A program made the translations under genes and the position numbers. This document shows, one piece after another, positions 1 to 64,000 of a DNA stretch of 64,000 nt. Source of the stretch: a virus. The stretch lies in IMG/VR virus record IMGVR_UViG_3300046323_000673, positions 1 through 64,000 of that record; one strand, written 5' to 3'. The notes under the pieces are model-generated. The model did no database searches. It saw only the letters and a list, made by a program, of their open reading frames with translations, and had not been told where the DNA came from. Each line of letters begins with the position of its first letter. Within the stretch, counting starts at the first letter, position 1.

Positions 1-21
1 CTTTCGGGCATGATGGTGAGC

Positions 22-519
22 ATGGGTGTTGTTCAATCGATCAAGCAGTGGTTCCGCAAAAGTGCCGACAAGGTAGCGCGTCGATTCTACGAGGGACCAA
101 ACCCGCCCCCTCGGTTGTTCGACGAAATTGAAGTCTTTGAGAAACTGCATCCGGATGCCACTGCGGATGAATGGCGCTCATTTGCGCTAGGAGCCGTTTC
201 AAACGCGTATCGGGATGGGTACGTGCGTGGGTTCGAGTATCGCGAAAGACTCCCGCAGGACGTCGATTACGAGCGGCAAAAGTGGATCGAGACGGAAGCG
301 CATCAACACGATTGGTCGGTGTGGCAAGGGGCGCCTACGAGTCACGAATTGCGCATGCAGTTCGAACAGCAGCGCAGTGATCCATTCGCGGGCATGAGTC
401 CTAAGGAACGAATGCAGGCGTTCGCGGCGATTGGACAACATACGGGCGGGTACAAGGTTGTTTGGCCGGGGGAAGATGATCCAACCCCGTGGGTGAAGGA
501 TCACGAAACCGACGCATGA
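22..519 (+). CDS. hypothetical protein, 165 aa
   Basis: Not recognised. The product is hydrophilic and charged, with a basic amphipathic N-terminus (KQWFRKSADKVARRF). The ATG at 22 is preferred over the one at 10 because CATGAT at 9-14 lies 7 bases upstream, a spacing repeated before many starts here and suggestive of a leaderless transcript. The gene ends 2 bases before the first 30-bp palindrome. Reading frame is convincing, function unknown. Confidence 0.75.
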   Translation: MGVVQSIKQWFRKSADKVARRFYEGPNPPPRLFDEIEVFEKLHPDATADEWRSFALGAVSNAYRDGYVRGFEYRERLPQDVDYERQKWIETEAHQHDWSVWQGAPTSHELRMQFEQQRSDPFAGMSPKERMQAFAAIGQHTGGYKVVWPGEDDPTPWVKDHETDA

Positions 520-521
520 TC

Positions 522-551
522 AAATCCAATTGGATCGATCCAATTGGATTT
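522..551. repeat. 30-bp palindrome, copy 1 (perfect)
   Basis: Perfect inverted repeat: AAATCCAATTGGATC followed by its reverse complement. It lies between two tandem + genes. The right flank carries TAACAT at 559-564, 8 bases from the palindrome end, then GGGAG and the ATG at 576. Confidence 0.95.
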
Positions 552-575
552 TGCCGTGTAACATAGGGAGTCGTC

Positions 576-1067
576 ATGTCGGAACAGGAAGCGGACAAGC
601 AGGCGAGTGATGCGATTGTGGCGGGCGTTGCGTTTTACGCAGCGGCACTTGCACGGGCGGATGTTGAACGTGCGAGGTTGAATAAGACGATTGCCGAGCG
701 TGACAAAACGATTATCGCAATGATCGACGAATCGAATTTCGATGCGAAGAAGACGAACGATATTCGTATTGATCATGAGAAGTATCAGCAGGAAGCCCAC
801 GACGCGAAATGCGAAGTGGGTACATTGAAGACCAAGCTCGAAAGCACCGAACAGGCATTGAAGACCGAACAGGCAAAATGTCGTCGCTTGGAATCAGACT
901 ATGAGGTGCAATCGCGTTGGTGTGATCAGTTGTGCGAGATGGCTCGTAAAACGGGGCGCCCTGCTCTTATGACGACGGAAGCGCTCAAAGTAGCGAAGGA
1001 CGCGATTGACGAATATATTGTCAATCATCCGCCCACGATTAACAAGCGAGCATCTTCCGAGTTCTAA
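576..1067 (+). CDS. coiled-coil hypothetical protein, 163 aa
   Basis: Not recognised. Residues about 27-115 are rich in Glu, Lys, Ala and Leu with heptad-like spacing, so a long coiled coil is likely. The start follows a palindrome, a TAACAT box and a GGGAG ribosome site. The stop TAA overlaps the ATG of the next gene by one base, implying translational coupling. Confidence 0.75.
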   Translation: MSEQEADKQASDAIVAGVAFYAAALARADVERARLNKTIAERDKTIIAMIDESNFDAKKTNDIRIDHEKYQQEAHDAKCEVGTLKTKLESTEQALKTEQAKCRRLESDYEVQSRWCDQLCEMARKTGRPALMTTEALKVAKDAIDEYIVNHPPTINKRASSEF

Positions 1068-1294
1068 TGCCGTCCCCCCGCTGGATTGCATGGACCCCGT
1101 CTTCTTCCCGCCCGCACATTACCGCCCAATACACCGAACGCGTTTACGACTACGAGACACGCGCTTTCGAGCCGCAAACCGTGCATGCCCATTGCGGCAA
1201 GTGCAATGCCGTGTTGAAACACGAATGCGCATCGGGTAGGCCCCGCGAATGGATAGCCCGATTCGCGCTCGTTCATCGTCACGACGACGCATGA
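1067..1294 (+). CDS. small CxxC protein, 75 aa
   Basis: Not recognised. HCGKCNAVLKHEC supplies four possible metal ligands (H, C, C, C) and the tail FALVHRHDDA adds histidines, suggesting a small zinc-binding fold. The start overlaps the preceding stop (TAATG). The next gene starts 7 bases after its stop, so it belongs to the same operon. Confidence 0.6.
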   Translation: MPSPRWIAWTPSSSRPHITAQYTERVYDYETRAFEPQTVHAHCGKCNAVLKHECASGRPREWIARFALVHRHDDA

Positions 1295-1301
1295 TTCCCC
1301 C

Positions 1302-3359
1302 GTGAAAGATTATATCTCCCAGCTATTCGATGCGAATGGGCGTCTTGCTACGAGGTTTGACGGGTACCAACCCCGGCCCGGACAGATCACCCTCGCTCGC
1401 AAGATCGATCAAGCGGTGCAAACCGGTGGGCGATTGTTGATTGAAGCTCCCACAGGGACAGGCAAGAGCTTTGGGTATCTTGTCCCGAGCGTGTATCACT
1501 TGACCGTGGGTTCCGACGCGCTGCTTGCGGCAAGGCAATCATCGGGCGCGGATGACGGGTTCGATGTTGAGGACGATGAGAACCCCGCCCCATACCCCCG
1601 CGCGGTGATTGCGACGGCAAACATTGCGTTGCAAGAGCAGCTTATGGGCAAGGATGTGCCGTTGATCCAAAACGTCGTGCCCGAATGGGAGTTCACCGCG
1701 GCGATTGCGAAGGGGCGGGCGAATTACCTGTGCCTGCATCGCTTCGACGAAACATGTTCGGACACGTTACTCGACCCGATTCGTGACCCCGAAGATCGCG
1801 AACGGTGGAACGTGCTTGCAAAGTGGCGAACGGAAACGACGACGGGGGATCTTTCCGAGCTGAGGTTTGAGCTATCAAGCACGTTAAAATCGAAAGCGGC
1901 AATCGCTGCGGACGATTGCATTGGAAAAGCATGCTCGCGTTCTGATGAATGTTTTTCGCAGAAGGCACGTGCCGCGGTACAGGAAGCTGATTTGGTGGTG
2001 ACGAATTACCACATGCTTTGCACGCACCTTTCAATGATGAATGAGTTTGGCCGGGGATTATTGCCCCGGTTCGATCTTCTGATACTTGATGAAGCGCATG
2101 CATTGCCCGATGTTGCGCGGGACTTTTTTGGGTTCAAGGTATCGAGCGGGGCGATTGCGTATGCGGTGCGGCTGATGGCGTCTTCGAAGTGGAAGGGGTC
2201 GTGCCCGTTTGCCCCAGGACTTCGCGACGACGTGATGCGCGCGGCTGAAGATTTTTTTCAAGAATTGGCGGCGTACAAATCGGGCCCGGTGTATTACGGG
2301 CGGCTAAAGGAACCAGATCCCGTCGATTCGTCGCGGCTTGTTTCATTGCTTGAACAAGCCCGTGATGCGCAAGTGGGCGTGTCGTCATCTGCGTGCGGGG
2401 TTGATATTGAACGTGCAGAGCAGCTCCGGCGCGCGGCGCGCAAATGCAGATTGCACGCGGAAAACATTCGCCGGGCAATGGAAAACAAGGATACGGGGCG
2501 CAAGGTAACCGAGGTGTTCTTCGTCGAGGAAAACGGGCGTTCGGTTGCGCTTTGCTGTAAACCCGTGAGTGTTGCGGGCATTCTGAAAAGTACGATATGG
2601 GAAGCGGTATCTATTCGCGCGGTGATTGCGACAAGTGCGACGCTTGCGGCTGATAACAGCCGTGACTCGATCGGGTACTTCTCGGATGAAGTGGGCGCTG
2701 ATGTCGCTGAACAATTGGTCGTGCCGAGTCCATTCGATTTCATGAAGCAGGCGTTGCTTGTGATTCCCGCGAACTTGCCGGACCCGAAGGACAAGCAGTT
2801 TGCCGAGCGCGTATCAGTCGTGATTGCCGATGCAGTCGAGCAAGCGGACGGGCGTTCATTGGTGCTTTGCACGAGCTACAAGACGCTTGCATGCGTGTAC
2901 GACGTGCTCGAAAGACGATTCGGTCATCGGTTCACGATCCTTCGTCAGGGGATGGCGCCGCGCATGCAATTGATTGAGCGATTCAAAAAGGACGTATCGA
3001 GTGTTTTGGTAGGAACGAAGTCGTTTTGGGAAGGCGTGGACGTGCCGGGTGAATCATTGTCGTGCACGATTATCGACAAGATCCCGTTCGATAGCCCGGA
3101 CGATCCGATCAACGACGCAATGAATGAGATCCTTGGACAGAAGGCGTTCAAGCAATACGCGATTCCCCGTGCGTCGATTGCGTTGCGGCAAGGGTTTGGG
3201 CGATTGATTCGCAGTTCGTTTGATCGGGGCGTGGTTGTGATATGCGACAAGCGGTTGGTTGATAAGCCTTTCGGGCGTACGATTGCGAATGCGTTGCCTA
3301 AGACGCGAGTGAGCCACAACATCGACGATATCAGGTCGTTTCTTGCGGGGCGGGCATGA
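1302..3359 (+). CDS. DinG/XPD-like superfamily 2 helicase, 685 aa
   Basis: Probable ATP-dependent 5'-3' DNA helicase of the DinG/XPD type, acting in phage DNA replication or repair. Seen: Walker A EAPTGTGKS at residues 48-56, DEAH at 263-266, and motif VI RQGFGRLIRS near residue 635. Four cysteines at about 144, 206, 211 and 217 are spaced like the Fe-S cluster ligands of the family. Length is normal for DinG. The start is GTG at 1302. The stop overlaps the next start (ATGA). The family call is secure; the exact role in the phage is inferred. Confidence 0.92.
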   Translation: MKDYISQLFDANGRLATRFDGYQPRPGQITLARKIDQAVQTGGRLLIEAPTGTGKSFGYLVPSVYHLTVGSDALLAARQSSGADDGFDVEDDENPAPYPRAVIATANIALQEQLMGKDVPLIQNVVPEWEFTAAIAKGRANYLCLHRFDETCSDTLLDPIRDPEDRERWNVLAKWRTETTTGDLSELRFELSSTLKSKAAIAADDCIGKACSRSDECFSQKARAAVQEADLVVTNYHMLCTHLSMMNEFGRGLLPRFDLLILDEAHALPDVARDFFGFKVSSGAIAYAVRLMASSKWKGSCPFAPGLRDDVMRAAEDFFQELAAYKSGPVYYGRLKEPDPVDSSRLVSLLEQARDAQVGVSSSACGVDIERAEQLRRAARKCRLHAENIRRAMENKDTGRKVTEVFFVEENGRSVALCCKPVSVAGILKSTIWEAVSIRAVIATSATLAADNSRDSIGYFSDEVGADVAEQLVVPSPFDFMKQALLVIPANLPDPKDKQFAERVSVVIADAVEQADGRSLVLCTSYKTLACVYDVLERRFGHRFTILRQGMAPRMQLIERFKKDVSSVLVGTKSFWEGVDVPGESLSCTIIDKIPFDSPDDPINDAMNEILGQKAFKQYAIPRASIALRQGFGRLIRSSFDRGVVVICDKRLVDKPFGRTIANALPKTRVSHNIDDIRSFLAGRA

Positions 3360-3865
3360 GCGCGAACGATAAAGCGTATTTGATGATCTGCGTAAATACG
3401 CAATCACTGCCCCTGCAAATCCCGTCATGGGCGATGCGTATGGTTGACGTGATGCAATCTGTCCGGATAGCGGTCATTGCACTTGAACAGGCAGCTTCGA
3501 CGATTACGAATTGTGACGATGACGAACGCAGCAAGGCCGAACGATGCGCACGCTTGTTCGCACAATTCGATATCGACCACGGTAATCGAATGAAGGAAGT
3601 CGCGACGCTCTTCACGGTGAAGCGTAACGAGGTGCCTTCCGAAATCGCGCAGTCGTTCGGCGCGGATATCACTGTGCTCGCATTGGCGTGCAGCAACATC
3701 AAGTTTCGAGGCGCGGTGTTTGCACGCATGCTTGAATCTCAAGAGTGGAATGCACCCGCAAGCATTGCGCTTTTCGCGTTGTCCGAGTCAAGCAAGGGGC
3801 AAACACACTTGCTTGATTGGGGTGCGCAATTCATCCTTGCGCCTGATACGAATTGCACGGCGTGA
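3356..3865 (+). CDS. hypothetical protein, 169 aa
   Basis: Not recognised. It is a soluble, mixed alpha-type sequence without clear motifs or membrane segments. Its ATG overlaps the helicase TGA, so it is probably translationally coupled and made with the helicase. An unrelated function is equally possible. Confidence 0.7.
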   Translation: MSANDKAYLMICVNTQSLPLQIPSWAMRMVDVMQSVRIAVIALEQAASTITNCDDDERSKAERCARLFAQFDIDHGNRMKEVATLFTVKRNEVPSEIAQSFGADITVLALACSNIKFRGAVFARMLESQEWNAPASIALFALSESSKGQTHLLDWGAQFILAPDTNCTA

Positions 3866-3888
3866 TGAAATGGGGCATGTTCGCCCCC

Positions 3889-4404
3889 ATGAAGAATCAC
3901 CCCGGAATGAAGATCAAAACGTTTCAACGTCGTGACGATGTCGAACGGCTCATGCTCGCCGGGTTGCCGATTGAACAGATCGTCCGTTATGGCAAAGACA
4001 AGGGGTGGGACAATCACGCAGTTCGTCGTGATTTTAATGCAATCACCGATGAATGGTCGAAGCAGAGCGAGGAAGCTTTGCAGCACGCGCGGGGGCAAGC
4101 AGTGCAACGGATACGCGGCGACCTTGCCCGGATGCGTTTGGAGGCTGAGAAGAAGCCCAAGGGACGCAAGGGCCCCCAATGGGCGGAACTCCAGGCGGCG
4201 ACGTTCAAGGATATCGCGGCGCACGAACGACTACTTGCGCAAATCGAAGGAACACTCCGACCCGTGGAGGTGAAGATCACGATCAACGATTCATCCCGAC
4301 GTGCACTCATCGACGTGATCAACACGATGACCCCAACCGAGATGGATCAACTGATTCGTGAGCAAAAGGAACTCGAGCTACGAGCATCTGCAAAACGAAA
4401 CTAG
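3889..4404 (+). CDS. DNA-binding protein, possible small terminase subunit, 171 aa
   Basis: Residues about 12-45 (ERLMLAGLPIEQIVRYGK then NHAVRRDFNAI) read like the helix-turn-helix of small terminase or transposase-like DNA-binding proteins. A long charged helical middle follows, and a beta-containing tail (VEVKITINDSSR). The ATG at 3889 is chosen because CATGTT at 3876-3881 lies 7 bases upstream. Small terminases are usually next to the large subunit, which here is 11 kb away, so the terminase role is only a possibility. Confidence 0.55.
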   Translation: MKNHPGMKIKTFQRRDDVERLMLAGLPIEQIVRYGKDKGWDNHAVRRDFNAITDEWSKQSEEALQHARGQAVQRIRGDLARMRLEAEKKPKGRKGPQWAELQAATFKDIAAHERLLAQIEGTLRPVEVKITINDSSRRALIDVINTMTPTEMDQLIREQKELELRASAKRN

Positions 4405-4459
4405 CGACATGATGACCCGTACAGGCAACACGCCTGCACAACCTACGAGGGTCGAAGTC

Positions 4460-4717
4460 ATGGCTAAAGACGGAATCAAGTTCAAGAAACTCAGTGATGC
4501 ACTTGCCGCGTTTGATCGGGGCGAGTTACCCAAGGGCACGAAGCTGTTTGTCGGTGCGACGACGACGATTCTTGCGCGTCGAATGAAGAACACGCAGGAC
4601 ATCTTCTATAAGTTTGAGGGTACGCCTTCCGAGTTCGTCCGTTTGGTACTCGGCAAGTTGACCACAACAAAGATCAAGGTCGAGGTCGAAGAACTTCCAT
4701 CAACGATCACACCTTAG
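4460..4717 (+). CDS. hypothetical protein, 85 aa
   Basis: Not recognised. A small basic protein, beta-rich at its C-terminus (TTTKIKVEVEELPS). Upstream in-frame ATGs exist near 4409, but the ATG at 4460 follows GAGGGTCGAAGTC and begins the globular sequence. About 100 bases of non-coding leader separate it from the ParB-like gene. Confidence 0.6.
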   Translation: MAKDGIKFKKLSDALAAFDRGELPKGTKLFVGATTTILARRMKNTQDIFYKFEGTPSEFVRLVLGKLTTTKIKVEVEELPSTITP

Positions 4718-4786
4718 TGATCCAGAGTCGCGGGACAAACGTCGTTCCGCGTGCGTAATCCCTTCCGACGAACTGCACGTGTGCGG

Positions 4787-4818
4787 CATGATGCCCCCTG
4801 CTAGGAGGGTCGTTTTTC
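4787..4818 (+). promoter_or_regulatory. CATGAT box and strong ribosome site of the ParB-like gene
   Basis: CATGAT (4787-4792) matches the recurrent -10-like box of this window. It is followed by a short leader with AGGAGGG (4804-4810) and the ATG at 4819. No convincing -35 hexamer is visible. Confidence 0.4.
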
Positions 4819-6846
4819 ATGCCGCCGGTACAGTCACAAATCATCAAAGTCAAAGTTTCGCAGTTGGTCGAGTTTCGATCACGTCAGGTCTGCAAGAGCC
4901 TGGACGAACTTGCGAACAGCCTCAAGACACATGGGCAAATCGAGCCGCTCATTGTGCGCAAGGGTTCCAAGAAAAACACATACGAGATCGCCGCGGGTAC
5001 ACGTCGCAAGCGTGCAGCACTCATCGCAGAGATCGACACGCTAGACTGCGTTGTTCGCGACTTGACCGATCAACAGATGGTCGAAGTCTGCATCGCAGAG
5101 AACCGCGATCGCGACGATATTCACCCGCTTGAAGAAGCGGATGCGCTCTCCGAACTGCATGGACAGTTTGGACAAACGATCGAAGAGATGGCGGCCCGGT
5201 TTGGCCGGTCGAAGGAATACATCTGGGGGCGTTTGAAGATCGCGAAGATGCATGGCGATCTTCGTGCGTCGTTTCTTGCGAATCGGTTCGGCGTGAAGGG
5301 TGCGCTCGTGCTCGCGGGTGTTGCCGAAACGATGCAAGCGAAGGTGTGGGTTGAGCTTTCCAAACTCCCCGACACGATGCTTTCCGCGACCAAGATCAGC
5401 GGGTTTATACGGGACAAGTATTTACTTCGACTCGCATCCGCACCGTTCCCGATCGACAACAAAGATCTCGTTTCCGAAGCAGGCGAGTGTGGGCGTTGTC
5501 CGAAGCGAACCGGTGCGCAAGCAAGTCTCTTCCCTGACGACATCACAAGCGAGGATCGCTGCACGGACCTTGATTGTTTTACCGAGAAGAAGCAGGCGTT
5601 TGCCGACGTGCTCATTGAACGAGCGACAGCGAACGAGCTACGCGTTCTCGACAAGACGGAAGCAAGGGAGGTGTTCAAGTACGGCGAGACGATCGAGATC
5701 TTGAACCCCGAGTGTGCGTTCGTCGCGGTCGAGGGTAAGGTGCGGTTGGGCGAATCGAACTCGACATATCGCGAGCTGCTTTCATCGAATCCGCCCCCCG
5801 TCGTGATCGCGATTAACCCCGGCGGTGCGGGGCTCGAACTGTACGAAAAGGCAGCCGTCGCGAAGAGCATGCGTGCGTGCAAGGTGCCGTTCGTGAAGGA
5901 GTGGGAAAGCGTGTGCCTTCCCAAGGGCAAACCCACGCAATCGGGCGGTGATAAGCCCGATCGAAGTGTGACGAAGCAGGAACGTCAAGCGGCCGAACTT
6001 GCGATCACTGCGCTCCGGGAAGAAGCCGAATCGTTTGGTGAGATGAGCGCCGTGCAACGCAAGCGAACGTTCCAACTCATCGCGTTTGGAGCTGCGCGCA
6101 ACACGTGGTCGCAAGTGCAGAAAGCCTACATAAAGCGGCACAAGATCGACGACGGCAAGACGGGCGGCGATGCAAACGCACGCATGATCGCGATGCTTGA
6201 AGATCACATCAGCAAGCTAAGCTTTGAGCAATGCGTCGGGTTCATCTTCGAGATCGCGCTGCTGCGTGAAGTGCTTGGTGGCTCGGGTGAACCGAACTTT
6301 GAAAGCGAGATCTTCAAGCGAGGTTTGGCCGTATCGGGTCGCAAGTTGAGCGAGTTTCAGAAGCAGGTCACGAAGGCATCTAGCAAGGGTAAGGATGCAT
6401 CGGATGAAGAGCATGGGCCGACGACGAAGCGTTCAAGCCCTAAGCCCAGCAAGGCACCAAATCAGGGCAAAGCGAAGGCGAAGAAAGACAAGGATGATGA
6501 CGACGACGAACCACCCGTGAGCATGGGCGGTTGTTGCGCGATTTGTTCGTGTACGCGAGTCGAGCCGTGCGAGCGGATGATCGACGACAAGAAAACTGCG
6601 TGCGTGCGTGGGCAGGGTGAAGAGCTTTGCAGCTTGTGCGAAACGATCTTCGATACGGTGACTTCGATCGTCGAGGACAAGACAAACGTGTTCAGGTTTG
6701 AGGACGTGTTCGCGGGTGTGCGGATGCAGGATCAAGTGGAGGACACGGAAGGCGATCGTGATCTCGTTCGCGGGTGCCTTGATCGCATGGTCGAAGAAGA
6801 GATGATCGAACAGCAGGAAGACGACCGTTACCGCCGGGTCGAGTAG
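4819..6846 (+). CDS. large ParB/KorB-like DNA-binding protein, 675 aa
   Basis: The N-terminus is a ParB/Srx-type domain: IEPLIVRK at 41-48, the CTP-pocket-like AAGTRRKRAAL at 58-68, and ENRDRDDIHPLEEA at 94-107, which corresponds to ParB box II. A helix-turn-helix follows (IEEMAARFGRSKEYIWGRLK, 121-140). Then come a CxxC...CxxxxC cluster (about 223-255), a long middle, a Lys/Ser and poly-Asp linker, and a second Cys-rich cluster (about 569-615). The length is about twice that of ordinary ParB and no ParA was seen, so a KorB-like regulator or nucleoid organiser is as likely as a partition protein. It is the leading candidate to bind the 30-bp palindromes, by inference only. A palindrome follows 23 bases after its stop. 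Confidence 0.88.
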   Translation: MPPVQSQIIKVKVSQLVEFRSRQVCKSLDELANSLKTHGQIEPLIVRKGSKKNTYEIAAGTRRKRAALIAEIDTLDCVVRDLTDQQMVEVCIAENRDRDDIHPLEEADALSELHGQFGQTIEEMAARFGRSKEYIWGRLKIAKMHGDLRASFLANRFGVKGALVLAGVAETMQAKVWVELSKLPDTMLSATKISGFIRDKYLLRLASAPFPIDNKDLVSEAGECGRCPKRTGAQASLFPDDITSEDRCTDLDCFTEKKQAFADVLIERATANELRVLDKTEAREVFKYGETIEILNPECAFVAVEGKVRLGESNSTYRELLSSNPPPVVIAINPGGAGLELYEKAAVAKSMRACKVPFVKEWESVCLPKGKPTQSGGDKPDRSVTKQERQAAELAITALREEAESFGEMSAVQRKRTFQLIAFGAARNTWSQVQKAYIKRHKIDDGKTGGDANARMIAMLEDHISKLSFEQCVGFIFEIALLREVLGGSGEPNFESEIFKRGLAVSGRKLSEFQKQVTKASSKGKDASDEEHGPTTKRSSPKPSKAPNQGKAKAKKDKDDDDDEPPVSMGGCCAICSCTRVEPCERMIDDKKTACVRGQGEELCSLCETIFDTVTSIVEDKTNVFRFEDVFAGVRMQDQVEDTEGDRDLVRGCLDRMVEEEMIEQQEDDRYRRVE

Positions 6847-6869
6847 CGCTTCCCTTATGTTTCCCGACG

Positions 6870-6899
6870 AAATCCAATTGGATCGATCCAATTGGATTT
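6870..6899. repeat. 30-bp palindrome, copy 2 (perfect)
   Basis: Perfect copy 23 bases after the ParB-like gene. The left flank, read on the minus strand, has AAACAT 8 bases out followed by AAGGG, an inverted version of the usual tail, although no gene starts there. A sigma70-like promoter lies to the right. Confidence 0.95.
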
Positions 6900-6939
6900 C
6901 GTCTTTGAACGTACGGAAAATAAAAAGATCACGAACGTC

Positions 6940-6968
6940 TTGACTAGCGGGGCATCATGCCCCATATT
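6940..6968 (+). promoter_or_regulatory. sigma70-like promoter with spacer palindrome
   Basis: TTGACT (6940-6945), a 17-base spacer, then CATATT (6963-6968). The AT-rich stretch upstream (GGAAAATAAAAAGATCA) resembles an UP element and recurs at 59427. The spacer contains the inverted repeat GGGGCAT-C-ATGCCCC, a possible operator. Homologous promoters occur at 58415 and 59451. Confidence 0.75.
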
Positions 6969-7075
6969 GTCCAAGTTGACGGCGCGATGGGCGGCGAAGA
7001 CGGAAGGTGGATTTTACGTCAAGGCGCATGTTTACGCTTGATACGGTTTGGCGCACCTAGCGCTGGGAGGATGAT

Positions 7076-7381
7076 ATGTGTATTTCATGCAATAACGAGT
7101 CGCCATCGTGGTGCTGTTGGTGTGATTCGCGCTTCCATTGTGAAGCGCACTGCCCCACGTTTTTCGCGCCGTTTGCCGGGTACCATCCGTGTCACGGCGA
7201 ATGGAAGCCCACGGAGGGCGAGGCATTGGCGCTTGTTGGCGCGAAAGTATTTGATACGCGCGGCGATTCCCGCCTGATTGGCGGTATTGTCGAGGCCACC
7301 CACAATGAGGCGCGTGTCCGCGTCGCATGGCCTACGCATACTGATATAGCGCGCGTGCGTTATCTCGCGCGCCTTTCTTGA
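7076..7381 (+). CDS. Cys-rich small protein, 101 aa
   Basis: Not recognised. The first 35 residues hold seven cysteines and two histidines (CISCN, CCWCD, HCEAHC), typical of a compact zinc-binding module, followed by a beta-rich half (GGIVEATHNEARVRVAW). The start follows GGGAGGATGAT. It is the first gene behind the 6940 promoter, with a leader of about 100 bases, so probably an early gene. Confidence 0.7.
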   Translation: MCISCNNESPSWCCWCDSRFHCEAHCPTFFAPFAGYHPCHGEWKPTEGEALALVGAKVFDTRGDSRLIGGIVEATHNEARVRVAWPTHTDIARVRYLARLS

Positions 7382-7448
7382 GTTGAAATAACGAGCGCGG
7401 CGTAAACCGCGCAGGTTGTAAGCTCTGCGGTTGGAGGATGACTCGGGT

Positions 7449-7757
7449 GTGTGGGGTATTCAATCACCGCCCGCATCACCACACACATACGCGGGATTCT
7501 GCGATGACAAATCAGCAGGTCCCGCGTCTTCGCATGCGGGTTCGTCCGTTGTTTCGACGGGTGTGTATACCCCGTCATCCGAGCATCCGATTGCGATGCA
7601 GCCCAACCCCAAGAGCAGCCCAACGATTACGATTCGCATTCCCGATGCTTATCGGTGTTTGCCGCGGATGACAAGCTCGTCAACCGAACCCCGCGATGCA
7701 CCCCGTGATCCCACGCTACGACCCGCCTGCACAACCGTGCAATCACACCCCTCGTAA
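7449..7757 (+). CDS. possible Ser/Pro-rich protein overlapping the methyltransferase gene
   Basis: This frame has codon use like its neighbours up to about 7630 and GGAGG lies 11 bases before the GTG at 7449. The product is rich in Ser, Pro and Thr with no known domain. Its last 109 bases run antisense into the methyltransferase gene, which is unusual. An opposite-strand frame also spans the stretch, so this call is weak. Confidence 0.3.
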   Translation: MWGIQSPPASPHTYAGFCDDKSAGPASSHAGSSVVSTGVYTPSSEHPIAMQPNPKSSPTITIRIPDAYRCLPRMTSSSTEPRDAPRDPTLRPACTTVQSHPS

Positions 7758-8491
7758 AGCATACGCATCACCGAATCATCGTTCGTCGAAAGCACGACAA
7801 TGCATCCTCGTTCGTCGAGGGTGCGGAACACGTCACGAAGTCGGCGATGCTCATCAATGCCGAACGTGCCTGAGTAGCCCGTAAACGTTCCCAGGTAGGG
7901 CGGGTCGAAGTAAACCACGTCCCTGGCTTGTGCACGCGCTAGGACCCCCTCAAACACCTCGCAATGCAGTTCGGCGGAACGCAGTGCAGTTGAGCAAGCA
8001 CGCATATTGTCGAGGTCGAACGTGATGGGTTTGCCGTCCCCAAACGGCGCATTGAATTCCACTTTCGAGTTGACCCGATGTAGCCCATTGAAACATGCGC
8101 GGTTCAGATAGAGAAACCAAGCCGCTCGTTCGATGTTGTTTTGCTGTTTCTGTGCATTGAACATACGTCGAACATTCTCGAATTCAGCGCGTGTATTCAT
8201 TGCCGGGTATGAAAGATGCACACATTTCAATCGGAATTCTTCGGACAATCCCATCTGCAAAACCTCGTACAGCCCAATCAAATCGGCGCATGTATCCGAT
8301 AGAACGGCGCGCGTAGGCAATAGGCGAAAGAAGAGCGCAGCACCCCCCGCGAACGGCTCGAACCATCGTCGCGATCGTACATCCGTGGGCAAGAGCGGAA
8401 CGAGCTGGTCGATCAAATTGGATTTGCCCCCGAGCCATTTCACGGCGGGCGTGGGATACGTTTCGGGAAGTGCGAGTGACAAGGTGCGCAT
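7649..8491 (-). CDS. dam: D12-class DNA adenine N6-methyltransferase (Dam-like), 280 aa
   Basis: Transfers a methyl group from S-adenosylmethionine to adenine in DNA. Seen: the D12 motif VKWLGGKSN at 17-25, FEPFAGGAAL at 44-53 (AdoMet site) and catalytic DPPY at 196-199. Length is typical for Dam. The start at 8491 follows CATGCT by 6 bases. GATC as target is the family's commonest specificity and is not proven here; every perfect palindrome contains two adjacent GATC sites. It is transcribed divergently from the next gene across palindrome copy 3. Confidence 0.9.
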   Translation of the reverse strand: MRTLSLALPETYPTPAVKWLGGKSNLIDQLVPLLPTDVRSRRWFEPFAGGAALFFRLLPTRAVLSDTCADLIGLYEVLQMGLSEEFRLKCVHLSYPAMNTRAEFENVRRMFNAQKQQNNIERAAWFLYLNRACFNGLHRVNSKVEFNAPFGDGKPITFDLDNMRACSTALRSAELHCEVFEGVLARAQARDVVYFDPPYLGTFTGYSGTFGIDEHRRLRDVFRTLDERGCIVVLSTNDDSVMRMLYEGCDCTVVQAGRSVGSRGASRGSVDELVIRGKHR

Positions 8492-8521
8492 GGTGGGAGC
8501 ATGCCACAACACACGATCGTC

Positions 8522-8551
8522 AAATCCAATTGGATCGATCCAATTGGATTT
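8522..8551. repeat. 30-bp palindrome, copy 3 (perfect)
   Basis: Sits between the divergent methyltransferase gene and the gene at 8632. The right flank has TCATCGAGTAACGTAGG with TAACGT 8 bases from the palindrome. On the left strand CATGCT leads 6 bases later to the methyltransferase ATG. Confidence 0.95.
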
Positions 8552-8631
8552 CATCGAGTAACGTAGGTATTTGTTCTTCTGTGCACACCGTTTGGCGCGT
8601 TGGGTGCATGATGTTTCGCGAGGTGCTTCAC

Positions 8632-9336
8632 ATGGTTCAAGGTCAATGGGCGGTCGCGGTTCGGGTTGTATCGACGGGCAAGGGTATGTTCGTCGATGGG
8701 GCGGATGAGGTGCGGGAAGAGGTTGCACGCAAAGCATTCGGCCGGGCGATTCGTGCGGGTGAATTGGGTTTGCCCGTCGATGGCGAGATGATTAGCGCCG
8801 TTCGATTGTTGAAGAAAGATCACGAAATTGTACTTCTCGATAAGGGCGATGCGATTGTCGATGCCGAGGGTTCGTGGCGAATCGCGCAGCAACACGAGGT
8901 CGGTGCGATTGAACGGTGGAAGTCTCGCGCCACGAGTATTATGGGTGAACCTACGAAAACAGCGCCCTACCATGATGAAACGATCGCGTTGGGTGTGCCT
9001 TGCATTCCTGGTGCATGGGGCGGCGATGGGTGTGCCATGCATTCGGGATTCCCTCGTGATGCGAATGGGTTGTGCGTCGAAGGTCATCGTATGGTGAAAC
9101 GGCTCGACTTGGTTATCGTGCCCAAATCAATGCAGGATCGTTCGGGATTCCCGTCGACACTGACACGGGAAGAGATCGACCTCGTTAGGGCCGAAACCGT
9201 GCAAGAGAGTGTTCACTGCGAGAAATACGACAAACTCACCGACGAACAATTGAACGAGGCGCTTGCGATTCTTGAGGCAAGGAAAGCGCAACACGAGCGC
9301 AAGGTGTTCGTCGAGTTTCCCGACGCGCCTAAGTGA
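8632..9336 (+). CDS. hypothetical protein, 234 aa
   Basis: Not recognised. The N-terminal half is alpha/beta, followed by CIPGAWGGDGCAMHSGFP and NGLCVEGH, a Cys/His set that could bind metal. The C-terminus is a charged helix (LTDEQLNEALAILEARKAQHERK). The ATG at 8632 has a GAGGTG ribosome site and a CATGAT box at 8607-8612. Confidence 0.7.
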   Translation: MVQGQWAVAVRVVSTGKGMFVDGADEVREEVARKAFGRAIRAGELGLPVDGEMISAVRLLKKDHEIVLLDKGDAIVDAEGSWRIAQQHEVGAIERWKSRATSIMGEPTKTAPYHDETIALGVPCIPGAWGGDGCAMHSGFPRDANGLCVEGHRMVKRLDLVIVPKSMQDRSGFPSTLTREEIDLVRAETVQESVHCEKYDKLTDEQLNEALAILEARKAQHERKVFVEFPDAPK

Positions 9337-9355
9337 TTGCGCGCATGATGTCGGC

Positions 9356-9745
9356 ATGAGCAAGCGCAAGTCATTGCCGATCAAATCCCCCACGCCCAAA
9401 CCCCCCTACATGTATCCGCACAGGAATCTCGCAATTGAAGCGATGATTGCCGCGGTGATTATGAACGATCAAACGCACACGTCGCCGGTAATTGAAAGGC
9501 TGAATGGTAGTGATTGGATCGATCCTTATTTGGCGTCGTTGTTGGAAGCAAATATCGTCGTGATTTGTCACGAGGTTGAACACGCCTTGCAATGGGCGCC
9601 GCGAACCGAGATTCACCGCGCGGTGCAAAGGATGGTTCGGCAAGGGCGAATCATTCCCAAGCAGCACCCAACGCGAGCGATCCCTCTTTACGCACTGGCA
9701 GGGTGTGACGATGCCACGCACGATGCTTCCCCTTCCCCCGCTTGA
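9356..9745 (+). CDS. hypothetical protein, 129 aa
   Basis: Not recognised. The central region (EHALQWAPRTEIHRAVQRMVRQGRII) looks like a small winged helix, suggesting DNA binding. The start lies exactly 6 bases after CATGAT (9344-9349), so leaderless transcription is likely. The end overlaps the next gene by 35 bases. Confidence 0.65.
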   Translation: MSKRKSLPIKSPTPKPPYMYPHRNLAIEAMIAAVIMNDQTHTSPVIERLNGSDWIDPYLASLLEANIVVICHEVEHALQWAPRTEIHRAVQRMVRQGRIIPKQHPTRAIPLYALAGCDDATHDASPSPA

Positions 9746-9917
9746 ACCCCCTTCCAATCAAACGCAACCAGCCCGTCACGAGGTTTGGTTGCCCTGTTCT
9801 GCTCTTGGGTGCATCCACCTCGCGAGCACGATTCTAGGCACAGATACGGCCGAACAAGCAGCAACGGGGATTATGTGCATCGAGTGCACTCTCGCGTTGC
9901 TGTTCAAGCGGGCGTGA
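9711..9917 (+). CDS. small double-CxxC-type protein, 68 aa
   Basis: Not recognised. It carries CSALGC and CIEC, two possible metal-binding pairs. Its N-terminus MPRTMLPLPPL closely matches that of the large terminase (MPRTLLPLPEL). It overlaps the previous gene by 35 bases in another frame. Confidence 0.6.
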   Translation: MPRTMLPLPPLEPPSNQTQPARHEVWLPCSALGCIHLASTILGTDTAEQAATGIMCIECTLALLFKRA

Positions 9918-9950
9918 AGTGTTGCATGAAGTGGGCAAGGAGATCCCACC

Positions 9951-10865
9951 ATGCCTACAAAGAATTCCCATTCCACAGTGAAGAAGCATTTCGGCGTTCG
10001 CGCGCTCGTGTCGCTGCTCATGCTTGTCGTTGATTACGAGGTGCCCGTCGATTGCAATACCGCGGATGTGTTCAACGCGTGGGTGCGCGTAATCAATGCG
10101 GAATGGGCAAAGTCGCATCAACTTGACGCGCAAGCATGGGCATCAGAGCAATCGTTAATCGCAAGCGGCGCTCTTGTTCAGAATAATCGAGTGCGGCCGA
10201 CGTGCATCGATTCCTTGCCATATCGAACGGAATTCATGACGATCGATATGGGTGCTGTCGCTACTGCACTTGAAGCAAATCGTTCGTTGCATACGAATGG
10301 CGGTCAAAAGTCTTTCATTCGTATGCAGCTCGACTCGCATGTGATTCAGGCAGTGAAGGTCCTTCCCAACTTTGAGCGAGCGATTCTCCGGGGTGCGTTC
10401 GCTGTTATTGAAGAGCAATGCACCGAGTTCGACGATGTTCGTGTCGAGCTGATTGGGATGGCGTTCGACTTGGCCAATGGAATAGGGGACGTCGATATGT
10501 ATTCGCTTTCGACATATGCGCGGAAAGCATACGAGGAACGAGTTGCAAAGACTTCCGCACCCACAACGATCAATCAAACGCAAACCGACATCGCCAACGA
10601 ATGCGGGGCACTCTGCGCATTGCTGATTGAGAAGAACCGCAAGTACGGCGATTCAGCGTTGAACCCTGTGCATATCTTCTCGAAAGACCCGGCACACGTA
10701 CAGCTTCGACAACAGATCGATCACAAGATTGCACGAATCAAACGGAGTGATGAAAGCATCGAAGATGAAGACGTGACGCGTGATCTCATTGGGTATCTCG
10801 TTCTCTATCGAATCGCGCTCCAACGGTGGAAGAAGGGGCAGACCAATGCGAATCAAGTGCTCTGA
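9951..10865 (+). CDS. protein with C-terminal Nmad1/DUF1599-like domain, 304 aa
   Basis: Residues about 217-298 (KNRKYGDSALNPVHIFS, IDHKIARIKR, DVTRDLIGYLVLY) fit nucleotide modification associated domain 1, found in phages that modify DNA bases or nucleotide pools. The N-terminal 200 residues are not recognised. The start follows AAGGAG and a CATGAA box lies further upstream. Together with the methyltransferase it hints at DNA modification chemistry; no partner hydroxymethylase was seen. Confidence 0.7.
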   Translation: MPTKNSHSTVKKHFGVRALVSLLMLVVDYEVPVDCNTADVFNAWVRVINAEWAKSHQLDAQAWASEQSLIASGALVQNNRVRPTCIDSLPYRTEFMTIDMGAVATALEANRSLHTNGGQKSFIRMQLDSHVIQAVKVLPNFERAILRGAFAVIEEQCTEFDDVRVELIGMAFDLANGIGDVDMYSLSTYARKAYEERVAKTSAPTTINQTQTDIANECGALCALLIEKNRKYGDSALNPVHIFSKDPAHVQLRQQIDHKIARIKRSDESIEDEDVTRDLIGYLVLYRIALQRWKKGQTNANQVL

Positions 10866-11070
10866 TTGCACGTGCTTCCGCAGTACACCCGACCCCGAGC
10901 GGAAGTATTGCGGTTGGCCCTGTTCGATGTTCGGGTTTCCGCCCTTCATGCGCAAGACGGTCAATCGATTGCGTCGCCTTGAACGATGGGTTGCTGCAAT
11001 GGAATATCACAATATGCACAGGGCGAGAAAGGCCAGGCGGGCATGTTTAATGATCGCACCGACCGAATAA
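10846..11070 (+). CDS. small Cys-rich protein, 74 aa
   Basis: Not recognised. CSDCTCF and YCGWPC give five cysteines in the first 22 residues, consistent with a zinc knuckle, then a basic helical tail. It overlaps the previous gene by 20 bases and the next by 28. GGGGCA precedes the ATG. Confidence 0.6.
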   Translation: MRIKCSDCTCFRSTPDPERKYCGWPCSMFGFPPFMRKTVNRLRRLERWVAAMEYHNMHRARKARRACLMIAPTE

Positions 11071-11417
11071 GGATCACGACCCATGCGGCCGAACAATATC
11101 GAAAGCGAATCGACCGCAAGATATCAATGAACGAGGTTGTTTCGTTATTGACCGAGCGGGCGGCATGCGCAGCACACCTGAAGGACAAGACGCTCTTGGG
11201 CCATGAGCAATGGCGCATTGATGAACCGCACCCTTGCGTGCTCGTGATCAAGCGGGATAGGGATCAACCCATCGTCGCGGTTGTCGTGACCGTGCTTGAA
11301 ATAGAACGTCAACCCGATGATCTCGACTTGCGTGAATTCGCAAGTGAAACTCCGTTCGCGCCCATGACCAGAAAGCGCAAGCAGCAACGATCCCGCCGTC
11401 GCCGTCCCCGATTCTAA
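11043..11417 (+). CDS. hypothetical basic protein, 124 aa
   Basis: Not recognised with certainty. ITTHAAEQYRKRIDRKIS resembles the start of small phage or toxin-like proteins with an HAxxRxxxR pattern (DUF4258-like), followed by a beta-rich core. The C-terminal 18 residues are almost all Arg, Lys and Gln, suggesting nucleic-acid binding. Confidence 0.65.
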   Translation: MFNDRTDRIRITTHAAEQYRKRIDRKISMNEVVSLLTERAACAAHLKDKTLLGHEQWRIDEPHPCVLVIKRDRDQPIVAVVVTVLEIERQPDDLDLREFASETPFAPMTRKRKQQRSRRRRPRF

Positions 11418-11511
11418 CCCGCCTTTATTTCAAACTATTTCACCCGCCAAAACGAACATGTTCCCGATGCATGATGCCTACGAGCATCAACGCTCATTAG
11501 GAGGCATGTTC

Positions 11512-12396
11512 ATGTTTCAGCGATTCTACAAATACGCAAACAAGCAGCTCGACAAGTTCGGCGCGTATCTTTCGGTGCGGAACTATTCAGCGGAAGGACG
11601 GGCAAACAAGTTTCCCCTGCACGGTGCGATTGCACTGAGCAGCTACCGAACGAGCGATTCCATTCGGTTTGAATGGAATCTTGGCGAAGTGAAGCTGCGC
11701 GCATACGTCAGAAGCGAACCTGAAGAATCGCAATTCGCGGCGGGGTTTGCATTGCCAGGGTTCGCATTGCATTCAAGCGTGACGAGTTATCAAAAGCTCG
11801 GCAAAGCAACCAAGCGTATTGGACACTGCGAAGCCGACGTGCGTGTGTTTGACGGGGTAATCTATTGGACATCGCCGTTCGTGCATCCCGATATGTTCAA
11901 GAGTGACGAACCTTGGTACTTGCGGGGCAGCTTCTCGTTCGCGGATGCATTGCTTGGCAAGGTCGAAACGAAACGGGAATCGATATCAACAAACGAACCC
12001 GTGGTGATTCCAATGCCTGAAGGGTGCTACCCCGCGACGGTATCGTTCGACCTCGTGACATTCGGCCGCCCGCGATGGTTTCAAACGTCAACGAAGATGG
12101 CGGACATCAAGCTGGACAAGGGCGATGTTCCGTATCCCGGCAAAGGTGAAAACGCGTGGGATTGCGGCACGGATGGCACACGTCAACTTTCAATGCCTGC
12201 ATCGTCGCCGGCGGAAGCGGTTGGGTTCTTCGTTGGGCACGTATTGCAAAAGCGATGGTCGAGGGGTGGCAAGTCGTGGATGCCCGACCCGCCTAGTAGC
12301 GACGATGCACCGAACATCCCGAGCGATACGATTCCGCCTAGCGGAGTTTATACTGCAACGACGATCGTTCCCGGTGCGTCGCCCGTTCTGAATTGA
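11512..12396 (+). CDS. hypothetical protein, 294 aa
   Basis: Not recognised. A beta-rich sequence with many aromatics and no membrane segment, ending in a Pro/Ser-rich tail. The ATG at 11512 has AGGAGG 7 bases upstream; an ATG at 11506 is too close to it. CATGAT at 11470-11475 could be its promoter box. It may be a virion or host-interaction protein, but nothing shows this directly. Confidence 0.7.
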   Translation: MFQRFYKYANKQLDKFGAYLSVRNYSAEGRANKFPLHGAIALSSYRTSDSIRFEWNLGEVKLRAYVRSEPEESQFAAGFALPGFALHSSVTSYQKLGKATKRIGHCEADVRVFDGVIYWTSPFVHPDMFKSDEPWYLRGSFSFADALLGKVETKRESISTNEPVVIPMPEGCYPATVSFDLVTFGRPRWFQTSTKMADIKLDKGDVPYPGKGENAWDCGTDGTRQLSMPASSPAEAVGFFVGHVLQKRWSRGGKSWMPDPPSSDDAPNIPSDTIPPSGVYTATTIVPGASPVLN

Positions 12397-12409
12397 ATGC
12401 ACTCACCTT

Positions 12410-12434
12410 GCCCATGTTCCTCGCAAGCATGGGC
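12410..12434 (+). terminator. stem-loop after the 294-aa gene
   Basis: GCCCATG and CATGGGC form a 7-bp stem with an 11-base loop, 14 bases after the stop codon. No U run follows, so factor-independent termination would be weak. Confidence 0.35.
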
Positions 12435-12466
12435 CCTTCCCGCGACATGATATTCGTTGAAAGGTT

Positions 12467-12500
12467 CACGATGCGCTTTCCCTCTCGAATGCGCATCGTG
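12467..12500 (+). other. 10-bp stem, 14-base loop in the leader of the next gene
   Basis: CACGATGCGC (12467-12476) pairs with GCGCATCGTG (12491-12500), ending 13 bases before the ATG at 12514. It may affect translation or mark RNA processing. Similar hairpins with 13-14 base loops occur at 12840 and 15248. Confidence 0.4.
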
Positions 12501-12513
12501 ATGGGTGCTTATC

Positions 12514-12822
12514 ATGGCGACTTCGACAACGCGTGTGTTTGCTGATTCTGAATTGAAGCAGCTTGGTCTTCCCGGCAAATGTGAAGGGGGCGAAGTGCTT
12601 GAAGATCGATTGATTGAAACTGTCGATGAAGAGTACGCCCCGCGCGGCAAGGCGAAAAAGAAAGTCACGAATGAATTGCGATTCGTGGTCTTTCAGCTCG
12701 CGGACAAATCGATTTGGGGCGTTGCGTATACGAAGCACGAGAATGGTTCGGTGAGCTTCGACAAGCAGGCGGAAGGCACGAAATACGCATATCAACGCGT
12801 GCTCAAACCGATCGCGGTGTAA
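12514..12822 (+). CDS. hypothetical protein, 102 aa
   Basis: Not recognised. A small alpha/beta protein (RFVVFQLADKSIWGVAYTKHE, then YQRVLKPIAV) that could be one compact domain. The ATG at 12514 lies just after a stem-loop. It is followed by a strong hairpin and a new gene. Confidence 0.65.
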   Translation: MATSTTRVFADSELKQLGLPGKCEGGEVLEDRLIETVDEEYAPRGKAKKKVTNELRFVVFQLADKSIWGVAYTKHENGSVSFDKQAEGTKYAYQRVLKPIAV

Positions 12823-12839
12823 TCGAATCGTTGCGGCAT

Positions 12840-12880
12840 GAAGAGAGGGGAGCTTGCACAACGCGGGCTCCCCTCTCTTC
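12840..12880 (+). terminator. 14-bp stem-loop between genes
   Basis: GAAGAGAGGGGAGC pairs perfectly with GCTCCCCTCTCTTC across a 13-base loop, followed by ATTT. The stem strength suggests termination, or processing upstream of the GGAGG at 12885. CATGAA overlaps its 5' edge, so a promoter may start here. Confidence 0.5.
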
Positions 12881-12895
12881 ATTTGGAGGTTTGAT

Positions 12896-13204
12896 ATGCG
12901 GACCATTAAATGCGCGCCGGTGTATGAGCGTTGCGGGCATTGTTCGCTCCCGGATGCATTGCACACGCAAGAGCAGCGAATGACGTGCGAACGGCGATTA
13001 CTTGCGGATGTATCGCGCTCCTGGCCTCGTACGGTCCCGAGTCATACCGAACGCGTGACACTGATGAACAAGCGCATTCAAGCGGCATTGCTTGCCATTA
13101 CGAAGGCGATGCAGGTCGTGGAATTGCGTTCGGATGAACGAGCGAAGATTCACACGGCGGTTGACGTGTTCGGTGCGCGCATTGCACGAATTGAGGCGGC
13201 ATGA
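12896..13204 (+). CDS. hypothetical protein with N-terminal Cys pair, 102 aa
   Basis: Not recognised. The N-terminus has CAPVYERCGHC and a later Cys near residue 27, a possible zinc site, followed by a helical C-terminal half. GGAGG lies 7 bases before the ATG. The stop overlaps the next ATG (ATGA). Confidence 0.65.
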   Translation: MRTIKCAPVYERCGHCSLPDALHTQEQRMTCERRLLADVSRSWPRTVPSHTERVTLMNKRIQAALLAITKAMQVVELRSDERAKIHTAVDVFGARIARIEAA

Positions 13205-13437
13205 GAACGGGCGTGCATACCTCGCTCGGGATGGGTTTGCTTCCGTTTGCCGAAACGGATCACCCTGACGAAGATGATCCCGAAGTGCAACGCATCGCAA
13301 AGAGTATAGGGACAACCGCACGTGCACTCGCGAATGTAGCCGAGGAACGTTTGATCGGCGTGTTTTGCCGAACGGGCGAACGACCCGCGATGGATGACGT
13401 ACTTGCGATGCTCGAGGTCGAAGCATTTGAAAGATGA
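13201..13437 (+). CDS. hypothetical acidic protein, 78 aa
   Basis: Not recognised. A mostly helical acidic protein. It is translationally coupled to the previous gene through a 4-base overlap and ends 2 bases before palindrome copy 4. Confidence 0.6.
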   Translation: MRTGVHTSLGMGLLPFAETDHPDEDDPEVQRIAKSIGTTARALANVAEERLIGVFCRTGERPAMDDVLAMLEVEAFER

Positions 13438-13439
13438 CA

Positions 13440-13469
13440 AAATCCAATTGGATCGATCCAATTGGATTT
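13440..13469. repeat. 30-bp palindrome, copy 4 (perfect)
   Basis: Lies 2 bases after a stop codon, between tandem + genes. The right flank GTGGGCAACATAG gives CAACAT 7 bases out. The first 10 flanking bases match those beside copy 17 at 51454. Confidence 0.95.
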
Positions 13470-13524
13470 TGTGGGCAACATAGCCCGTTGCCATGAACGT
13501 GCATCGTCGGCGAACATCATCGAC

Positions 13525-14658
13525 ATGGCGACACGTACCGCACCGATCACGAAGCAAGTAGCACTCACGGGCACGGAAACCGACCTAGGTGCGCTCTTTG
13601 ATGAAACCGAGGGTAAGTTCCGGTTGACCGTACCAAGCGGCGCTACGTCGTCGGTGTGGATCGGCAAAAAGGGTGTGACTGCAACGGGTGGTGATGGTGG
13701 CGGGGCGTATGTTGCTGGCACGTGTGTGCAGCTTCCATCGACTTCGTTGCGTGGGTGGTTTGCCATCACGGATGGGGCGAGCGTGACGATCACGCTTGAG
13801 TGCGCGACGGGTGGTGCGGATGCTCCCGATTGGTCGGATGCAGGCACGACGAGTCCAGGCGGGGGCGGCGGTGGTGGGGGAACGGTTGACCAAGGTACAG
13901 GCGATCCGGCGAATCCTTGGTCAGTACAAGGCGTAAATGGTGGAACCCCCGAACGGCTTGCGACGGCGGCGCTTCAAGGCGCGGGTTTACCCAGTGCGTT
14001 GACCCCTGGCGGGGGTGTGAAGACTGGTCTGGTTGACGCGATCCCGGCGGGGACAAACAGTATTGGCAACGTCAATGCCGATCTCCGTGTTGGGTCCGCT
14101 GCTGTAACAAACGCGAATCCGGTTCCTACTGTTTTCCAGAACTTTCCGACATTCAATGTGCTTGCGCTTGCGACCGCACTCGGCAACGGCAAAGCATTGA
14201 TTTCGATCATGCTTAACGCGGGCGGTACGGCAACAAAAGTCCGGTTGCTTGATGTTCAAATCATGAACGTGCAGATTACCAATGTGACGGGTGTGCTTGC
14301 GGATATTCAAATACGCCGCATAACTGCGCATTCGGTCGGGACCGACATTACGAATCTCGTAACGAAGTTCGACACGTTGAATACGTTGGATGCGGGCATC
14401 ACCGTACGAACGGGCGCAACCGTCACAACTGAGGCAAACCCATTGCGTAAATGGTTATTAGCGACCGACGAATATGCTGTCGGATCGTTGGAAACCGAGA
14501 GTTTCCAGGCCTCACAGGAAAACCAATTTCCAGGTTTCTTTTTTGATCCACGCATGCAACCGCTTGTTGCGCGTCTAAATGAAGGATTTCAGATCCTTTG
14601 CAACACCAACACAACAGCCGGAACGTTTGACGTTGGTCTGACGTTTTCAGTGGAGTAA
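13525..14658 (+). CDS. probable virion or head-fibre protein, 377 aa
   Basis: Beta-rich and low in charge: an N-terminal domain (about 1-105), a poly-Gly linker (GGGGGGGG, about 114-121), then a C-terminal domain of repeated short beta strands. This layout is typical of decoration or fibre proteins. The ATG at 13525 has no clear ribosome site. It is paired with the next gene, 3 bases downstream. The structural role is inferred from composition and position. Confidence 0.6.
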   Translation: MATRTAPITKQVALTGTETDLGALFDETEGKFRLTVPSGATSSVWIGKKGVTATGGDGGGAYVAGTCVQLPSTSLRGWFAITDGASVTITLECATGGADAPDWSDAGTTSPGGGGGGGGTVDQGTGDPANPWSVQGVNGGTPERLATAALQGAGLPSALTPGGGVKTGLVDAIPAGTNSIGNVNADLRVGSAAVTNANPVPTVFQNFPTFNVLALATALGNGKALISIMLNAGGTATKVRLLDVQIMNVQITNVTGVLADIQIRRITAHSVGTDITNLVTKFDTLNTLDAGITVRTGATVTTEANPLRKWLLATDEYAVGSLETESFQASQENQFPGFFFDPRMQPLVARLNEGFQILCNTNTTAGTFDVGLTFSVE

Positions 14659-14660
14659 CA

Positions 14661-15158
14661 ATGGCGAACGTTTACAAGACAAACTTCGTAGTCACGGGTG
14701 CAGCATCTGGAACGAGCGAACAAATCGTTTTGGAAAACCCGTCCGGGAGTGACAAACTTGCGCGGGTGTATGTCCCGCTTGCGGTTGTCGCAGATCAAAG
14801 CTTCACGGTTTGGACATTGCATCGACGCGATGCGCTTCCGACGCATGGCGTCAATGGTAATGCGCCGACTGAACAAACACTCTATGCGATGGATTCTGCT
14901 TCCCCTGCATCCGTGTGTAAAGTCTTCACGGGTGAACCAGGTGTTGCGCTGACGTTTGGCGGTTCAATTACGTGGCTCGACACGGTATCGCTTGATGCGA
15001 GTGACGCGGGTGATGATATGGAAAGAATCCCCGCAAAGTATTTGCCAGAGGATCATGCGCTTGTGATTCGCCCTGGTGAGTGCTTATCAATTACAGTTCC
15101 CGAAGGCGTGGTCGAATACACGATCATTATGCTTTTTGAGGAAGAAACGATCTTATAA
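14661..15158 (+). CDS. probable small virion protein, 165 aa
   Basis: Not recognised by family. All-beta composition (VYKTNFVVTGAASGTSEQIVLENP, split here by a linker-like turn) resembles a phage decoration or fibre-associated protein. It is cotranscribed with the 377-residue protein and followed by a strong hairpin. Confidence 0.55.
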   Translation: MANVYKTNFVVTGAASGTSEQIVLENPSGSDKLARVYVPLAVVADQSFTVWTLHRRDALPTHGVNGNAPTEQTLYAMDSASPASVCKVFTGEPGVALTFGGSITWLDTVSLDASDAGDDMERIPAKYLPEDHALVIRPGECLSITVPEGVVEYTIIMLFEEETIL

Positions 15159-15247
15159 CACCCGACATCCTGCCCCGTTGCATTCAGTTTCCACATCCTC
15201 GACTCTGTGTTCGTCTGGACCATGACGACCCCCTCCGGACCCGTGAA

Positions 15248-15289
15248 CGAGGGGGATAGGCAGAATTCCCAAGAAGCCTATCCCCCTCG
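15248..15289 (+). terminator. 14-bp stem-loop before the terminase
   Basis: CGAGGGGGATAGGC pairs perfectly with GCCTATCCCCCTCG across a 14-base loop. No U run follows. It probably ends the preceding operon. The 181-base gap from 15159 to 15339 otherwise holds only the promoter below. Confidence 0.5.
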
Positions 15290-15302
15290 GACGCCTAAGT
15301 GC

Positions 15303-15331
15303 TTGACCTAGGCATCTTTACCGGGCACTTT
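15303..15331 (+). promoter_or_regulatory. putative promoter of the large terminase gene
   Basis: TTGACC (15303-15308), a 17-base spacer that begins TAGGCATC like the promoter at 58415, then CACTTT. The ATG at 15340 is 8 bases downstream, so the transcript would be nearly leaderless. Confidence 0.4.
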
Positions 15332-15339
15332 GACCGGGC

Positions 15340-17277
15340 ATGCCGCGCACGCTTCTTCCACTTCCCGAACTATCAAACGACGAATTACCGATTGGTTTCG
15401 TGTACGCGTCGCTTGACGAAGTGGCATCGTCACGGCAACACGGGAACGAACAGGAAGACGCTTCCCCGCCCGATAGCGAGCCTGTATCAAGTGAAGCGGG
15501 CAAAGAGTCAGACGAAGACCATCGCCGCCTTTTAAGGGGCATCCTATCGCGAGCGGAACGTGCCCGAAACGATCCGGCCGAGTTCTTCCGATTCGCACTC
15601 AGGGAAGAGCGCACACAAGCACGCATTGAAACAGCGGCGCATCAACGGGTGCTCTTCTCGTTCGTGCAGCACTATCAACGGTGCGTGATCCGAATGCCGG
15701 CAGGTAGCAGCAAAACGTTTTGCATGGCCGCTCTGACGTTGTGGCTTCTCGGCAATGATCCCACCGAACGCGGGGCGATCATCAGCGCGTCACAAGAGCA
15801 GGCGGCGAAACCGTTCAGCATGGTGCAAGACTACTTGGCGGACGAACATCGGCTCTATCCCGAGATGCACTTGGTCTTTCCTGCATTGCGTCCTTCGATA
15901 AGGCAGAAGGACAAGTGGACCGATACGCGCTTGGTTGTCGAAAGGCCACCGGGCATTCGTGATGCGTCACTTGCCGCGATTGGTATCGATGGTGCATTGC
16001 AAGGCGCGCGCTTGTCGTGGATTCTTGTCGACGATGCCTTGTCGGAAGAAAACACGGCAACGCCCGCGCAACGATTGAAACTGAACAAGCTCTTCTTCTC
16101 GAAAGTGATATCGCGCAAAGACGTCGAACGTTCGCGCATCGTCGTGACGAACACGCCTTGGCATCCGGGGGACCTCACGCACGCACTTGAGAAGGCGGGT
16201 TGGCCGACACTCACAATGAGCATCGAAGGGGATATCACCGTCACGAATGCGCCGGATTGGGACACGGACGAACTGCGCGTGAATCCCATGAGTAGGAACC
16301 CAAGTTGCGAGGGGTTGCGCCTCGTGTCGCACGATAGCGAGGATTACGGCGCGCCCCTGTGCGTGAAGCTCCGGAACGGGGATATCGTTCGCGCAAACGA
16401 TGACGAGATTGCATCGTTTCAACGGGGCGAACGAACAGACCTCTTTTACTTCGATGTCGACGGGGTTGTCCCGCTATGGCCCGAGAAGTTCCCCATCGAA
16501 GCGATTGAGGAACTCCGGGACGTCACGTACGCGAGCGAGCCGCAAACGTATAACCAGATGTATCGGTGCCTATGCCGCGACGACGCATCCGCGAAGTGCA
16601 AGATCGAATGGATTGAAAAGTGCAAGGATCAAGCAGTTACGCTCGGGGTGCACACGCTCGTGTCGGAGTACCGCGGGCCAAACGTTACCGTCACGGGTGT
16701 GGATCTCGCGATTGGTGAAGGTGAGCAGCACGATTACACGGCATTGTTTACGTTCGAGGTATTGCCATCGATTACGATATCGACCGAGAAGGGCAATCGA
16801 ATCGTGCGTAATGCGCGCAAGATACTCGATGTCGAATACGGGCGGTTTGCGGGGCGATTGATCGTCGACAAGATCATTGACAAGGTGCGGCGATACAACT
16901 CATTCGTGCGGGTAGAAACGAATGCGGCGCAAGACTTTATTCGTCAATGGATACTCGACGTCGATATTGCGATTCCCGTCAAGGCGCACACGACGGGCAA
17001 GAACAAAACGCAACGGGTAATCGGCGTGGAAGGGCTCTTCATCGAATTGGAGTCGGGTGCGTGGATCATCCCGTGCGACCCGTACACACGCGCGATGCCC
17101 GAACCCGTGCGCCGGTGGGTGGACGAATGCCTGTACTATCAGCCTCCCCCCGCGCATACGGGTGACATATTGATGGCGGCATGGCTTGCACGTGCACAGG
17201 CGCGTGCACTCGGGGCGTTCGATGGTGAAGGTAGTGGAAGCGGTGGAAGTGTTGCCGCGTCGATTGCTGCGCGATGA
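15340..17277 (+). CDS. terL: terminase large subunit, 645 aa
   Basis: The ATPase-nuclease motor that cuts concatemeric DNA and packages it through the portal. Seen: a deviant Walker A RMPAGSSKTF at 118-127, Walker B WILVDDALSEE at 227-237, and the nuclease-type VTGVDLAIGEG near residue 450 with HTGDILMAAWLA near the C-terminus. Length is normal for a phage terminase with both domains. It starts with MPRTLLPLPEL, shared with a small protein at 9711. Portal and head genes follow 6 kb downstream. Confidence 0.9.
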   Translation: MPRTLLPLPELSNDELPIGFVYASLDEVASSRQHGNEQEDASPPDSEPVSSEAGKESDEDHRRLLRGILSRAERARNDPAEFFRFALREERTQARIETAAHQRVLFSFVQHYQRCVIRMPAGSSKTFCMAALTLWLLGNDPTERGAIISASQEQAAKPFSMVQDYLADEHRLYPEMHLVFPALRPSIRQKDKWTDTRLVVERPPGIRDASLAAIGIDGALQGARLSWILVDDALSEENTATPAQRLKLNKLFFSKVISRKDVERSRIVVTNTPWHPGDLTHALEKAGWPTLTMSIEGDITVTNAPDWDTDELRVNPMSRNPSCEGLRLVSHDSEDYGAPLCVKLRNGDIVRANDDEIASFQRGERTDLFYFDVDGVVPLWPEKFPIEAIEELRDVTYASEPQTYNQMYRCLCRDDASAKCKIEWIEKCKDQAVTLGVHTLVSEYRGPNVTVTGVDLAIGEGEQHDYTALFTFEVLPSITISTEKGNRIVRNARKILDVEYGRFAGRLIVDKIIDKVRRYNSFVRVETNAAQDFIRQWILDVDIAIPVKAHTTGKNKTQRVIGVEGLFIELESGAWIIPCDPYTRAMPEPVRRWVDECLYYQPPPAHTGDILMAAWLARAQARALGAFDGEGSGSGGSVAASIAAR

Positions 17278-17339
17278 TGTCCTACTTTCGATCGCGCGAA
17301 TTGTCGTTCCAGCGACATGACTCTCCATGTTACTCGACG

Positions 17340-17369
17340 AAATCCAATTGGATCGATCCAATTGGATTT
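17340..17369. repeat. 30-bp palindrome, copy 5 (perfect)
   Basis: Lies 62 bases after the terminase stop. The left flank, read on the minus strand, is CGTCGAGTAACATGG with TAACAT 8 bases out, pointing into the terminase gene where no gene starts. Confidence 0.95.
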
Positions 17370-17384
17370 GGCGAAAGGTGAACC

Positions 17385-17426
17385 ATGCAACTAAAACGGA
17401 ACGAGTGCGCTACGGCTGTTCGATGA
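17385..17426 (+). CDS. possible 13-residue leader peptide
   Basis: ATG with an AAAGGTG ribosome site opens a 13-codon frame (MQLKRNECATAVR) directly after palindrome copy 5. Its stop lies next to the CATGAT box of the following gene. It may be a leader peptide or chance. Confidence 0.2.
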   Translation: MQLKRNECATAVR

Positions 17427-17441
17427 TGCATGATTGCGTGC

Positions 17442-18026
17442 ATGACGAACACGACCGAACCGCTCACCCGTGCACAAGCAATTGCAATCGATGGTAAACC
17501 CCTATGCCAACCCAATGGGTGCCATGAAGACGACCTCGAACCGAACTTGGGAAACGTCGCGGGTTGGTGGATGTGCAAGCGGTGCGGATCGGCATTGACG
17601 TCGCAGGTTGCGCAAGCGTTCACGGATGAACCGTTGTCGTACGTGAATCAAGCCATTCAATGGATGCACGCGGGGACGATGGTGCTGCACGTGCAGGCGA
17701 TGATCGTTGCTCGTGTACAGGTTGTGAATCAGCCGGGTGAATACACTGATTTGCAGAACAACACGATTGATCGATATGTCGTGGAACTCGACGACGGCAA
17801 TGCGTTCATCCTACCCACGGACGAGCGTGTGCTTGTTCCATTGACGGCATTGCACGTGAAAGTGTTTGAGCAGATGCAAGCGAGCATTCGACAGATCGTT
17901 ATTGGTGCATTCGCCGGAATACGCACACCAACGCGAACGAAGGAAGAGCAAGACGAACGGATGGCAATTGCTGTTCTCTTGCTCCGTGCAGCCCTTACGC
18001 AGCAGCTCCGCGCGCTTGGGACTTGA
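17442..18026 (+). CDS. hypothetical protein with Cys pairs, 194 aa
   Basis: Not recognised. CQPNGC and CKRC in the first 45 residues form a likely zinc site, followed by a beta-rich middle (RYVVELDDGNAFILPTDERV) and a helical C-terminus. The ATG is 7 bases after CATGAT (17429-17434). Confidence 0.65.
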   Translation: MTNTTEPLTRAQAIAIDGKPLCQPNGCHEDDLEPNLGNVAGWWMCKRCGSALTSQVAQAFTDEPLSYVNQAIQWMHAGTMVLHVQAMIVARVQVVNQPGEYTDLQNNTIDRYVVELDDGNAFILPTDERVLVPLTALHVKVFEQMQASIRQIVIGAFAGIRTPTRTKEEQDERMAIAVLLLRAALTQQLRALGT

Positions 18027-18044
18027 TACCCCGCCCGCAAGACT

Positions 18045-18060
18045 GATACGTCTGCCCCTA
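18045..18060 (+). promoter_or_regulatory. GATACG box before the 542-aa gene
   Basis: GATACG (18045-18050) lies 9 bases before the ATG at 18060. GATAC(C/A/G) with 8-9 bases to the start also occurs before 26846, 43139 and 46699. Confidence 0.35.
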
Positions 18061-19688
18061 TGGCACCTCCCGGCGTAGGCAGTAAGAAGATCATCCACAA
18101 CACCCGCGAAAGAGTTCTCTCGGGGGATCACAATCGCGAGCAAGCGGTACACGACCAAATGCTCGCGGAGATCCTCCGATGCTTGACCGATCCCTCGTAC
18201 GAACTTGATCTTGCCGGCGGGGTCGAAACGAACGGCACGGGCAGTGAGTCGCTACCACGCGCGACGATCATCTCGGGTATTCGCGTGCGGCCGGAAGTGG
18301 GGACGATCAATTGCTTTGTTGAACCGGGCGCGATCTGCATCTTGGATAATCCCACGCCGAACGCTGACGAATCGAAACTCGCATACGTGGTTGATCCAGG
18401 CGTGCAAACCGCGGGTGTTTTGACGTTGACGCCTGGTAGCGGTGGATCAATTCGTATCGACGTCATTGAATGCCAACGCGTTGAAACGATCATCGAAACC
18501 GATTCGCGCGATATTTTCGATCCGGGCACGGGACTTTTCTCGCCGACGCTCGTGAACAAGGTGACGACGGGTCGGCTCGTGTACCGCATTCGAACGGGTG
18601 TGATTGGCGGGGGGTTCCCTGGCATTGCGGCGGGATGGTTGCCCCTCGCAGTTTCTTCGGTACCAGCGGCGGCAACCACGTGGAACGACGTCACGCTTTG
18701 GGACGTGCGTCCCCTGTATCACGAGCGCGTCGTGCCGCTATGCAATGCACGGAATGCGTTGAACACGGTGCAGCGGCATAACGTAGCGTGTGATGTCACT
18801 ACAGTGCCGGGCGAAGTTCGTCAGTCAGGCGTCATCGACGTCGCGTTCGGGGTGTACAAGGCAGGCGGGCAATTGATCCACCCTGGTACGACCGATGAAT
18901 GGATTGACGTTGCCAATGCAACCTTGCGGGCAGCGGGAACAACGTCGGCTCTTTTGCCCTGGTACCTATACGCGGTTTTCCCGTTTGGGTTGCCACGATG
19001 GGTACAGTATTGCCCCTACACGGCGGGCATTCGCGAACCGAGGGGAACGCGTGGCATTCCCGTGATTGCACGATGGGATTGTGGATACGACGGGCGACCG
19101 TTATCGAATAGCGCATTGACACCCACGTGGACGGGGTTGCTTGATCCCGCGAGTCGTAATGCGGTTGTGTTATTGGCAGGCTTGCAAGCGGATCCGGGCG
19201 GCGGACCAACCGGGGTTTTGTCGGACGGACGGACAACCCATTTCGTCGATTTCCCAACCAAGGTATTGTCGCCGATTGCGACTTCCACGACGACATCAAC
19301 GACTTGGCAGCTTGCTGATGGTACGTCGCAACCGGGCAATGCACGCGCTGTCTACGTGACGATGCAGCTCATTCTCAACGTGACGGCAAACACGCCTCGC
19401 AATATCGAGTTCTTCCGTGACGTGTCAGTTGGTGGCCCTGACGGTAGTACGACAAATCTCGCATTGATTGCCAACGTCGGCGACACACGTGGGTTTGTAT
19501 ATGCCGCGATCAATGCGACGTATGCCCTTGAAGTGACCGTACGCGTGCCGCTGGCATACACTTCGACATCATTCGTTGGTGTACGTACGTTCAATCTGAT
19601 TTGGGTTCACGGTATATCAGCAGGGCCGCTCACCTACACAATCGTGAGTCGACTTGCGACGATTAAGGGTTGGGAATTAGGACCTTGA
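18060..19688 (+). CDS. probable tail or fibre structural protein, 542 aa
   Basis: A long beta-rich protein with few charges and few lysines in its C-terminal two thirds. The N-terminus (KKIIHNTRERVLSGDHNREQA) is charged and helical, as in proteins that anchor fibres. No catalytic motif is visible. It follows the terminase region and precedes the lipoprotein. Family not recognised. Confidence 0.6.
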   Translation: MAPPGVGSKKIIHNTRERVLSGDHNREQAVHDQMLAEILRCLTDPSYELDLAGGVETNGTGSESLPRATIISGIRVRPEVGTINCFVEPGAICILDNPTPNADESKLAYVVDPGVQTAGVLTLTPGSGGSIRIDVIECQRVETIIETDSRDIFDPGTGLFSPTLVNKVTTGRLVYRIRTGVIGGGFPGIAAGWLPLAVSSVPAAATTWNDVTLWDVRPLYHERVVPLCNARNALNTVQRHNVACDVTTVPGEVRQSGVIDVAFGVYKAGGQLIHPGTTDEWIDVANATLRAAGTTSALLPWYLYAVFPFGLPRWVQYCPYTAGIREPRGTRGIPVIARWDCGYDGRPLSNSALTPTWTGLLDPASRNAVVLLAGLQADPGGGPTGVLSDGRTTHFVDFPTKVLSPIATSTTTSTTWQLADGTSQPGNARAVYVTMQLILNVTANTPRNIEFFRDVSVGGPDGSTTNLALIANVGDTRGFVYAAINATYALEVTVRVPLAYTSTSFVGVRTFNLIWVHGISAGPLTYTIVSRLATIKGWELGP

Positions 19689-19702
19689 TAGTGTCGAGAA
19701 TG

Positions 19703-19725
19703 TGCCGCATATTTTTTATATGCGG
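19703..19725. other. 9-bp stem, 5-base T loop
   Basis: GCCGCATAT and ATATGCGGC flank five T. The stem contains the ATG of the lipoprotein gene (19720), so if transcribed it could hide the start codon. It could instead be a weak terminator for the 542-residue gene. Confidence 0.4.
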
Positions 19726-20166
19726 CTACTTTCAATAACGTCACATATTATGGCCACGGTAATCATATTTACAGTGGCGTGCTCTGACGATGTTTCGTTC
19801 GGGCTGGTGTGTCGAGAAACTCCGAGCAACACACCAACGAACGCAATCCCTTGCGTCGACATCTACGACTGCCCAAGGGATTGCGACTTCTACACGTGCA
19901 GCAACAGCAAGTGCATATCCACCGGCACGAAAGCCGATGGTATGCCCTGCTCTCTCCAATGCACCGACCAACCAGCCTTCTGTCGAGCGGCAACGTGCAC
20001 ACCAGGGTGTGAGTATTCCCTCGATTGCCCACGACCCCCGAACGACTGCCAGGCCGTCACGTGCGCAAACAATGAGTGCTCGTACGGTCCAATGAGCAAC
20101 GTCCCGTGCGACAACAACAATGGCACATGCATCAACGGCGCATGCTCGGTTGTCACCAACGACTGA
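19720..20166 (+). CDS. cysteine-rich predicted lipoprotein, 148 aa
   Basis: The N-terminus MRLLSITSHIMATVIIFTVAC looks like a lipoprotein signal, with the lipobox-like TVAC and the lipidated Cys at residue 21. The mature part has 19 cysteines in about 128 residues, spaced in repeats such as CPRDCDFYTCSNSKC and CINGAC. This resembles secreted Cys-rich proteins of Myxococcota. It would be exported, so in a phage it may alter the host surface (superinfection exclusion is one possibility). The -3 lipobox residue (Thr) is unusual. Confidence 0.7.
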   Translation: MRLLSITSHIMATVIIFTVACSDDVSFGLVCRETPSNTPTNAIPCVDIYDCPRDCDFYTCSNSKCISTGTKADGMPCSLQCTDQPAFCRAATCTPGCEYSLDCPRPPNDCQAVTCANNECSYGPMSNVPCDNNNGTCINGACSVVTND

Positions 20167-20200
20167 ACATCCCACTGACCAACGCGCCATGATCCCTTCA

Positions 20201-20345
20201 CGAAGAAGTGACGCGAACCGATAAACTCGGTCGCTTTTGGTGATTGGACCTCGGTGCTTCACCGAAACACACGGATGCACACGCATCCCATAAATTGGCG
20301 ATTCGCCCCCCAATAGATAGCAATCACCACCGCGTCACTTCTTCG
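20201..20345. ncRNA. candidate structured RNA, about 145 nt
   Basis: An intergenic block with nested base pairing. P1: CGAAGAAGTGACGCG (20201-20215) pairs perfectly with 20331-20345. P2: hairpin ACCGA/TCGGT (217-231 of the 20 kb count). P3: TGGTGATTG (20238-20246) with CAATCACCA (20321-20329). Inside P3 are three hairpins: 20251-20265 (6 bp), 20273-20288 (GGATGC, loop ACAC) and 20294-20314. The closed stem plus three arms gives a cloverleaf-like shape, but T-arm consensus is absent. The strand cannot be decided. No known RNA family was recognised. Confidence 0.6.
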
Positions 20346-20395
20346 CTCTTCCCACCCAACACATGACGAACAGGGTATAACCACCCCCATTCATC

Positions 20396-21724
20396 ATGTT
20401 TAACCCGTCAATTCGCGTTACTTCCATTGCCCAATTGGCGGCCCTACAAGGGGTCGACATCGCGCTTGCAGCGACCTCAGTAGGCCTTGACCCGATCCTG
20501 ATTGAAAGGGTCGACAATGGGCGTCAGGGCTTCCCTAAAAGCTATGCACGAAATCTAGCCGCTGCGTTGGGGGTTGATGAACCGACCCTACTCGCGGCGG
20601 CTAGAACCGTACTCGACGACAGTGCATACCCGCAGTCGATGGCGAGCGTGGCAATCGCACCCAAACCGCCCGAAGCGATCTTGGGCGAGACGTTCCCCAT
20701 GTGCCTCACGAACGTGACGCGTAATCAGTCGACGGTGATGGCACCCGCGTTGACGGTTTGGCTTGTTGGGCAGGACGTTGGGAACGTGGGGAGCAAGGGC
20801 GCGTTCGGGCGAATCAACAGGAACACGGGCGTACCTCTCGCGCCGATAGAGATGTCGAACAATGTGCAGATGCCGATGACGCTAACGAGGGGTATCGACA
20901 CGCTCTACACGTCGGGTGATGTGTCGGAGTTGGGGAACCCGAGAGTTGCGGCCGTATCGTTATTGAGCGGGACCATCACGCACGAGAGTTTGATCGGAAC
21001 AACGAACAACACGTGCACGGTCACATACGCGCCGGCAACGAATGAGCTTTGGGTATCGGTGCAGCTCGACGAACGTGTGTACGTGCTCGATGTAGTTACG
21101 GGCGGGGTTCTCTATTCACTCGCGCTCACGTACTTGGGCAATGACTACGAGCCGTGCGGGATGGTTGCCGCTAACGGGAAGATGTACGTCACGGGTGCAC
21201 GAAACCTCGGGGGTGGATCATGGGAGGGCCACCTGTTCGAGTTCAATCAAACCACGTACGCGATTGAGCGGGTATCAACGGGGGACAACATGGGCACGTG
21301 CGTTGACGTGGCATTCGACGGCGTTGATACGTTCTACGTCGTGTCGAGCATCGTGGCAGGCGGGGGGTTCTTCGTTGTGCCGACCTCGAGCTTTTCGAGC
21401 TCGGCACGATCGTTCAGTGGGTTGGAGTTGATCTACGATGCGAAGTGGGTGGTGTGCGCGTTTGGGTTCGTGTTCGTGTCGGAGCAAAACATCGGGTCGA
21501 TACCCAAGCTGATACGAGTCACGCCCGGTAGTGGTTTGCAGTTAGCGGCGACGTTCCTTTCGTTTGGGGGTAGTGGGTACTTGGGCAAGCCGGGGTTTGA
21601 CTCGCTATTGTTATGGGTACCGAATCCCAACGATGGGACTGTATCCATGGTCAAACCCGATACGATGACGGTGATGACGAGCGTGTTCGTGGACGGGCAA
21701 CCATGGGCGGCAATCGTCGTTTGA
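20396..21724 (+). CDS. fusion of HTH domain and beta-propeller-like repeats, 442 aa
   Basis: Residues about 8-72 (LAALQGVDIALAATSVGL, then YARNLAAALGVDEPTLL) look like a Cro/XRE-type helix-turn-helix. From about 115 to the end there are roughly six units of the kind 'ELWVSVQLDERVYVLDVVTG' and 'KMYVTGARN...HLFEF', typical of a YVTN-like beta-propeller. An HTH joined to a propeller is unusual. It could be a sensor-regulator, or a virion protein whose N-terminus only resembles an HTH. No sigma-type promoter was found; a candidate structured RNA lies just upstream. Confidence 0.7.
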   Translation: MFNPSIRVTSIAQLAALQGVDIALAATSVGLDPILIERVDNGRQGFPKSYARNLAAALGVDEPTLLAAARTVLDDSAYPQSMASVAIAPKPPEAILGETFPMCLTNVTRNQSTVMAPALTVWLVGQDVGNVGSKGAFGRINRNTGVPLAPIEMSNNVQMPMTLTRGIDTLYTSGDVSELGNPRVAAVSLLSGTITHESLIGTTNNTCTVTYAPATNELWVSVQLDERVYVLDVVTGGVLYSLALTYLGNDYEPCGMVAANGKMYVTGARNLGGGSWEGHLFEFNQTTYAIERVSTGDNMGTCVDVAFDGVDTFYVVSSIVAGGGFFVVPTSSFSSSARSFSGLELIYDAKWVVCAFGFVFVSEQNIGSIPKLIRVTPGSGLQLAATFLSFGGSGYLGKPGFDSLLLWVPNPNDGTVSMVKPDTMTVMTSVFVDGQPWAAIVV

Positions 21725-21740
21725 GGGCATGATGGTGGGC

Positions 21741-22058
21741 ATGAGACCTACCCTTGAAGAGATCGCGGAAGCACGCGCCCTAGCAACGCGAATGCTATTT
21801 CACCGTTCAGATGACCTTGTGTTGATGAAAGTGTTGCGCACGTTCATCGCGACAACAGCCCCATTAACGAAGGAACAAGCCATCCCGGTGATGGTTGGGC
21901 ACGCGAACAAGGCAGGCGATTGGAAAGGCACGGACGCCGATATTGAGAGCGCAACCAAAGCCTTGATGACCGATTCGTCGGTTGGTCGAAGCGGGTGGCA
22001 AGACGTCGTGTGGGCGCAATGGGCAACGCTTGTGCACTTCAACGGGGGTGTAGAGTGA
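21741..22058 (+). CDS. hypothetical protein, 105 aa
   Basis: Not recognised. A small mostly helical protein. CATGAT (21728-21733) lies 7 bases before the ATG, in a context (GGGCATGATGGTGGGC) nearly identical to that before the gene at 22. The end overlaps the next GTG start. Confidence 0.65.
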   Translation: MRPTLEEIAEARALATRMLFHRSDDLVLMKVLRTFIATTAPLTKEQAIPVMVGHANKAGDWKGTDADIESATKALMTDSSVGRSGWQDVVWAQWATLVHFNGGVE

Positions 22059-22438
22059 GCACGTTTCATTGCAAGAAGTTGTGCGAAAGTAGTTGTTGCT
22101 CATCATTCCGTATTGCGCTTATTGCGGATGGCAAGCGCAGCCAATTCGCAACTGCATCTTGCGATTGTTTCGAGTGTTCAGCGTGTGACCTGATTACGGA
22201 CCCCAAGAAGCTTGCCAAGCTGATGATGAAGGCGTTGCGTGCACGGGGTTTGGATGTCGAATCGTGGTCGCCCGAATATCCACCCTATGACCCGTCGATC
22301 GCGATACGGCTGAAGGATGGGTCGTTTCGTAGAATCATGTCGATGAAGCAGGCACGTACCGACCTTCTCATGGTGATGGCAACACCCGCCGACGAAACAA
22401 GCTTTGACGTCGTGAAGCAGATCATCGGCGCGGGATGA
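22055..22438 (+). CDS. Cys-rich hypothetical protein, 127 aa
   Basis: Not recognised. Eight cysteines in the first 45 residues (CKKLCESSCCSS, CDCFECSAC) suggest metal binding, followed by an alpha/beta region (KLAKLMMKALRARGLDVESW). The GTG start overlaps the previous stop (GTGA). Confidence 0.65.
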   Translation: MSTFHCKKLCESSCCSSFRIALIADGKRSQFATASCDCFECSACDLITDPKKLAKLMMKALRARGLDVESWSPEYPPYDPSIAIRLKDGSFRRIMSMKQARTDLLMVMATPADETSFDVVKQIIGAG

Positions 22439-22476
22439 TGTCGCGTGTGTTAGGGTACGCATCGGGTCAGTTGTAG

Positions 22477-22506
22477 AAATCCAATTGGATCGATCCAATT
22501 GGATTT
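22477..22506. repeat. 30-bp palindrome, copy 6 (perfect)
   Basis: Between tandem + genes. The right flank CGTCGAGTAACATAGAGG carries TAACAT 8 bases out; the next ATG is at 22531. Confidence 0.95.
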
Positions 22507-22530
22507 CGTCGAGTAACATAGAGGGTCGTC

Positions 22531-23091
22531 ATGTTAGCAAGCGTCGAACGAGTGATCATTTGGGATGGTACGGGACAAGAACGGGTTGGAACTTTGGTGT
22601 ATCCGAGTCCCGCGTTGTCGAGTGAGGAGGACAACGGGCGCATCATCACGCTTCCAACCGACGAACGATTGTTTGGCAAGAGCGCGCTTGGTGGGCTCTT
22701 CATTCGTCATTGGGGCGGCGGGGTGAAGTTCACGTCGATGCAGCCGCAACGACATTGCCCGATGGTCCTGCATGTTTCGTCGGACTTGTCGTTTCTGCAT
22801 TGGGTGCTGCGCATTGAAAAGGCCGATTCGAAAGCGGATGTACGCGGCACACTCGCGATCGTCGGAACGAACGATCCGGTGATTCAATCGGTCGGGGTAT
22901 TGTCCGCGATAGGGCGCACCGTTGACCTGTCGTCGCTCGGGGAAGCCGACAAGCAAGGTGGGTGGTTCATCAAGGGCAAATCGGTCCTACGCACAATGCA
23001 GGACGGGCTTTGCCCATTGATGGTGCAAGCGGTGAGTGACAACTTGCGCGTGAGGTGGACGGCGCTCACCCAAAGTCGAAGCGAGGAATGA
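22531..23091 (+). CDS. hypothetical protein, 186 aa
   Basis: Not recognised. An alpha/beta to all-beta sequence without motifs. It starts after palindrome, TAACAT box and AGAGGG. It begins the operon that leads to the portal gene, so a head or DNA-packaging role is possible. Confidence 0.65.
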   Translation: MLASVERVIIWDGTGQERVGTLVYPSPALSSEEDNGRIITLPTDERLFGKSALGGLFIRHWGGGVKFTSMQPQRHCPMVLHVSSDLSFLHWVLRIEKADSKADVRGTLAIVGTNDPVIQSVGVLSAIGRTVDLSSLGEADKQGGWFIKGKSVLRTMQDGLCPLMVQAVSDNLRVRWTALTQSRSEE

Positions 23092-23345
23092 ACGTGTTGA
23101 AGAAGCTTGGGGCGTTCATCTGGTTCGTGTACGATGTTGGGCGCCTCCTGTTCACTCGCGAATACAACGAACCTGATACGCCCCCGAACGACGACGATGA
23201 AGGCGAGCACGTACCAACAACACCCGTCGTGCACGTGTCGCCTGATGCATCGCGGATGATCTCCCGTCCCAAGCCGGTCATCGCACCGGCAATCGACGAA
23301 CCACTTGAAGGCAGCATCGAAGCTCGCCGACGCATGATCAACTGA
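23088..23345 (+). CDS. small protein with hydrophobic N-terminus, 85 aa
   Basis: Not recognised. Residues 6-21 (LGAFIWFVYDVGRLLF region) are hydrophobic and could anchor it in the membrane; the rest is acidic and Pro-rich. Starts overlap both neighbours (ATGA upstream, TGATG downstream). Confidence 0.6.
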   Translation: MNVLKKLGAFIWFVYDVGRLLFTREYNEPDTPPNDDDEGEHVPTTPVVHVSPDASRMISRPKPVIAPAIDEPLEGSIEARRRMIN

Positions 23346-23665
23346 TGTTCACAGTGATCAATGGCCATTCTGTCGATATTGTGGAGAGCGAGTTTCGTAG
23401 ACGATTTCACGTGGAAGTCGCGCACGTCATCGATGAGATTCACGCAATGAATCTCATCGAGTCGGTTGGTGGACACGTTCCATTTCGCCGAAGACAATCC
23501 GTCGAAATGACGCTTAAACACTTGTTGTCGATCGGCTCGTACCCAGACGACAAGCTGCAAGCATCCCTGAAACATCCGACAACCGTTACATCGCAACCCA
23601 CCATGAGGTTTATGGTTGGCGTCGTATCGCGTCTTTTTGGCGACGTTGGAGATGATTCACGGTAG
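23345..23665 (+). CDS. hypothetical protein, 106 aa
   Basis: Not recognised. A small alpha/beta protein with a basic patch (FRRRQS). It overlaps the previous gene by one base and is followed 8 bases later by the portal gene, so it is part of the head operon. Confidence 0.6.
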   Translation: MFTVINGHSVDIVESEFRRRFHVEVAHVIDEIHAMNLIESVGGHVPFRRRQSVEMTLKHLLSIGSYPDDKLQASLKHPTTVTSQPTMRFMVGVVSRLFGDVGDDSR

Positions 23666-23673
23666 AAGGAACC

Positions 23674-25776
23674 ATGGGTTTCTTCCGCAACGATGGGCAA
23701 ACGTTCCCCGGCCCCGCATTCCCCATTCAATCCACCGTGCGCGGCACGAACGGCACGATATACGCCGTGAGTTCGTTTGGCGTGGATGACACGACGTTTG
23801 GCCCGTCGTTCCGCCCGCAAAGTCTTGTCGAGAACGACCGACATAGGACGCTCGACTTCCGCCGGAAGTTCTACAATTGCACACAGCACGACCACAAGAT
23901 CTACGATATGTCGGGGCGGATGAACCGGGGTGGGCAGATGGCCCTTATGCAACCCCTGCTTTCCTCGCAACCCCCGCCGTTTTACGTGCCCCTTGATCAA
24001 CGTCGGCCGAACAACCCGTATCGACTCGCGCGATTGATCGTGCAGGCGTTCACGAACTTCGTATTCGGTGAACATCGATTCCCGAAGATCAAATGCACGG
24101 GCGATACCGACGCGGAAGACTTCGCAGACGCGCTTGTGCAGGCGAGCGACCTACCCACTGTGATGATTCGCGCACGCAACATGGGCGGGTCATGCGGAAG
24201 CGTTGGCCTATCGTGGCGGTTCTATCAGGGCAAACCATGCGTGCGTGTGCATTCCGCGGCGAACGTGTACGTGCACGAATGGGTTGATCGTGATGAAGGC
24301 GTCGTCGCGCACGTGAGCGAGATCTATCTCGTGTATCGGGATGTTTGGAACGACAAGGCAAAGAAGCAGGAACGAGCCCCGCATTGGTACCGTCGCGATT
24401 GGACACCCACCGCCGATATCGTGTTTGTCGAACAGCCATTGAACAAGGACGGGGGTGCTAACGAGTGGGTTGTCGATGAAGATCAAACGGTCGTGCACGA
24501 TGACGGGTTTGCCCATTTCGTCTGGATTCCAAATCAACCGAGTGACGACGACGAAAGCGAATACGACGGCGAACCCGATTACGAGGGGTTATTCGAGCAA
24601 GCCAACACGATCGATATGCTCAACAGCGTGCTCGCGACGGGCACAGTGCGAAACCTTGATCCCACGCTCGTATTGAAGCTATCGACCGAACAGCAAGAGA
24701 TGCAGAAGCGCGGCGTGTCTAAAGGAAGCGACAATGCGTTGAACGTCGGCGAATCGGGTGATGCGAAGTATTTGGAACTCGGGGGCACGGCTGCATCGAC
24801 GGGCATTGCGCTCTTGAAGCAGCAACGGCAATTCGCGCTCGAGGTCGCACAGTGCGTGATTCCCGACCCGAACGAGATTGCAGCAGCAGCAACGTCGGGG
24901 CGTGCGATCGAATTGCTCTATGCACCCATGGGCGCGAAATCATCCATATTCCAAGCGCAATATGGCAAGGGCATCACGTCGCTTGTTACGCAGATGATCA
25001 CGAGTGCTCGAAAGCGAATGCCGACAACGAACGAGGATGGATCACTTGAATACCCGCTCGAACTCGATGGCGAGACGGGGTTGATGGTCCCCGTCGAATA
25101 CTTCCTCGACTTGCCCCCACGCGAGATCACCGAAGCGGTTGTCGACCCGATATCGGGATTGCCCACGGGTGAGAACAAGATCGTCGGGTATGAGCAGCGC
25201 AAGCCGGGCAAGGGGCGAGTGTTCGTGTGCGAATGGCCGAAACGATTCGGAACGACAGACACTGACGATCAATCAGCCGCAACGACAACCGCGACAAGCA
25301 CGGGCGGGAAAGCATTCGTGTCGCAACGAAGCGCGGTGGAATCGTTTGCAAAGCGTATGGGCCGTGATCCACACGAAGAATGGAAGCGCGTACTTGAGGA
25401 AAAGAAGCAGGCAGACGAACGTGAACAAGGGATGTTCCCCGGCACGGGCGGGGCAGTGGCGTCGTCGTTGGGTGCTGATACGGGTCAAGCGTCAGTTGAC
25501 GACGTGGAAGAGCAGGACGGGGCGATTGCGGGCGAGCAAGGGGGGGGCAATGACGTCGCGCCTGTGCCCACTGAGATCGAACCGTCGCTTGTGCTTAACG
25601 GTGCACAGATACAAGCGGCACTCGAAATCGTGCAGCAGGTCGTCACGCAACAAATCCCACGTGATACAGCGATCGGCCTGCTCAAGATCGGGTTCAATAT
25701 GACCAACGCACAATCAATCGAGATCCTTGGTTCGGCTGGTCGTGGGTTTGTTCCTGCATCGCAAGACGGCAACTGA
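23674..25776 (+). CDS. portal protein, 700 aa
   Basis: Predicted dodecameric portal at the capsid vertex through which DNA passes. Support: position between terminase and head morphogenesis genes, portal-like length, and a long helical stretch with repeated Gln/Ala near 'QQRQFALEVAQCVIPDPNEIA' type sequence (about 370-390). The C-terminal tail is acidic and disordered, then has a helical end (QAALEIVQQVVTQQIPRDTA). The stop overlaps the next ATG. Subfamily is not certain. Confidence 0.8.
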   Translation: MGFFRNDGQTFPGPAFPIQSTVRGTNGTIYAVSSFGVDDTTFGPSFRPQSLVENDRHRTLDFRRKFYNCTQHDHKIYDMSGRMNRGGQMALMQPLLSSQPPPFYVPLDQRRPNNPYRLARLIVQAFTNFVFGEHRFPKIKCTGDTDAEDFADALVQASDLPTVMIRARNMGGSCGSVGLSWRFYQGKPCVRVHSAANVYVHEWVDRDEGVVAHVSEIYLVYRDVWNDKAKKQERAPHWYRRDWTPTADIVFVEQPLNKDGGANEWVVDEDQTVVHDDGFAHFVWIPNQPSDDDESEYDGEPDYEGLFEQANTIDMLNSVLATGTVRNLDPTLVLKLSTEQQEMQKRGVSKGSDNALNVGESGDAKYLELGGTAASTGIALLKQQRQFALEVAQCVIPDPNEIAAAATSGRAIELLYAPMGAKSSIFQAQYGKGITSLVTQMITSARKRMPTTNEDGSLEYPLELDGETGLMVPVEYFLDLPPREITEAVVDPISGLPTGENKIVGYEQRKPGKGRVFVCEWPKRFGTTDTDDQSAATTTATSTGGKAFVSQRSAVESFAKRMGRDPHEEWKRVLEEKKQADEREQGMFPGTGGAVASSLGADTGQASVDDVEEQDGAIAGEQGGGNDVAPVPTEIEPSLVLNGAQIQAALEIVQQVVTQQIPRDTAIGLLKIGFNMTNAQSIEILGSAGRGFVPASQDGN

Positions 25777-26774
25777 TGAAGCGCGCATCGCCCCTCGAAA
25801 TCCTTCAACGTTCCCGACAACGCGCGCTCGACTTCGCGGGCAAAGCGGGCACGGCGCGGATGCGTCACGTGTTGGAAAAGGCCCAACGCGATATGGAACG
25901 GCGGTTGAAGGAAACCGAGGGGCTGGGCGGGGCAGGCAGTGGAAGCTTCACCGCTGCCCAATTGCGCACAACGTTGGCCCAAGTGCGTGACGTATTGCGT
26001 GCGACGGCATTGCCAGGGATGCAAAGCGATATCGTGGACGTTGGGAAGATGGCGGCGGAAAGCGCGGCGCAATCAACGATCGAATACATACGCGCGAGCG
26101 ACAAGGCGTTCACGGGGCTTGGTCGTTCCCTCGCAATCGATAACGCGGCGCTTTACGATGTTGCCGTGCGAGGGTCGGAAGCGAGCATCTTGCGTCGCAT
26201 TGGCTCGAACCCGAAAGACCCTCGTTCGTTGGGCGTGTTGCAGCGGTATGGGATCAACACGGTTGGCGCGTTCGAGGGCGTGTTGCAACAACGATTGATT
26301 GCACAGAAGCCATGGGCAGACGTGCGCAAGGAACTGATTGAAGAGTCGCCGTTTCTGCAAGGCCAACCGATGCATTGGGCGGAACGCATTGTTCGAACCG
26401 AGGTCATGGGCGCCAACAACTTCGCGTCGAATTCGGCGATCACTGAATTGAATGAGCAGCTCGACGACATGCTGAAGATCAATTCAGCGACGTTCGACAA
26501 CCGTACAAGTGCCGATAGCTACGCGGTGCACGGGCAGATACGTCGCACGAACGAGGCATTTGATTCGTGGTGGGGGAGCTTTATGCATCCACCGGATAGG
26601 CCGAACGATCGCAGTGTGGTCGTGCCGCACCGGATGTCGTGGCCATTGCCCGCTGGATTGAAGCCCAAGAGTGATGGGGAGATCGCCGCACGTTGGGCAA
26701 TGGAAGGGCGGAAGGGTTCACCACCGGCACGGCCGCGAATCAGCACGGTGCCGATGGATCAATTGCGGAAGTGA
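25776..26774 (+). CDS. head morphogenesis protein (SPP1 gp7/Mu F-like), 332 aa
   Basis: Minor capsid protein that usually accompanies the portal. Seen: WAERIVRTEVMGANNFA at about 205-221, typical of the family, and a C-terminal RWAMEGRKGSPPARPR. The helical N-terminus fits. It directly overlaps the portal stop by one base. Ordering portal then gp7-like is standard. Confidence 0.8.
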   Translation: MKRASPLEILQRSRQRALDFAGKAGTARMRHVLEKAQRDMERRLKETEGLGGAGSGSFTAAQLRTTLAQVRDVLRATALPGMQSDIVDVGKMAAESAAQSTIEYIRASDKAFTGLGRSLAIDNAALYDVAVRGSEASILRRIGSNPKDPRSLGVLQRYGINTVGAFEGVLQQRLIAQKPWADVRKELIEESPFLQGQPMHWAERIVRTEVMGANNFASNSAITELNEQLDDMLKINSATFDNRTSADSYAVHGQIRRTNEAFDSWWGSFMHPPDRPNDRSVVVPHRMSWPLPAGLKPKSDGEIAARWAMEGRKGSPPARPRISTVPMDQLRK

Positions 26775-26845
26775 ACCGTCAAGTAACCCGTGCAATATAT
26801 TCCAGCACTCGACGAACATCCCTTCCTCGCGATACCCTCACGTGT

Positions 26846-27100
26846 ATGTCGATGTTCAAGCTCCGAACCGCACCGGGCGATCCCGGTATCAGGCGGGGTG
26901 ATGCAGGCCGGTTCGTTCCGGCTGCACCTCCCCAAGTCACGCGTGAAGCTGTGAACGAGGGTATCGACACGATGCAGCTCGTTCACGAACGCTACCAAGC
27001 CCCCGAGCATCCCACGCCGGGGAAGAAGCGGGGCGTGTCGGAAAACCCCTGGCCTCCCGCAACGCCCCCCGCGCAGTCCCCTTTCCGCGTTCGTTCGTGA
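26846..27100 (+). CDS. small hypothetical protein, 84 aa
   Basis: Not recognised. A Pro-rich, basic, probably unstructured protein. GATACC (26831-26836) lies 9 bases before the ATG. The 71-base gap upstream holds no gene. Ends 18 bases before palindrome copy 7. Confidence 0.55.
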   Translation: MSMFKLRTAPGDPGIRRGDAGRFVPAAPPQVTREAVNEGIDTMQLVHERYQAPEHPTPGKKRGVSENPWPPATPPAQSPFRVRS

Positions 27101-27118
27101 TACGTTCAACAAGTAACC

Positions 27119-27148
27119 AAATCCAATTGGATCGATCCAATTGGATTT
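27119..27148. repeat. 30-bp palindrome, copy 7 (perfect)
   Basis: Between tandem + genes. The right flank CATCGAGTAACGAAGGG holds TAACGA 8 bases out; the ATG at 27174 follows. The same tail appears inverted beside copy 11. Confidence 0.95.
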
Positions 27149-27173
27149 CATCGAGTAACGAAGGGATTTGGTC

Positions 27174-27449
27174 ATGGCACAAGGCGACGGCAAGACACCG
27201 GGCACTGGTTCAAGTAGCCCGTTTGGCGACGGGCAGGGCGGCATCAGCGGCGGACGGGCAGCCCCGTTTGACCAGTTCGCGCAATCGAACCCGCAACGCC
27301 CTGTATCCCCTACGAGTTTTCCCAAGGGGCAAGTTCCCGCGGGTGGCGAGATCTTGAAAGCGGACCCCGTTGCGGGTTCGATTCGTGCCGCGCAGATCGG
27401 CACGACTGCAACGAACAACCGTCCCCCCTTCCGCACACGAGGCGCGTAA
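27174..27449 (+). CDS. small Gly/Pro-rich protein, 91 aa
   Basis: Not recognised. A disordered-looking sequence rich in Gly, Pro, Ser and Gln. Its place among head genes suggests a minor virion protein. The next gene starts 4 bases after the stop. Confidence 0.6.
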   Translation: MAQGDGKTPGTGSSSPFGDGQGGISGGRAAPFDQFAQSNPQRPVSPTSFPKGQVPAGGEILKADPVAGSIRAAQIGTTATNNRPPFRTRGA

Positions 27450-27452
27450 TCA

Positions 27453-27863
27453 ATGGGCGGCATCGTCGAACTCTCAGGCGGGTTATCCGCGGGTGCACCG
27501 GCGGGTTGCGGGTGTGGCGATGCCTCACTCGTATTCCCGTTTGAGTTTCCCGGCGGATGCAGCGGCAAACCATTCACGGTAAGCACGCAAGGCGGCCGGA
27601 CGATCATCAGCCCGGTGACATACGTTTCGCTTCCGAATATTGGAACGGGCGGCGACGTCACAAAAGCGGATCTCTTTGCCTTTCGAGGTGAAGGGACGGT
27701 CGAGCTCGAACTCACGTTCGACGACGGCATTGGAGGCACGACGGTTGTTGTGGTTCCAATGCAGGGACTTTACTTCCAAACGTTTGGCGCTCCGAAGTAC
27801 CTGGTAGGGGTACGGGTGCGCGGTAACAGCACGATCACGTATTTCGCATCAGGACCTCAATAG
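27453..27863 (+). CDS. probable head decoration-type protein, 136 aa
   Basis: An all-beta sequence with a Gly/Cys-rich N-terminus (GAPAGCGCGDASL). Family not recognised. Location between head morphogenesis and capsid genes supports a structural role. Confidence 0.55.
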   Translation: MGGIVELSGGLSAGAPAGCGCGDASLVFPFEFPGGCSGKPFTVSTQGGRTIISPVTYVSLPNIGTGGDVTKADLFAFRGEGTVELELTFDDGIGGTTVVVVPMQGLYFQTFGAPKYLVGVRVRGNSTITYFASGPQ

Positions 27864-27883
27864 GTCGGAGGACACGGACGAAC

Positions 27884-28564
27884 ATGGCGAACATCAAAGA
27901 GAAAGCAGCGCTTGCGGGCGCGACGAACAACACGTTACCCGAGCACTTGAAAACGATCGGGTTTGCCGCGGTGATGCGTGGGCAAATCAATCAAGTGGTT
28001 CGGAAGAAGGATCCCGCGGCGAGTGTGTATTCGCCGGTCGCAACGGTGGAAGCGGTTGTGCTCGCCGACGATGCGAAAGCTACGAGCATCCTGCGTGCAT
28101 ACGCGCGTGTCGGAACCGTGACGGGTGCGCTTACCGTGGTTGCACCGGGAACCACGCCGGCGACAACCGAGATTTCGATTCAGCCGAACGGTGACATCAT
28201 GGTTCTCGCGGCTGATGCTATTACGAGTCTCGACGTCACGTTCGTCCCGGAACGAGGCGACGTTGACGAACTCCCGAATTGGCCCGTCGCATCCGATGCG
28301 ATTGCATTGCCCGCGCGCATCACCACGCCGGGTGCGATCCTCTTGCTTGAAGCTGAATCACTTGAAGGAACGCTCACGGGCAAACTGCGTGTGCTCGCCC
28401 CGAGTGCATCCGCAGCGGCGACAGGCCAAGCACGCTTGAACCTCGCGAAAACGAGCGTGAAGTTTGCCCCCGCGGATGCAGTGACGAAAGCGCGCGTGAA
28501 GCTGCTTGTGTGCGCGGCGGTCGATCTTGACACGGTTCTCGAATCCGACGCGACTATTCAGTAA
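27884..28564 (+). CDS. probable head protein, 226 aa
   Basis: Repeated beta segments (GALTVVAPGTTPATTEISI, GKLRVLAPSASAA) and very few aromatics suggest a duplicated Ig-like or decoration fold. GGAGGACACGGACGAAC precedes the start. Family not recognised. Confidence 0.6.
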   Translation: MANIKEKAALAGATNNTLPEHLKTIGFAAVMRGQINQVVRKKDPAASVYSPVATVEAVVLADDAKATSILRAYARVGTVTGALTVVAPGTTPATTEISIQPNGDIMVLAADAITSLDVTFVPERGDVDELPNWPVASDAIALPARITTPGAILLLEAESLEGTLTGKLRVLAPSASAAATGQARLNLAKTSVKFAPADAVTKARVKLLVCAAVDLDTVLESDATIQ

Positions 28565-28586
28565 TAACAAACGGAGGAAGGTCGTC

Positions 28587-29555
28587 ATGGCAGAACAATC
28601 GCAAGAGCAGGGTAACGAAACGGGTGCTGCGGGTGGGAACGCTGCACCGGACAAACAAGGCGGGGGCGCGTTTGGTACCGCCACACGTGCGCCCGTCTTC
28701 CCGTCGCAAGCCGCAGCGGCAACGCAAGGCAACAACGCTGCACAGGGGCAGGACGGGGCAGCAGCGGGCGGTGTAGCGCCAACAGTTCGCAAGCCCGTAG
28801 GCACTGCGCAGATCCCCGACGAAGCGTTGAATGCTCGACTCGAACGCAATCGCCGACAAACCGAAGACAAGTATCTGAAGATGCTTGGTGTAAAGAGCGA
28901 AGCAGAAGCGAAAGCCAAACTCGATTCGCTCAAGAGTGCCGAGCAAGAGGGCGAGAAACGTCGGCTTGCGGAACTCTCCGAAGTCGAGCGGTACAAGGCA
29001 GAACTCGCCACCGCGCAACAACGAATCGCGCAGCTCGAATCGCAACTCGCGGAACGTGATCAAGAGCGTGAACACGAGCAACACGAGCAAGTGATCGTGC
29101 GTGTTGCGGGCGAGAGCATCAAGCCGAACGCGTTGCGCCTCTACAAACTCGATCTCGCGCAACACGTGAAGAAGCTCGCGGTGACAAACCCGCAACTTGC
29201 CGAGTCTTTCAACGAACGCGGTATCCGACGATTCACCGACAAGTGGTTGAAGGAAAACCCTGAGTTTGCGAAAGCGCCCGTCGATGCAGCACCGGCGGGT
29301 ACTGGTAATGCATCGGCGAAACCCCCCGCGACGGGTGCACGTCCCGCGCCTGCACAACCGGGCCTTGTGCGCCGTCCCGTGTCGACAGGCGCGCCTGTTC
29401 GTAAAGTCGGGGCACCCCCCGTTAATGGGCAAGCAGGCGGCGCGAATGGCCTGTTCAACGGCAAGACGCCCAAGCCGGGCCGTGCCAATTCGATGAATAA
29501 CCAAGAATTCAAAGAGTACGTAAAGCAAACGACCGGCGCCAATTATAGCGGCTAG
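28587..29555 (+). CDS. probable capsid scaffolding protein, 322 aa
   Basis: Layout is typical of a scaffold: Gln/Gly/Ala-rich disordered N-terminus (1-85), a charged coiled coil (about 90-175, KAKLDSLKSAEQEGEKRRLAELSEVERY split by turns), a helical region (KPNALRLYKLDL), and a Pro/Ala tail ending in a basic patch. It directly precedes the major capsid gene. GGAGG lies upstream of the ATG at 28587. The call rests on layout and position. Confidence 0.7.
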   Translation: MAEQSQEQGNETGAAGGNAAPDKQGGGAFGTATRAPVFPSQAAAATQGNNAAQGQDGAAAGGVAPTVRKPVGTAQIPDEALNARLERNRRQTEDKYLKMLGVKSEAEAKAKLDSLKSAEQEGEKRRLAELSEVERYKAELATAQQRIAQLESQLAERDQEREHEQHEQVIVRVAGESIKPNALRLYKLDLAQHVKKLAVTNPQLAESFNERGIRRFTDKWLKENPEFAKAPVDAAPAGTGNASAKPPATGARPAPAQPGLVRRPVSTGAPVRKVGAPPVNGQAGGANGLFNGKTPKPGRANSMNNQEFKEYVKQTTGANYSG

Positions 29556-29570
29556 GTCACCCTCCCAACG

Positions 29571-29600
29571 AAATCCAATTGGATCGATCCAATTGGATTT
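29571..29600. repeat. 30-bp palindrome, copy 8 (perfect)
   Basis: Lies 15 bases after the scaffold stop. A sigma70-like promoter for the capsid gene follows. No clear TAACAT-type box at 8 bases. Confidence 0.95.
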
Positions 29601-29624
29601 CGTGATCCATCCCATCACAATCCA

Positions 29625-29654
29625 TTGACGAACGGTGATCCTCGCGCGTAGGGT
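29625..29654 (+). promoter_or_regulatory. putative major capsid promoter
   Basis: TTGACG (29625-29630), an 18-base spacer, TAGGGT (29649-29654). A leader of about 115 bases follows, ending in AAGGAG before the ATG at 29776. A long leader and dedicated promoter suit the most abundant virion protein. Confidence 0.5.
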
Positions 29655-29775
29655 TGTATTCACACGCCCCCCCGTACACACGCGAGCGGCCAATCACGCG
29701 GCACACCGGCGGTCAATCAGGTGGTCTCCAGGCGACGCTAAGCACGACCCATAGCGGGGCAAGGAGACTGTTCAC

Positions 29776-31161
29776 ATGTCACTCGTTTTGGGTATCCCGC
29801 CCGCAATTCTCAACCTCGTTCAGCAAGGCTTGCTTGAACGAGCATTCCACGACGGCCTCTTCCCCTCGCTGCTCTATCGCGGCGAAGCGCAGTACGAGGA
29901 ATGGCAAGGTCAAACCGGCACTGAGATCTTTATGACTCGGCCCGGGCTCTTGGCACCCATCACGACCCCGCTCGTTCCAGGTGTGGATCCCGTTCCGCAG
30001 ACCGTGAGTTTTGAGCAATGGGTTGCACGGCTTGATCGTTATTCGGGGACGATCGATACGCACATGCCGACGTCGGCGGTTGCGCAAGCTGATTTGTTCA
30101 TGCGCAATGTTCAGCAGCTCGGTTTGCAGGCCGGTCAGAGCCTCAACCGTTTGCCCCGCAACGCGCTTTACAAGTCGTACCTATCGGGCCAAACAGTGAC
30201 GATCCTCGTCACTGCGGTACCTGATACGGCAATCCGTGTTGCGTCGTTGAATGGATTCACTGACGTCGTGAGTCGTGGCGTGAACGTGCGCCCGTTGCCG
30301 GTTTCCCCGAGTGCACCGTTGCCCATTACGATCAACGGAACGACCGCGCGTAACGTGGTTGGTGCATTCCCCGATGACCCGAACGATCCGTACGGACCGG
30401 GCACGCTATTGCTTGATGCAGCCGTGGGTGCAGTGGTTGCAGTTCGTTCGTCAGTGCTTTCGCGATTCAAGCCACGCGTGATTCGTTGCGGCGGTGGTAG
30501 CTCGATTGACGCAATCGGAAGCACGGACGTGCTCACGTTGCAGGACGCAATCAATTCCACGAATTGGCTGCGCAAAAACAACGTTCTTCCCCACGAAGAT
30601 GGGTACTACCACGGGCATATCAACACGGACGCCAACTCGCAGGTCTTCCAAGATCCCGCGTTCCAACGATTGAACACGAGCTTGCCGAATGGCGAGTATT
30701 ACCAAAAGGCGTTCTTCGGAACGATCGCCGGTATCGCGTTCTACTCGAACAACGAAAACCCGGATTACACCAACTCGGGGGCTCGTACGCTTACCGGGAC
30801 GAACGCTGCGTATAGCGCTGACATCGGCGCTGAAACGACGAACGAATCGGGGATCAACATTGGTCGCGTGGTCATCACCGGCCGTGGTTCGATCTACGAA
30901 AAGGGCCTCGACGAAAACGCATACGTCACCGAAGCGGGTGTTACCGGAAAGATCGCCGATTTCCAGGTGGTGAATGGCGGTGTGGAAATCAGCACCGAAC
31001 GTATTCGATTGATCCTGCGTGCCCCGCAGAATCGTTTGCAGGATCAAGTAGCTGCAACGTGGTCGATCACGACCTGCTTCCCGATTCCCTCGGATGCGGC
31101 GAGCGGCGGACTTGAGCGATTCAAGCGTGCGGTCGTCATCGAACACGCGCTCGATAGCTGA
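29776..31161 (+). CDS. major capsid protein, 461 aa
   Basis: Predicted shell-forming protein. Support: directly after the scaffold gene, own promoter, AAGGAG ribosome site, length within range for HK97-fold capsids, and balanced soluble alpha/beta composition with an N-terminal helical arm. No specific capsid family motif is claimed. A stem-loop and a second coupled gene follow. Confidence 0.75.
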   Translation: MSLVLGIPPAILNLVQQGLLERAFHDGLFPSLLYRGEAQYEEWQGQTGTEIFMTRPGLLAPITTPLVPGVDPVPQTVSFEQWVARLDRYSGTIDTHMPTSAVAQADLFMRNVQQLGLQAGQSLNRLPRNALYKSYLSGQTVTILVTAVPDTAIRVASLNGFTDVVSRGVNVRPLPVSPSAPLPITINGTTARNVVGAFPDDPNDPYGPGTLLLDAAVGAVVAVRSSVLSRFKPRVIRCGGGSSIDAIGSTDVLTLQDAINSTNWLRKNNVLPHEDGYYHGHINTDANSQVFQDPAFQRLNTSLPNGEYYQKAFFGTIAGIAFYSNNENPDYTNSGARTLTGTNAAYSADIGAETTNESGINIGRVVITGRGSIYEKGLDENAYVTEAGVTGKIADFQVVNGGVEISTERIRLILRAPQNRLQDQVAATWSITTCFPIPSDAASGGLERFKRAVVIEHALDS

Positions 31162-31173
31162 TTGATTCAGTAG

Positions 31174-31210
31174 GCAAGAGCGGGACGGTTGACGATCGCC
31201 CTGCTCTTGC
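31174..31210 (+). terminator. stem-loop after the capsid gene
   Basis: GCAAGAGC (31174-31181) pairs with GCTCTTGC (31203-31210); a GGG/CCC pair set can extend it inward past one mismatch. No U run. It may attenuate readthrough from the capsid gene. Confidence 0.4.
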
Positions 31211-31220
31211 CGCACGATGC

Positions 31221-31237
31221 GACCTCCCTAGGAGGTC
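31221..31237 (+). promoter_or_regulatory. hairpin that hides a ribosome site
   Basis: GACCTCC (31221-31227) and GGAGGTC (31231-31237) form a 7-bp stem with a 3-base loop. The Shine-Dalgarno GGAGG for the ATG at 31243 lies inside the stem, so translation of the next gene may be repressed unless the hairpin is opened. Confidence 0.5.
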
Positions 31238-31242
31238 GTTTT

Positions 31243-31833
31243 ATGGCTCGAAATCTTCCCGCAAACACTGAAGAACGAAACCTTACCCCGGTTGATGCGC
31301 AAGCGTTGAAGGAAGCGCAAGCGTTGAATGCTGCTGCTGATGCTTCGCGTGGTACGTCAAACGTTGCTGCTGAAGCTGCACGTGCGCAGCAGCAACAAGG
31401 CGCGAGTGTGCAAGTGCTCGATGCAACGCCCATTCGAACGGTGGATATGTCCCCGCCGGGTAACAAGATTGACGCATTACCGGACATGGTCAGTCGGCAT
31501 CTTGTCGATGCGTCAACGACTGCACCCGTCGTGCGCAGTGCACTTGATGTTCCCTTACCCAAAGTGGCGCGAACAGGAACGGCAATCGTGATGCAAGGCG
31601 TGGGTGCAATGCAAGGCAACGGAGCGACCGAAGCAGTAGAAGCAGCTCCCCCAGTCGAACGAAAGTATCGTGTTATGGAAACACGAATGATCCTTGACAC
31701 GACAAGTGCATCGCGAACAAAGCTGCAAGAGGGAAAGGAAATCAGTGACAAACACTACACGATTCGCCGATTGCAGCAGCAGGGCGTGAAGCTCAAAGAC
31801 ATTACAGATCTTGATCCCAACGCGCCGGTTTGA
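31243..31833 (+). CDS. hypothetical protein in head operon, 196 aa
   Basis: Not recognised. Ala/Gln-rich helical N-terminal half and a C-terminal region ending QQGVKLKDITDLDPNAPV. The ribosome site is sequestered in a hairpin. Position after the capsid gene suggests a head or neck component. Confidence 0.65.
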   Translation: MARNLPANTEERNLTPVDAQALKEAQALNAAADASRGTSNVAAEAARAQQQQGASVQVLDATPIRTVDMSPPGNKIDALPDMVSRHLVDASTTAPVVRSALDVPLPKVARTGTAIVMQGVGAMQGNGATEAVEAAPPVERKYRVMETRMILDTTSASRTKLQEGKEISDKHYTIRRLQQQGVKLKDITDLDPNAPV

Positions 31834-31846
31834 AAGGGTTTGACCA

Positions 31847-32254
31847 ATGGGTGTCGATTATCTGACCGCTGATGAAAAGGTCCGCATTCGGCACCACCTT
31901 GGTTACCTGAATGTGGATGAATCGAGCACGTTCGTGATCGGTTTGCCCGCGGGTGTCGAAACGCAATTCATGATCGAGGGATCGTTTTCCCGACTGCTTG
32001 CCGCTGCATTGCCCCAGGTGCGCAAGCTCTTGCAATACTGCGAATGCACCGAGGAACAACGATTCAGCTCGCAACCCAACGCGGTTGTGAAAGAAGTCGA
32101 TGGGATCAAGATGGGCGCAGAGGACGAACAGTTGATGCTTTCCCGCAATTACGACTATTGGCGCGCGGCACTCGCCAACATGTTCGGGATCCCGCCCAAC
32201 CAGTTTGATATGCGGTACGGCGGCGGTTCACTCAACATCCGCGTGCAGGGGTGA
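31847..32254 (+). CDS. probable head-tail connector-type protein, 135 aa
   Basis: A helical protein (VRIRHHLGYLNVDES at the start) with the place and size of a neck or head-completion protein (gp15-like). The family match is not certain. It ends 12 bases before palindrome copy 9. Confidence 0.55.
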   Translation: MGVDYLTADEKVRIRHHLGYLNVDESSTFVIGLPAGVETQFMIEGSFSRLLAAALPQVRKLLQYCECTEEQRFSSQPNAVVKEVDGIKMGAEDEQLMLSRNYDYWRAALANMFGIPPNQFDMRYGGGSLNIRVQG

Positions 32255-32266
32255 GCATCGAAGGTG

Positions 32267-32296
32267 AAATCCAATTGGATCGATCCAATTGGATTT
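32267..32296. repeat. 30-bp palindrome, copy 9 (perfect, convergent)
   Basis: The only copy between the 3' ends of two converging genes (32254 on + and 32308 on -). Neither flank has a convincing -10 box, so here a terminator-like or structural role is more plausible. Confidence 0.95.
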
Positions 32297-32307
32297 CACC
32301 CCGTTCA

Positions 32308-32862
32308 TCACCGCGAGCGTGGACGACGTCGCAACATGCGAGGGACGCGAATCGCTGAACGAAGAATCGACGCGAGTTCTTCACGGTCGAGTTTGCGTGC
32401 GTGTGCGAGTTCTTCTTCCAATCGAAAACAACGCTGAATCAACTCGTTGTATTCGGCGTTCAATGCATCGAACGAACCGAATTGTTTCAATTGTGATTCG
32501 AGCACGCGAACACGAGCATTCAGGTTTGCGCATTCGGTCGTCTTGGCATCGAGATCTGTTTGCTTGAACATCGTCTGCTCAACTGCCCATTGAAGGCACG
32601 CCGCTTCGTTCTCGGCAGTCTTGCGATCGAATGTGACTTCCGCAAGCTTGGCGTGGATCTGTTTCGCGCATGCCCATGTACACACGTCAAATGATGACTT
32701 ATTGAATCCATTTCTTACGAATTCGGATCGATATCCTGCACTGAAATGACGCCATTCGTCTTCGTCTGGGTTTGGTGGGTATGCATTGCGTCGCTTGTTT
32801 GGATTCGCTTCCTGTTTCCCGCACGCATCACAGATCATTACTGTGGTTGTTTCGCTGCTCAT
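32308..32862 (-). CDS. zinc-finger plus coiled-coil protein, 184 aa
   Basis: Not recognised. CDACGK (residues 11-16) and CTWAC (about 61-65) form a likely zinc site, followed by a long coiled coil (about 70-165) and an Arg-rich end (RMLRRRPRSR). It is a minus-strand insertion within the structural cluster and probably not a virion gene. Confidence 0.7.
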   Translation of the reverse strand: MSSETTTVMICDACGKQEANPNKRRNAYPPNPDEDEWRHFSAGYRSEFVRNGFNKSSFDVCTWACAKQIHAKLAEVTFDRKTAENEAACLQWAVEQTMFKQTDLDAKTTECANLNARVRVLESQLKQFGSFDALNAEYNELIQRCFRLEEELAHARKLDREELASILRSAIRVPRMLRRRPRSR

Positions 32863-32910
32863 TGATTGATCCTCGCTCTCGTTCCCATCATGCGATGATT
32901 GCGCCTGCCC

Positions 32911-33471
32911 ATGAAACCTCGAGCCCTACCCGCTGGTACCGCGGCACGAACAGTGCTCGCACGCATCGCCCCTGCCATCGACAACGCGCGACAAGTCGCA
33001 ACCGAGATCGGCGCGCGTCCGTATCAAGTCTTCCTCGTGTGGGGCGCGTGGGGTGGCAAGGAACGGGGCGAAGGAACGTTCGGGGAACTCGCACGGTTGC
33101 AGCTATTGCCAAACCCCAAGATCGACACTGTGCAATTCACGAACACGCCCTACAGCGCGGGGCAGTTGCCCGTGGGTGCATTGCGCGTGTCGGGTATTTC
33201 GTCGACGTATACGCAACCTGTTTTGCAGGGTAATCGACTTCCGAATGGGCATGAGTTCGACAAGCAAAACAGGCGTAACGACTTCTTCTACGAGATCACG
33301 CTCGATGATCGAACCCCGAGTGAAGACCCCGAACGTGCGCGTATGCGATTGCTCTCTGGACCCACGCTCATGCCCACGCGCGTATCGTGGGAGATGCAAC
33401 TTGAACGCTCGTCTGATGATCGTTCCAATCGGGAAGCACGCATTGATCGCGCGAATGGAAAGGGCTGCTGA
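32911..33471 (+). CDS. probable neck/head-tail joining protein, 186 aa
   Basis: Not recognised by motif. A soluble alpha/beta protein that sits between capsid and gp10-like genes, where head-tail joining proteins usually are. The stop overlaps the next ATG (TGATG). Confidence 0.55.
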   Translation: MKPRALPAGTAARTVLARIAPAIDNARQVATEIGARPYQVFLVWGAWGGKERGEGTFGELARLQLLPNPKIDTVQFTNTPYSAGQLPVGALRVSGISSTYTQPVLQGNRLPNGHEFDKQNRRNDFFYEITLDDRTPSEDPERARMRLLSGPTLMPTRVSWEMQLERSSDDRSNREARIDRANGKGC

Positions 33472-33977
33472 TGGCTGCTGAAATCACGTTGCAGGAAGCG
33501 GCGCAACGAACGGAAGAACTCAAAGAGAAGTGGCACAAGGCGGCTGTGCTTGGCTTGCAATCAGCAGCGGCAAGGGGCGTGCAGGACATCGTCACGCGCA
33601 TCATCCCATCACGCACGCCGCAACCCGTGGACCGGGGAGTCTATCGCTCGGGATGGCGGTTCTATACAGCTCCCGATGGTGCGGTGATTGATAACGCCGA
33701 ACCGCACGCCATCTTGATCGAAGACGGCGTGCGTGCGGGTAACGTTAAGATCGGGAAGAAGATGATCGACGCGCTTGCTGAGTGGGTACAGCGCAAGGGC
33801 ATTGTTAGTGGGGATGACGCACGTTCGGTTGCATGGGCAATCGCGAAGTCGATGCAGCGCCGGGGGATATTCAACAAGGGCAAGGGAATGGGGATACTTG
33901 CCGAACTGGTCGACAAGTATCTGCCCGGCTATGTCGAAGAAGAAGTTGCGCGGGAAGTCGAACGGGCGGGGTTCTAG
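33471..33977 (+). CDS. HK97 gp10-like neck/tail completion protein, 168 aa
   Basis: Probable minor protein that joins head to tail. DRGVYRSGWRFYTAPDGAVIDNAEPHA at about 54-80 (shown in part: VYRSGWRFY) and the pattern of an N-terminal helix plus basic beta core fit the gp10/tail-component family. The stop overlaps that of a converging minus gene. Confidence 0.7.
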   Translation: MAAEITLQEAAQRTEELKEKWHKAAVLGLQSAAARGVQDIVTRIIPSRTPQPVDRGVYRSGWRFYTAPDGAVIDNAEPHAILIEDGVRAGNVKIGKKMIDALAEWVQRKGIVSGDDARSVAWAIAKSMQRRGIFNKGKGMGILAELVDKYLPGYVEEEVAREVERAGF

Positions 33978-34096
33978 ATCGATTTACGTTGCGCCATTTT
34001 CAACGCATTCCGACGTAGTGCATCGAAATCGGCGATTAAGGCGAGTTCCCGAATGCACAGAAGTATCCGATAGAATTTGAGTTCGTCCTGATTCAT
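33974..34096 (-). CDS. 40-residue small protein
   Basis: Not recognised. An intact 40-codon frame, MNQDELKFYRILL... ending AQRKSI, helical and basic. Its stop shares CTAG with the stop of the converging gp10-like gene. It is the third gene of a minus operon (34564 to 33974) and lies 9 bases after the previous stop. Confidence 0.55.
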   Translation of the reverse strand: MNQDELKFYRILLCIRELALIADFDALRRNALKMAQRKSI

Positions 34097-34105
34097 GTGG
34101 TGATT

Positions 34106-34330
34106 CTAGATCTTCTTGGCGAACCCGTATCGTTTGCCACGCTTTTCACCTTCCGCGTCGATTGCACCAAGCGCGGTGAGGTACGCAATCGCGGCGCTCC
34201 ATTCGGATGACGAGCATGAAACGTGAACAGCGATTTCGCCCTTGGTGAGTTTCTTGTCTTTCGACTTTTCGAGTGTGTTGACGATCTGTTGAGCGATTCG
34301 TTGGGTATTCGATGAGACTTCGGTAGCCAT
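34106..34330 (-). CDS. small winged-helix-like protein, 74 aa
   Basis: Helix-turn-helix or winged-helix pattern: LTKGEIAVHVSCSSSEWSAA, then IAYLTALGAIDAEGEKRGKRYGF. This suggests DNA binding, possibly as a regulator. AAAGGAG precedes its ATG. Middle gene of the minus operon. Confidence 0.65.
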   Translation of the reverse strand: MATEVSSNTQRIAQQIVNTLEKSKDKKLTKGEIAVHVSCSSSEWSAAIAYLTALGAIDAEGEKRGKRYGFAKKI

Positions 34331-34360
34331 GGAATTGAACTCCTTTCGAGTCGGGATAGG

Positions 34361-34564
34361 TCATGCGACGTTTCTCGCGGCCCGTTGCGCGCGTTTCACT
34401 TCTTCCCGTCGTGATTGTGCCGCCTTCACTTGTGCGAGGTGCACGGCGCATCGCTTGTTTGGCTTCAACGCATCACGTTTGCAGTCGATGCATTTACCCA
34501 TGTTCATTTGCTTCTTCCGCCATGCGTCGCGGTCTTCGTCGAAGATGCTGATTTTATGGATCAT
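34361..34564 (-). CDS. small zinc-finger-like protein, 67 aa
   Basis: Not recognised. CIDCKRDALKPNKRCAVH (residues 25-42) has the CxxC...CxxH spacing of a small zinc ribbon, with basic flanks. The ATG at 34564 lies 6 bases after CATGAT (34576-34571, minus), which begins 5 bases from palindrome copy 10. Confidence 0.6.
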   Translation of the reverse strand: MIHKISIFDEDRDAWRKKQMNMGKCIDCKRDALKPNKRCAVHLAQVKAAQSRREEVKRAQRAARNVA

Positions 34565-34580
34565 GCCGTGATCATGCGTG

Positions 34581-34610
34581 AAATCCAATTGGATCGATCC
34601 AATTGGATTT
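34581..34610. repeat. 30-bp palindrome, copy 10 (perfect, divergent)
   Basis: Between the minus operon at 34564 and the + gene at 34632. Left: CATGAT then 6 bases then ATG. Right: GCTACC 7 bases out then 9 bases to the ATG. Confidence 0.95.
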
Positions 34611-34631
34611 TGTGATGCTACCTTCACAACC

Positions 34632-35351
34632 ATGGCCGTTTTCGACGCGCTTAGGAAATACCTTGCGGGCGGGCTGTTCTTCGGCCGGGCAAACCCAAGG
34701 AACAAGCCCCGACCCCTTCCCTCGCACGATGCACGGTCGTACGCGCTCGCGAAGTTTGGCGACTTCCTCGCGGCGCTCGAATGGTCCCGTCCTGGTGACG
34801 TCGGCAAACCCGATGTTCCATATCGAATCGCACGCGAGGATATTTACGAGGAACAACCCGACGATCCCGCGCAATTGAACTTCCCAAGCATCGCGTTCCT
34901 TCCCGCGCGGGGCATGCACGATCAATACAACCTTGGTCCAAGCGACATTATCGACGAAAGCCGAGACCAGTTTGGGAAGGGCACCGTGCTGCTCTTGCAA
35001 GGGGAGTACATCGAACCGTTCATGATCGAGGTGTGGGGAAGTCACATCGCTGAACGCCGGTCGATTCTTGCCGGCATACAAGCGGTGATGCGAATGAACG
35101 AGCGTTCGAATGCGTTGCAGCTCCTGCTTCCCGAATACTTTGGTCGGGTCGCAAGCTTCAGTTTGATGGATTCGCAGAACATCGACGATCCCGACGTTGT
35201 TCGTGGACGCCGGCGGGGGCAAGTCGCGGTCGAACTGCGCGTACCCGAAGTTGTGCTTGTCGACGTCGTAACGATGCGTCCCTGCCTATGTGTTGAGGTC
35301 GTGGACAAGCTGCGTTCCGAACAATGCGGACAAGATGCCGACTCGACGTAG
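34632..35351 (+). CDS. probable tail-joining protein, 239 aa
   Basis: Not recognised by motif. Position just before the sheath gene matches head-tail or tail-terminator proteins of contractile phages. It is a soluble mixed alpha/beta protein; the region QFGKGTVLLLQGEYIEPFMI is beta-rich. The 27-base gap to the sheath gene contains a TAACGT box. Confidence 0.55.
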   Translation: MAVFDALRKYLAGGLFFGRANPRNKPRPLPSHDARSYALAKFGDFLAALEWSRPGDVGKPDVPYRIAREDIYEEQPDDPAQLNFPSIAFLPARGMHDQYNLGPSDIIDESRDQFGKGTVLLLQGEYIEPFMIEVWGSHIAERRSILAGIQAVMRMNERSNALQLLLPEYFGRVASFSLMDSQNIDDPDVVRGRRRGQVAVELRVPEVVLVDVVTMRPCLCVEVVDKLRSEQCGQDADST

Positions 35352-35366
35352 AGCGAAACAACGGCG

Positions 35367-35378
35367 TAACGTACTTGC
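35367..35378 (+). promoter_or_regulatory. TAACGT box before the sheath gene
   Basis: TAACGT (35367-35372) is 6 bases from the ATG at 35379, in the context GTAACGTA found in palindrome tails, but with no palindrome beside it. It would give a leaderless sheath transcript. Confidence 0.4.
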
Positions 35379-37598
35379 ATGGGTGCAGGCTTTTTACGCA
35401 GATTCATCGGGCGCCAACCTACAGTCGACGAGCTTCTCGCGATTGAAGGCGTTGTGCTCATTGACAAGGATCCACCGGCGGCGATCAACGGGGCAAACAC
35501 GGGTGTTGCCCTTGTCGTAGGTGAGTTCGAGGATGGTCCGTTCAATACGCCGCTAGAGATCCTTTCATCGAATGATCTCGCGACGACGTTCGGGCAATTC
35601 GGTTTCAACTATGACGGTTTGGCGGGGGGTAACCCTTGTGCTCGATCACGACTCGCGGACGGGGCGACATCCCCCGAGTATTGGAACGGCAACGGGTTCA
35701 TCGGGCTTGTGAACAAGAGGTTCGCGGGGCTCGTTCTCGTTCGCGTTGATACGAGCGTGGGTGAAGTTTCGTTCACAAGACTTGCGAGTCTATCCGGACG
35801 AACTGATTTCTCGTTCGCGCTTTCCGATGGTGCATCGCTCGATTTCGATATCGGCGCGGGTACAGTATCGGCGGTGTTTAACGGCGCGGTTGCGACGATT
35901 GCAAGCGCGGCGGGCACGTACCCAAGCACGTTCACCGGCGGGCAAACCCTGACCGTCGCAATCGAGGGAACGACCTACGTGATCACGTTCCTCGCGGCGG
36001 ACCAAACCCAAGCGCAGTGCATCGCGCGAATGAACGCGGCGGTTGGGTACACGGCATTCGTTTCGTTCAGCGCAACCGTGATCGATTTCAATGGTCGCAT
36101 TGAAGGCACCGATGGCGAGATCCAAGTGCTCGCGGTGAGCGGCGCACTCGTCACGACTGCAACCGGGTTTTCCGCGGGCGCTGCTGTAAACGGAACGGGC
36201 AACGTCCCGAACCTTGCAGCCATTTCAAGCACAGATGCCGACGCGGTAGTGAATGCGGCGGATGCAGACACCAACATCGACCGCGACGCGAACAACGCGA
36301 TTCGCATCGTGAATACGGGTACGCCTGGCACAGGCACGATCATCGTCGATAGTACGAGCACGGCACTCGCGTTTGGCTTCCCGCTCGACACGGAAGCAGA
36401 TGCCGCAGTGGGCATTGATGGGAGCATTCCCGCGGGCACACGTATTCGAACAGGTGCGGGCGTTGAATTCGTCACAATGACGACGACGGCAATCACCGCG
36501 GCAAACGCCGGCCCCTACACGATTCGCGTACGACACGCGCTCGACAATGGTGCAGGTGCATCACAACTCGTTTCGACGCTGAACGTTGTGCCTTTCCCGA
36601 TTGCGATCGGGGCATTCGCAGTGACGAACAATCTGCCTATCGGTGCGGCGAAAACGGAAGCACAACTTGACGCGCTGTACACGACCGCGATTCAAGGAAC
36701 GAAGTCGATCAAGGGCATCACGAAGAAAGTGAACATCATCGTGAGTGCGCGACAATCGAACACGATTCGTTCGGCGCTGAAGGTGAATCAGCTTGAGGCG
36801 TCCACGGAAGGCTGCTTCGGGCGTATCGCATGCATTCGTCCCCCACTTGGAATCACTCGAGCAACCGCGCGCAGCACGTCGGCACAACCCGGCGTCGGGG
36901 CGTATAGGAACCGGGGTGTGGTGTACTGTTACCCCGGCGTTCAAACCTACGTCCCGCAGATTGCAGCACGTGGCATCGCGGGCGGTGCGGGGTTCACCGC
37001 GGACGGGATCATCAACACGGGATTCGATACGTGGATGACCTCGATCCTTTCTCAACTCCCGCCGGAAGAAGATGCGGGGCAAGAAACCGGGTATTTGGCA
37101 GGCGTGCTTGATATCGAACGCAATGCCGATGTCGCTGATTTGAAGATCGAGGATTACATCGCGTTCAAGGCGTCGGGTATTGCCGCACCTCGCATCGATG
37201 ACGGCGTATGTATCGTGCAAAGTGCGGATACAAGTGTTGACCCGGCGGTTGACCCCGTGGGCGTTCCCATTGCCCGACAACGATTCGTGTATTACCTGCA
37301 AGACACGCTTGGTCCGCGTCTCAATACGTACGTGAAGAAGGGCAGCACGAACGAACGACGGGCGTTGGTCGTGGGCGAAGTCGACGGGTTCTTGTCGGGT
37401 TTGCTTAGCGAGGGACAACCGTCACTCGCGCGCATTCTTGGTTATGAAATCGACACAATTAGCGGCAACACGCCTGCACTTCTCGAACGAGGGATCTTTC
37501 GTATCATCGAACGTGTGAAGATGATCGCGCCGTTCCGAGCTATTGTGCTCGAATCAATAGTGGGTGAAACGGTTCAGATCGCCGAAACAGCGGCGTAA
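35379..37598 (+). CDS. contractile tail sheath protein, 739 aa
   Basis: Forms the contractile sheath that drives the tube into the host. Seen: N-terminal PPAAINGANTGVALVVGEFEDGP-type start (about 33-54), long beta-rich insert domains (about 150-430), and the conserved C-terminal part with FVYYLQDTLGPRLN and a final region typical of sheath proteins. The following gene is a small tube-like protein, the standard order. Long for a sheath, probably due to extra surface domains. Confidence 0.85.
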   Translation: MGAGFLRRFIGRQPTVDELLAIEGVVLIDKDPPAAINGANTGVALVVGEFEDGPFNTPLEILSSNDLATTFGQFGFNYDGLAGGNPCARSRLADGATSPEYWNGNGFIGLVNKRFAGLVLVRVDTSVGEVSFTRLASLSGRTDFSFALSDGASLDFDIGAGTVSAVFNGAVATIASAAGTYPSTFTGGQTLTVAIEGTTYVITFLAADQTQAQCIARMNAAVGYTAFVSFSATVIDFNGRIEGTDGEIQVLAVSGALVTTATGFSAGAAVNGTGNVPNLAAISSTDADAVVNAADADTNIDRDANNAIRIVNTGTPGTGTIIVDSTSTALAFGFPLDTEADAAVGIDGSIPAGTRIRTGAGVEFVTMTTTAITAANAGPYTIRVRHALDNGAGASQLVSTLNVVPFPIAIGAFAVTNNLPIGAAKTEAQLDALYTTAIQGTKSIKGITKKVNIIVSARQSNTIRSALKVNQLEASTEGCFGRIACIRPPLGITRATARSTSAQPGVGAYRNRGVVYCYPGVQTYVPQIAARGIAGGAGFTADGIINTGFDTWMTSILSQLPPEEDAGQETGYLAGVLDIERNADVADLKIEDYIAFKASGIAAPRIDDGVCIVQSADTSVDPAVDPVGVPIARQRFVYYLQDTLGPRLNTYVKKGSTNERRALVVGEVDGFLSGLLSEGQPSLARILGYEIDTISGNTPALLERGIFRIIERVKMIAPFRAIVLESIVGETVQIAETAA

Positions 37599-37609
37599 GA
37601 GGTGACGTC

Positions 37610-38059
37610 ATGGGCGATCGATTAAAGGGCCAAGAGGTATCAATCAGGGTCATCGACTCGGGGACGATGGTCGCGAGTCTCGATTCGATCACGAGCTTCA
37701 ATGAGGAAATGAAGTCGGAGATCAAAGAGGACGGCTTTCTCGGGGAAGTCGCGAATCGATTCGATGACATCTTCAACGGGTTTGGCGGCGACTTTGAAAT
37801 TCACGTCCGTCGTTCGGATTATGTGAATTTTCAAAAACGCGTGAAGGAACGACAACAACGCAAGGTCGTGACGCGCGTGTTCAACGTCGTGCGTACCGAC
37901 CTCTACCCCGATGGCACGTCGACCGTGTTCACGTACATCGACGTGAAGTGGGGGGCGATGAGTACGAGCGCGGGAAGTCGCACCGACTTCGTGAAGATGA
38001 AAACAAGTTTTGCTTGTTCAGAACGCGCCGACAAGCAAAACGCACTGCCCCTTTCCTGA
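37610..38059 (+). CDS. tail tube protein, 149 aa
   Basis: Predicted inner tube subunit of the contractile tail. Size, all-beta composition (VSIRVIDSGTMVASLDSITS) and position directly after the sheath fit. It starts with a GAGGTGACGTC ribosome site. Ends 22 bases before palindrome copy 11. Confidence 0.75.
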   Translation: MGDRLKGQEVSIRVIDSGTMVASLDSITSFNEEMKSEIKEDGFLGEVANRFDDIFNGFGGDFEIHVRRSDYVNFQKRVKERQQRKVVTRVFNVVRTDLYPDGTSTVFTYIDVKWGAMSTSAGSRTDFVKMKTSFACSERADKQNALPLS

Positions 38060-38081
38060 CAAATCCCTACGTTACTCGACG

Positions 38082-38111
38082 AAATCCAATTGGATCGATC
38101 CAATTGGATTT
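38082..38111. repeat. 30-bp palindrome, copy 11 (perfect)
   Basis: Between tandem + genes. The left flank, read on minus, is CGTCGAGTAACGTAGGGATT, the same tail as on the right of copy 7, here inverted and pointing at no gene. Confidence 0.95.
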
Positions 38112-38141
38112 CGTTCGTTCACGCACACGAGCACGCATCCC

Positions 38142-38170
38142 TTGACGTCTTGCCCTATTGGCGTTCTGAT
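38142..38170 (+). promoter_or_regulatory. sigma70-like promoter for the chaperone genes
   Basis: TTGACG (38142-38147), a 17-base spacer, TCTGAT (38165-38170). GGAGG and the ATG at 38191 follow. Confidence 0.55.
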
Positions 38171-38190
38171 GTGATTTGGAGGTCGTGACG

Positions 38191-38841
38191 ATGGCTGATA
38201 AGAACGACGCTGATTGGTTTGATGGCGACGGCAAAGCGGGGCAGGAAGAGGGTACGCAAGAGCAAGGTGCCGAACTTGAAGTCGAGGACGATGACGAGTC
38301 GCAAGGGGCGGTGATGGATGAAGTTCCCATCGAAGAACTGCAATCCCCCGCGGCCGATCTCAAAACGGAAGAGCCAAAAAAGATCACAACGCGACAAATG
38401 GTCCCCAAGTCGGACGGTGTTCGTCGCGCGCCGGTATGGGCAAAGATCCCAAAGGGAATGAAGTTTCCCAAGGGTATCGACGTTTTGATTCTTCGCATTC
38501 GCGCCGAATTGACGATGTATCCCGGCAAGGGTGAACGTCAGGTCATTATCTGGCAGGTAACGGACGGCGATCAAAAGCTCGCGATATCCCGCGCAATGGG
38601 CGATTCAAACCGCCTTGGAATCGAAATGACGAAACAGATGATTCGCGCGGCCGATGGTCAGCAAATCAATTGGACGGGTGATCCATCCGCGCCGGGAATT
38701 GATATCGATCGGTTTTGGCACGAAATCGGACAGAAGGGTCGGTCGATTCTTCATCGCATCACAAACCAATTGTGCGTGATGAGCGAGGAAGAACATGCTG
38801 ATTTTTTCGAGCATTGCATCGCTGCCGTTCGGACGGGCTAA
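38191..38841 (+). CDS. tail assembly chaperone, upstream frame (gpG-like), 216 aa
   Basis: Predicted chaperone that coats the tape measure during tail assembly. It has an acidic disordered N-terminus (about 1-65) and a folded C-terminal half. It lies between tube and tape-measure genes, and its last codons overlap a second frame at -1. A slippery T TTT TTC at 38802-38808 lies 10 codons before its stop, as in gpG/gpGT of lambda-like phages. Confidence 0.75.
   Translation: MADKNDADWFDGDGKAGQEEGTQEQGAELEVEDDDESQGAVMDEVPIEELQSPAADLKTEEPKKITTRQMVPKSDGVRRAPVWAKIPKGMKFPKGIDVLILRIRAELTMYPGKGERQVIIWQVTDGDQKLAISRAMGDSNRLGIEMTKQMIRAADGQQINWTGDPSAPGIDIDRFWHEIGQKGRSILHRITNQLCVMSEEEHADFFEHCIAAVRTG
38802..38808 (+). 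promoter_or_regulatory. programmed -1 frameshift site T TTT TTC
   Basis: In the upstream frame the bases read gaT TTT TTC GAG, a canonical X XXY YYZ heptamer. A -1 slip continues as CGA GCA TTG into the downstream frame, giving a fused product to 39149. The downstream frame lacks its own ribosome site. Confidence 0.8.
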
Positions 38842-39149
38842 GGTTTGACAAGGAAGGCTTCACGCTTGATCCTGATGAGCGATTGAACCTTCTGAAACGG
38901 CTCATTCGATATGCGGGCGATGCTGAAATGTACGCGTTCGTGATTGCTTACTGCACGTCGATCAACCCAATCGATATGCATAAGAATCGAATCTGGCAAC
39001 ACGTATACCTTGCCAGGTATATGCGCCTTTCCCCGAGCGAGATTGAGCGCATGCCCCTCTCGCTTATCCGTCAATACATCGCTACCCTGTCCGAGTTCAT
39101 CAAAAAGGAAGCAGGTCCCGCGCAGCAAGCCGAGACCGACTTCGTGTGA
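38814..39149 (+). CDS. tail assembly chaperone, downstream frame (gpT-like), 111 aa as open frame
   Basis: Open in the -1 frame relative to the preceding chaperone. A TTG at 38814 is its first possible start, but it has no ribosome site and is most likely made only by frameshifting, giving a fusion of about 319 residues. The sequence is helical (DPDERLNLLKRLIRYAG and PSEIERMPLSLIRQYIATL). It ends 15 bases before the tape-measure gene. Confidence 0.75.
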   Translation: MHRCRSDGLRFDKEGFTLDPDERLNLLKRLIRYAGDAEMYAFVIAYCTSINPIDMHKNRIWQHVYLARYMRLSPSEIERMPLSLIRQYIATLSEFIKKEAGPAQQAETDFV

Positions 39150-39164
39150 TGCGAGGGTAGTTTC

Positions 39165-41144
39165 ATGGCGAAAACCACCGAAGTCAAAGTGAAGTTAAAA
39201 GTCGAGGACGGTGGTTCGTCCAGTGTCCTCGATCGAATCAAGAAGGGATTCTTCGGGGTCGAATCTGCTGAAAAGTTAGCCGAAAAATCGGCGAAAGATT
39301 TCGCCGAACAGTTCGTCGAGCAAAACAAAATCAAGGAACGAATCGATAAGGTCAAAGACTCGTTCCTTGATTTATCACGTAGCATTGCGGTATCTGCCAT
39401 CGAAGGGCAAAAAGCTGATAAGTCGATCGCTGGTTTGATCGCGATTGCACAGGGTTCGCAATGGTCCGCGGCGTATGAATCGGCGCAAGCGTTGAACGAT
39501 CAACTCGACGAAATCAGTGTGAAGGCGGGGCAAGCAGGCGATGACGTAGGAGCTGCATTCCAGGTCATGGCCGAAATCAGCGGCGCGACGGAAGGCGGCC
39601 TAGCGAAAGCGAAAGAGCAAACCGCGAGTCTTGCGACCATTGCCAATACGCTCGGGAAAAGCACGGCGGACATCGCGCGTGAATTCAGCTTCATGGGTGA
39701 AGGCGTCGTGAAGACCAAGGGGCAGCTTTTCCAGTTGCTTCAAACAACGGGAATCTTCGGGGACAAGACGAAAGATGCGTCGAATTATTGGGCAAGTTTG
39801 ACCGAAGAAAGCAGGCTTGAACAACTCTCGTCTGGGCTCGAAAAGGTCGCATCCAAGCTGAAGGATAGCGAGCCGGTGATCGGCGACTACCTCACGACGA
39901 TCGACAACTTGTTCGGTATGGCAAAAGAGAAGCTCGGGGAACCAATCATCAATTCGATGAAACCCGCACTTACCGACTTGATTGGACGATTGAAAGTCGC
40001 AATGCCCGCGATTGAAAAGTTCGGCATTGTCATGGGCAAAGAGATTAGTCATTGGGTCGATGACGCGGTGAAAGAGATTTCGGAGGGTTTCAAGTACATG
40101 GAAACCCACGCGGAAGAGATAAAGAACGCAATCGCAGAAGGGTACAAAACGGCGAAAGAAGTCGTGATGTTCATCCTCGATCACAAGGAAGAGATCGCGA
40201 TCGCGTTCGGTGCAAATGCAGTGTTGCCAGGACTTCGTGCGGGTGCAAGTGCCGCGGGTTCGCTCATTGATGCGAGTGCCAAGGGGATTGGACCATTGGC
40301 GGGCACGGGCGGGGGTATTGCAGCGGGTGCTGCAACAATGGTTGCGTTTGCCGCGGCGGTGGGTGCATTCGCATTGGTTGTCGATCAATGGGGCGAGTTG
40401 ATGGCGTCCACAGAAGGCGGCAAAAGCGAGGGGCAGCAAGACTTCGCGGCGTATCAACGGTCGTTTGAGCAACGTGCAGCAGCTCCCGATACGGGTGCAT
40501 GGGGCAAAGACGAAATGAAGGGGTTTGAGCAGCAGCGCGCAGCGTTCGTGCAGCTCGCGCAAGACCTGGGTGAAAACGCACGTGCGGCCGGGGAACTTGC
40601 TGATCGTGCATTCGCGGCGCACAAGGGTATGCGCGATATGGTTGGGCCCGTCGAAGAAGCGCAAAAGATGTTCGACAACTTCGCAAAAGCCCGTGCTGAA
40701 GGGATGATTCCCGATGAAGCGAGCATTGCGACGGCTGATTCATTGATCGGGCAAGTAGGTGCGAGCTTTACAAAAGCAATGGCGACGCACAACCAAGGGG
40801 CATCGCAATACATCGCGAACCTGCTTGCGAAAAGCGAGGGGTTGCAAGGTGCATTCCTCGCATCTGCTGATCTCACGAGTGAAGGGTTTGAAGCCCTCGC
40901 AAGCATGGTCGAAGGGCAATCGAAGGAGTTTGCTGATTTGCTTCGGGGAAGAGCAGGCGAAGGAAAGACCGCGCCGGCGACGCCTGCTGCACCCAAAGTG
41001 GTGATGACGGGCGGACAAACATTCCAAATCAAGCAGGACTTCCGCGATCAAGATCCCGACCGGGTTGCGATCATGTTCGAGCGGGATATTGGTCGGAGTA
41101 TTGAAAGGAAGTTGTCGGCGGGGTCGAACGTGTTTGGCGCCTAA
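39165..41144 (+). CDS. tail tape measure protein, 659 aa
   Basis: Sets tail length and is ejected with DNA. Seen: long helical, Ala/Lys/Glu-rich sequence, hydrophobic Gly/Ala stretches near residues 370-410 that could cross a membrane (GGGIAAGAATMVAFAAAVGA), position after the frameshifted chaperones. The length suggests a tail of about 100 nm using 0.15 nm per residue. The stop overlaps the end of a converging gene. Confidence 0.85.
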   Translation: MAKTTEVKVKLKVEDGGSSSVLDRIKKGFFGVESAEKLAEKSAKDFAEQFVEQNKIKERIDKVKDSFLDLSRSIAVSAIEGQKADKSIAGLIAIAQGSQWSAAYESAQALNDQLDEISVKAGQAGDDVGAAFQVMAEISGATEGGLAKAKEQTASLATIANTLGKSTADIAREFSFMGEGVVKTKGQLFQLLQTTGIFGDKTKDASNYWASLTEESRLEQLSSGLEKVASKLKDSEPVIGDYLTTIDNLFGMAKEKLGEPIINSMKPALTDLIGRLKVAMPAIEKFGIVMGKEISHWVDDAVKEISEGFKYMETHAEEIKNAIAEGYKTAKEVVMFILDHKEEIAIAFGANAVLPGLRAGASAAGSLIDASAKGIGPLAGTGGGIAAGAATMVAFAAAVGAFALVVDQWGELMASTEGGKSEGQQDFAAYQRSFEQRAAAPDTGAWGKDEMKGFEQQRAAFVQLAQDLGENARAAGELADRAFAAHKGMRDMVGPVEEAQKMFDNFAKARAEGMIPDEASIATADSLIGQVGASFTKAMATHNQGASQYIANLLAKSEGLQGAFLASADLTSEGFEALASMVEGQSKEFADLLRGRAGEGKTAPATPAAPKVVMTGGQTFQIKQDFRDQDPDRVAIMFERDIGRSIERKLSAGSNVFGA

Positions 41145-41344
41145 GAGTCAAACACGTCGCTTATTTTGAAAGCGTATCGCGAATTGACGACACGTTCATC
41201 TTCACGAACAAGCGCGCCGTGCCCATTTATGCAAGTTGCAGGCTCGCAACTTGTTTCATGAATACCCCTGCTTCCAGGTTCATACATAAGATCACGACGT
41301 GCTTTGTATCCGCACGTTTTGCAAACCAATGTGACGCGGGTCAT
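41141..41344 (-). CDS. small zinc-finger-like protein, 67 aa
   Basis: Not recognised. CKTCGYK (8-14) and CEPATC (33-38) give two Cys pairs of a zinc ribbon. Its ATG overlaps the previous stop (ATGA). Third gene of a minus operon inserted between tape measure and baseplate genes. Confidence 0.65.
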   Translation of the reverse strand: MTRVTLVCKTCGYKARRDLMYEPGSRGIHETSCEPATCINGHGALVREDERVVNSRYAFKISDVFDS

Positions 41345-41697
41345 GACTGATGGGAACCGCGCGGGTCGTGTTGGCCTTCGGTGCCGAAGAAATCTTCCTG
41401 TACAAGTTCGTCCAGGAACTCATTGAATTGCTGGACGAACGTTTCCCGTTCGTCTTTCGATAATCCCAAGATCACGTCGAACAAGTACGCGGGATGTTTG
41501 ATGTTCGCAATTGATTGGTCAACGAACGTGCAACGCGACAAGTATTGTTGCAATGCGTTGGTCATCGACTGCTTCATTGCAAATCGTTCGTAGAGCAATG
41601 TGCTTGTAATGGGCGAATGTCTTTCCATTGCGAGAATGGCGACGAACACGCGGGCAAGGTTGGCGGTACTTGCGTACTTGAAATTGGCACGGGGCAT
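41341..41697 (-). CDS. hypothetical protein, 118 aa
   Basis: Not recognised. Helical protein with an acidic C-terminus (QQFNEFLDELVQEDFFG). AGGAGG lies 9 bases before the ATG. Middle gene of the minus operon. Confidence 0.65.
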   Translation of the reverse strand: MPRANFKYASTANLARVFVAILAMERHSPITSTLLYERFAMKQSMTNALQQYLSRCTFVDQSIANIKHPAYLFDVILGLSKDERETFVQQFNEFLDELVQEDFFGTEGQHDPRGSHQS

Positions 41698-41732
41698 GAG
41701 ATGAAACCTCCTGCCCTCGTCATGCCGCGCGT

Positions 41733-41945
41733 TCAGTGTCGTCGTTTGCTTGGCTTTCCTTTCCGACGATTGCGTGCAAGGTTTGCACGCTTCTCGCGAC
41801 GATTGCGAATGCGGGGTTGATTAGGTGATGGCTTATCAGGCGCGAAGTTTGTAACAACATGACCTTGCAACATTGCGTGCCGTTCGGCTTCTGCCATCGG
41901 GTCGAATTCATCAACGATAAACTTGGTGGGTGTGGTGTTATCCAT
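41733..41945 (-). CDS. small basic protein, 70 aa
   Basis: Not recognised. The C-terminal third is very basic (RNRREKRANLARNRRKGKPS), suggesting RNA or DNA binding. The ATG at 41945 lies 7 bases after CATGAT (41958-41953 on minus), itself 4 bases from palindrome copy 12. First gene of the minus operon. Confidence 0.6.
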   Translation of the reverse strand: MDNTTPTKFIVDEFDPMAEAERHAMLQGHVVTNFAPDKPSPNQPRIRNRREKRANLARNRRKGKPSKRRH

Positions 41946-41961
41946 GTTCGACATCATGCAC

Positions 41962-41991
41962 AAATCCAATTGGATCGATCCAATTGGATTT
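41962..41991. repeat. 30-bp palindrome, copy 12 (perfect, divergent)
   Basis: Between the minus operon (41945) and the + gene at 42066. Left side has CATGAT then 7 bases then ATG. The right leader is longer and contains TACACT near 42013. Confidence 0.95.
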
Positions 41992-42065
41992 CACGCTCTC
42001 CCACGCGTGATGGTACACTCGCCACGTAAGCGCCCCCCACGGGCACATAGGAGGCACGGAAGCAC

Positions 42066-42764
42066 ATGCAGCACATGCATTTCGATTGGACGATGATCAC
42101 GCCCGAAGAAGCGGGCGCGCTGGAAGAAGCAGCGGTGACAGCTCTTGATGCAGGCGAGTTTGGTTTGACCGAAATGCCCGCTGAACTCATGACGACGGGT
42201 GAAGAAGTTGTCGAGGAAGCCCTCGAAACGGTCGAAGACGAAAACGCCGAAAGCATCGAAGAACAGGCCGAAGAAGCAATCGAAGGGGAAGAATTGCACG
42301 CGGGCGAGATCGACCCGACCGTGCTAGGCGAGATCGCTTCTGCGTGCGCTGACAAGGCCGAAGAAGCCGCGACGAAAGCGGAAGAAGCTGCTGAACTCGC
42401 GGATGATTCCGAGCTTGAAGGCGTCGATCCCAAGGAAGCCAAGACAGCAGCGGAAGATGCACGTGAAGCCGCTGATGCAGCTCGTGAAGCAGCCGATGAA
42501 GCTGAGAAAGCAGTCGCGGATGAAGATTATGGGAAGGCTCTTGAGCTTTACATGACGGCTGCCGAAGAAGCGGCGACGGCGGAAGAAGCGTGCACCGTTG
42601 CGTGTGCAGCCGCAAAGATGAACCAACAACCGCCTGTTGCAGCAGCACCGAGTGGCGACAAGGGTGCAGCAGCGAAAGCCGCTCCTACGCCCCCTGCAAC
42701 GCCCGCAAAGTCCAAGCCTGCAAAGGGCATGGCGGGTTGGGCCGATCGCGTACTTGCAGCCTAG
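42066..42764 (+). CDS. acidic Ala/Glu-rich coiled-coil protein, 232 aa
   Basis: Not recognised. Residues about 15-180 are Ala/Glu/Asp-rich with heptad-like runs (DAREAADAAREAADEAEKA), then a Pro/Ala/Lys tail. Very acidic. Position between tape measure and baseplate genes suggests a tail-assembly factor or internal protein, without proof. The stop overlaps that of a converging minus gene. Confidence 0.65.
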   Translation: MQHMHFDWTMITPEEAGALEEAAVTALDAGEFGLTEMPAELMTTGEEVVEEALETVEDENAESIEEQAEEAIEGEELHAGEIDPTVLGEIASACADKAEEAATKAEEAAELADDSELEGVDPKEAKTAAEDAREAADAAREAADEAEKAVADEDYGKALELYMTAAEEAATAEEACTVACAAAKMNQQPPVAAAPSGDKGAAAKAAPTPPATPAKSKPAKGMAGWADRVLAA

Positions 42765-43069
42765 CTTCGGTGTCTGCGTTCCAAAGCATCGTGAAAGCGT
42801 CGTTTCGCTTCACGATGCTTTGCATCTGCTTCATCGGCTTCGCGACGTAGCTTGTCGATATCAATGGGAACAACGTTCATTTCGATGAACTTCTGAACAT
42901 CCTCGTTCAGTTTGCCAGTATCGTCAAACAAGCGAGCGATCAAACTTTCAGCACGTAATCCCAGAATGTCAGACGTGTTTGACCTGAGTTCGACAGAATG
43001 AAGTTCCTGTCTGATGCCGAGTTCCGAATTGATGCCTGTGATTTTGAACGTGATATCGATTCTTTGCAT
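42761..43069 (-). CDS. hypothetical protein, 102 aa
   Basis: Not recognised. Beta-rich first half and a charged helical end (RREADEADAKHREAKRRFHDAL). The ATG at 43069 is 6 bases after CATGAT (43081-43076 on minus), which starts 9 bases from palindrome copy 13. Confidence 0.65.
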   Translation of the reverse strand: MQRIDITFKITGINSELGIRQELHSVELRSNTSDILGLRAESLIARLFDDTGKLNEDVQKFIEMNVVPIDIDKLRREADEADAKHREAKRRFHDALERRHRS

Positions 43070-43089
43070 ACGTCGATCATGCCGTGACG

Positions 43090-43119
43090 AAATCCAATTG
43101 GATCAACCCAATTGGATCT
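43090..43119. repeat. 30-bp palindrome, copy 13 (variant, 3 mismatches, divergent)
   Basis: The right half is altered (GATCAACCC instead of GATCGATCC, and a final TCT for TTT), so one of the two GATC sites is lost. Left: CATGAT then ATG. Right: GATACC, 8 bases, then GTG at 43139. Confidence 0.9.
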
Positions 43120-43138
43120 CACGTGATACCCTTCCCAC

Positions 43139-44341
43139 GTGAGCAGCATCGTCATCGAAGAACTCGAGGGGCAGAAGCGCACTTTAACCTTGAACGGCCC
43201 GGCATTGCCCCTTCGCGGCGCAACATGGGGCGGCGAGATGCGCCTCGTGACTGCGTTCCCACCAGGGCGGGGCGGTGAAGCAACGCAGCAGGTTCTAGGC
43301 ATCACGGAAGCCCCTAGCGAATGGGAGGGCACGTGGAACACGACGCGCATGGTTGCAGCTCCGTCAGTTCTTCGTTCGTCAGGGCAGAACCAAGGCATCA
43401 CACGCGCGTTCACGCTCATGACGGTGTTCGAGGAAATCATCCGCGCCGGTTCTCTCTTGCGCGTTACGTGGGCAACGGAGAACCGAAAGCTCGAGCGCGA
43501 GGGTCGGGTTGGGAGTTTCAAGTTTCCCATCGACCGCGAAGACGATATTCGGTGGAACGCGTCGTTCGTTTGGACATCACGTGGTTCGGGCAATTCGGTC
43601 ACGCCCGTCGCGCAAGCTGAAGAAGATATCGAAGCGTCACTGCGCGCAATCAATGGCACCTTGGCGGATATCCAAAGCGTGATCGTTGGTTCGCCCGTGC
43701 AGAGCATCACGCCAACCACACCGAACGGCGCATCGTTTCTCACGCTTGGGCAGCTCGAACAAATCGCGAGTGCACCCCGCAACTTCGCCGACCAAATCGG
43801 AAACACGGTTGTGTTTCTGCAATCAAATGTTTCACGCGCGATCGGCGTGGTCGAAACAATACGGGCACAACCGTCGCAGGTTGCGGAAATTGCATCGACG
43901 ACATCGCAACAAGTGCAAACCGAAATGCTCGATATTCGCAAACGACTAGGGCGCATTCCCCCCGAGACGTTGGTTGAGCCGGGTTCGTCCGTTTCAACAG
44001 TTGCGCGCACGTCAGCATATTTCGCGAGCATCGGGGGCAAGACGAACAAGACGATTCAGCAAACGATCGCGGTGCAGAACGCGGCACGAAAGAACGTGCG
44101 GGCGGGGGATGCGCGTAGGGGTCAAGATCGCGCCGATCCATCGAACGTGATCGAAACGATATTTGCACGCGCGGGCGATACGTTCGCGGGGTTGTCGATG
44201 AAGTATTACGGGTCGGCTGATTTGGCGGCGCAACTCGCGCGGGCGAATGGGTTTCCCGCGTATCAAGTCGCGCCCCCGGTGGGAAAGCGGCTCATCATCC
44301 CCGAATTCACAAGCTCGGATGGTCCGCAGAAATCGAGCTAG
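43139..44341 (+). CDS. baseplate/tail hub adaptor with LysM-like end, 400 aa
   Basis: Probably links tape measure and baseplate. The C-terminus (about 340-390, FARAGDTFAGLSMKYYGSA and RLIIPEF) resembles LysM or tail protein X. The N-terminal part is beta-rich and positions it like Mu gp43 or gp53-type proteins. Starts with GTG. The stop overlaps that of a converging gene. Confidence 0.65.
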   Translation: MSSIVIEELEGQKRTLTLNGPALPLRGATWGGEMRLVTAFPPGRGGEATQQVLGITEAPSEWEGTWNTTRMVAAPSVLRSSGQNQGITRAFTLMTVFEEIIRAGSLLRVTWATENRKLEREGRVGSFKFPIDREDDIRWNASFVWTSRGSGNSVTPVAQAEEDIEASLRAINGTLADIQSVIVGSPVQSITPTTPNGASFLTLGQLEQIASAPRNFADQIGNTVVFLQSNVSRAIGVVETIRAQPSQVAEIASTTSQQVQTEMLDIRKRLGRIPPETLVEPGSSVSTVARTSAYFASIGGKTNKTIQQTIAVQNAARKNVRAGDARRGQDRADPSNVIETIFARAGDTFAGLSMKYYGSADLAAQLARANGFPAYQVAPPVGKRLIIPEFTSSDGPQKSS

Positions 44342-44583
44342 TTCGAATTGGAATCAAGCAACGCAAGTTCGGCACGCATTGCAATCACATCGGCTTCGAT
44401 ATCTTTGATCGCCGATTTCAATGCGGTGCGCTTTGCTTCATTGATTTCTTGTGCACCGATTCGGCTCCCACGTGCATGCCAAACGTCAGTGCCCTTTTCA
44501 TTCGATATGCCAATCGGTTTGGTCGACTTGCCTTCCCAATACCAGATATCGAATTTTGGATTGATTGAACGATGGTTCCACAT
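44338..44583 (-). CDS. small hypothetical protein, 81 aa
   Basis: Not recognised. N-terminal beta region (HRSINPKFDIWYWEGKST) and a helical acidic C-terminus. The ATG at 44583 is 7 bases after CATGAA (44596-44591 on minus), 9 bases from palindrome copy 14; an upstream in-frame ATG lies inside that box and is rejected. Confidence 0.6.
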   Translation of the reverse strand: MWNHRSINPKFDIWYWEGKSTKPIGISNEKGTDVWHARGSRIGAQEINEAKRTALKSAIKDIEADVIAMRAELALLDSNSN

Positions 44584-44604
44584 GCTCACCTTCATGCTGC
44601 ACCC

Positions 44605-44634
44605 AAATCCAATTGGATCGATCTAATTGGATTT
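44605..44634. repeat. 30-bp palindrome, copy 14 (variant, 1 mismatch, divergent)
   Basis: One C to T change in the right half; both GATC sites remain. Right: TAACAT (44642-44647), 6 bases, ATG at 44654. Left: CATGAA, 7 bases, ATG at 44583. Confidence 0.95.
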
Positions 44635-44653
44635 TGCCGTGTAACATAGGGAC

Positions 44654-46369
44654 ATGCCCGTTCGTGAGCAGCCCCGACAAAGCTACACCCCCCGCGCACG
44701 CCTCGAACTCATCATCCGTTTGGAAGACTTCGGGGACAAGGCGAACCCTGTCCCGCCTTCCCCGGTGATGCCTCCTCACTTACGCAGCGGGAAGAAGAAG
44801 GGCGGCACGAACGATGACAAGCTGCGTATCGAGCGCGAGGGCGATCGTTTGGTCCTGCGTTCACCCACCGCGGGCGATAACAAGGGCCCCCCGCAACAAC
44901 AGATCCGTAGCAGCGACAACCGCACGTTTCGACTCGACGGGCTTGTTCCATTGCGCGCAACTGTGAACCGCAACGGGCCACGCATGGCCGATACGCTTTC
45001 CCTCTCCGTCGACTTCGCAAGCTTGCCACTCGACCCGCGCGTGATTCGAAGCATCGCCGTGCAATTGTGGATCGGATGCATCACGCCCGAACAGCTTGCG
45101 GAAGAATCTCAGGGCAAACGAAAAACACCCTGTCCGGATACGTTCACCGATTCATTCGGACGAACGAGAAGCAACCTGCGATTCCAAGGATACGTCGATG
45201 ACTTCGAATGCACATTGAACGACGGCGCTCCTGAAGTGAACCTTGAATGCACCGACAACACGCGCATCCTGATTGATCAAGACGCGCCAGTGAAACTCAC
45301 GGTATCGGCTGATAAACCCCTCGACGAAGCAGTCGCCGACTACCTCTCGAACTTCCCGCAATTCGTGGGCCTTAGCGTTGAGTACAGGCCGGGGGGTGTG
45401 GCTGTTCCGAGCTTGGGTACTGCCCTTGCTAAAACCGCGTTTAAGCCAAAGCTAGGGCCTCCCCCGGCGGGCGGCGGCGCGGGTGGGAAAATGACGGTAT
45501 GGGATTACCTGACCGACATCGCGGGTTCGGTGGGCTTGCTTGTTCGGTTCGAGAATACGACCGTGATTCTGCAACGCCCTCGCACGTTCTACGCGGGGCG
45601 GGGACGTGCACGCCCTGATGATCCATTTCGTGGACGCATCTTGCCCACGGGAAGGCAGATTGATTCACGCCTGCTTGTGTATGGGCGCAACGTGGACGAA
45701 CTCGGGTTCAAACGTAAGTTTTCCCGGAACATCAGTACGAACGTGGAAGTGCGCTGTTATTCGCCCCGATTGGGCAAAACGTTGGTTGCTCGATACCCGG
45801 TTGGAAAATCGGATAGGCAAAACAAGCCTGTGCCCGGCGACAAGCAAGATACGTCGTGGAAGGTCGTCACGGTGTACGGCATTGAAGACGAACCCACGTT
45901 ACGCGTCGTTGCACAAGGCGTGTACGAGCAATTAGGCAGGGCTGAACTCACTGGCAAAGTCGTCACGAAGAACCTTGGCAGCTTTGGTGGAAGCAATAGC
46001 GATCCCGATTTACTCGATGTGCAAGCGGGTGATTCGGTCGTGATCGAAGTGCAGCGGGATGATCCGGCACTCACGGCAATGGGCGGGCAGGGCGGAAGCG
46101 GGAACGCGCAAGCATTTCTCGAACGGTTGGGATACCCGAGCGATTTTGCAACGGCGTATCAAAACGCGGTGACGAACATCGGATTACCGACGACGTTTCG
46201 TGTTCGTACCACGGCGATTGATTGGGATTTCGAGCAAGGTGTGACGCTCGATTACGAGGTGGTCAATTACGTGGAAGTGCGCGCGTCGAAGGAATTACCG
46301 GAAGGGGAAGAGATTCCCGATGTGGACCCCGCCGATCAACCGGATAGGGTCGCGGTTGAGAGCGAGTGA
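44654..46369 (+). CDS. baseplate hub protein (gpD/gp44-like), 571 aa
   Basis: Probable hub subunit beneath the tube. It has an N-terminal basic, disordered stretch, then a beta-rich body with 'LRFQGYVDDFECTLNDGAPEV' style strands and WDYLTDIAGSVGLLV (about 279-293) near the middle, as in late control gene D family proteins. Position between the LysM-like and spike genes supports it. Confidence 0.7.
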   Translation: MPVREQPRQSYTPRARLELIIRLEDFGDKANPVPPSPVMPPHLRSGKKKGGTNDDKLRIEREGDRLVLRSPTAGDNKGPPQQQIRSSDNRTFRLDGLVPLRATVNRNGPRMADTLSLSVDFASLPLDPRVIRSIAVQLWIGCITPEQLAEESQGKRKTPCPDTFTDSFGRTRSNLRFQGYVDDFECTLNDGAPEVNLECTDNTRILIDQDAPVKLTVSADKPLDEAVADYLSNFPQFVGLSVEYRPGGVAVPSLGTALAKTAFKPKLGPPPAGGGAGGKMTVWDYLTDIAGSVGLLVRFENTTVILQRPRTFYAGRGRARPDDPFRGRILPTGRQIDSRLLVYGRNVDELGFKRKFSRNISTNVEVRCYSPRLGKTLVARYPVGKSDRQNKPVPGDKQDTSWKVVTVYGIEDEPTLRVVAQGVYEQLGRAELTGKVVTKNLGSFGGSNSDPDLLDVQAGDSVVIEVQRDDPALTAMGGQGGSGNAQAFLERLGYPSDFATAYQNAVTNIGLPTTFRVRTTAIDWDFEQGVTLDYEVVNYVEVRASKELPEGEEIPDVDPADQPDRVAVESE

Positions 46370-46395
46370 TTTACTGTGATGATTGTCGTTTGTCC

Positions 46396-46590
46396 TTAAC
46401 GCAACACGATCTTTTTCTTTTGTGCGCCGGTAAATGGATTCACGACGAAGATCTCTTTATATACTCCAGGAAAGAACGCGTTGATAAACTCAAAACGTGT
46501 ACATTGCAATCTGACAATTTCTCCTGGTTTTGAATTGAGTAAGTTAAAACAATCACGTGATAGCTTTCCATTCGTAGAATCTTTAATCAC
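46396..46590 (-). CDS. small protein of AT-rich composition, 64 aa
   Basis: Not recognised. Ends with a basic tail (GAQKKKIVLR). Its DNA is visibly richer in A+T than its neighbours, suggesting recent acquisition. It starts with GTG at 46590 after AGGAAAGAG; CATGAA lies near palindrome copy 15. Confidence 0.55.
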   Translation of the reverse strand: MIKDSTNGKLSRDCFNLLNSKPGEIVRLQCTRFEFINAFFPGVYKEIFVVNPFTGAQKKKIVLR

Positions 46591-46648
46591 GGTTTGTCTC
46601 TTTCCTGTAATGGGTGGGTAGTATGCATGAATTTTTCATGCAGCACCC

Positions 46649-46678
46649 AAATCCAATCGGATCGATCCAATTGGATTT
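46649..46678. repeat. 30-bp palindrome, copy 15 (variant, 1 mismatch, divergent)
   Basis: One T to C change in the left half; both GATC sites are kept. Right: GATACA, 8 bases, ATG at 46699. Left: CATGAA 9 bases out, then a longer leader to the minus gene. Confidence 0.95.
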
Positions 46679-46698
46679 CACCGTGATACAGGTAGGGC

Positions 46699-47730
46699 AT
46701 GCCCCCCCGACGACGACCACGCGCACGCCCGATGAACCTTCCCGATCTCGCAAACGCGATGAAGGGACCGGGCAACGACACGCGGCAATGGGTATCGTTT
46801 GGCCTGGTTGACGAGGTGCCCGTCGACTTCGATGTTGACCACGGCCCGCTCATATCAGTCATCTTGAAACCATCCGAAGTCGAGGTGGTTTGCCGAGTTG
46901 CGATGCAGGTAGGAGGCAATGGGGAGGGCGAGTATTACCCGTTCGTCGAAGGCGATGAAGTCATCGTGCTTGTCCCCGGCGGCAACGAACGAGGCGGATG
47001 CGTCATCGTCGGACGATTGCCCAACCAACGCACGCCATTCCCCCAAGGAAGCGTCGCGGGACAAGACCCATCGACGAATGCATTCGGGTTCCGCCGGACG
47101 AAAGCACCGTTCATCAGTGAAGCGGACGGGCCAATCCTTCAGCGACAAGCCAAGAGCGGCGCGTTCATTTCACTTGATGAAGCCGGTACGGCGACGATTG
47201 CGAATGGCGACAAGAGCGCGATGCAATTGTCGTCAGACGCGCTCACAATTCAATCGGGTGACGGCAACTCGATTGTGCAGCTCGACATCACGGGTGGACG
47301 CGCAACCGTGCAAAGTGGTTCGGCGGTGCTCACCCTCGCAAGTGCGACGGCTGTACCCGCGACAAGCTCGATCGTGACACCCAACGTGCTGCAATTCTCG
47401 ACGGCAGGGGCTCCCCCGGCGGAACACGTCATCACGACAGAAGCGGTCGTGAATCTTGTATCGGGCATCTTGAACACGTTGGGTGTTGCATTGACCGCAC
47501 TTGGCGCAACGCCGTTGACGGGTGCGGTACTTGGCGCGTTACTCGAAGATCCAGCGTTCTCGATTGCGTTAGCAGCGGCGATCCCAGTGATTGCACAACG
47601 GCAACAGAACAGCCTTGTTGCGCTCGCATTGGTTGCCGCGTTTAGCAATCCAACGGCGAAACCCCCGCCGGTGCCAGGTCAGGGACAGACGTCACCGGGA
47701 ATAGGCTGTACGGGGCTCTTGGCGGGGTAG
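46699..47730 (+). CDS. baseplate spike protein (gpV/gp45-like), 343 aa
   Basis: Probable central spike that punctures the outer membrane. An OB-fold-like N-terminal part (GDEVIVLVPGGNERGGCVIVGRLP near 94-117, shown in part as VIVLVPGGNERGG) fits the Phage_base_V domain. Then a beta-helix-like region and a hydrophobic Ala-rich C-terminus. Location after the hub supports it. The 3' end overlaps a minus gene by 52 bases. Confidence 0.75.
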   Translation: MPPRRRPRARPMNLPDLANAMKGPGNDTRQWVSFGLVDEVPVDFDVDHGPLISVILKPSEVEVVCRVAMQVGGNGEGEYYPFVEGDEVIVLVPGGNERGGCVIVGRLPNQRTPFPQGSVAGQDPSTNAFGFRRTKAPFISEADGPILQRQAKSGAFISLDEAGTATIANGDKSAMQLSSDALTIQSGDGNSIVQLDITGGRATVQSGSAVLTLASATAVPATSSIVTPNVLQFSTAGAPPAEHVITTEAVVNLVSGILNTLGVALTALGATPLTGAVLGALLEDPAFSIALAAAIPVIAQRQQNSLVALALVAAFSNPTAKPPPVPGQGQTSPGIGCTGLLAG

Positions 47731-47948
47731 GAACGAACGACTTTCCACGTGGGATCATTCGTCGCTTTGCGAAGCCAATTGCGTACGTAAATCGCGACCG
47801 ATTTCTTGCGATAAACCTGCCCGTCTTTGCGATGCTTGCTCCATTGATAACCACGCGCTGTTTCTAACGTGTATTGTCCTTTTCCGTTTTTAATGCGGAA
47901 CTTGGGCTTCTTATCCTTCATAACGTCATATTTGATCGCGCTGCTCAT
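47679..47948 (-). CDS. small basic protein, 89 aa
   Basis: Not recognised. Basic, beta-containing protein (KPKFRIKNGKGQYTLET, then WSKHRKDGQVYRKKSVAIYV). The ATG at 47948 lies 7 bases after CATGAT (47961-47956 on minus) and 10 bases from the start of the opposite gene, so the two promoters overlap. Confidence 0.6.
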   Translation of the reverse strand: MSSAIKYDVMKDKKPKFRIKNGKGQYTLETARGYQWSKHRKDGQVYRKKSVAIYVRNWLRKATNDPTWKVVRSYPAKSPVQPIPGDVCP

Positions 47949-47958
47949 ATCTGCGATC

Positions 47959-48276
47959 ATGGCACGCATGGGTCGTTCACCTTCACCCGATGCAGCACCC
48001 CCCGTTGAACAAGCAGCAGCAGCCGCAAACGCATCGTTTCTGCCATCACCGACAGGGCTTGAACTGTGCGGGTTCGCCTTGCCTGCAATCCCGGCGTTCC
48101 CTGGATTGCCCGCACTTCCGAGTCTCGACACGTTGTTTGCTTTCCCGCCCGCGTTCAGCTTCCCGATTCCGATGGTGTGCGGGTTGGCGGATAGTTTGGC
48201 GGGGAGCGTTGGGTATGGCGGGGGACGTACGCCGTCGCGGGTGGAAGCGATTGATCACGAATTCGATGGGGCGTGA
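47959..48276 (+). CDS. hydrophobic Pro/Ala/Phe-rich protein, 105 aa
   Basis: Not recognised. A Pro/Leu/Phe-rich middle (PAFSFPIPMVCGLADSLAG) could be membrane-associated or a fibrous spike tip. CATATC lies 7 bases before the ATG. It falls between spike and wedge genes, so a tail-tip role is possible. Confidence 0.5.
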   Translation: MARMGRSPSPDAAPPVEQAAAAANASFLPSPTGLELCGFALPAIPAFPGLPALPSLDTLFAFPPAFSFPIPMVCGLADSLAGSVGYGGGRTPSRVEAIDHEFDGA

Positions 48277-48277
48277 T

Positions 48278-48532
48278 TCACAAGTCGATGCAATCGGCGA
48301 CGCTAAAGCTACGTTCCGATTTCAATTGAGCTTTCAATCGTTCGACTTCTGCTTTCAAGGCATCACGTTCCATTGCCAATTCTACGATAACGCCTGGATA
48401 CACGTAGCCTTGGTATCCGTTAGGAATCAATTCAGGATGCACACAATCGGTCCGATAAGTCTTCAAAACATCAGCATCGATCGTCATTTGCATAGGAACA
48501 CCAAGTAAAGTTCCTGCCCATACAATTTTCAT
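48278..48532 (-). CDS. small hypothetical protein, 84 aa
   Basis: Not recognised. The C-terminal half is a charged coiled coil (MERDALKAEVERLKAQLKSE). AGAGGTGATTTC precedes the ATG; CATGAA lies 9 bases from palindrome copy 16. Confidence 0.6.
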   Translation of the reverse strand: MKIVWAGTLLGVPMQMTIDADVLKTYRTDCVHPELIPNGYQGYVYPGVIVELAMERDALKAEVERLKAQLKSERSFSVADCIDL

Positions 48533-48565
48533 GAAATCACCTCTTGTTCGCTTCATGCCACGACG

Positions 48566-48595
48566 AAATCCAATTGGATCGATCCAATTGGATTT
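48566..48595. repeat. 30-bp palindrome, copy 16 (perfect, divergent)
   Basis: Between the minus gene at 48532 and the + gene at 48653. Left: CATGAA 9 bases out. Right: no clear box at 8 bases, but TTGACC lies at 48617. Confidence 0.95.
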
Positions 48596-48652
48596 CACCG
48601 ACAAAACCGATGATCCTTGACCCAACGCCCCAACTTGCACGACCCTGTACCC

Positions 48653-49456
48653 ATGCCGCTCGTGCAGATCAAGATCGACCAAGCAGGTAAACCAGCGGGC
48701 CTTCCCGGCGTCGCACGTGAAGATCTCGACGTCAGCGTCGATGTCGTCTTGAGCGCGGTTGGCGGACCCTTCAGGCAGTGGCGATGGTCGGTCATCGATC
48801 AAGCACTCGAGTTCGAAACCGACTCGCTTGGAACAGCCGCGATCGTTTCACCGTCTTCGAGCACGACCGTGCTGTCTCCCATCGATGCGTCGGGGACTTA
48901 CTTGGTGCAGCTTGAGATCGATAGCGGCTCGGGACTCGGGGCGACGGCTGATGACATCGTGCGCATCACATTTTACGCGGGCGTACCGCTTGCGATCGAA
49001 CCAGACGAACTTCCGCAACGCATCCCCGCGGCGCGTGAATACACGGAGCACAACGTCCCGAATGCGGCCTACCCGCTCGGGAACGTAATCGGTTGGGCCT
49101 ACACGATCGGCAAGTGGCTTAATGGGGTCGCGCGACGGCTTTATCGAGTTGCGCCCCGTGCGGGCATTCGCATAACAACCGCAAGTGCAGGGCCTACCGT
49201 TTCGGTTGTGCGTCAGTTCTACATGTTGATCCCCACGTTCAACGGCACGACGTACACGTGCACGATTGATCCGCCATTCCCCAACGCGTTTTATGGGGTA
49301 TCGATTACGCCACACGAAAGTGTGGATTATGGGCACCCTAAAACGTGGGCGGTGAACGTGGTAAGTTCGTCCGTGTTCGAGGTCGTGTTTTACGACAACG
49401 CGGATGCACCAACGGGCGCGGACTTCACTGCGTTCGTCGGCCTTGGGGATAGCTGA
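48653..49456 (+). CDS. probable baseplate/tail protein, 267 aa
   Basis: Not recognised. A beta-rich protein, with aromatic strands near the C-terminus (QFYMLIPTFNGTTYTCTI). The stop overlaps the next start (ATGCTGGGC after TGATG). Placement before the gp25-like gene suggests a baseplate or fibre component. Confidence 0.55.
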   Translation: MPLVQIKIDQAGKPAGLPGVAREDLDVSVDVVLSAVGGPFRQWRWSVIDQALEFETDSLGTAAIVSPSSSTTVLSPIDASGTYLVQLEIDSGSGLGATADDIVRITFYAGVPLAIEPDELPQRIPAAREYTEHNVPNAAYPLGNVIGWAYTIGKWLNGVARRLYRVAPRAGIRITTASAGPTVSVVRQFYMLIPTFNGTTYTCTIDPPFPNAFYGVSITPHESVDYGHPKTWAVNVVSSSVFEVVFYDNADAPTGADFTAFVGLGDS

Positions 49457-50325
49457 TGCTGGGCCTTGGTTGGGGCTCTAGCGGGTGGGGGGCTAGTGGT
49501 TGGGGTGCGCCTACCCTTGCCGATGCACTCACGATTCTATCGGCGGTTGCGGTCCGGGAAAACTGCGTGCGTCTCACGTTCAATTTGATCCTCGCGTACA
49601 CCGACGTGCGAGGACTTGTCGACGCGGCCGATCCTGATAACTACGTGTTCGAACCTGTGGAAGGCACGATCGGCGAAGATGGTTTGCCCCCCCGGCCTGT
49701 GTTTCCCGTGCTTGTCGAACAAGTCAAACGACCCGACGTGAATGGTAAATCGATCGACGTGTGGCTTGATCGACGATTGTCACCATATCCCGCGCAATAT
49801 CGTGTTCGTTGCGTGCGTTCAGTTGCCGCAAATGGCGCTGCACTTTCAAGCATGATTGCCGTGTTTCACGGCGTAACGTGGGCACCTCCCACGCCGGAAA
49901 ACGCAACCACGCCCGCAACCGACATCGCGAATCCCGGATATGAATCAGCATCGATCCCGGGTTCAACGCAGATCTTGGGCGTGTATCCAACGACGTCCCA
50001 AGGCGACTACGCGACGGATCAAGGACTCGTTTCGTACAAGAAACGCATCTTTCGCCGGCTCACGACAAGGCGTGGACGATTCGCGCATTTGCCAAATTAC
50101 GGCGTAGGGTTGCTTGACCAGATCAAACGCCTCGCCAAACCTTCGATCAAACAGACGATCGCGGCGCAAGCAGAGGCGCAAATACGCGAGGAACCTGAAA
50201 CACTCGACGTGCGCGTGACAATCACGAGCGACGCAAACACACCGGGACTCTTCCGATTCCGCGTGCAGGCGCGAACAAGTGTGTTCGGTACGGTAAACCT
50301 CGACATTCCCGTATCAACTGCGTGA
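49456..50325 (+). CDS. baseplate wedge protein with C-terminal gp25-like domain, 289 aa
   Basis: The C-terminal 105 residues (KKRIFRRLTTRRGRFAHLPNYG split at natural turns, then IKRLAKPSIKQTIAAQAEAQ) match the gp25/gpW-like wedge family. The N-terminus starts with GWGSSGWGASGWGAP, a Gly/Trp repeat, followed by an unrecognised beta-rich domain of about 170 residues, which is longer than the usual gp25. Confidence 0.75.
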   Translation: MLGLGWGSSGWGASGWGAPTLADALTILSAVAVRENCVRLTFNLILAYTDVRGLVDAADPDNYVFEPVEGTIGEDGLPPRPVFPVLVEQVKRPDVNGKSIDVWLDRRLSPYPAQYRVRCVRSVAANGAALSSMIAVFHGVTWAPPTPENATTPATDIANPGYESASIPGSTQILGVYPTTSQGDYATDQGLVSYKKRIFRRLTTRRGRFAHLPNYGVGLLDQIKRLAKPSIKQTIAAQAEAQIREEPETLDVRVTITSDANTPGLFRFRVQARTSVFGTVNLDIPVSTA

Positions 50326-50335
50326 TTATTGCCGG

Positions 50336-51442
50336 GTGGATACCCCTACCCGCTTCGACCTCTACCAGATTGGCCGTGAGTATCTGCTCACGTACGCGAC
50401 AAACATTCAGCGCAACGTGGTTGACACTGAAGGGTCGGATGCGAACCTGTTCGTCGGGGCAACAAGCTTCATGGCGGGCGCGGTATCAACGCAACTTGCC
50501 GCTCGATTAGCTGCGCATTTTGCTCGTTCCGCAATTGGTGAAGACCTTGATCGATTGCTTGTCGATCGGTGGACCCTACCGCGTAAAGGTGCAGCACCCG
50601 CAATCGGTTCCGTTCGTTTTTACCGAACATCAGCAGCAGCCGGTGCGGGTACGGTTCTGGTTGGAACGAAGGTCGGAACGGATGACGGTATCGAGTACGT
50701 CACAACAACGCCTGCGCTCTTCAGCACAGGAACGCTTTCGGTTTCCGCTGACGTGCGTGCAACACGCGCGGGCGATACGCAGCAAGTCGGACGATACCGG
50801 CTCGTTCGTATTTATCAACCGGGTGTGATCTTTGACCCGTCGATTCAAGTCATCAACGACGAATCCACCGCGGGCGGGGAACCTCGAGAAGATGACGACG
50901 ACTATCGATTGCGAGGGCAGAACGCACCTGCTTCGCTTGCACGCGGAACGTTACAAGCCATTCGTGAGGGTGCGGTATCAACGCCGGGTGTAGCGACTGC
51001 AATGGCAACGGAAGCCATCGACGGGGATCTTCGTCCCGCACGCGTTGTGCTTTTATCCATCGCGGATGGTTCGGGGTTGGCAAATCGCGCATTAGGAAAC
51101 GAGGCATTGCGCACCGTTGATGATTATCGCGCGGCGGGAATTGCCGTGATTGCCACGTTATCCACGCCGTTTCTGATTGGCGTGCGATTGAAACTCGCGT
51201 TCATCGCGGGCGTGTCGACGACGATCCTGAGTGATACCGTTCGGCGTGCGGTGATCGCATACGTGAACAGTTTACCCACGGGCGGCGCGCTCTATCGCTC
51301 GAACTTGAACAGCTTGCTTGCGCGGTACCAGGCAAACGGGCTGATACCGAATCAAAGCAGCATCGTCGAACCAACGGGCGATATCTTCCCGCCGGCGGGG
51401 CGAACGATTCGCACGACAAGCGATCTCGTCACGTTGGAGTGA
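50336..51442 (+). CDS. baseplate J-like protein, 368 aa
   Basis: Predicted baseplate wedge subunit. Seen: the beginning region (YQIGREYLLTYATNIQRN), 'DDYRLRGQNAPASLARGT' near residues 183-200, and C-terminal GARNITRT-like features of family J; position after gp25-like gene matches P2/Mu order. The GTG start at 50336 follows the previous stop by 10 bases. Ends 11 bases before palindrome copy 17. Confidence 0.8.
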   Translation: MDTPTRFDLYQIGREYLLTYATNIQRNVVDTEGSDANLFVGATSFMAGAVSTQLAARLAAHFARSAIGEDLDRLLVDRWTLPRKGAAPAIGSVRFYRTSAAAGAGTVLVGTKVGTDDGIEYVTTTPALFSTGTLSVSADVRATRAGDTQQVGRYRLVRIYQPGVIFDPSIQVINDESTAGGEPREDDDDYRLRGQNAPASLARGTLQAIREGAVSTPGVATAMATEAIDGDLRPARVVLLSIADGSGLANRALGNEALRTVDDYRAAGIAVIATLSTPFLIGVRLKLAFIAGVSTTILSDTVRRAVIAYVNSLPTGGALYRSNLNSLLARYQANGLIPNQSSIVEPTGDIFPPAGRTIRTTSDLVTLE

Positions 51443-51453
51443 TCAAAAGGACA

Positions 51454-51483
51454 AAATCCAATTGGATCGATCCAATTGGATTT
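51454..51483. repeat. 30-bp palindrome, copy 17 (perfect)
   Basis: Lies 11 bases after the baseplate J stop and 2 bases from the 3' end of the tRNA-like RNA on the other strand. Confidence 0.95.
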
Positions 51484-51485
51484 TG

Positions 51486-51588
51486 TGGGCGCGGCGACGG
51501 GACTCAAACCCGCGACTCCGACAACCTTGGGTAAAAGATAACGAAAACTCCAAAGTCGTCGGCGTACGTCACCTTGATCTGCACCGCG
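51486..51588 (-). ncRNA. tRNA-like RNA with long anticodon-arm loop and encoded CCA
   Basis: Read on minus: acceptor CGCGGTG pairs with CGCCGCG (7 bp, one wobble); T arm GCGGG-TTTGAGT-CCCGT; discriminator C then CCA. The middle arm is an 11-bp stem (GACGACTTTGG with CCAAGGTTGTC) with a 19-base loop where a 7-base anticodon loop is expected; a weak D arm (GGTG-ACGTA-CGCC) is possible. The transcription box CATGAT (51601-51596) lies 7 bases before the 5' end. It is not a normal tRNA. It could be a tRNA with a small insertion, a decayed tRNA, or an attachment-site remnant. Confidence 0.45.
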
Positions 51589-51630
51589 CATACGCATCAT
51601 GACTCGTCGTCGAAGTACTCGCACGACATA

Positions 51631-51676
51631 TCGTTCGGCGCCGCGTGAGTCATACGTTGTCGTCGGCGCCGAACGA
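51631..51676. other. 13-bp stem-loop upstream of the tail gene
   Basis: TCGTTCGGCGCCG (51631-51643) pairs perfectly with CGGCGCCGAACGA (51664-51676) across a 20-base loop. It lies between the divergent CATGAT box of the tRNA-like RNA and the TAACAT box of the gene at 51728. It could be an insulator or terminator. Confidence 0.45.
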
Positions 51677-51727
51677 CGTGTCACTTGGGTACCAGGGCGA
51701 CGCATGCTTTGCGCTAACATCGCCAAC

Positions 51728-53302
51728 ATGGCCGAACTGAAGACAGGACCCATCACCCGCGCAGAGCTCGAACAGATTTGGAAGAGCGTCACGGACCCCG
51801 AGTATTCCCGCGCGTTCATCGACCGGGGTGAAGGACAAGGGTTCGAAGCGCACACGCAAGCGATGCAGCAGCTCGCGCGCGTATCGACGGGCATTGACCG
51901 AACAACGCAAGGGCTCTACGTCAAATCTTGGTCGGGACAAACGTTCGAGCCTGCATCAGGCGCGCAGTTCTCGACTGTGGATATCACCATCACCCGATCG
52001 AAGGAATTCGTTTGGTCGGTTGTGCTTCCCGTCGGAACACGCATTCAAGAGGTAGCGATCGATTTCGGTCGACTCGGGGGGGAAGAAGTTATCACCGGCC
52101 GGGAATACCTCTTCCCGCAAAACACGGGATTCGTCTCAGGGCAACCCGGACCCATCACCATTACCGCGATTGCAGATAGGCAAGGTGAAGGTTTCGACAA
52201 TCCCCTGCCCGGAACGTTGAACCGCATTGCACAGGTCGGTGTTGGGCTCTCCAATTCAGGCGCGAGCATCGTGCTTGGAACGAGCATTCATTCGATGATT
52301 CTCGCAATCGAACCCGACGTGATTACGAATGACCAGATCGGGCAATACGTGCAGTTCATCGCAGGTGCGAACCAAGGGCAGATCCGCCGCGTCGTGGGTA
52401 TTATTCCGCCCGATCCGATAACGCCGATCGATGGCGGAACCGCACTGCTTGAAGCAACGCAAATCTTTCGATTCGCATCAGTGGCCGGAACGTTCATCCC
52501 CGGCGAGATACTTTCGCAACCCGCAACGCCCGCGACAAGCATCGTCGTTTTGCAGGGACCGACCCATTTGATCGCGCAACGGCAAAGCGGGGATATCGTC
52601 GCGGGAACGCTTGTGTATGGCGTGCAAAGCGGCGCGGTTGCAGTCTTCGATTCTGTCGATCAATCGGGTGACTTGATCGCCGAAACGAACACCGCAACAT
52701 GGCGGATCATGAGCTGGGGTGAATTCGGGATTGCTGTTACGAACGAGGAACACCCCAACGGCGGACGTGCAGCCGTGCTTGACGAAATTGGATATGAGCG
52801 GATGACGTATCGCGGCACGGGCGAAAGCGACGATGGGTTTCGTAAACGCGTTGCGAACTTTGCGGACCTCGTGAGTCCCAAGGCGATCACGCGCATTGCG
52901 AATCGAATCCTTGTTCCGTACGGATACGAGGCGCATTTGTGCGAGGTGGGGAAGCCGAACTTTCGAGGGTTCTTCTACGACGGCGATCCCGTGCAGCAAA
53001 ACCCAGCAATCGCGTTTGCATACGATCTCGACTTCGCATTGCAACCCGCGCAAAAGCTCATGCTCGAACTCGATTACACAGAATTCCGCGCGTTCTTTTT
53101 GTTGGGTGTGCCGCGACTTGCGCTTGGTGAATTCGGGTTTGCGTACGATGATGGGATGGTGAACTTCTACGATGCAGCGCCATACCTATCGTTTTTCGAT
53201 GGGTTTCCGGCAACTGCATCGACGATTTACCGAACGTTATGGCACGCGGTAAACGGGGCAAAAGCGGGCGGGGTAGGGTTTGACTTGTCGGTGGATTGCT
53301 AA
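51728..53302 (+). CDS. terminal tail/baseplate protein (position of gpI-like), 524 aa
   Basis: A large beta-rich protein with a C-terminal charged region containing RILVPYGYEAHLCEVG and RALFL-like stretches; the family is not clear. It follows baseplate J where gpI or fibre-attachment proteins usually lie. The ATG at 51728 is preferred because TAACAT (51715-51720) is 7 bases upstream; upstream in-frame codons to 51599 overlap the RNA elements. The stop TAA overlaps the stop of the minus pseudogene. Confidence 0.65.
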   Translation: MAELKTGPITRAELEQIWKSVTDPEYSRAFIDRGEGQGFEAHTQAMQQLARVSTGIDRTTQGLYVKSWSGQTFEPASGAQFSTVDITITRSKEFVWSVVLPVGTRIQEVAIDFGRLGGEEVITGREYLFPQNTGFVSGQPGPITITAIADRQGEGFDNPLPGTLNRIAQVGVGLSNSGASIVLGTSIHSMILAIEPDVITNDQIGQYVQFIAGANQGQIRRVVGIIPPDPITPIDGGTALLEATQIFRFASVAGTFIPGEILSQPATPATSIVVLQGPTHLIAQRQSGDIVAGTLVYGVQSGAVAVFDSVDQSGDLIAETNTATWRIMSWGEFGIAVTNEEHPNGGRAAVLDEIGYERMTYRGTGESDDGFRKRVANFADLVSPKAITRIANRILVPYGYEAHLCEVGKPNFRGFFYDGDPVQQNPAIAFAYDLDFALQPAQKLMLELDYTEFRAFFLLGVPRLALGEFGFAYDDGMVNFYDAAPYLSFFDGFPATASTIYRTLWHAVNGAKAGGVGFDLSVDC

Positions 53303-53397
53303 CGTTCGCGACGGGGTTTCCAGGGCGGTTCTTCCCCCGGTTCGCCCATTGTTTGAGCGAGACCGGGGATGGTTCCCGCTGCGCCAAGCACGGCACC

Positions 53398-53417
53398 AAG
53401 AATCGGGTAGTGGGGTA
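53398..53417. repeat. left end of IS element: target duplication and inverted repeat
   Basis: AAGAATCG (53398-53405) is the target duplication; GGTAGTGGGGTA (53406-53417) is the left terminal inverted repeat. The 13-bp AAATGGGACCACT follows at 53438-53450 and recurs directly at the right end. Confidence 0.9.
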
Positions 53418-53721
53418 AGTACCCCAGTCGCAGTTTCAAATGGGACCACTTTGGGAACGCAAACGGTCGTACTTGACGAACCCTAGTCGATGACGATTTG
53501 TGCGTACCTGAACACGCGAACCGATGACAAGAATCGTCCGATCCATCGAATGAGTGCTTGACCGTTGCAAAGTGGTCAAGTTTCACCGTGACAAACTACT
53601 AAACAATGTCCTAGCGCGCGGACAAACACTAGAAAACACTGCGTTTGGTGCTAGATTGGTCTTACTTGACGTGCACTGAAGAGTCGATTTGTTCGACGCC
53701 GGTGCGCTTCGCGAGGGGACC

Positions 53722-54819
53722 ATGTCGAACGTTTTGTCCGACGAGAAGCGTCTTGCCGTTCTTGCGGCATTGGTGGACGGCAATTCTGAGCGTGCGGTCG
53801 AACGCATGACCGACGTTGATCGGAAGACGGTTCGTCGACTTGCGATTGCGTTGGGTGAAGGTGCGGTCAACCTGCACAATCGTCTCGCGCGTGGGTTGTC
53901 GTGCTCTCTTGTCCAAGTCGATGAGATTTGGTCGTACGTGCAGAAGAAGGAAGCTCGCGTCACTGAGAAGGACGGCCCCGACGTAGGAGAGGCGTACACG
54001 TTCGTCGCGTTGGATTCGTCATCGCGGTTTGTCATTGGTTGGCACGTGGGCAAGCGTGACCAAGCGTCGACAGACACCTTCATGCAGGACGTGCGTGCGC
54101 GGCTCGTTGTTATGCCCGCCATGACGTCGGACGGGTTCGCGCCGTATATCAGTGCGATCGGTGCGTCGTTCGGTCCTGGCATCGATTACGCGCAAACGAT
54201 CAAGAATTACGGAAGCAAGGGACGTCGCGAGGGCGGATCGGATCACCGCTACGAGCCCCCTCGTGACCCGTTCATCACGAAGAAAAGCATCTTCGGCGCT
54301 CCGAACCTTGAACGCGCGAGCACGGCCTACGTAGAGCGAAACAACGGGACAATGCGCCATCACATTGGACGCATGCGCCGCTTGTGTTTGGCATTTTCCA
54401 AGAAACTTCCGAACCATCGCGCGGCAATTGCGTTGGCGTACGTGCACTACAACCTTTGCCACGTGGTCTCTACGTTGCGCGTAACGCCCGCGATGGCGGC
54501 GCACGTGACGGATCATGTTTGGGATCTTCGGGAGTTACTTGCGGCGTTGCTTGACGCTGCTCCTTGTGAAGCACCGGAGAAGCAGGTCCTTGCGTCTCGC
54601 GTGCCCGAAGTGACGCACCGCGAGCTTCCGAATAATCGCGGCTTTCTTCGGGTCGTGGACGGCGGGAAAGCCAAACCTGTAGCGCCTACGCCGATCGCCC
54701 CTGTACCCGTTCCAATGGTTGCGACGGTAGCCGAACCCGAAATACCACGGGGGACGCAGCTCGATCTTTTTGCCTGGAAAACACGTGAAAGACAGCTTTC
54801 GCTGTTTCCCGATGCGTAA
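53722..54819 (+). CDS. IS1-like DDE transposase, 365 aa
   Basis: Catalyses movement of the element. A helix-turn-helix (RAVERMTDVDRKTVRRLAI, about 24-42) precedes the catalytic core: D67 in VQVDEIWSYV, D137 in MTSDGFAPY, E205 in YVERNNGT, followed by the basic MRHHIGRMRR. The ATG at 53722 has a GAGGGGACC ribosome site. Family is clear; a single continuous frame rather than an InsA/InsB frameshift pair is a variant seen in many IS1-like elements. Confidence 0.9.
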   Translation: MSNVLSDEKRLAVLAALVDGNSERAVERMTDVDRKTVRRLAIALGEGAVNLHNRLARGLSCSLVQVDEIWSYVQKKEARVTEKDGPDVGEAYTFVALDSSSRFVIGWHVGKRDQASTDTFMQDVRARLVVMPAMTSDGFAPYISAIGASFGPGIDYAQTIKNYGSKGRREGGSDHRYEPPRDPFITKKSIFGAPNLERASTAYVERNNGTMRHHIGRMRRLCLAFSKKLPNHRAAIALAYVHYNLCHVVSTLRVTPAMAAHVTDHVWDLRELLAALLDAAPCEAPEKQVLASRVPEVTHRELPNNRGFLRVVDGGKAKPVAPTPIAPVPVPMVATVAEPEIPRGTQLDLFAWKTRERQLSLFPDA

Positions 54820-54889
54820 CAAATAGACGTTGCCAATAAACATGGTCTATTGCTTCAATCATGTTCATCGATTTTGGGGACGTGTGACA

Positions 54890-55351
54890 ATGAAGCATGA
54901 GCGTAACAACTGGCCTCCGTCGTCGGCACAACTCGCGATCATAGACAAGAAGTGGCATCTGAGCGCAGAGCTACCACTTCCACCTGAAAGCACGTTGATC
55001 GAACATGCTTTTTTGATTGCGTGCGGTGTTCGACCAATGGCGTTGGTTTGCGCTATCGGTAATGATCCGGGAGCCGTGTACTATGTCGCGCTACGGCTTG
55101 ACAAGTACGCGGTAAACGCTGGCGATAACGTGATCGCGTTTATGGTTCAGGATGATAACGGCGTCATGCAATGTGGATTTGCCGGTGCACCATGGGTCAT
55201 CGATATGCTTCGATTTGCATACAGCACAGCCGCTGCGGACCATAAGCACGAGATAATCGGGCTACTGCTTGGCTACAGTGCCAACGCCATCGACCGTCAT
55301 GCGTGTTTCAATGCGGGCAAACCCGTAATTAACCCAATAGGTCAAGTTTGA
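54890..55351 (+). CDS. passenger hypothetical protein, 153 aa
   Basis: Not recognised. A mixed alpha/beta protein inside the transposable element. Earlier in-frame ATG at 54842 is possible; 54890 fits the sequence start better (MKHERNNWPPSSAQL). Its 3' end overlaps a converging gene by 23 bases. Confidence 0.55.
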   Translation: MKHERNNWPPSSAQLAIIDKKWHLSAELPLPPESTLIEHAFLIACGVRPMALVCAIGNDPGAVYYVALRLDKYAVNAGDNVIAFMVQDDNGVMQCGFAGAPWVIDMLRFAYSTAAADHKHEIIGLLLGYSANAIDRHACFNAGKPVINPIGQV

Positions 55352-55727
55352 CCGCATACCAATCGCATTGGGGGCACATGGTACATCTAGTAAACTCGTC
55401 AGATTTTATCAGTCGGACTTCCTTCATGTGGCCACACACGCTCAAATAGCTACCCGTGAATGGCACTTTGCCATTAAGCGTTGTCTTATTGGCTATGAGT
55501 TCACGAGCATTCTTTTGCACGCTTAGCGATCGCATTACATCATCGCTTTGGCGTGCTGCTATTACCATGTGTATCGAATTTGTACTCTCGAACAGTACCG
55601 GATTAACGGATATAACTTCGTACGAACCGTTCGTCAGTTCGTCGAGCGTGGCTTTCGCCTTTTCTAGCGGCACTGTGCGCACTTCCCAAGTGTAGACAGT
55701 GTGGAGAGGCAAAGGTTTGTCGGCCAT
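55329..55727 (-). CDS. passenger hypothetical protein, 132 aa
   Basis: Not recognised. N-terminus has a beta strand-rich part; CTMCPQC near the C-terminus is a Cys pair suggesting a zinc ribbon. On the opposite strand from the transposase. Confidence 0.55.
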   Translation of the reverse strand: MADKPLPLHTVYTWEVRTVPLEKAKATLDELTNGSYEVISVNPVLFESTNSIHMVIAARQSDDVMRSLSVQKNARELIANKTTLNGKVPFTGSYLSVCGHMKEVRLIKSDEFTRCTMCPQCDWYAVKLDLLG

Positions 55728-55739
55728 GGATCGGATCCC

Positions 55740-56054
55740 ATGGCGAGCGCACGCAACACGAATCCCTTGACTCGGGACCGTTACCCCTTCATCATCGCAC
55801 GCATCCGTGACGGGATGGCGGGCGAGTCTGTCGGGGCGAAAGCCGCGCGGCTCGCCCTTCTACTTTTGTTGTCAACCGCTAAACGTCCAGACAAGCCCAA
55901 ACGTTCAGCGTGTGAATGGATGGAACACCACGGCGAGCCAGTCAATGGGGCATTGTGTGGAATTTTCTACGCAATTCTAAGCAATTGGAATTGCTCACGA
56001 ATGCGAGACAAGAGGGGCAGTTGTCGCGTCAATCCGTGCTTCGATCTCGCGTAA
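55740..56054 (+). CDS. passenger hypothetical protein, 104 aa
   Basis: Not recognised. Codon use matches genuine genes and a hydrophobic helix (AARLALLLLLSTAKR) lies about residues 33-47. The ATG at 55740 is divergent from the gene at 55727, 12 bases apart. It overlaps the minus gene at 55995 by 60 bases. Confidence 0.5.
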   Translation: MASARNTNPLTRDRYPFIIARIRDGMAGESVGAKAARLALLLLLSTAKRPDKPKRSACEWMEHHGEPVNGALCGIFYAILSNWNCSRMRDKRGSCRVNPCFDLA

Positions 56055-56252
56055 ACCCTTCAAGATCTCCCGACGTAGGAACACGCGTGAATGCACGCGT
56101 TTATCAGGCGTCGCGGTAGCGTCTTCGACCAACGAACGAAGGTTCGTCACAACGGGACGAAGCAGATCCGCATAGGCCGCAAGGGCCGCGGGATCGGAAG
56201 TCTGGATCGCGGCACGTATCCGCGCGCGTTCCCTCACTCGGGATCGGCTCAT
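55995..56252 (-). CDS. passenger small helical protein, 85 aa
   Basis: Not recognised. Basic and helical (MSRSRVRERARIRAAIQ, then REILKGLREIEARID). Its ATG overlaps the stop of the upstream HTH gene (ATGA), so they form a pair. Confidence 0.55.
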   Translation of the reverse strand: MSRSRVRERARIRAAIQTSDPAALAAYADLLRPVVTNLRSLVEDATATPDKRVHSRVFLRREILKGLREIEARIDATTAPLVSHS

Positions 56253-56593
56253 GCTGCCCTCCCGATGATCGGCGTCGTGACGACAACCTTCCCGCCTAGA
56301 AGGACCTCTACAGGCACCTTTGCCACGGCCGCCAAACGGATCGCGAACGTTCCGGTAGGCGGGATCCCGTTGGGATTTGCGATGCGTCGAAGCGTCCCGG
56401 ATGGGATCCCGGTTTGGACGGCGAGACAAGCGAAGCTTCCGAACGCGCGCTTCAACTTACGCACGGCGACGCGTACGGCCTTAGTTTCTTCGGGGGATAA
56501 CTTCAACGCGTCGGAACGACGGCGCTTTGCGGGGGATGTTTTAGACGTGTCGTTTTCTTGGCCAGCTTCGCTAGGCCAGGATAGATCGAACAT
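56249..56593 (-). CDS. passenger HTH regulator-like protein, 114 aa
   Basis: ACLAVQTGIPSGTLRRIANP (about 56-75) with LAAVAKVPVEVLLG after it has the pattern of a Cro/XRE-type helix-turn-helix. The N-terminus is basic and Lys/Arg-rich. Probably regulates the element; the direct repeats AAATGGGACCACT near both element ends are candidate operators, by inference. Confidence 0.6.
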   Translation of the reverse strand: MFDLSWPSEAGQENDTSKTSPAKRRRSDALKLSPEETKAVRVAVRKLKRAFGSFACLAVQTGIPSGTLRRIANPNGIPPTGTFAIRLAAVAKVPVEVLLGGKVVVTTPIIGRAA

Positions 56594-56733
56594 GGGCGTG
56601 ACCTCGTAGAGCGGGGTTGCGTCAAGTCGCCTCGGAGGGTTTCCAGATCCTTCGGGGCGACGCCTTTTCAGGCACGCACATTCTACATCGCCGCAAGTTC
56701 GATCGTGTTAAATGGGACCACTATTCATGAAAG

Positions 56734-56753
56734 TACCCCACTACCAAGAATCG
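56734..56753. repeat. right end of IS element: inverted repeat and target duplication
   Basis: TACCCCACTACC (56734-56745) is the right inverted repeat, complementary to the left end; AAGAATCG (56746-56753) is the second copy of the target duplication. AAATGGGACCACT at 56710-56722 repeats the left subterminal motif. Confidence 0.9.
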
Positions 56754-57253
56754 CCATTGTCGCGATTCTTGCATTTCGATTCACGCGGCGATATGCGGGC
56801 GATTGATTCGGGCGATGAACCGTCACCTCCATTTGATCTGAACCTGGCATCGCGGGATCAACCCCGGTGATGTATTCGCTCGCAACGGGCGTTCCTTGGG
56901 GCGTGCCTTCCTGTTCCTGCACGTCGGTTGTCTTGTGTTCGGCACGCTCGGGAACTGCCAGTTGCGGCGCGGCAAATTCACCATTCACCCATTCAATGAT
57001 CTCACGTTCACCATCTGGTAAAACGTACCTAAGTTTGGGCGAATCGTAATACCAGTATACGAGACGTCCATCGGGCAACCTTGACTCGTGATGATTGTGC
57101 ACATTGGCGCAATCATACGCATTGTATTGGCATACAATGCCGGAAGGATGAAGCGCGTGGCAATATGACGGCTTCTGTTTGGGAAAGTCGGGATGACCCG
57201 CGGTGATGGGTTTCCCGTACCATTCCCCAAGTCGAGCATTGTTTCGTTTCGCT

Positions 57254-58309
57254 TCACCCATTTAAGCACCTATCACAGTGGCGCATTCGTACATCGCCAT
57301 CCTTCGAAAACAGCTTGATCCCGTGAACCGGACATTCGTCAATCGGAACATGCGCGGAATAAGCGAATGCACTCTCATCACGAACAATTAATTGCTCATT
57401 GCCCAACCATCCTTGTTTGCGCAGTTCACCGACGATATCAGCAGGCGTCCACCCCGGCGGCTTCAATCGCTTCCCATCGCTTTCGCGTTTGGGCCCGTCT
57501 TTCTTCGCCATGTTTGCGGCGTGGATCGCGCGTGCAATTGGTCGACCATCGACGCCACATGCAACCCGCGCCCCTTCGATAACCACGTCGAGATCGCCCA
57601 ACGCGTCGATGAATTCGGGGAAGTCGACTTTGATTCGTCCATCTTTGATAATCGCAAGAATCGAATCTTGGATTGATTCCAATTCCATGCACTCCGCTTC
57701 ACCGCCGCCATAAATGCCTTGATTTCCAAACACGGAATCAAGCAGCTCGACGAACTCTTCCGCAATGAGCCGCAATCGAAAGCGCACGGTCGCATCGCTC
57801 GGAATGCCAGGCGTATCCCGACGCTCTTGGTCGGGAAGCACAACCGTGAACAGCTCGCGAACCTGCGTTGTGCGGTCATTGGCGCGGCATTGTTCAAGCT
57901 CTTTGCGCATACGCTGAACATCGAGTGCGATACCATCGCCGCCGTTTTCGGATGCATGCCCAACGTGCGCAAGTTCGGCTGAAACGTCGCGGATGACTTC
58001 GCGGAAACAATCGCGGTACATATCGCGTTCAATACGCATTTCGTCAAGTTGTTTTTGCAATAAGCGGATCGAACTATGCTTCTCGATGAACGCAATGCAT
58101 TCGGGCGGCGCACCATCCTCCGCGCGTTGATGCCACGCGTCGGAAAGCTCCTGCTTAAAGTCGTGGATCAAGTCATAGTCGTCAGTACCGTCACCATCCC
58201 GTTTTGCGATGATGTGGCTGTACGCATCCGAGATCATGGATCGTGCCCACGCATCGAAGAATTCGTCGAGTTCATTGGCGTCGTCGTTGGGTGTTTGCTC
58301 TTGAGTCAT
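57254..58309 (-). CDS. MazG-like nucleotide pyrophosphohydrolase, 351 aa
   Basis: Predicted all-alpha NTP pyrophosphohydrolase or phosphoribosyl-ATP hydrolase-like enzyme. LIAEEFVELLDSVFG and a later FPEFIDALGDLDVVIEGARV give the EExxE...ExxD-type metal-binding pattern. After them AANMAKKDG and GKRLKPPGWTPADI are typical of this phage group. The N-terminal 150 residues are extra and include a charged coiled coil. The ATG at 58309 follows AAGGAG. The stop overlaps the split gene downstream. MazG proteins may adjust host (p)ppGpp or nucleotide pools. Confidence 0.75.
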   Translation of the reverse strand: MTQEQTPNDDANELDEFFDAWARSMISDAYSHIIAKRDGDGTDDYDLIHDFKQELSDAWHQRAEDGAPPECIAFIEKHSSIRLLQKQLDEMRIERDMYRDCFREVIRDVSAELAHVGHASENGGDGIALDVQRMRKELEQCRANDRTTQVRELFTVVLPDQERRDTPGIPSDATVRFRLRLIAEEFVELLDSVFGNQGIYGGGEAECMELESIQDSILAIIKDGRIKVDFPEFIDALGDLDVVIEGARVACGVDGRPIARAIHAANMAKKDGPKRESDGKRLKPPGWTPADIVGELRKQGWLGNEQLIVRDESAFAYSAHVPIDECPVHGIKLFSKDGDVRMRHCDRCLNG

Positions 58310-58346
58310 CGGGGGGAAGCTCCTTCGTTTGGGTTCATGGCACACA

Positions 58347-58376
58347 AAATCCAATTGGATCGATCCAATTGGATTT
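58347..58376. repeat. 30-bp palindrome, copy 18 (perfect, divergent)
   Basis: Between the MazG gene (minus) and the + gene at 58493. Left: CATGAA 8 bases out. Right: a near-consensus sigma70 promoter begins 39 bases later. Confidence 0.95.
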
Positions 58377-58414
58377 TGTCGGCAGTAGTACGAAAAGAAA
58401 ACAAACAACATCAC

Positions 58415-58443
58415 TTGACACCCTAGGCATCATGCCCTATATA
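58415..58443 (+). promoter_or_regulatory. near-consensus sigma70 promoter
   Basis: TTGACA (58415-58420), a 17-base spacer holding AGGCATCATGCC, then TATATA (58438-58443). The transcript leader begins near 58450 with GTTGTCGACGGCG, also present behind 59451. This is the best promoter of the window. Confidence 0.85.
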
Positions 58444-58492
58444 TGGGTTGTCGACGGCGCGATGAGTGCTGCAACAAGGGAGCTGGACGAAG

Positions 58493-58696
58493 ATGAACAT
58501 CGGGGACGTGGTAACCGCAAAGGTTCGATGTGAAGTGGTTGAGCTTGTTGTGTCGTCGGTGATTCAGGTTTCCGACGCGATGAAGCAAGCCAAGCCCGGT
58601 ATTGTGTGTACGATCATCGCAGAAGGCAGCCACAAGCGTACGCAGTTGTGCAAGATCGCTGACGTGTTCTCTGATGGTTGCGTTGCTTGGATGTGA
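58493..58696 (+). CDS. small hypothetical protein, 67 aa
   Basis: Not recognised. A small beta-rich protein (VVTAKVRCEVVELVVSSVIQV). It is the only gene behind the strong promoter, and AGGGAG lies 10 bases before its ATG. A terminator-like remnant follows, in a module similar to that around 59529. Confidence 0.65.
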   Translation: MNIGDVVTAKVRCEVVELVVSSVIQVSDAMKQAKPGIVCTIIAEGSHKRTQLCKIADVFSDGCVAWM

Positions 58697-59037
58697 TGAG
58701 CCAATCGCATCTTTGATGAACCCCGACGATAGCGCCGGGCTCAGTGCGTTAAGTGCCTAGAACATTGTCACAAGACGGCCCCTGGAACGCGTCGACATTC
58801 CCGAACCACCAAAGACACGACCGAACCAACCAACGACGCACCTTGCCCGGTTCTATTGCGAACGAAATACGTTCACGACCGGGCGAGTGTTACGCGTTTG
58901 GGCTAGCGGGTCGTGCGGCGTGAGGGGGTAGGGGGTTTTGTTGTTGCCGTTTGGGAGACGGCTGCGCGTTCGCTTGCCGTCGTGGCGATGGGTTCAAGTA
59001 CAGCGCGTTCACCACTCGCACTTGGTCCAACAACATC

Positions 59038-59091
59038 ACGTCGCGACGTCGTTGCGTGCAACGCAACGGAGCACTCCGCTAGGAGTGCTCC
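59038..59091. other. cluster of three adjacent hairpins
   Basis: ACGTCGCGACGT (59038-59049, palindrome), CGTTGCGT-GCA-ACGCAACG (59050-59068, 8 bp, 3-base loop) and GGAGCACTCC-GCTA-GGAGTGCTCC (59068-59091, 10 bp, 4-base loop) lie end to end. Such packing suggests RNA structure; no T run follows the last stem. Confidence 0.5.
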
Positions 59092-59235
59092 TGAGACAAT
59101 GATCAAGTATGATTACGAAATATAGCGATATATTGCGTAAGATCTAAGTATTTCGATCCCATACAAAATAGTACCTTGACACCTTGCCTATGTCACGTCA
59201 CCCTAGAGGGCGGCGGGAGGGGAAGGTCTGGATCT

Positions 59236-59271
59236 TACGCGTGCGTGTGTGCGCATGCGCGTGTACGCGTG
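59236..59271. repeat. 36-base alternating purine-pyrimidine tract
   Basis: TACGCGTGCGTGTGTGCGCA and the following bases alternate pyrimidine and purine without break for 36 positions. Such DNA readily forms left-handed Z-DNA under negative supercoiling. Confidence 0.6.
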
Positions 59272-59373
59272 ACGTGCGCGAGGGGCGATCGAATGAGGTG
59301 TGGGCGACCTGAGACGTCCACACGTGACGAGTTTGGACCATCGCCGGGACGTGTTTTGCTATGTTACCCGATG

Positions 59374-59403
59374 AAATCCAATTGGATCGATCCAATTGGA
59401 TTT
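59374..59403. repeat. 30-bp palindrome, copy 19 (perfect)
   Basis: The left flank, read on minus, is CATCGGGTAACATAGC with TAACAT 8 bases out and no known gene behind it. On the right an AT-rich UP-like stretch leads to the promoter at 59451. Confidence 0.95.
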
Positions 59404-59450
59404 GCATTTTGGTTGTTGAACGTACCGAAAATAAAAAGATCAAGATCGTC

Positions 59451-59479
59451 TTGACTACCTAGACAACATGCCCTATATA
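59451..59479 (+). promoter_or_regulatory. near-consensus sigma70 promoter
   Basis: TTGACT (59451-59456), 17 bases, TATATA (59474-59479). The upstream GAAAATAAAAAGATCAAGATC and the leader GTTGTCGACGGCG repeat those at 6940 and 58415. Confidence 0.85.
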
Positions 59480-59528
59480 TGGGTTGTCGACGGCGTGATG
59501 GGTGCCGAGACAAGGGAGCAAGACGCGC

Positions 59529-59762
59529 ATGAACACGACGGACGCAAACGGCAAGACCCTAGATCAAGCTCGTGAATACGCACAGGCCACCGCGAACAAG
59601 CTTGGCGCGTCCACGAACGATCGAGTCGTCACGCTGAACCAGCTCTACCATTCGAAGCGTCGCTGGTCATACGGCGTGCGCTTTGAACTTCCAGGCGATT
59701 TGACGACGAAGGTCGTGGACGGCTCGCGCATCGAATCGGTTGAACAGTTTTACCCACAATGA
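59529..59762 (+). CDS. small hypothetical protein, 77 aa
   Basis: Not recognised. Starts MNTTDANGKTLDQAREYAQA and has a beta-rich end (KRRWSYGVRFELPGDLTT). It lies behind promoter 59451 and ahead of a strong terminator, so a self-contained module. Confidence 0.65.
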   Translation: MNTTDANGKTLDQAREYAQATANKLGASTNDRVVTLNQLYHSKRRWSYGVRFELPGDLTTKVVDGSRIESVEQFYPQ

Positions 59763-59781
59763 GATCCACGCATTCCTGATG

Positions 59782-59806
59782 AACCCCGACGATGGCGTCG
59801 GGGTTT
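59782..59806 (+). terminator. Rho-independent-type terminator
   Basis: AACCCCGACG (59782-59791), loop ATGG, CGTCGGGGTT (59796-59805) then T: a 10-bp stem followed by a short TTT. It ends the 59529 gene. A degenerate version follows the gene at 58493. Confidence 0.65.
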
Positions 59807-59829
59807 GGTGCGTTGAAGGGTAGGAGATC

Positions 59830-60138
59830 ATGAGCATGTGTTGCAGGAATCATCTGTTGTGTTTGGGCCTTGGCGCGGATTGCGCGCCTCCCATTGAACT
59901 TGAAGTGCTTTTCAATGGGGAGCTTTCGCGCACGATTCCCGTGTCGAACACTTCACCCGAAGCGATTCACGAGGCGCTCGATTCGGCTCCCATGGGCGGG
60001 GGTTGGGGCGTGCGTATCAAGAGCACCGCCGATATCCTCGACTTGATTGGTGCATTTCACACAGTGGCAACTGCAAGTGGTTGGGTTTTCGAGTCTCAGT
60101 TTGGGATGATGTTTGATTGTGCCGAGGTTTCGCAATGA
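59830..60138 (+). CDS. hypothetical protein, 102 aa
   Basis: Not recognised. An alpha/beta protein with an N-terminal MSMCCRNHLLC and a mid-sequence GGGWGVRIKS. GGAGATC precedes the ATG. Begins a run of small coupled genes that ends with the SF2 helicase. Confidence 0.65.
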   Translation: MSMCCRNHLLCLGLGADCAPPIELEVLFNGELSRTIPVSNTSPEAIHEALDSAPMGGGWGVRIKSTADILDLIGAFHTVATASGWVFESQFGMMFDCAEVSQ

Positions 60139-60311
60139 CACGGGCGGCACAGGAACTCACGAGTATCGTCGACGACTACGAGCGGGAAGCAAACGAGTTC
60201 GAACAATGCGCGGCGATGCGTCGCGGTGACATGAAGCTCGAGCGGGAAGCGATGACTTGCCGCTCGGAAGCACGCAGGGTTCGTCAAGAATTGGAAAGGT
60301 TTGGACGATGA
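60135..60311 (+). CDS. small coiled-coil protein, 58 aa
   Basis: Not recognised. Charged and helical throughout (SIVDDYEREANEFEQCAAM, REAMTCRSEARRVRQELERFG). ATG overlaps the previous stop; the next ATG overlaps its stop (ATGA). Confidence 0.6.
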   Translation: MTRAAQELTSIVDDYEREANEFEQCAAMRRGDMKLEREAMTCRSEARRVRQELERFGR

Positions 60312-60613
60312 AATCTATTTCAATCAATGGGCGCGTAGTTAGTGCCCGTTCATGTGGTGTAAATGTATTTTGTCGCGATATTCATGCAAGTGGGATTATT
60401 TGTATTTATGAAAATTCAAGCGGTCATCCCCCAGTTGGCGATATGCCAGCACATGTACATACGACAACAACTCGTAAACATGGGCCGATGTATTGGAATT
60501 CAGATGAAGGTCCATTGTTTTTTATGAATGAGTTAAGACAACCGATTGACCCACCATTGGCATGGACTCACGGCTGTTTTGCCGTCTTGAACGATAAAGG
60601 CGAATTGATATGA
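60308..60613 (+). CDS. hypothetical protein of AT-rich composition, 101 aa
   Basis: Not recognised. DNA here is clearly richer in A+T than the neighbours, indicating a separate origin. The protein is beta-rich with several His (PAHVHTTTTRKHGPMY). It overlaps both neighbours by 4 bases. Confidence 0.6.
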   Translation: MKSISINGRVVSARSCGVNVFCRDIHASGIICIYENSSGHPPVGDMPAHVHTTTTRKHGPMYWNSDEGPLFFMNELRQPIDPPLAWTHGCFAVLNDKGELI

Positions 60614-61146
60614 AAAACAATCGAGTGATTACATTCCTTCAGCGCAAGGGTGCACGCGAAACGTGGGAGTACGAGCGGGTCGTGATCCTGCTGCTTGAAC
60701 TGGCCTGCTTGGTCGCGGGTGTGCTCGCGTCCCCGTCACGTACCACGATGCTTCTAATGGCAATCGATTTGCCGCGTTCGCTTTACGCAACCGAACTTGC
60801 ACGAGCGGTACGGTCAGGAGCGGCAAGGAAGGCCGAACGCGCGAAAGCAATGGGCATCCCTGAAGTCGAGCTTGCGTGCTCGCGGGATATTGAACGCGCG
60901 GCGAAGAATCAGCAGCTCATGACTGCGGCACAACCCGTGGTCGGACTTGCGTTGTCAGTCGCGGGTTCGGGGCAGGGATTCACGCGAGCGATCATTGTGG
61001 GGTTTATCGTGTCGGTGATTCGATGGGCGAGCGTCGAAGTGTATGGAGTTTGGCGCGCGTGGTATCGGGAACGTGTACCCGTGCAGGTGACAAGACAATC
61101 ACGTGATTTGACTCATGCGCTCATGATTGGGCAGGTGAAATCATGA
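60610..61146 (+). CDS. membrane-associated hypothetical protein, 178 aa
   Basis: Hydrophobic stretches at about 24-50 (VVILLLELACLVAGVLASP, shown in part) and about 114-140 (AGSGQGFTRAIIVGFIVSVI) suggest two membrane segments with a charged loop between. A holin-like or host-membrane role is possible; no lysis enzyme lies nearby. Confidence 0.6.
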   Translation: MKNNRVITFLQRKGARETWEYERVVILLLELACLVAGVLASPSRTTMLLMAIDLPRSLYATELARAVRSGAARKAERAKAMGIPEVELACSRDIERAAKNQQLMTAAQPVVGLALSVAGSGQGFTRAIIVGFIVSVIRWASVEVYGVWRAWYRERVPVQVTRQSRDLTHALMIGQVKS

Positions 61147-61823
61147 ATCGCGTATCATTCCACGGCGACGCATCGTTGCCGCATTACGTGCACGGCGGGC
61201 ATTTCGAGTACAGCCATGAAGTCAATGGGATCCCAACGTGGGAAAGCGTCAAGGTGCCTCGTGAGCTTTGGGGTGAAGGATATCCATGGTGCACTGATAA
61301 AGATCGCGAGTATTATCGTCAATGGGATCATCGGCAGTTCCTTCCATACGTTCAATTGCGTCCTGAAGACAAACCATGTGGGCAATCCCGTGGTGAAGGT
61401 CAAGGAGCTGGCACTGCGCAAATAACGTACACGGCGAGCCATACAGTTTTCGCGTGCTGGGATTACACCGGCGATGTTCGCGGCGGGAGCTATTCGATGT
61501 TTTGGATCGATGGTCGGCTATCGGCAAACGATATGATCACCGCGATCAATAGAGACTTCCCGTGCATCTGGGCACGCATTACGGGTGGCAGCGGCGCAAT
61601 GCATGTTTGGGGCGATGATCCTCCGCCGGTTGCGACTGCCTTGGACGTGGTTGCAGTGGCGAAAGTAGCGACGTCAAAAGCAGAACCCGCGCCAACGTAT
61701 GACTTTTCGATTCCTGACGAGCTGTTCGTTAGGGCAGCACCCACGCCCGAACTTGTGCAGATCGTCGAAGATGCCACACCTGTTGCCAATGAACAATTGC
61801 GAAGTGCGATGGTGAAACCATGA
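61143..61823 (+). CDS. hypothetical protein, 226 aa
   Basis: Not recognised. A Trp/Tyr-rich N-terminal half (YPWCTDKDREYYRQWDHRQF) and a C-terminal Pro/Ala-rich tail with acidic end. It overlaps the genes on both sides by 4 bases. Confidence 0.65.
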   Translation: MNRVSFHGDASLPHYVHGGHFEYSHEVNGIPTWESVKVPRELWGEGYPWCTDKDREYYRQWDHRQFLPYVQLRPEDKPCGQSRGEGQGAGTAQITYTASHTVFACWDYTGDVRGGSYSMFWIDGRLSANDMITAINRDFPCIWARITGGSGAMHVWGDDPPPVATALDVVAVAKVATSKAEPAPTYDFSIPDELFVRAAPTPELVQIVEDATPVANEQLRSAMVKP

Positions 61824-62116
61824 ATTGGAAAGCTGACGAATCCGGTTCGTTTTCTGAACTGAACATTGACCCGTTCACGTTGCGCGTTGCGTGCGGCGAC
61901 AATGGGAAGTTTTACGCGGCCGTTTTTCGCAGTACCATCGTTTGCACGATGACGTTCTCAATGTACAAGACGGAAGCGAACGCGCAACGTGCCGCGGTGA
62001 AGCTGTTCGAGAAATACGTGACCAGTGAATGGCAAGTGCTTCGCGATGCATTCGCGAATTTGCGTTTGCAAAGTAATGATAAACGAAAGCGAATGCCGAA
62101 GTTTGTTCCTTTATGA
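61820..62116 (+). CDS. hypothetical protein, 98 aa
   Basis: Not recognised. An alpha/beta protein with a beta-rich middle (FYAAVFRSTIVCTMTFSMY) and a basic C-terminus (SNDKRKRMPKF). ATG overlaps the previous stop. Confidence 0.6.
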   Translation: MNWKADESGSFSELNIDPFTLRVACGDNGKFYAAVFRSTIVCTMTFSMYKTEANAQRAAVKLFEKYVTSEWQVLRDAFANLRLQSNDKRKRMPKFVPL

Positions 62117-62125
62117 GGTGAAGTC

Positions 62126-62434
62126 ATGAAGCGCAAAATCATGCAAGCGACTGTCATTCGATTGGACAAGAATGGTATTCCACCGAGCGTGAAGCCGAAC
62201 TCGTTTTGGCTCATGAACAAGCAAGAGACGGGTTGGTCAAGCCATGGGTACCCATACCCTTCAATTGGCAGACTTCTTAATGAATGGGATGTTTTATTAG
62301 GTGCATCTGGTAACGATAAGCATGGTGCATTCATTAAAGCGCATCCTATTCCTGACGATCCGCATGAGCGATACAATCGATTGAAAGAACATCGAAACAC
62401 TTTGCGAATGCTTGTCGATAATTCAGTTGCATGA
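62126..62434 (+). CDS. hypothetical protein, 102 aa
   Basis: Not recognised. Basic N-terminus (MKRKIMQATVIRLDK), central Trp/Tyr region (FWLMNKQETGWSSHGYPY). AT content is higher than average. The helicase starts 7 bases after its stop. Confidence 0.6.
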   Translation: MKRKIMQATVIRLDKNGIPPSVKPNSFWLMNKQETGWSSHGYPYPSIGRLLNEWDVLLGASGNDKHGAFIKAHPIPDDPHERYNRLKEHRNTLRMLVDNSVA

Positions 62435-62441
62435 TCCGTAC

Positions 62442-63941
62442 GTGAAGCGGATATCCATTACGATCGACAACAGATTGCGTATGCGTGCGAGCGATCTCGA
62501 TTCCGAGACGCTTACCCACCTGCAACGCGAATTCACCCACCGCAACCCCCAAAAGGCCAAGCTCGAAAAGCAGACGGAAGGCGCGAAGTACAATCGCGCC
62601 AAACCGTTCCTGAAGTTCGCCCTTGCGAAAAGCGCAGCCGCACAACCCGCGACGATTTCGACGTGGGCATTGAATGGCGACGAACTCACGTTCCCCCGTG
62701 GCGGGCGCGAACGATTGACGTTCATGCTTGAGGATCGCGATTACTTGGTCGACACGATTGATCAACGCACGGACGGCACGCTTCCCTGGCCGAACGCGCG
62801 CTACACGGGCGAGCTATGGGACTTTCAGCAACGCATGGTTGAGACGGGCATGCAGGTTGAGGAAGGCATCGCGCGTAGCCCTACAGGCTCGGGAAAGACC
62901 GAAGCAATCATCGGGCTTATGTGCGAAGCGAATCTGCCATCACTCGTGATCGTGCATGGGCACGCATTGCTTGATCAATGGATTCGTCGGGTGCGGCAAT
63001 CGACGAATATCAATGATATCGGAATCATTGGCGATGGGAAGTTTGACCCGAAGCCGATTACAATCGGGATGCAGCAAACGCTTGCTCGCCGAATCGATAA
63101 GGTTAGAGGGTTTTTTGGGTTCGTCGCGTGTGACGAGGCGCATCTATTCGCGGCTGATACGTTTCTTGAAGTGGTTGATCAATTGCCTTCGCGGTACCGG
63201 GTTGGATTCACCGCGGACGAACACCGTAAAGATGGGAAGGAATTCCTGCTCTACGATACGCTTGGGCCTGTCTTCGCGGAAGTGAAGGAAAAGAAGCTTG
63301 TTGATGAAGGGTACATTCTGGACGTCGAAGTTCGCCTTGTGCCCACAGGTTTCGAGCGGCAATGGTGGACCGATCTTCACCCGCAAGCACGCGGAATGGA
63401 AATGCTTCGGCTTATTAACGAAATGGGCGAAGACAACGAACGGAACGCAATCGCTACCCAAATCGCGTTATGGGCAGCGCGGGAAGGGCACCAAGTGCTT
63501 GTGATGGCGCATCACACCGTGCATTGTCGTCGACTGCTTGCCGATATTGCCGCGTCAAACCCGCGCGTTGGATTGCTTATCGGCGAAGACAAAGACGCGT
63601 ACGTGCGAGGTATCGCAGGAATGATGCAGGGTTCCGTTCAGATCGGCGTTGGTACCTACAAGAAGATGGGTACCGGCATTGATTTGAAGGCATTGTCAAG
63701 GGGTGTTGCCGTCACGCCGGTGCACTTGAACAAGTTTTTCCTGAAGCAACTGAAGGGTCGGTTCTGTCGCACTGCTACCGATAAAGCAGATTCGGCGATC
63801 TACGTGCTGTACGACGAATTGATCTTCGGACTCGCGCCAGTGGAAAACTTCAAACGTTGGGCGTCACGTGTGCTTGTGCGTGATGATGACCAATGGATTG
63901 ACGCGAAAGAATACTTGAAGCGCGAGAAGGCCGAATCATGA
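62442..63941 (+). CDS. SF2 DEAD/DEAH-type helicase (XPB-like), 499 aa
   Basis: ATP-dependent DNA helicase or translocase, probably in replication or recombination. Seen: Walker A ARSPTGSGKTEAI near residue 144, DEAH in ACDEAHLF near 230, GFTADEHRKDG (motif III-like), and QLKGRFCR near 446 (motif VI). Length is typical of phage UvsW/XPB-like helicases. The GTG at 62442 is chosen because CATGAT (62430-62435) lies 6 bases upstream, a likely leaderless start; a TTG at 62412 is the alternative. It ends with an overlapping start of the next gene. Confidence 0.88.
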   Translation: MKRISITIDNRLRMRASDLDSETLTHLQREFTHRNPQKAKLEKQTEGAKYNRAKPFLKFALAKSAAAQPATISTWALNGDELTFPRGGRERLTFMLEDRDYLVDTIDQRTDGTLPWPNARYTGELWDFQQRMVETGMQVEEGIARSPTGSGKTEAIIGLMCEANLPSLVIVHGHALLDQWIRRVRQSTNINDIGIIGDGKFDPKPITIGMQQTLARRIDKVRGFFGFVACDEAHLFAADTFLEVVDQLPSRYRVGFTADEHRKDGKEFLLYDTLGPVFAEVKEKKLVDEGYILDVEVRLVPTGFERQWWTDLHPQARGMEMLRLINEMGEDNERNAIATQIALWAAREGHQVLVMAHHTVHCRRLLADIAASNPRVGLLIGEDKDAYVRGIAGMMQGSVQIGVGTYKKMGTGIDLKALSRGVAVTPVHLNKFFLKQLKGRFCRTATDKADSAIYVLYDELIFGLAPVENFKRWASRVLVRDDDQWIDAKEYLKREKAES

Positions 63942-64000
63942 GAACGATGAAACCGCTTCCACCATTGCCGAATCACGTGCTTGCAAAGCAGGGCCTTGGC
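63938..64000 (+). CDS. start of next gene (partial)
   Basis: ATG overlaps the helicase stop (ATGA). 21 codons are visible, starting MRTMKPLPPLPNHVL, and the rest lies outside the window. The RT-x-LPLPxL pattern echoes the N-termini at 9711 and 15340. Confidence 0.6.
   Translation, partial: MRTMKPLPPLPNHVLAKQGLG

Follow-up and report, generated by a model that had tools for sequence, protein, structure and literature searches.

An orphan ParB-family protein as the best candidate reader of a dispersed 30-bp palindrome in a phage genome

An orphan ParB-family gene in a palindrome-rich phage

The stretch of phage DNA analyzed here (64 kb, hereafter designated the window) is part of an 83,860-bp contig and contains the parB gene encoding a ParB-family protein, P0001, a dam gene placed between parB and the palindrome at 8522, and 19 copies of a 30-bp palindrome (Table 1). 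Gene borders were taken from a codon-usage predictor built for the analysis, rather than from curated annotation.

Table 1 Features of the window
Feature	Position	Strand	Remarks
Orphan ParB-family protein P0001	4819..6846	+	675 aa; ORF, Pfam/TIGR profiles and structure matches
ParB N-terminal (CTPase-fold) domain of P0001, residues 19–95	4873..5103	+	GTRR replaces GERR
HTH_ParB DNA-binding domain of P0001, residues 100–176	5116..5346	+	Putative recognition helix GRSKEYIWGRL
Cys cluster 1 of P0001 (C224–C253)	5488..5577	+	Common to orphan ParBs of Myxococcus plasmids and VarioGold/Aval phages
Cys cluster 2 of P0001 (C572–C607)	6532..6639	+	Absent from aligned relatives
Dam-family adenine methyltransferase	7649..8491	-	Start 8491 inferred; closest to M.DpnII and E. 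coli Dam
Palindrome	522..551		Exact; -10-like TAACAT 7 nt downstream; ATG 25 nt downstream
Palindrome	6870..6899		Exact; 23 nt past parB stop; dyad +4 bp per side
Palindrome	8522..8551		Exact; between dam gene (-) and gene 8608 (+)
Palindrome	13440..13469		Exact; 2 nt past stop codon; dyad +3 bp
Palindrome	17340..17369		Exact; follows terminase gene; matching K1 gap holds the K1 palindrome
Palindrome	22477..22506		Exact; TAACAT downstream; K1 shares gap
Palindrome	27119..27148		Exact; K1 shares gap
Palindrome	29571..29600		Exact; upstream of major capsid gene; K1 shares gap
Palindrome	32267..32296		Exact; dyad +4 bp; K1 shares gap
Palindrome	34581..34610		Exact; TACCTT 7 nt ahead of ATG
Palindrome	38082..38111		Exact; dyad +3 bp
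Palindrome	41962..41991		Exact
Palindrome	43090..43119		3 mismatches; TGATACCCT, then GTG start after 6 nt
Palindrome	44605..44634		1 mismatch; TAACAT, then ATG after 6 nt
Palindrome	46649..46678		1 mismatch
Palindrome	48566..48595		Exact
Palindrome	51454..51483		Exact; dyad +3 bp
Palindrome	58347..58376		Exact; upstream of TTGACA-type promoter; dyad +3 bp
Palindrome	59374..59403		Exact; upstream of TTGACT-type promoter

A preliminary description of this DNA had assigned ParB-box-like motifs, an HTH and two Cys clusters to the 675-residue protein, and profile searches bore this out: ParB_N (Pfam E = 6.9e-17, 61.7 bits against a curated cut-off of 26.3), HTH_ParB (E = 2.6e-7, 31.2 bits against 22.6) and the ParB/Spo0J partition protein family TIGR00180 (107 bits against 58) were all matched above their cut-offs. 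The box motifs are GQIEPLIVR, GTRRKRA and ENRDRDDIHPLEEA, and the closest solved structures, over the N-terminal and HTH domains, are crystal structures of ParB, Spo0J and Noc. Cys cluster 1 reads CGRCPKRTG...CTDLDC, and the protein carries a long extra C-terminal region. AlphaFold run without an alignment gave a mean pLDDT of 41, and the model was left unused. The absence of a nearby ParA, also stated in that description, extends to the whole contig, in which no match exceeded the AAA_31 cut-off; the sole match was sub-threshold, spanned 35 aa and fell within a DnaB-like helicase.

Membership in the KorB family, as the earlier label of a KorB-like protein might imply, could not be upheld, since Pfam at E ≤ 1 found ParB_N and HTH_ParB alone and no KorB-specific domain in P0001, and neither the OB operator nor KorA accompanies it. 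Assignments as a PRTRC ParB (TIGR03734, 102.6 bits against a cut-off of 278.6) and as Noc (TIGR04285, 100.6 bits against 315) were likewise rejected. P0001 is thus an orphan ParB, KorB-like in its proposed logic and not a KorB. It resembles the orphan ParBs of mobile elements surveyed recently (PNAS 2025, PMC12704722) in its ParB-CTPase fold with HTH, its phage-borne gene, the missing ParA and the long extra C-terminal region, and differs from them in the second Cys cluster, absent in aligned relatives, and in the 23-copy palindrome family.

Of the nucleotide-pocket motifs GERR and ENxxR, the canonical GERR is replaced by GTRR (E78 to T), whereas EN and RR are retained. Because the E78Q variant of Bacillus subtilis ParB closes its clamp without hydrolysis (Antar 2021, PMC8494293), the loss of the GERR glutamate suggests, by analogy, that CTP hydrolysis by P0001 is slow or absent.

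Number and placement of the palindromes

The palindrome, AAATCCAATTGGATCGATCCAATTGGATTT, is the sole repeated palindrome of the phage genome and occurs 23 times in the contig, with 20 of the 23 copies exact across the inner 26 bp; the window count refers to copies with at most 3 mismatches, for which shuffled sequences gave 0. All copies but one (22/23) are wholly intergenic, though such positions make up 19% of the genome (P = 2e-15), and 12 of the 23 lie within 25 nt past a gene end, compared with 2.3 expected and a maximum of 8 in 5000 trials. They are spaced along the contig more regularly than expected by chance (CV 0.51). The stretch immediately ahead of parB has no copy, although a repressor controlling its own gene would be expected to have one there.

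ParB sites usually measure 13–16 bp, in comparison with the 30 bp of the phage palindrome. Canonical parS (TGTTTCACGTGAAACA) had no match in the window at up to 3 mismatches and the KorB operator OB (TTTAGCSGCTAAA) none at up to 2, while the parS-like motif of the P0001 relatives described below gave a single match in the window, which is at chance level. The exact 30-bp palindrome was not found in IMG/VR beyond its own record.

Fixed core and switched arms in two kin lineages

Searches with the terminase and the palindrome cores identified two kin lineages, designated K1 (terminase 74% identical to that of the window phage) and K2 (capsid 67% and portal 44% identical). Both are represented by fragments only, none of which extends to the parB region. 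P0001 itself found no match among viral contigs or in these kin records, which stop short of that region. Terminase and capsid profiles searched against bacterial genomes for a host or prophage also found no match.

Each lineage has its own palindrome, CCTTTC-GGATCGATCC-GAAAGG in K1 and GACGTC-GGATCGATCC-GACGTC in K2, so that the core GGATCGATCC is constant across the window phage, K1 and K2 and the arms differ by lineage. The arms are changed in all or nearly all K1 and K2 copies and are uniform within a lineage except for one mismatched K1 copy. Moreover, five K1 palindromes occupy gene gaps that also hold palindromes of the window (Table 1), with fewer shared gaps in K2. Since the core is fixed and the arms have been switched genome-wide in each lineage, comparison of the sequences suggests that site and reader changed together, the specificity of the reader having shifted between lineages. 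The three lineages would then constitute a natural experiment on a regulator changing with all of its sites. One K2 contig (G001) encodes at 22386–23096 an N6_N4-class DNA methyltransferase, whose gene ends 22 nt ahead of a palindrome.

Dispersed palindromes of P0001 relatives

The ParB closest to P0001 is borne by the Myxococcus plasmid NZ_CP123279, where it adjoins a ParA gene and is hence no orphan. The first 50 kb of this plasmid contain 12 sites of the CGCAGACGTCTGCG type (at most 2 mismatches), 11 of which are intergenic, and the full 64 kb contain 12 exact GCASACGTSTGC sites. A motif derived from the VarioGold and Aval phages, GTGCASACGTSTGCAC, was afterwards detected in a Comamonas phage-plasmid as well; at no more than 1 mismatch, it occurs five times in each of the three genomes, all of which encode orphan ParBs, one copy lying inside parB in each, and a reversed-pattern control gave 0. 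The one VarioGold publication consulted does not mention palindromes. The parS-like core GCASACGTSTGC is therefore dispersed in four genomes with P0001 relatives, namely, three phages and one Myxococcus plasmid, whose ParBs are homologous to P0001 and share with it Cys cluster 1 and the possession of dispersed palindromes.

The ParBs of all four genomes have in common the recognition helix [KM]SR[AS]YV. The exact core GCASACGTSTGC was found in none of 11 other records, nine of which carry ParB-like genes; wherever the HTH of their ParBs was compared, the helix was a different one. No ParB is known from the remaining two of the 11, the Kromp and phiKX1 phages. Thus, the site sequence appears to follow the recognition helix, a link based on four genomes, three of which are related phages. 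P0001 differs from the four relatives in its helix, RSKEYIW, and the phage 30-mer is unlike their ACGT-centered sites. The orphan ParBs of pYRE, Schnabeltier and a 50-kb stretch of an Acidisarcina plasmid are accompanied by no comparable dispersed palindrome; the subfamily of P0001 tends, on these comparisons, to travel with dispersed palindromes, although not universally. Apparent 13- and 8-copy palindromes of two Myxococcus plasmids were discarded as portions of longer repeats. As orphan ParBs are frequent on mobile elements and their DNA sites are mostly unassigned, the pairing of GCASACGTSTGC with the helix [KM]SR[AS]YV provides a concrete site prediction for the whole ParB subfamily.

Promoter-like and extended copies

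At many palindromes, a -10-like hexamer lies about 7 nt downstream and a start codon 6–12 nt beyond the hexamer. The element TAnnnT was found 4–8 nt ahead of the start in 3 of 12 palindrome-proximal genes versus 2 of 63 others in this phage and in 4/4 versus 8/43 in K2, which gave a pooled 7/16 versus 10/106 (P = 0.0016), the copy classes and cut-offs for these and for the dyad statistics below having been set after the data were viewed. From this geometry, the palindrome at a subset of copies is located near the -35 region of predicted leaderless or near-leaderless promoters; the spacing between palindrome and -10 element is variable in K2. Downstream of the palindrome ahead of the major capsid gene lies a TTGACG-N17-TAGGGT promoter, which is conserved in K1. 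Three similar strong promoters of the TTGACA/T-N17-TATAT type (6940–6967, 58414–58460 and 59450–59496) are each situated about 40–50 bp downstream of a palindrome and are probably early promoters.

At some copies, the dyad is lengthened by differing yet matching bases, more often than in permutations (P = 0.0015 in the own genome and 0.002 in K2), and all of these extended copies are more than 40 nt away from the next start (P = 0.02), the classes again being those set post hoc. A K1 contig (L008, 5738–5781) has a perfect dyad of 44 bp, which measures 24 bp at the matching place in the sister contig L007.

Candidate readers and roles of the palindromes

Because a -10 box and a leaderless or near-leaderless start follow shortly after many copies, an operator is the likeliest role of the palindrome, and we give nearly an even chance to the reading in which a dimeric DNA-binding protein, most likely P0001, uses the copies as operators or clamp-loading sites. 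Since P0001 has the ParB_N and HTH domains that such a reader requires, the genome has no repeated palindrome other than the 30-mer and the sites of the relatives track the recognition helix, P0001 is the best candidate reader, and the 30-mer, by elimination and analogy, its best candidate site; that P0001 in fact reads it we put at about even odds. The palindromes may instead be operators of another protein, either an unrecognized phage regulator or a transcription factor of the host, the phage having borrowed its site, with ParB acting elsewhere. This reading, which we regard as somewhat unlikely, is favored by the lack of annotation for most phage genes, by the existence of orphan ParBs without dispersed palindromes and by the lineage-specific arms, which are expected with differing hosts or regulators. 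Its candidates are a small winged-helix-like ORF at 34106–34330 and an IS1-transposase-like protein at 53722–54819, whose IS1 match covers 53722–54816, but the HTH_27 and HTH_11 matches of the former, at 34109–34330, are weak and below the curated cut-offs, and P0001 is the only strong dimeric regulator found.

A post-transcriptional role, in which the palindromes are RNA hairpins between operons serving as terminators, as protection of mRNA 3'-ends or as processing sites, is unlikely for the family as a whole. The excess of copies just past gene ends, the folding energy (-15.4 kcal/mol for the 30-mer and -22 to -27 for extended copies), the lengthening of dyads by different matching bases and their distance from the next start all agree with hairpins, and for the subset of lengthened dyads behind stop codons such a role is possible. 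However, neither loop nor stem varies within a genome, the substitutions in mismatched copies disrupt base pairs with no compensating change, it is the loop that is conserved across lineages, roughly half the copies are placed like promoter elements, and an Rfam search found no match. Intrinsic terminators were rejected, as the stems are A+T-rich and followed by merely 3–4 T (U) instead of being G+C-rich with a U tract. Very improbable, in our estimation, is a GATC-methylation switch, in which the phage Dam would gate the reader, also at the dam promoter, by modifying both of the directly adjoining GATCs in the core. The methyltransferase scores far above the cut-off of TIGR00571 (223 bits against 115), its gene adjoins parB and has a palindrome 30 nt ahead of the inferred start, and the core retained in three lineages is G-GATC-GATC-C; judged from the sequence, methylation of both GATCs by this enzyme is possible, as is self-control of dam through the palindrome at 8522. 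Nevertheless, GATC is common elsewhere (638 sites in the genome, 0.86 of expectation outside the core), no Dam was seen in the kin fragments, the K2 methyltransferase belongs to another family, and the GATC content was noticed post hoc. A combined scheme, in which a P0001 clamp reads about 23 promoter-linked palindromes as a methylation-gated regulon, with arms co-switching and the doubled GATC core fixed as the Dam target, appears quite improbable.

Proposed action of P0001 at the palindromes

ParB clamps load at palindromes. If P0001 is the reader, it would bind a palindrome through its HTH domain and close there into a CTP-bound clamp, which may stay at the palindrome or slide into the neighboring promoter and would presumably set the expression of the downstream gene blocks in one direction or the other. 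The scheme would parallel the use of scattered sites by KorB, Noc and VirB. A regulatory role fits in that copies are located at gene borders and at the putative leaderless or near-leaderless promoters. Hence, of the preliminary proposal that this protein reads the palindromes and works as a KorB-like global regulator, P0001 stands as the best candidate on the strength of the sole repeated palindrome and the sites of four relatives, and the placement suits regulation, whereas the KorB membership falls away. If P0001 does read the palindromes, a sliding clamp would serve this phage to regulate its genes genome-wide.

The logic proposed here is known from KorB of plasmid RK2, a ParB-type CTP clamp regulating via dispersed palindromic operators (PMC11790492), from which P0001 differs in lacking the KorB domain, the OB site and KorA and in the 30-bp length of its candidate site. 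The closest phage precedent is the Cluster O mycobacteriophage Corndog, which has 34 copies of a 17-bp palindrome of unknown function together with a ParB-like protein and no ParA (PMC4351075); one third of the Corndog sites are within genes and most are away from promoters, in contrast to the nearly exclusively intergenic and partly promoter-linked copies found here. The stoperators of Cluster A mycobacteriophages, as cited in that source (PMC4351075), likewise give a phage regulator numerous sites between genes, but are asymmetric and oriented, unlike the perfect dyads of this phage. The VarioGold, Aval, Comamonas and NZ_CP123279 systems differ from P0001 in their GCASACGTSTGC-centered sites and recognition helix, and the Myxococcus ParB also in its neighboring ParA gene.

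Other genes of the contig

The IS1-transposase-like protein mentioned above consists of 365 residues, has no visible insertion-element ends and is possibly a domesticated DNA-binding protein. Outside the window, this palindrome-rich phage encodes a metallophosphoesterase (contig positions 78357–79112) matching the SbcD-like family of palindrome-nuclease subunits, followed by a gene for an 819-aa protein (79144–81603).
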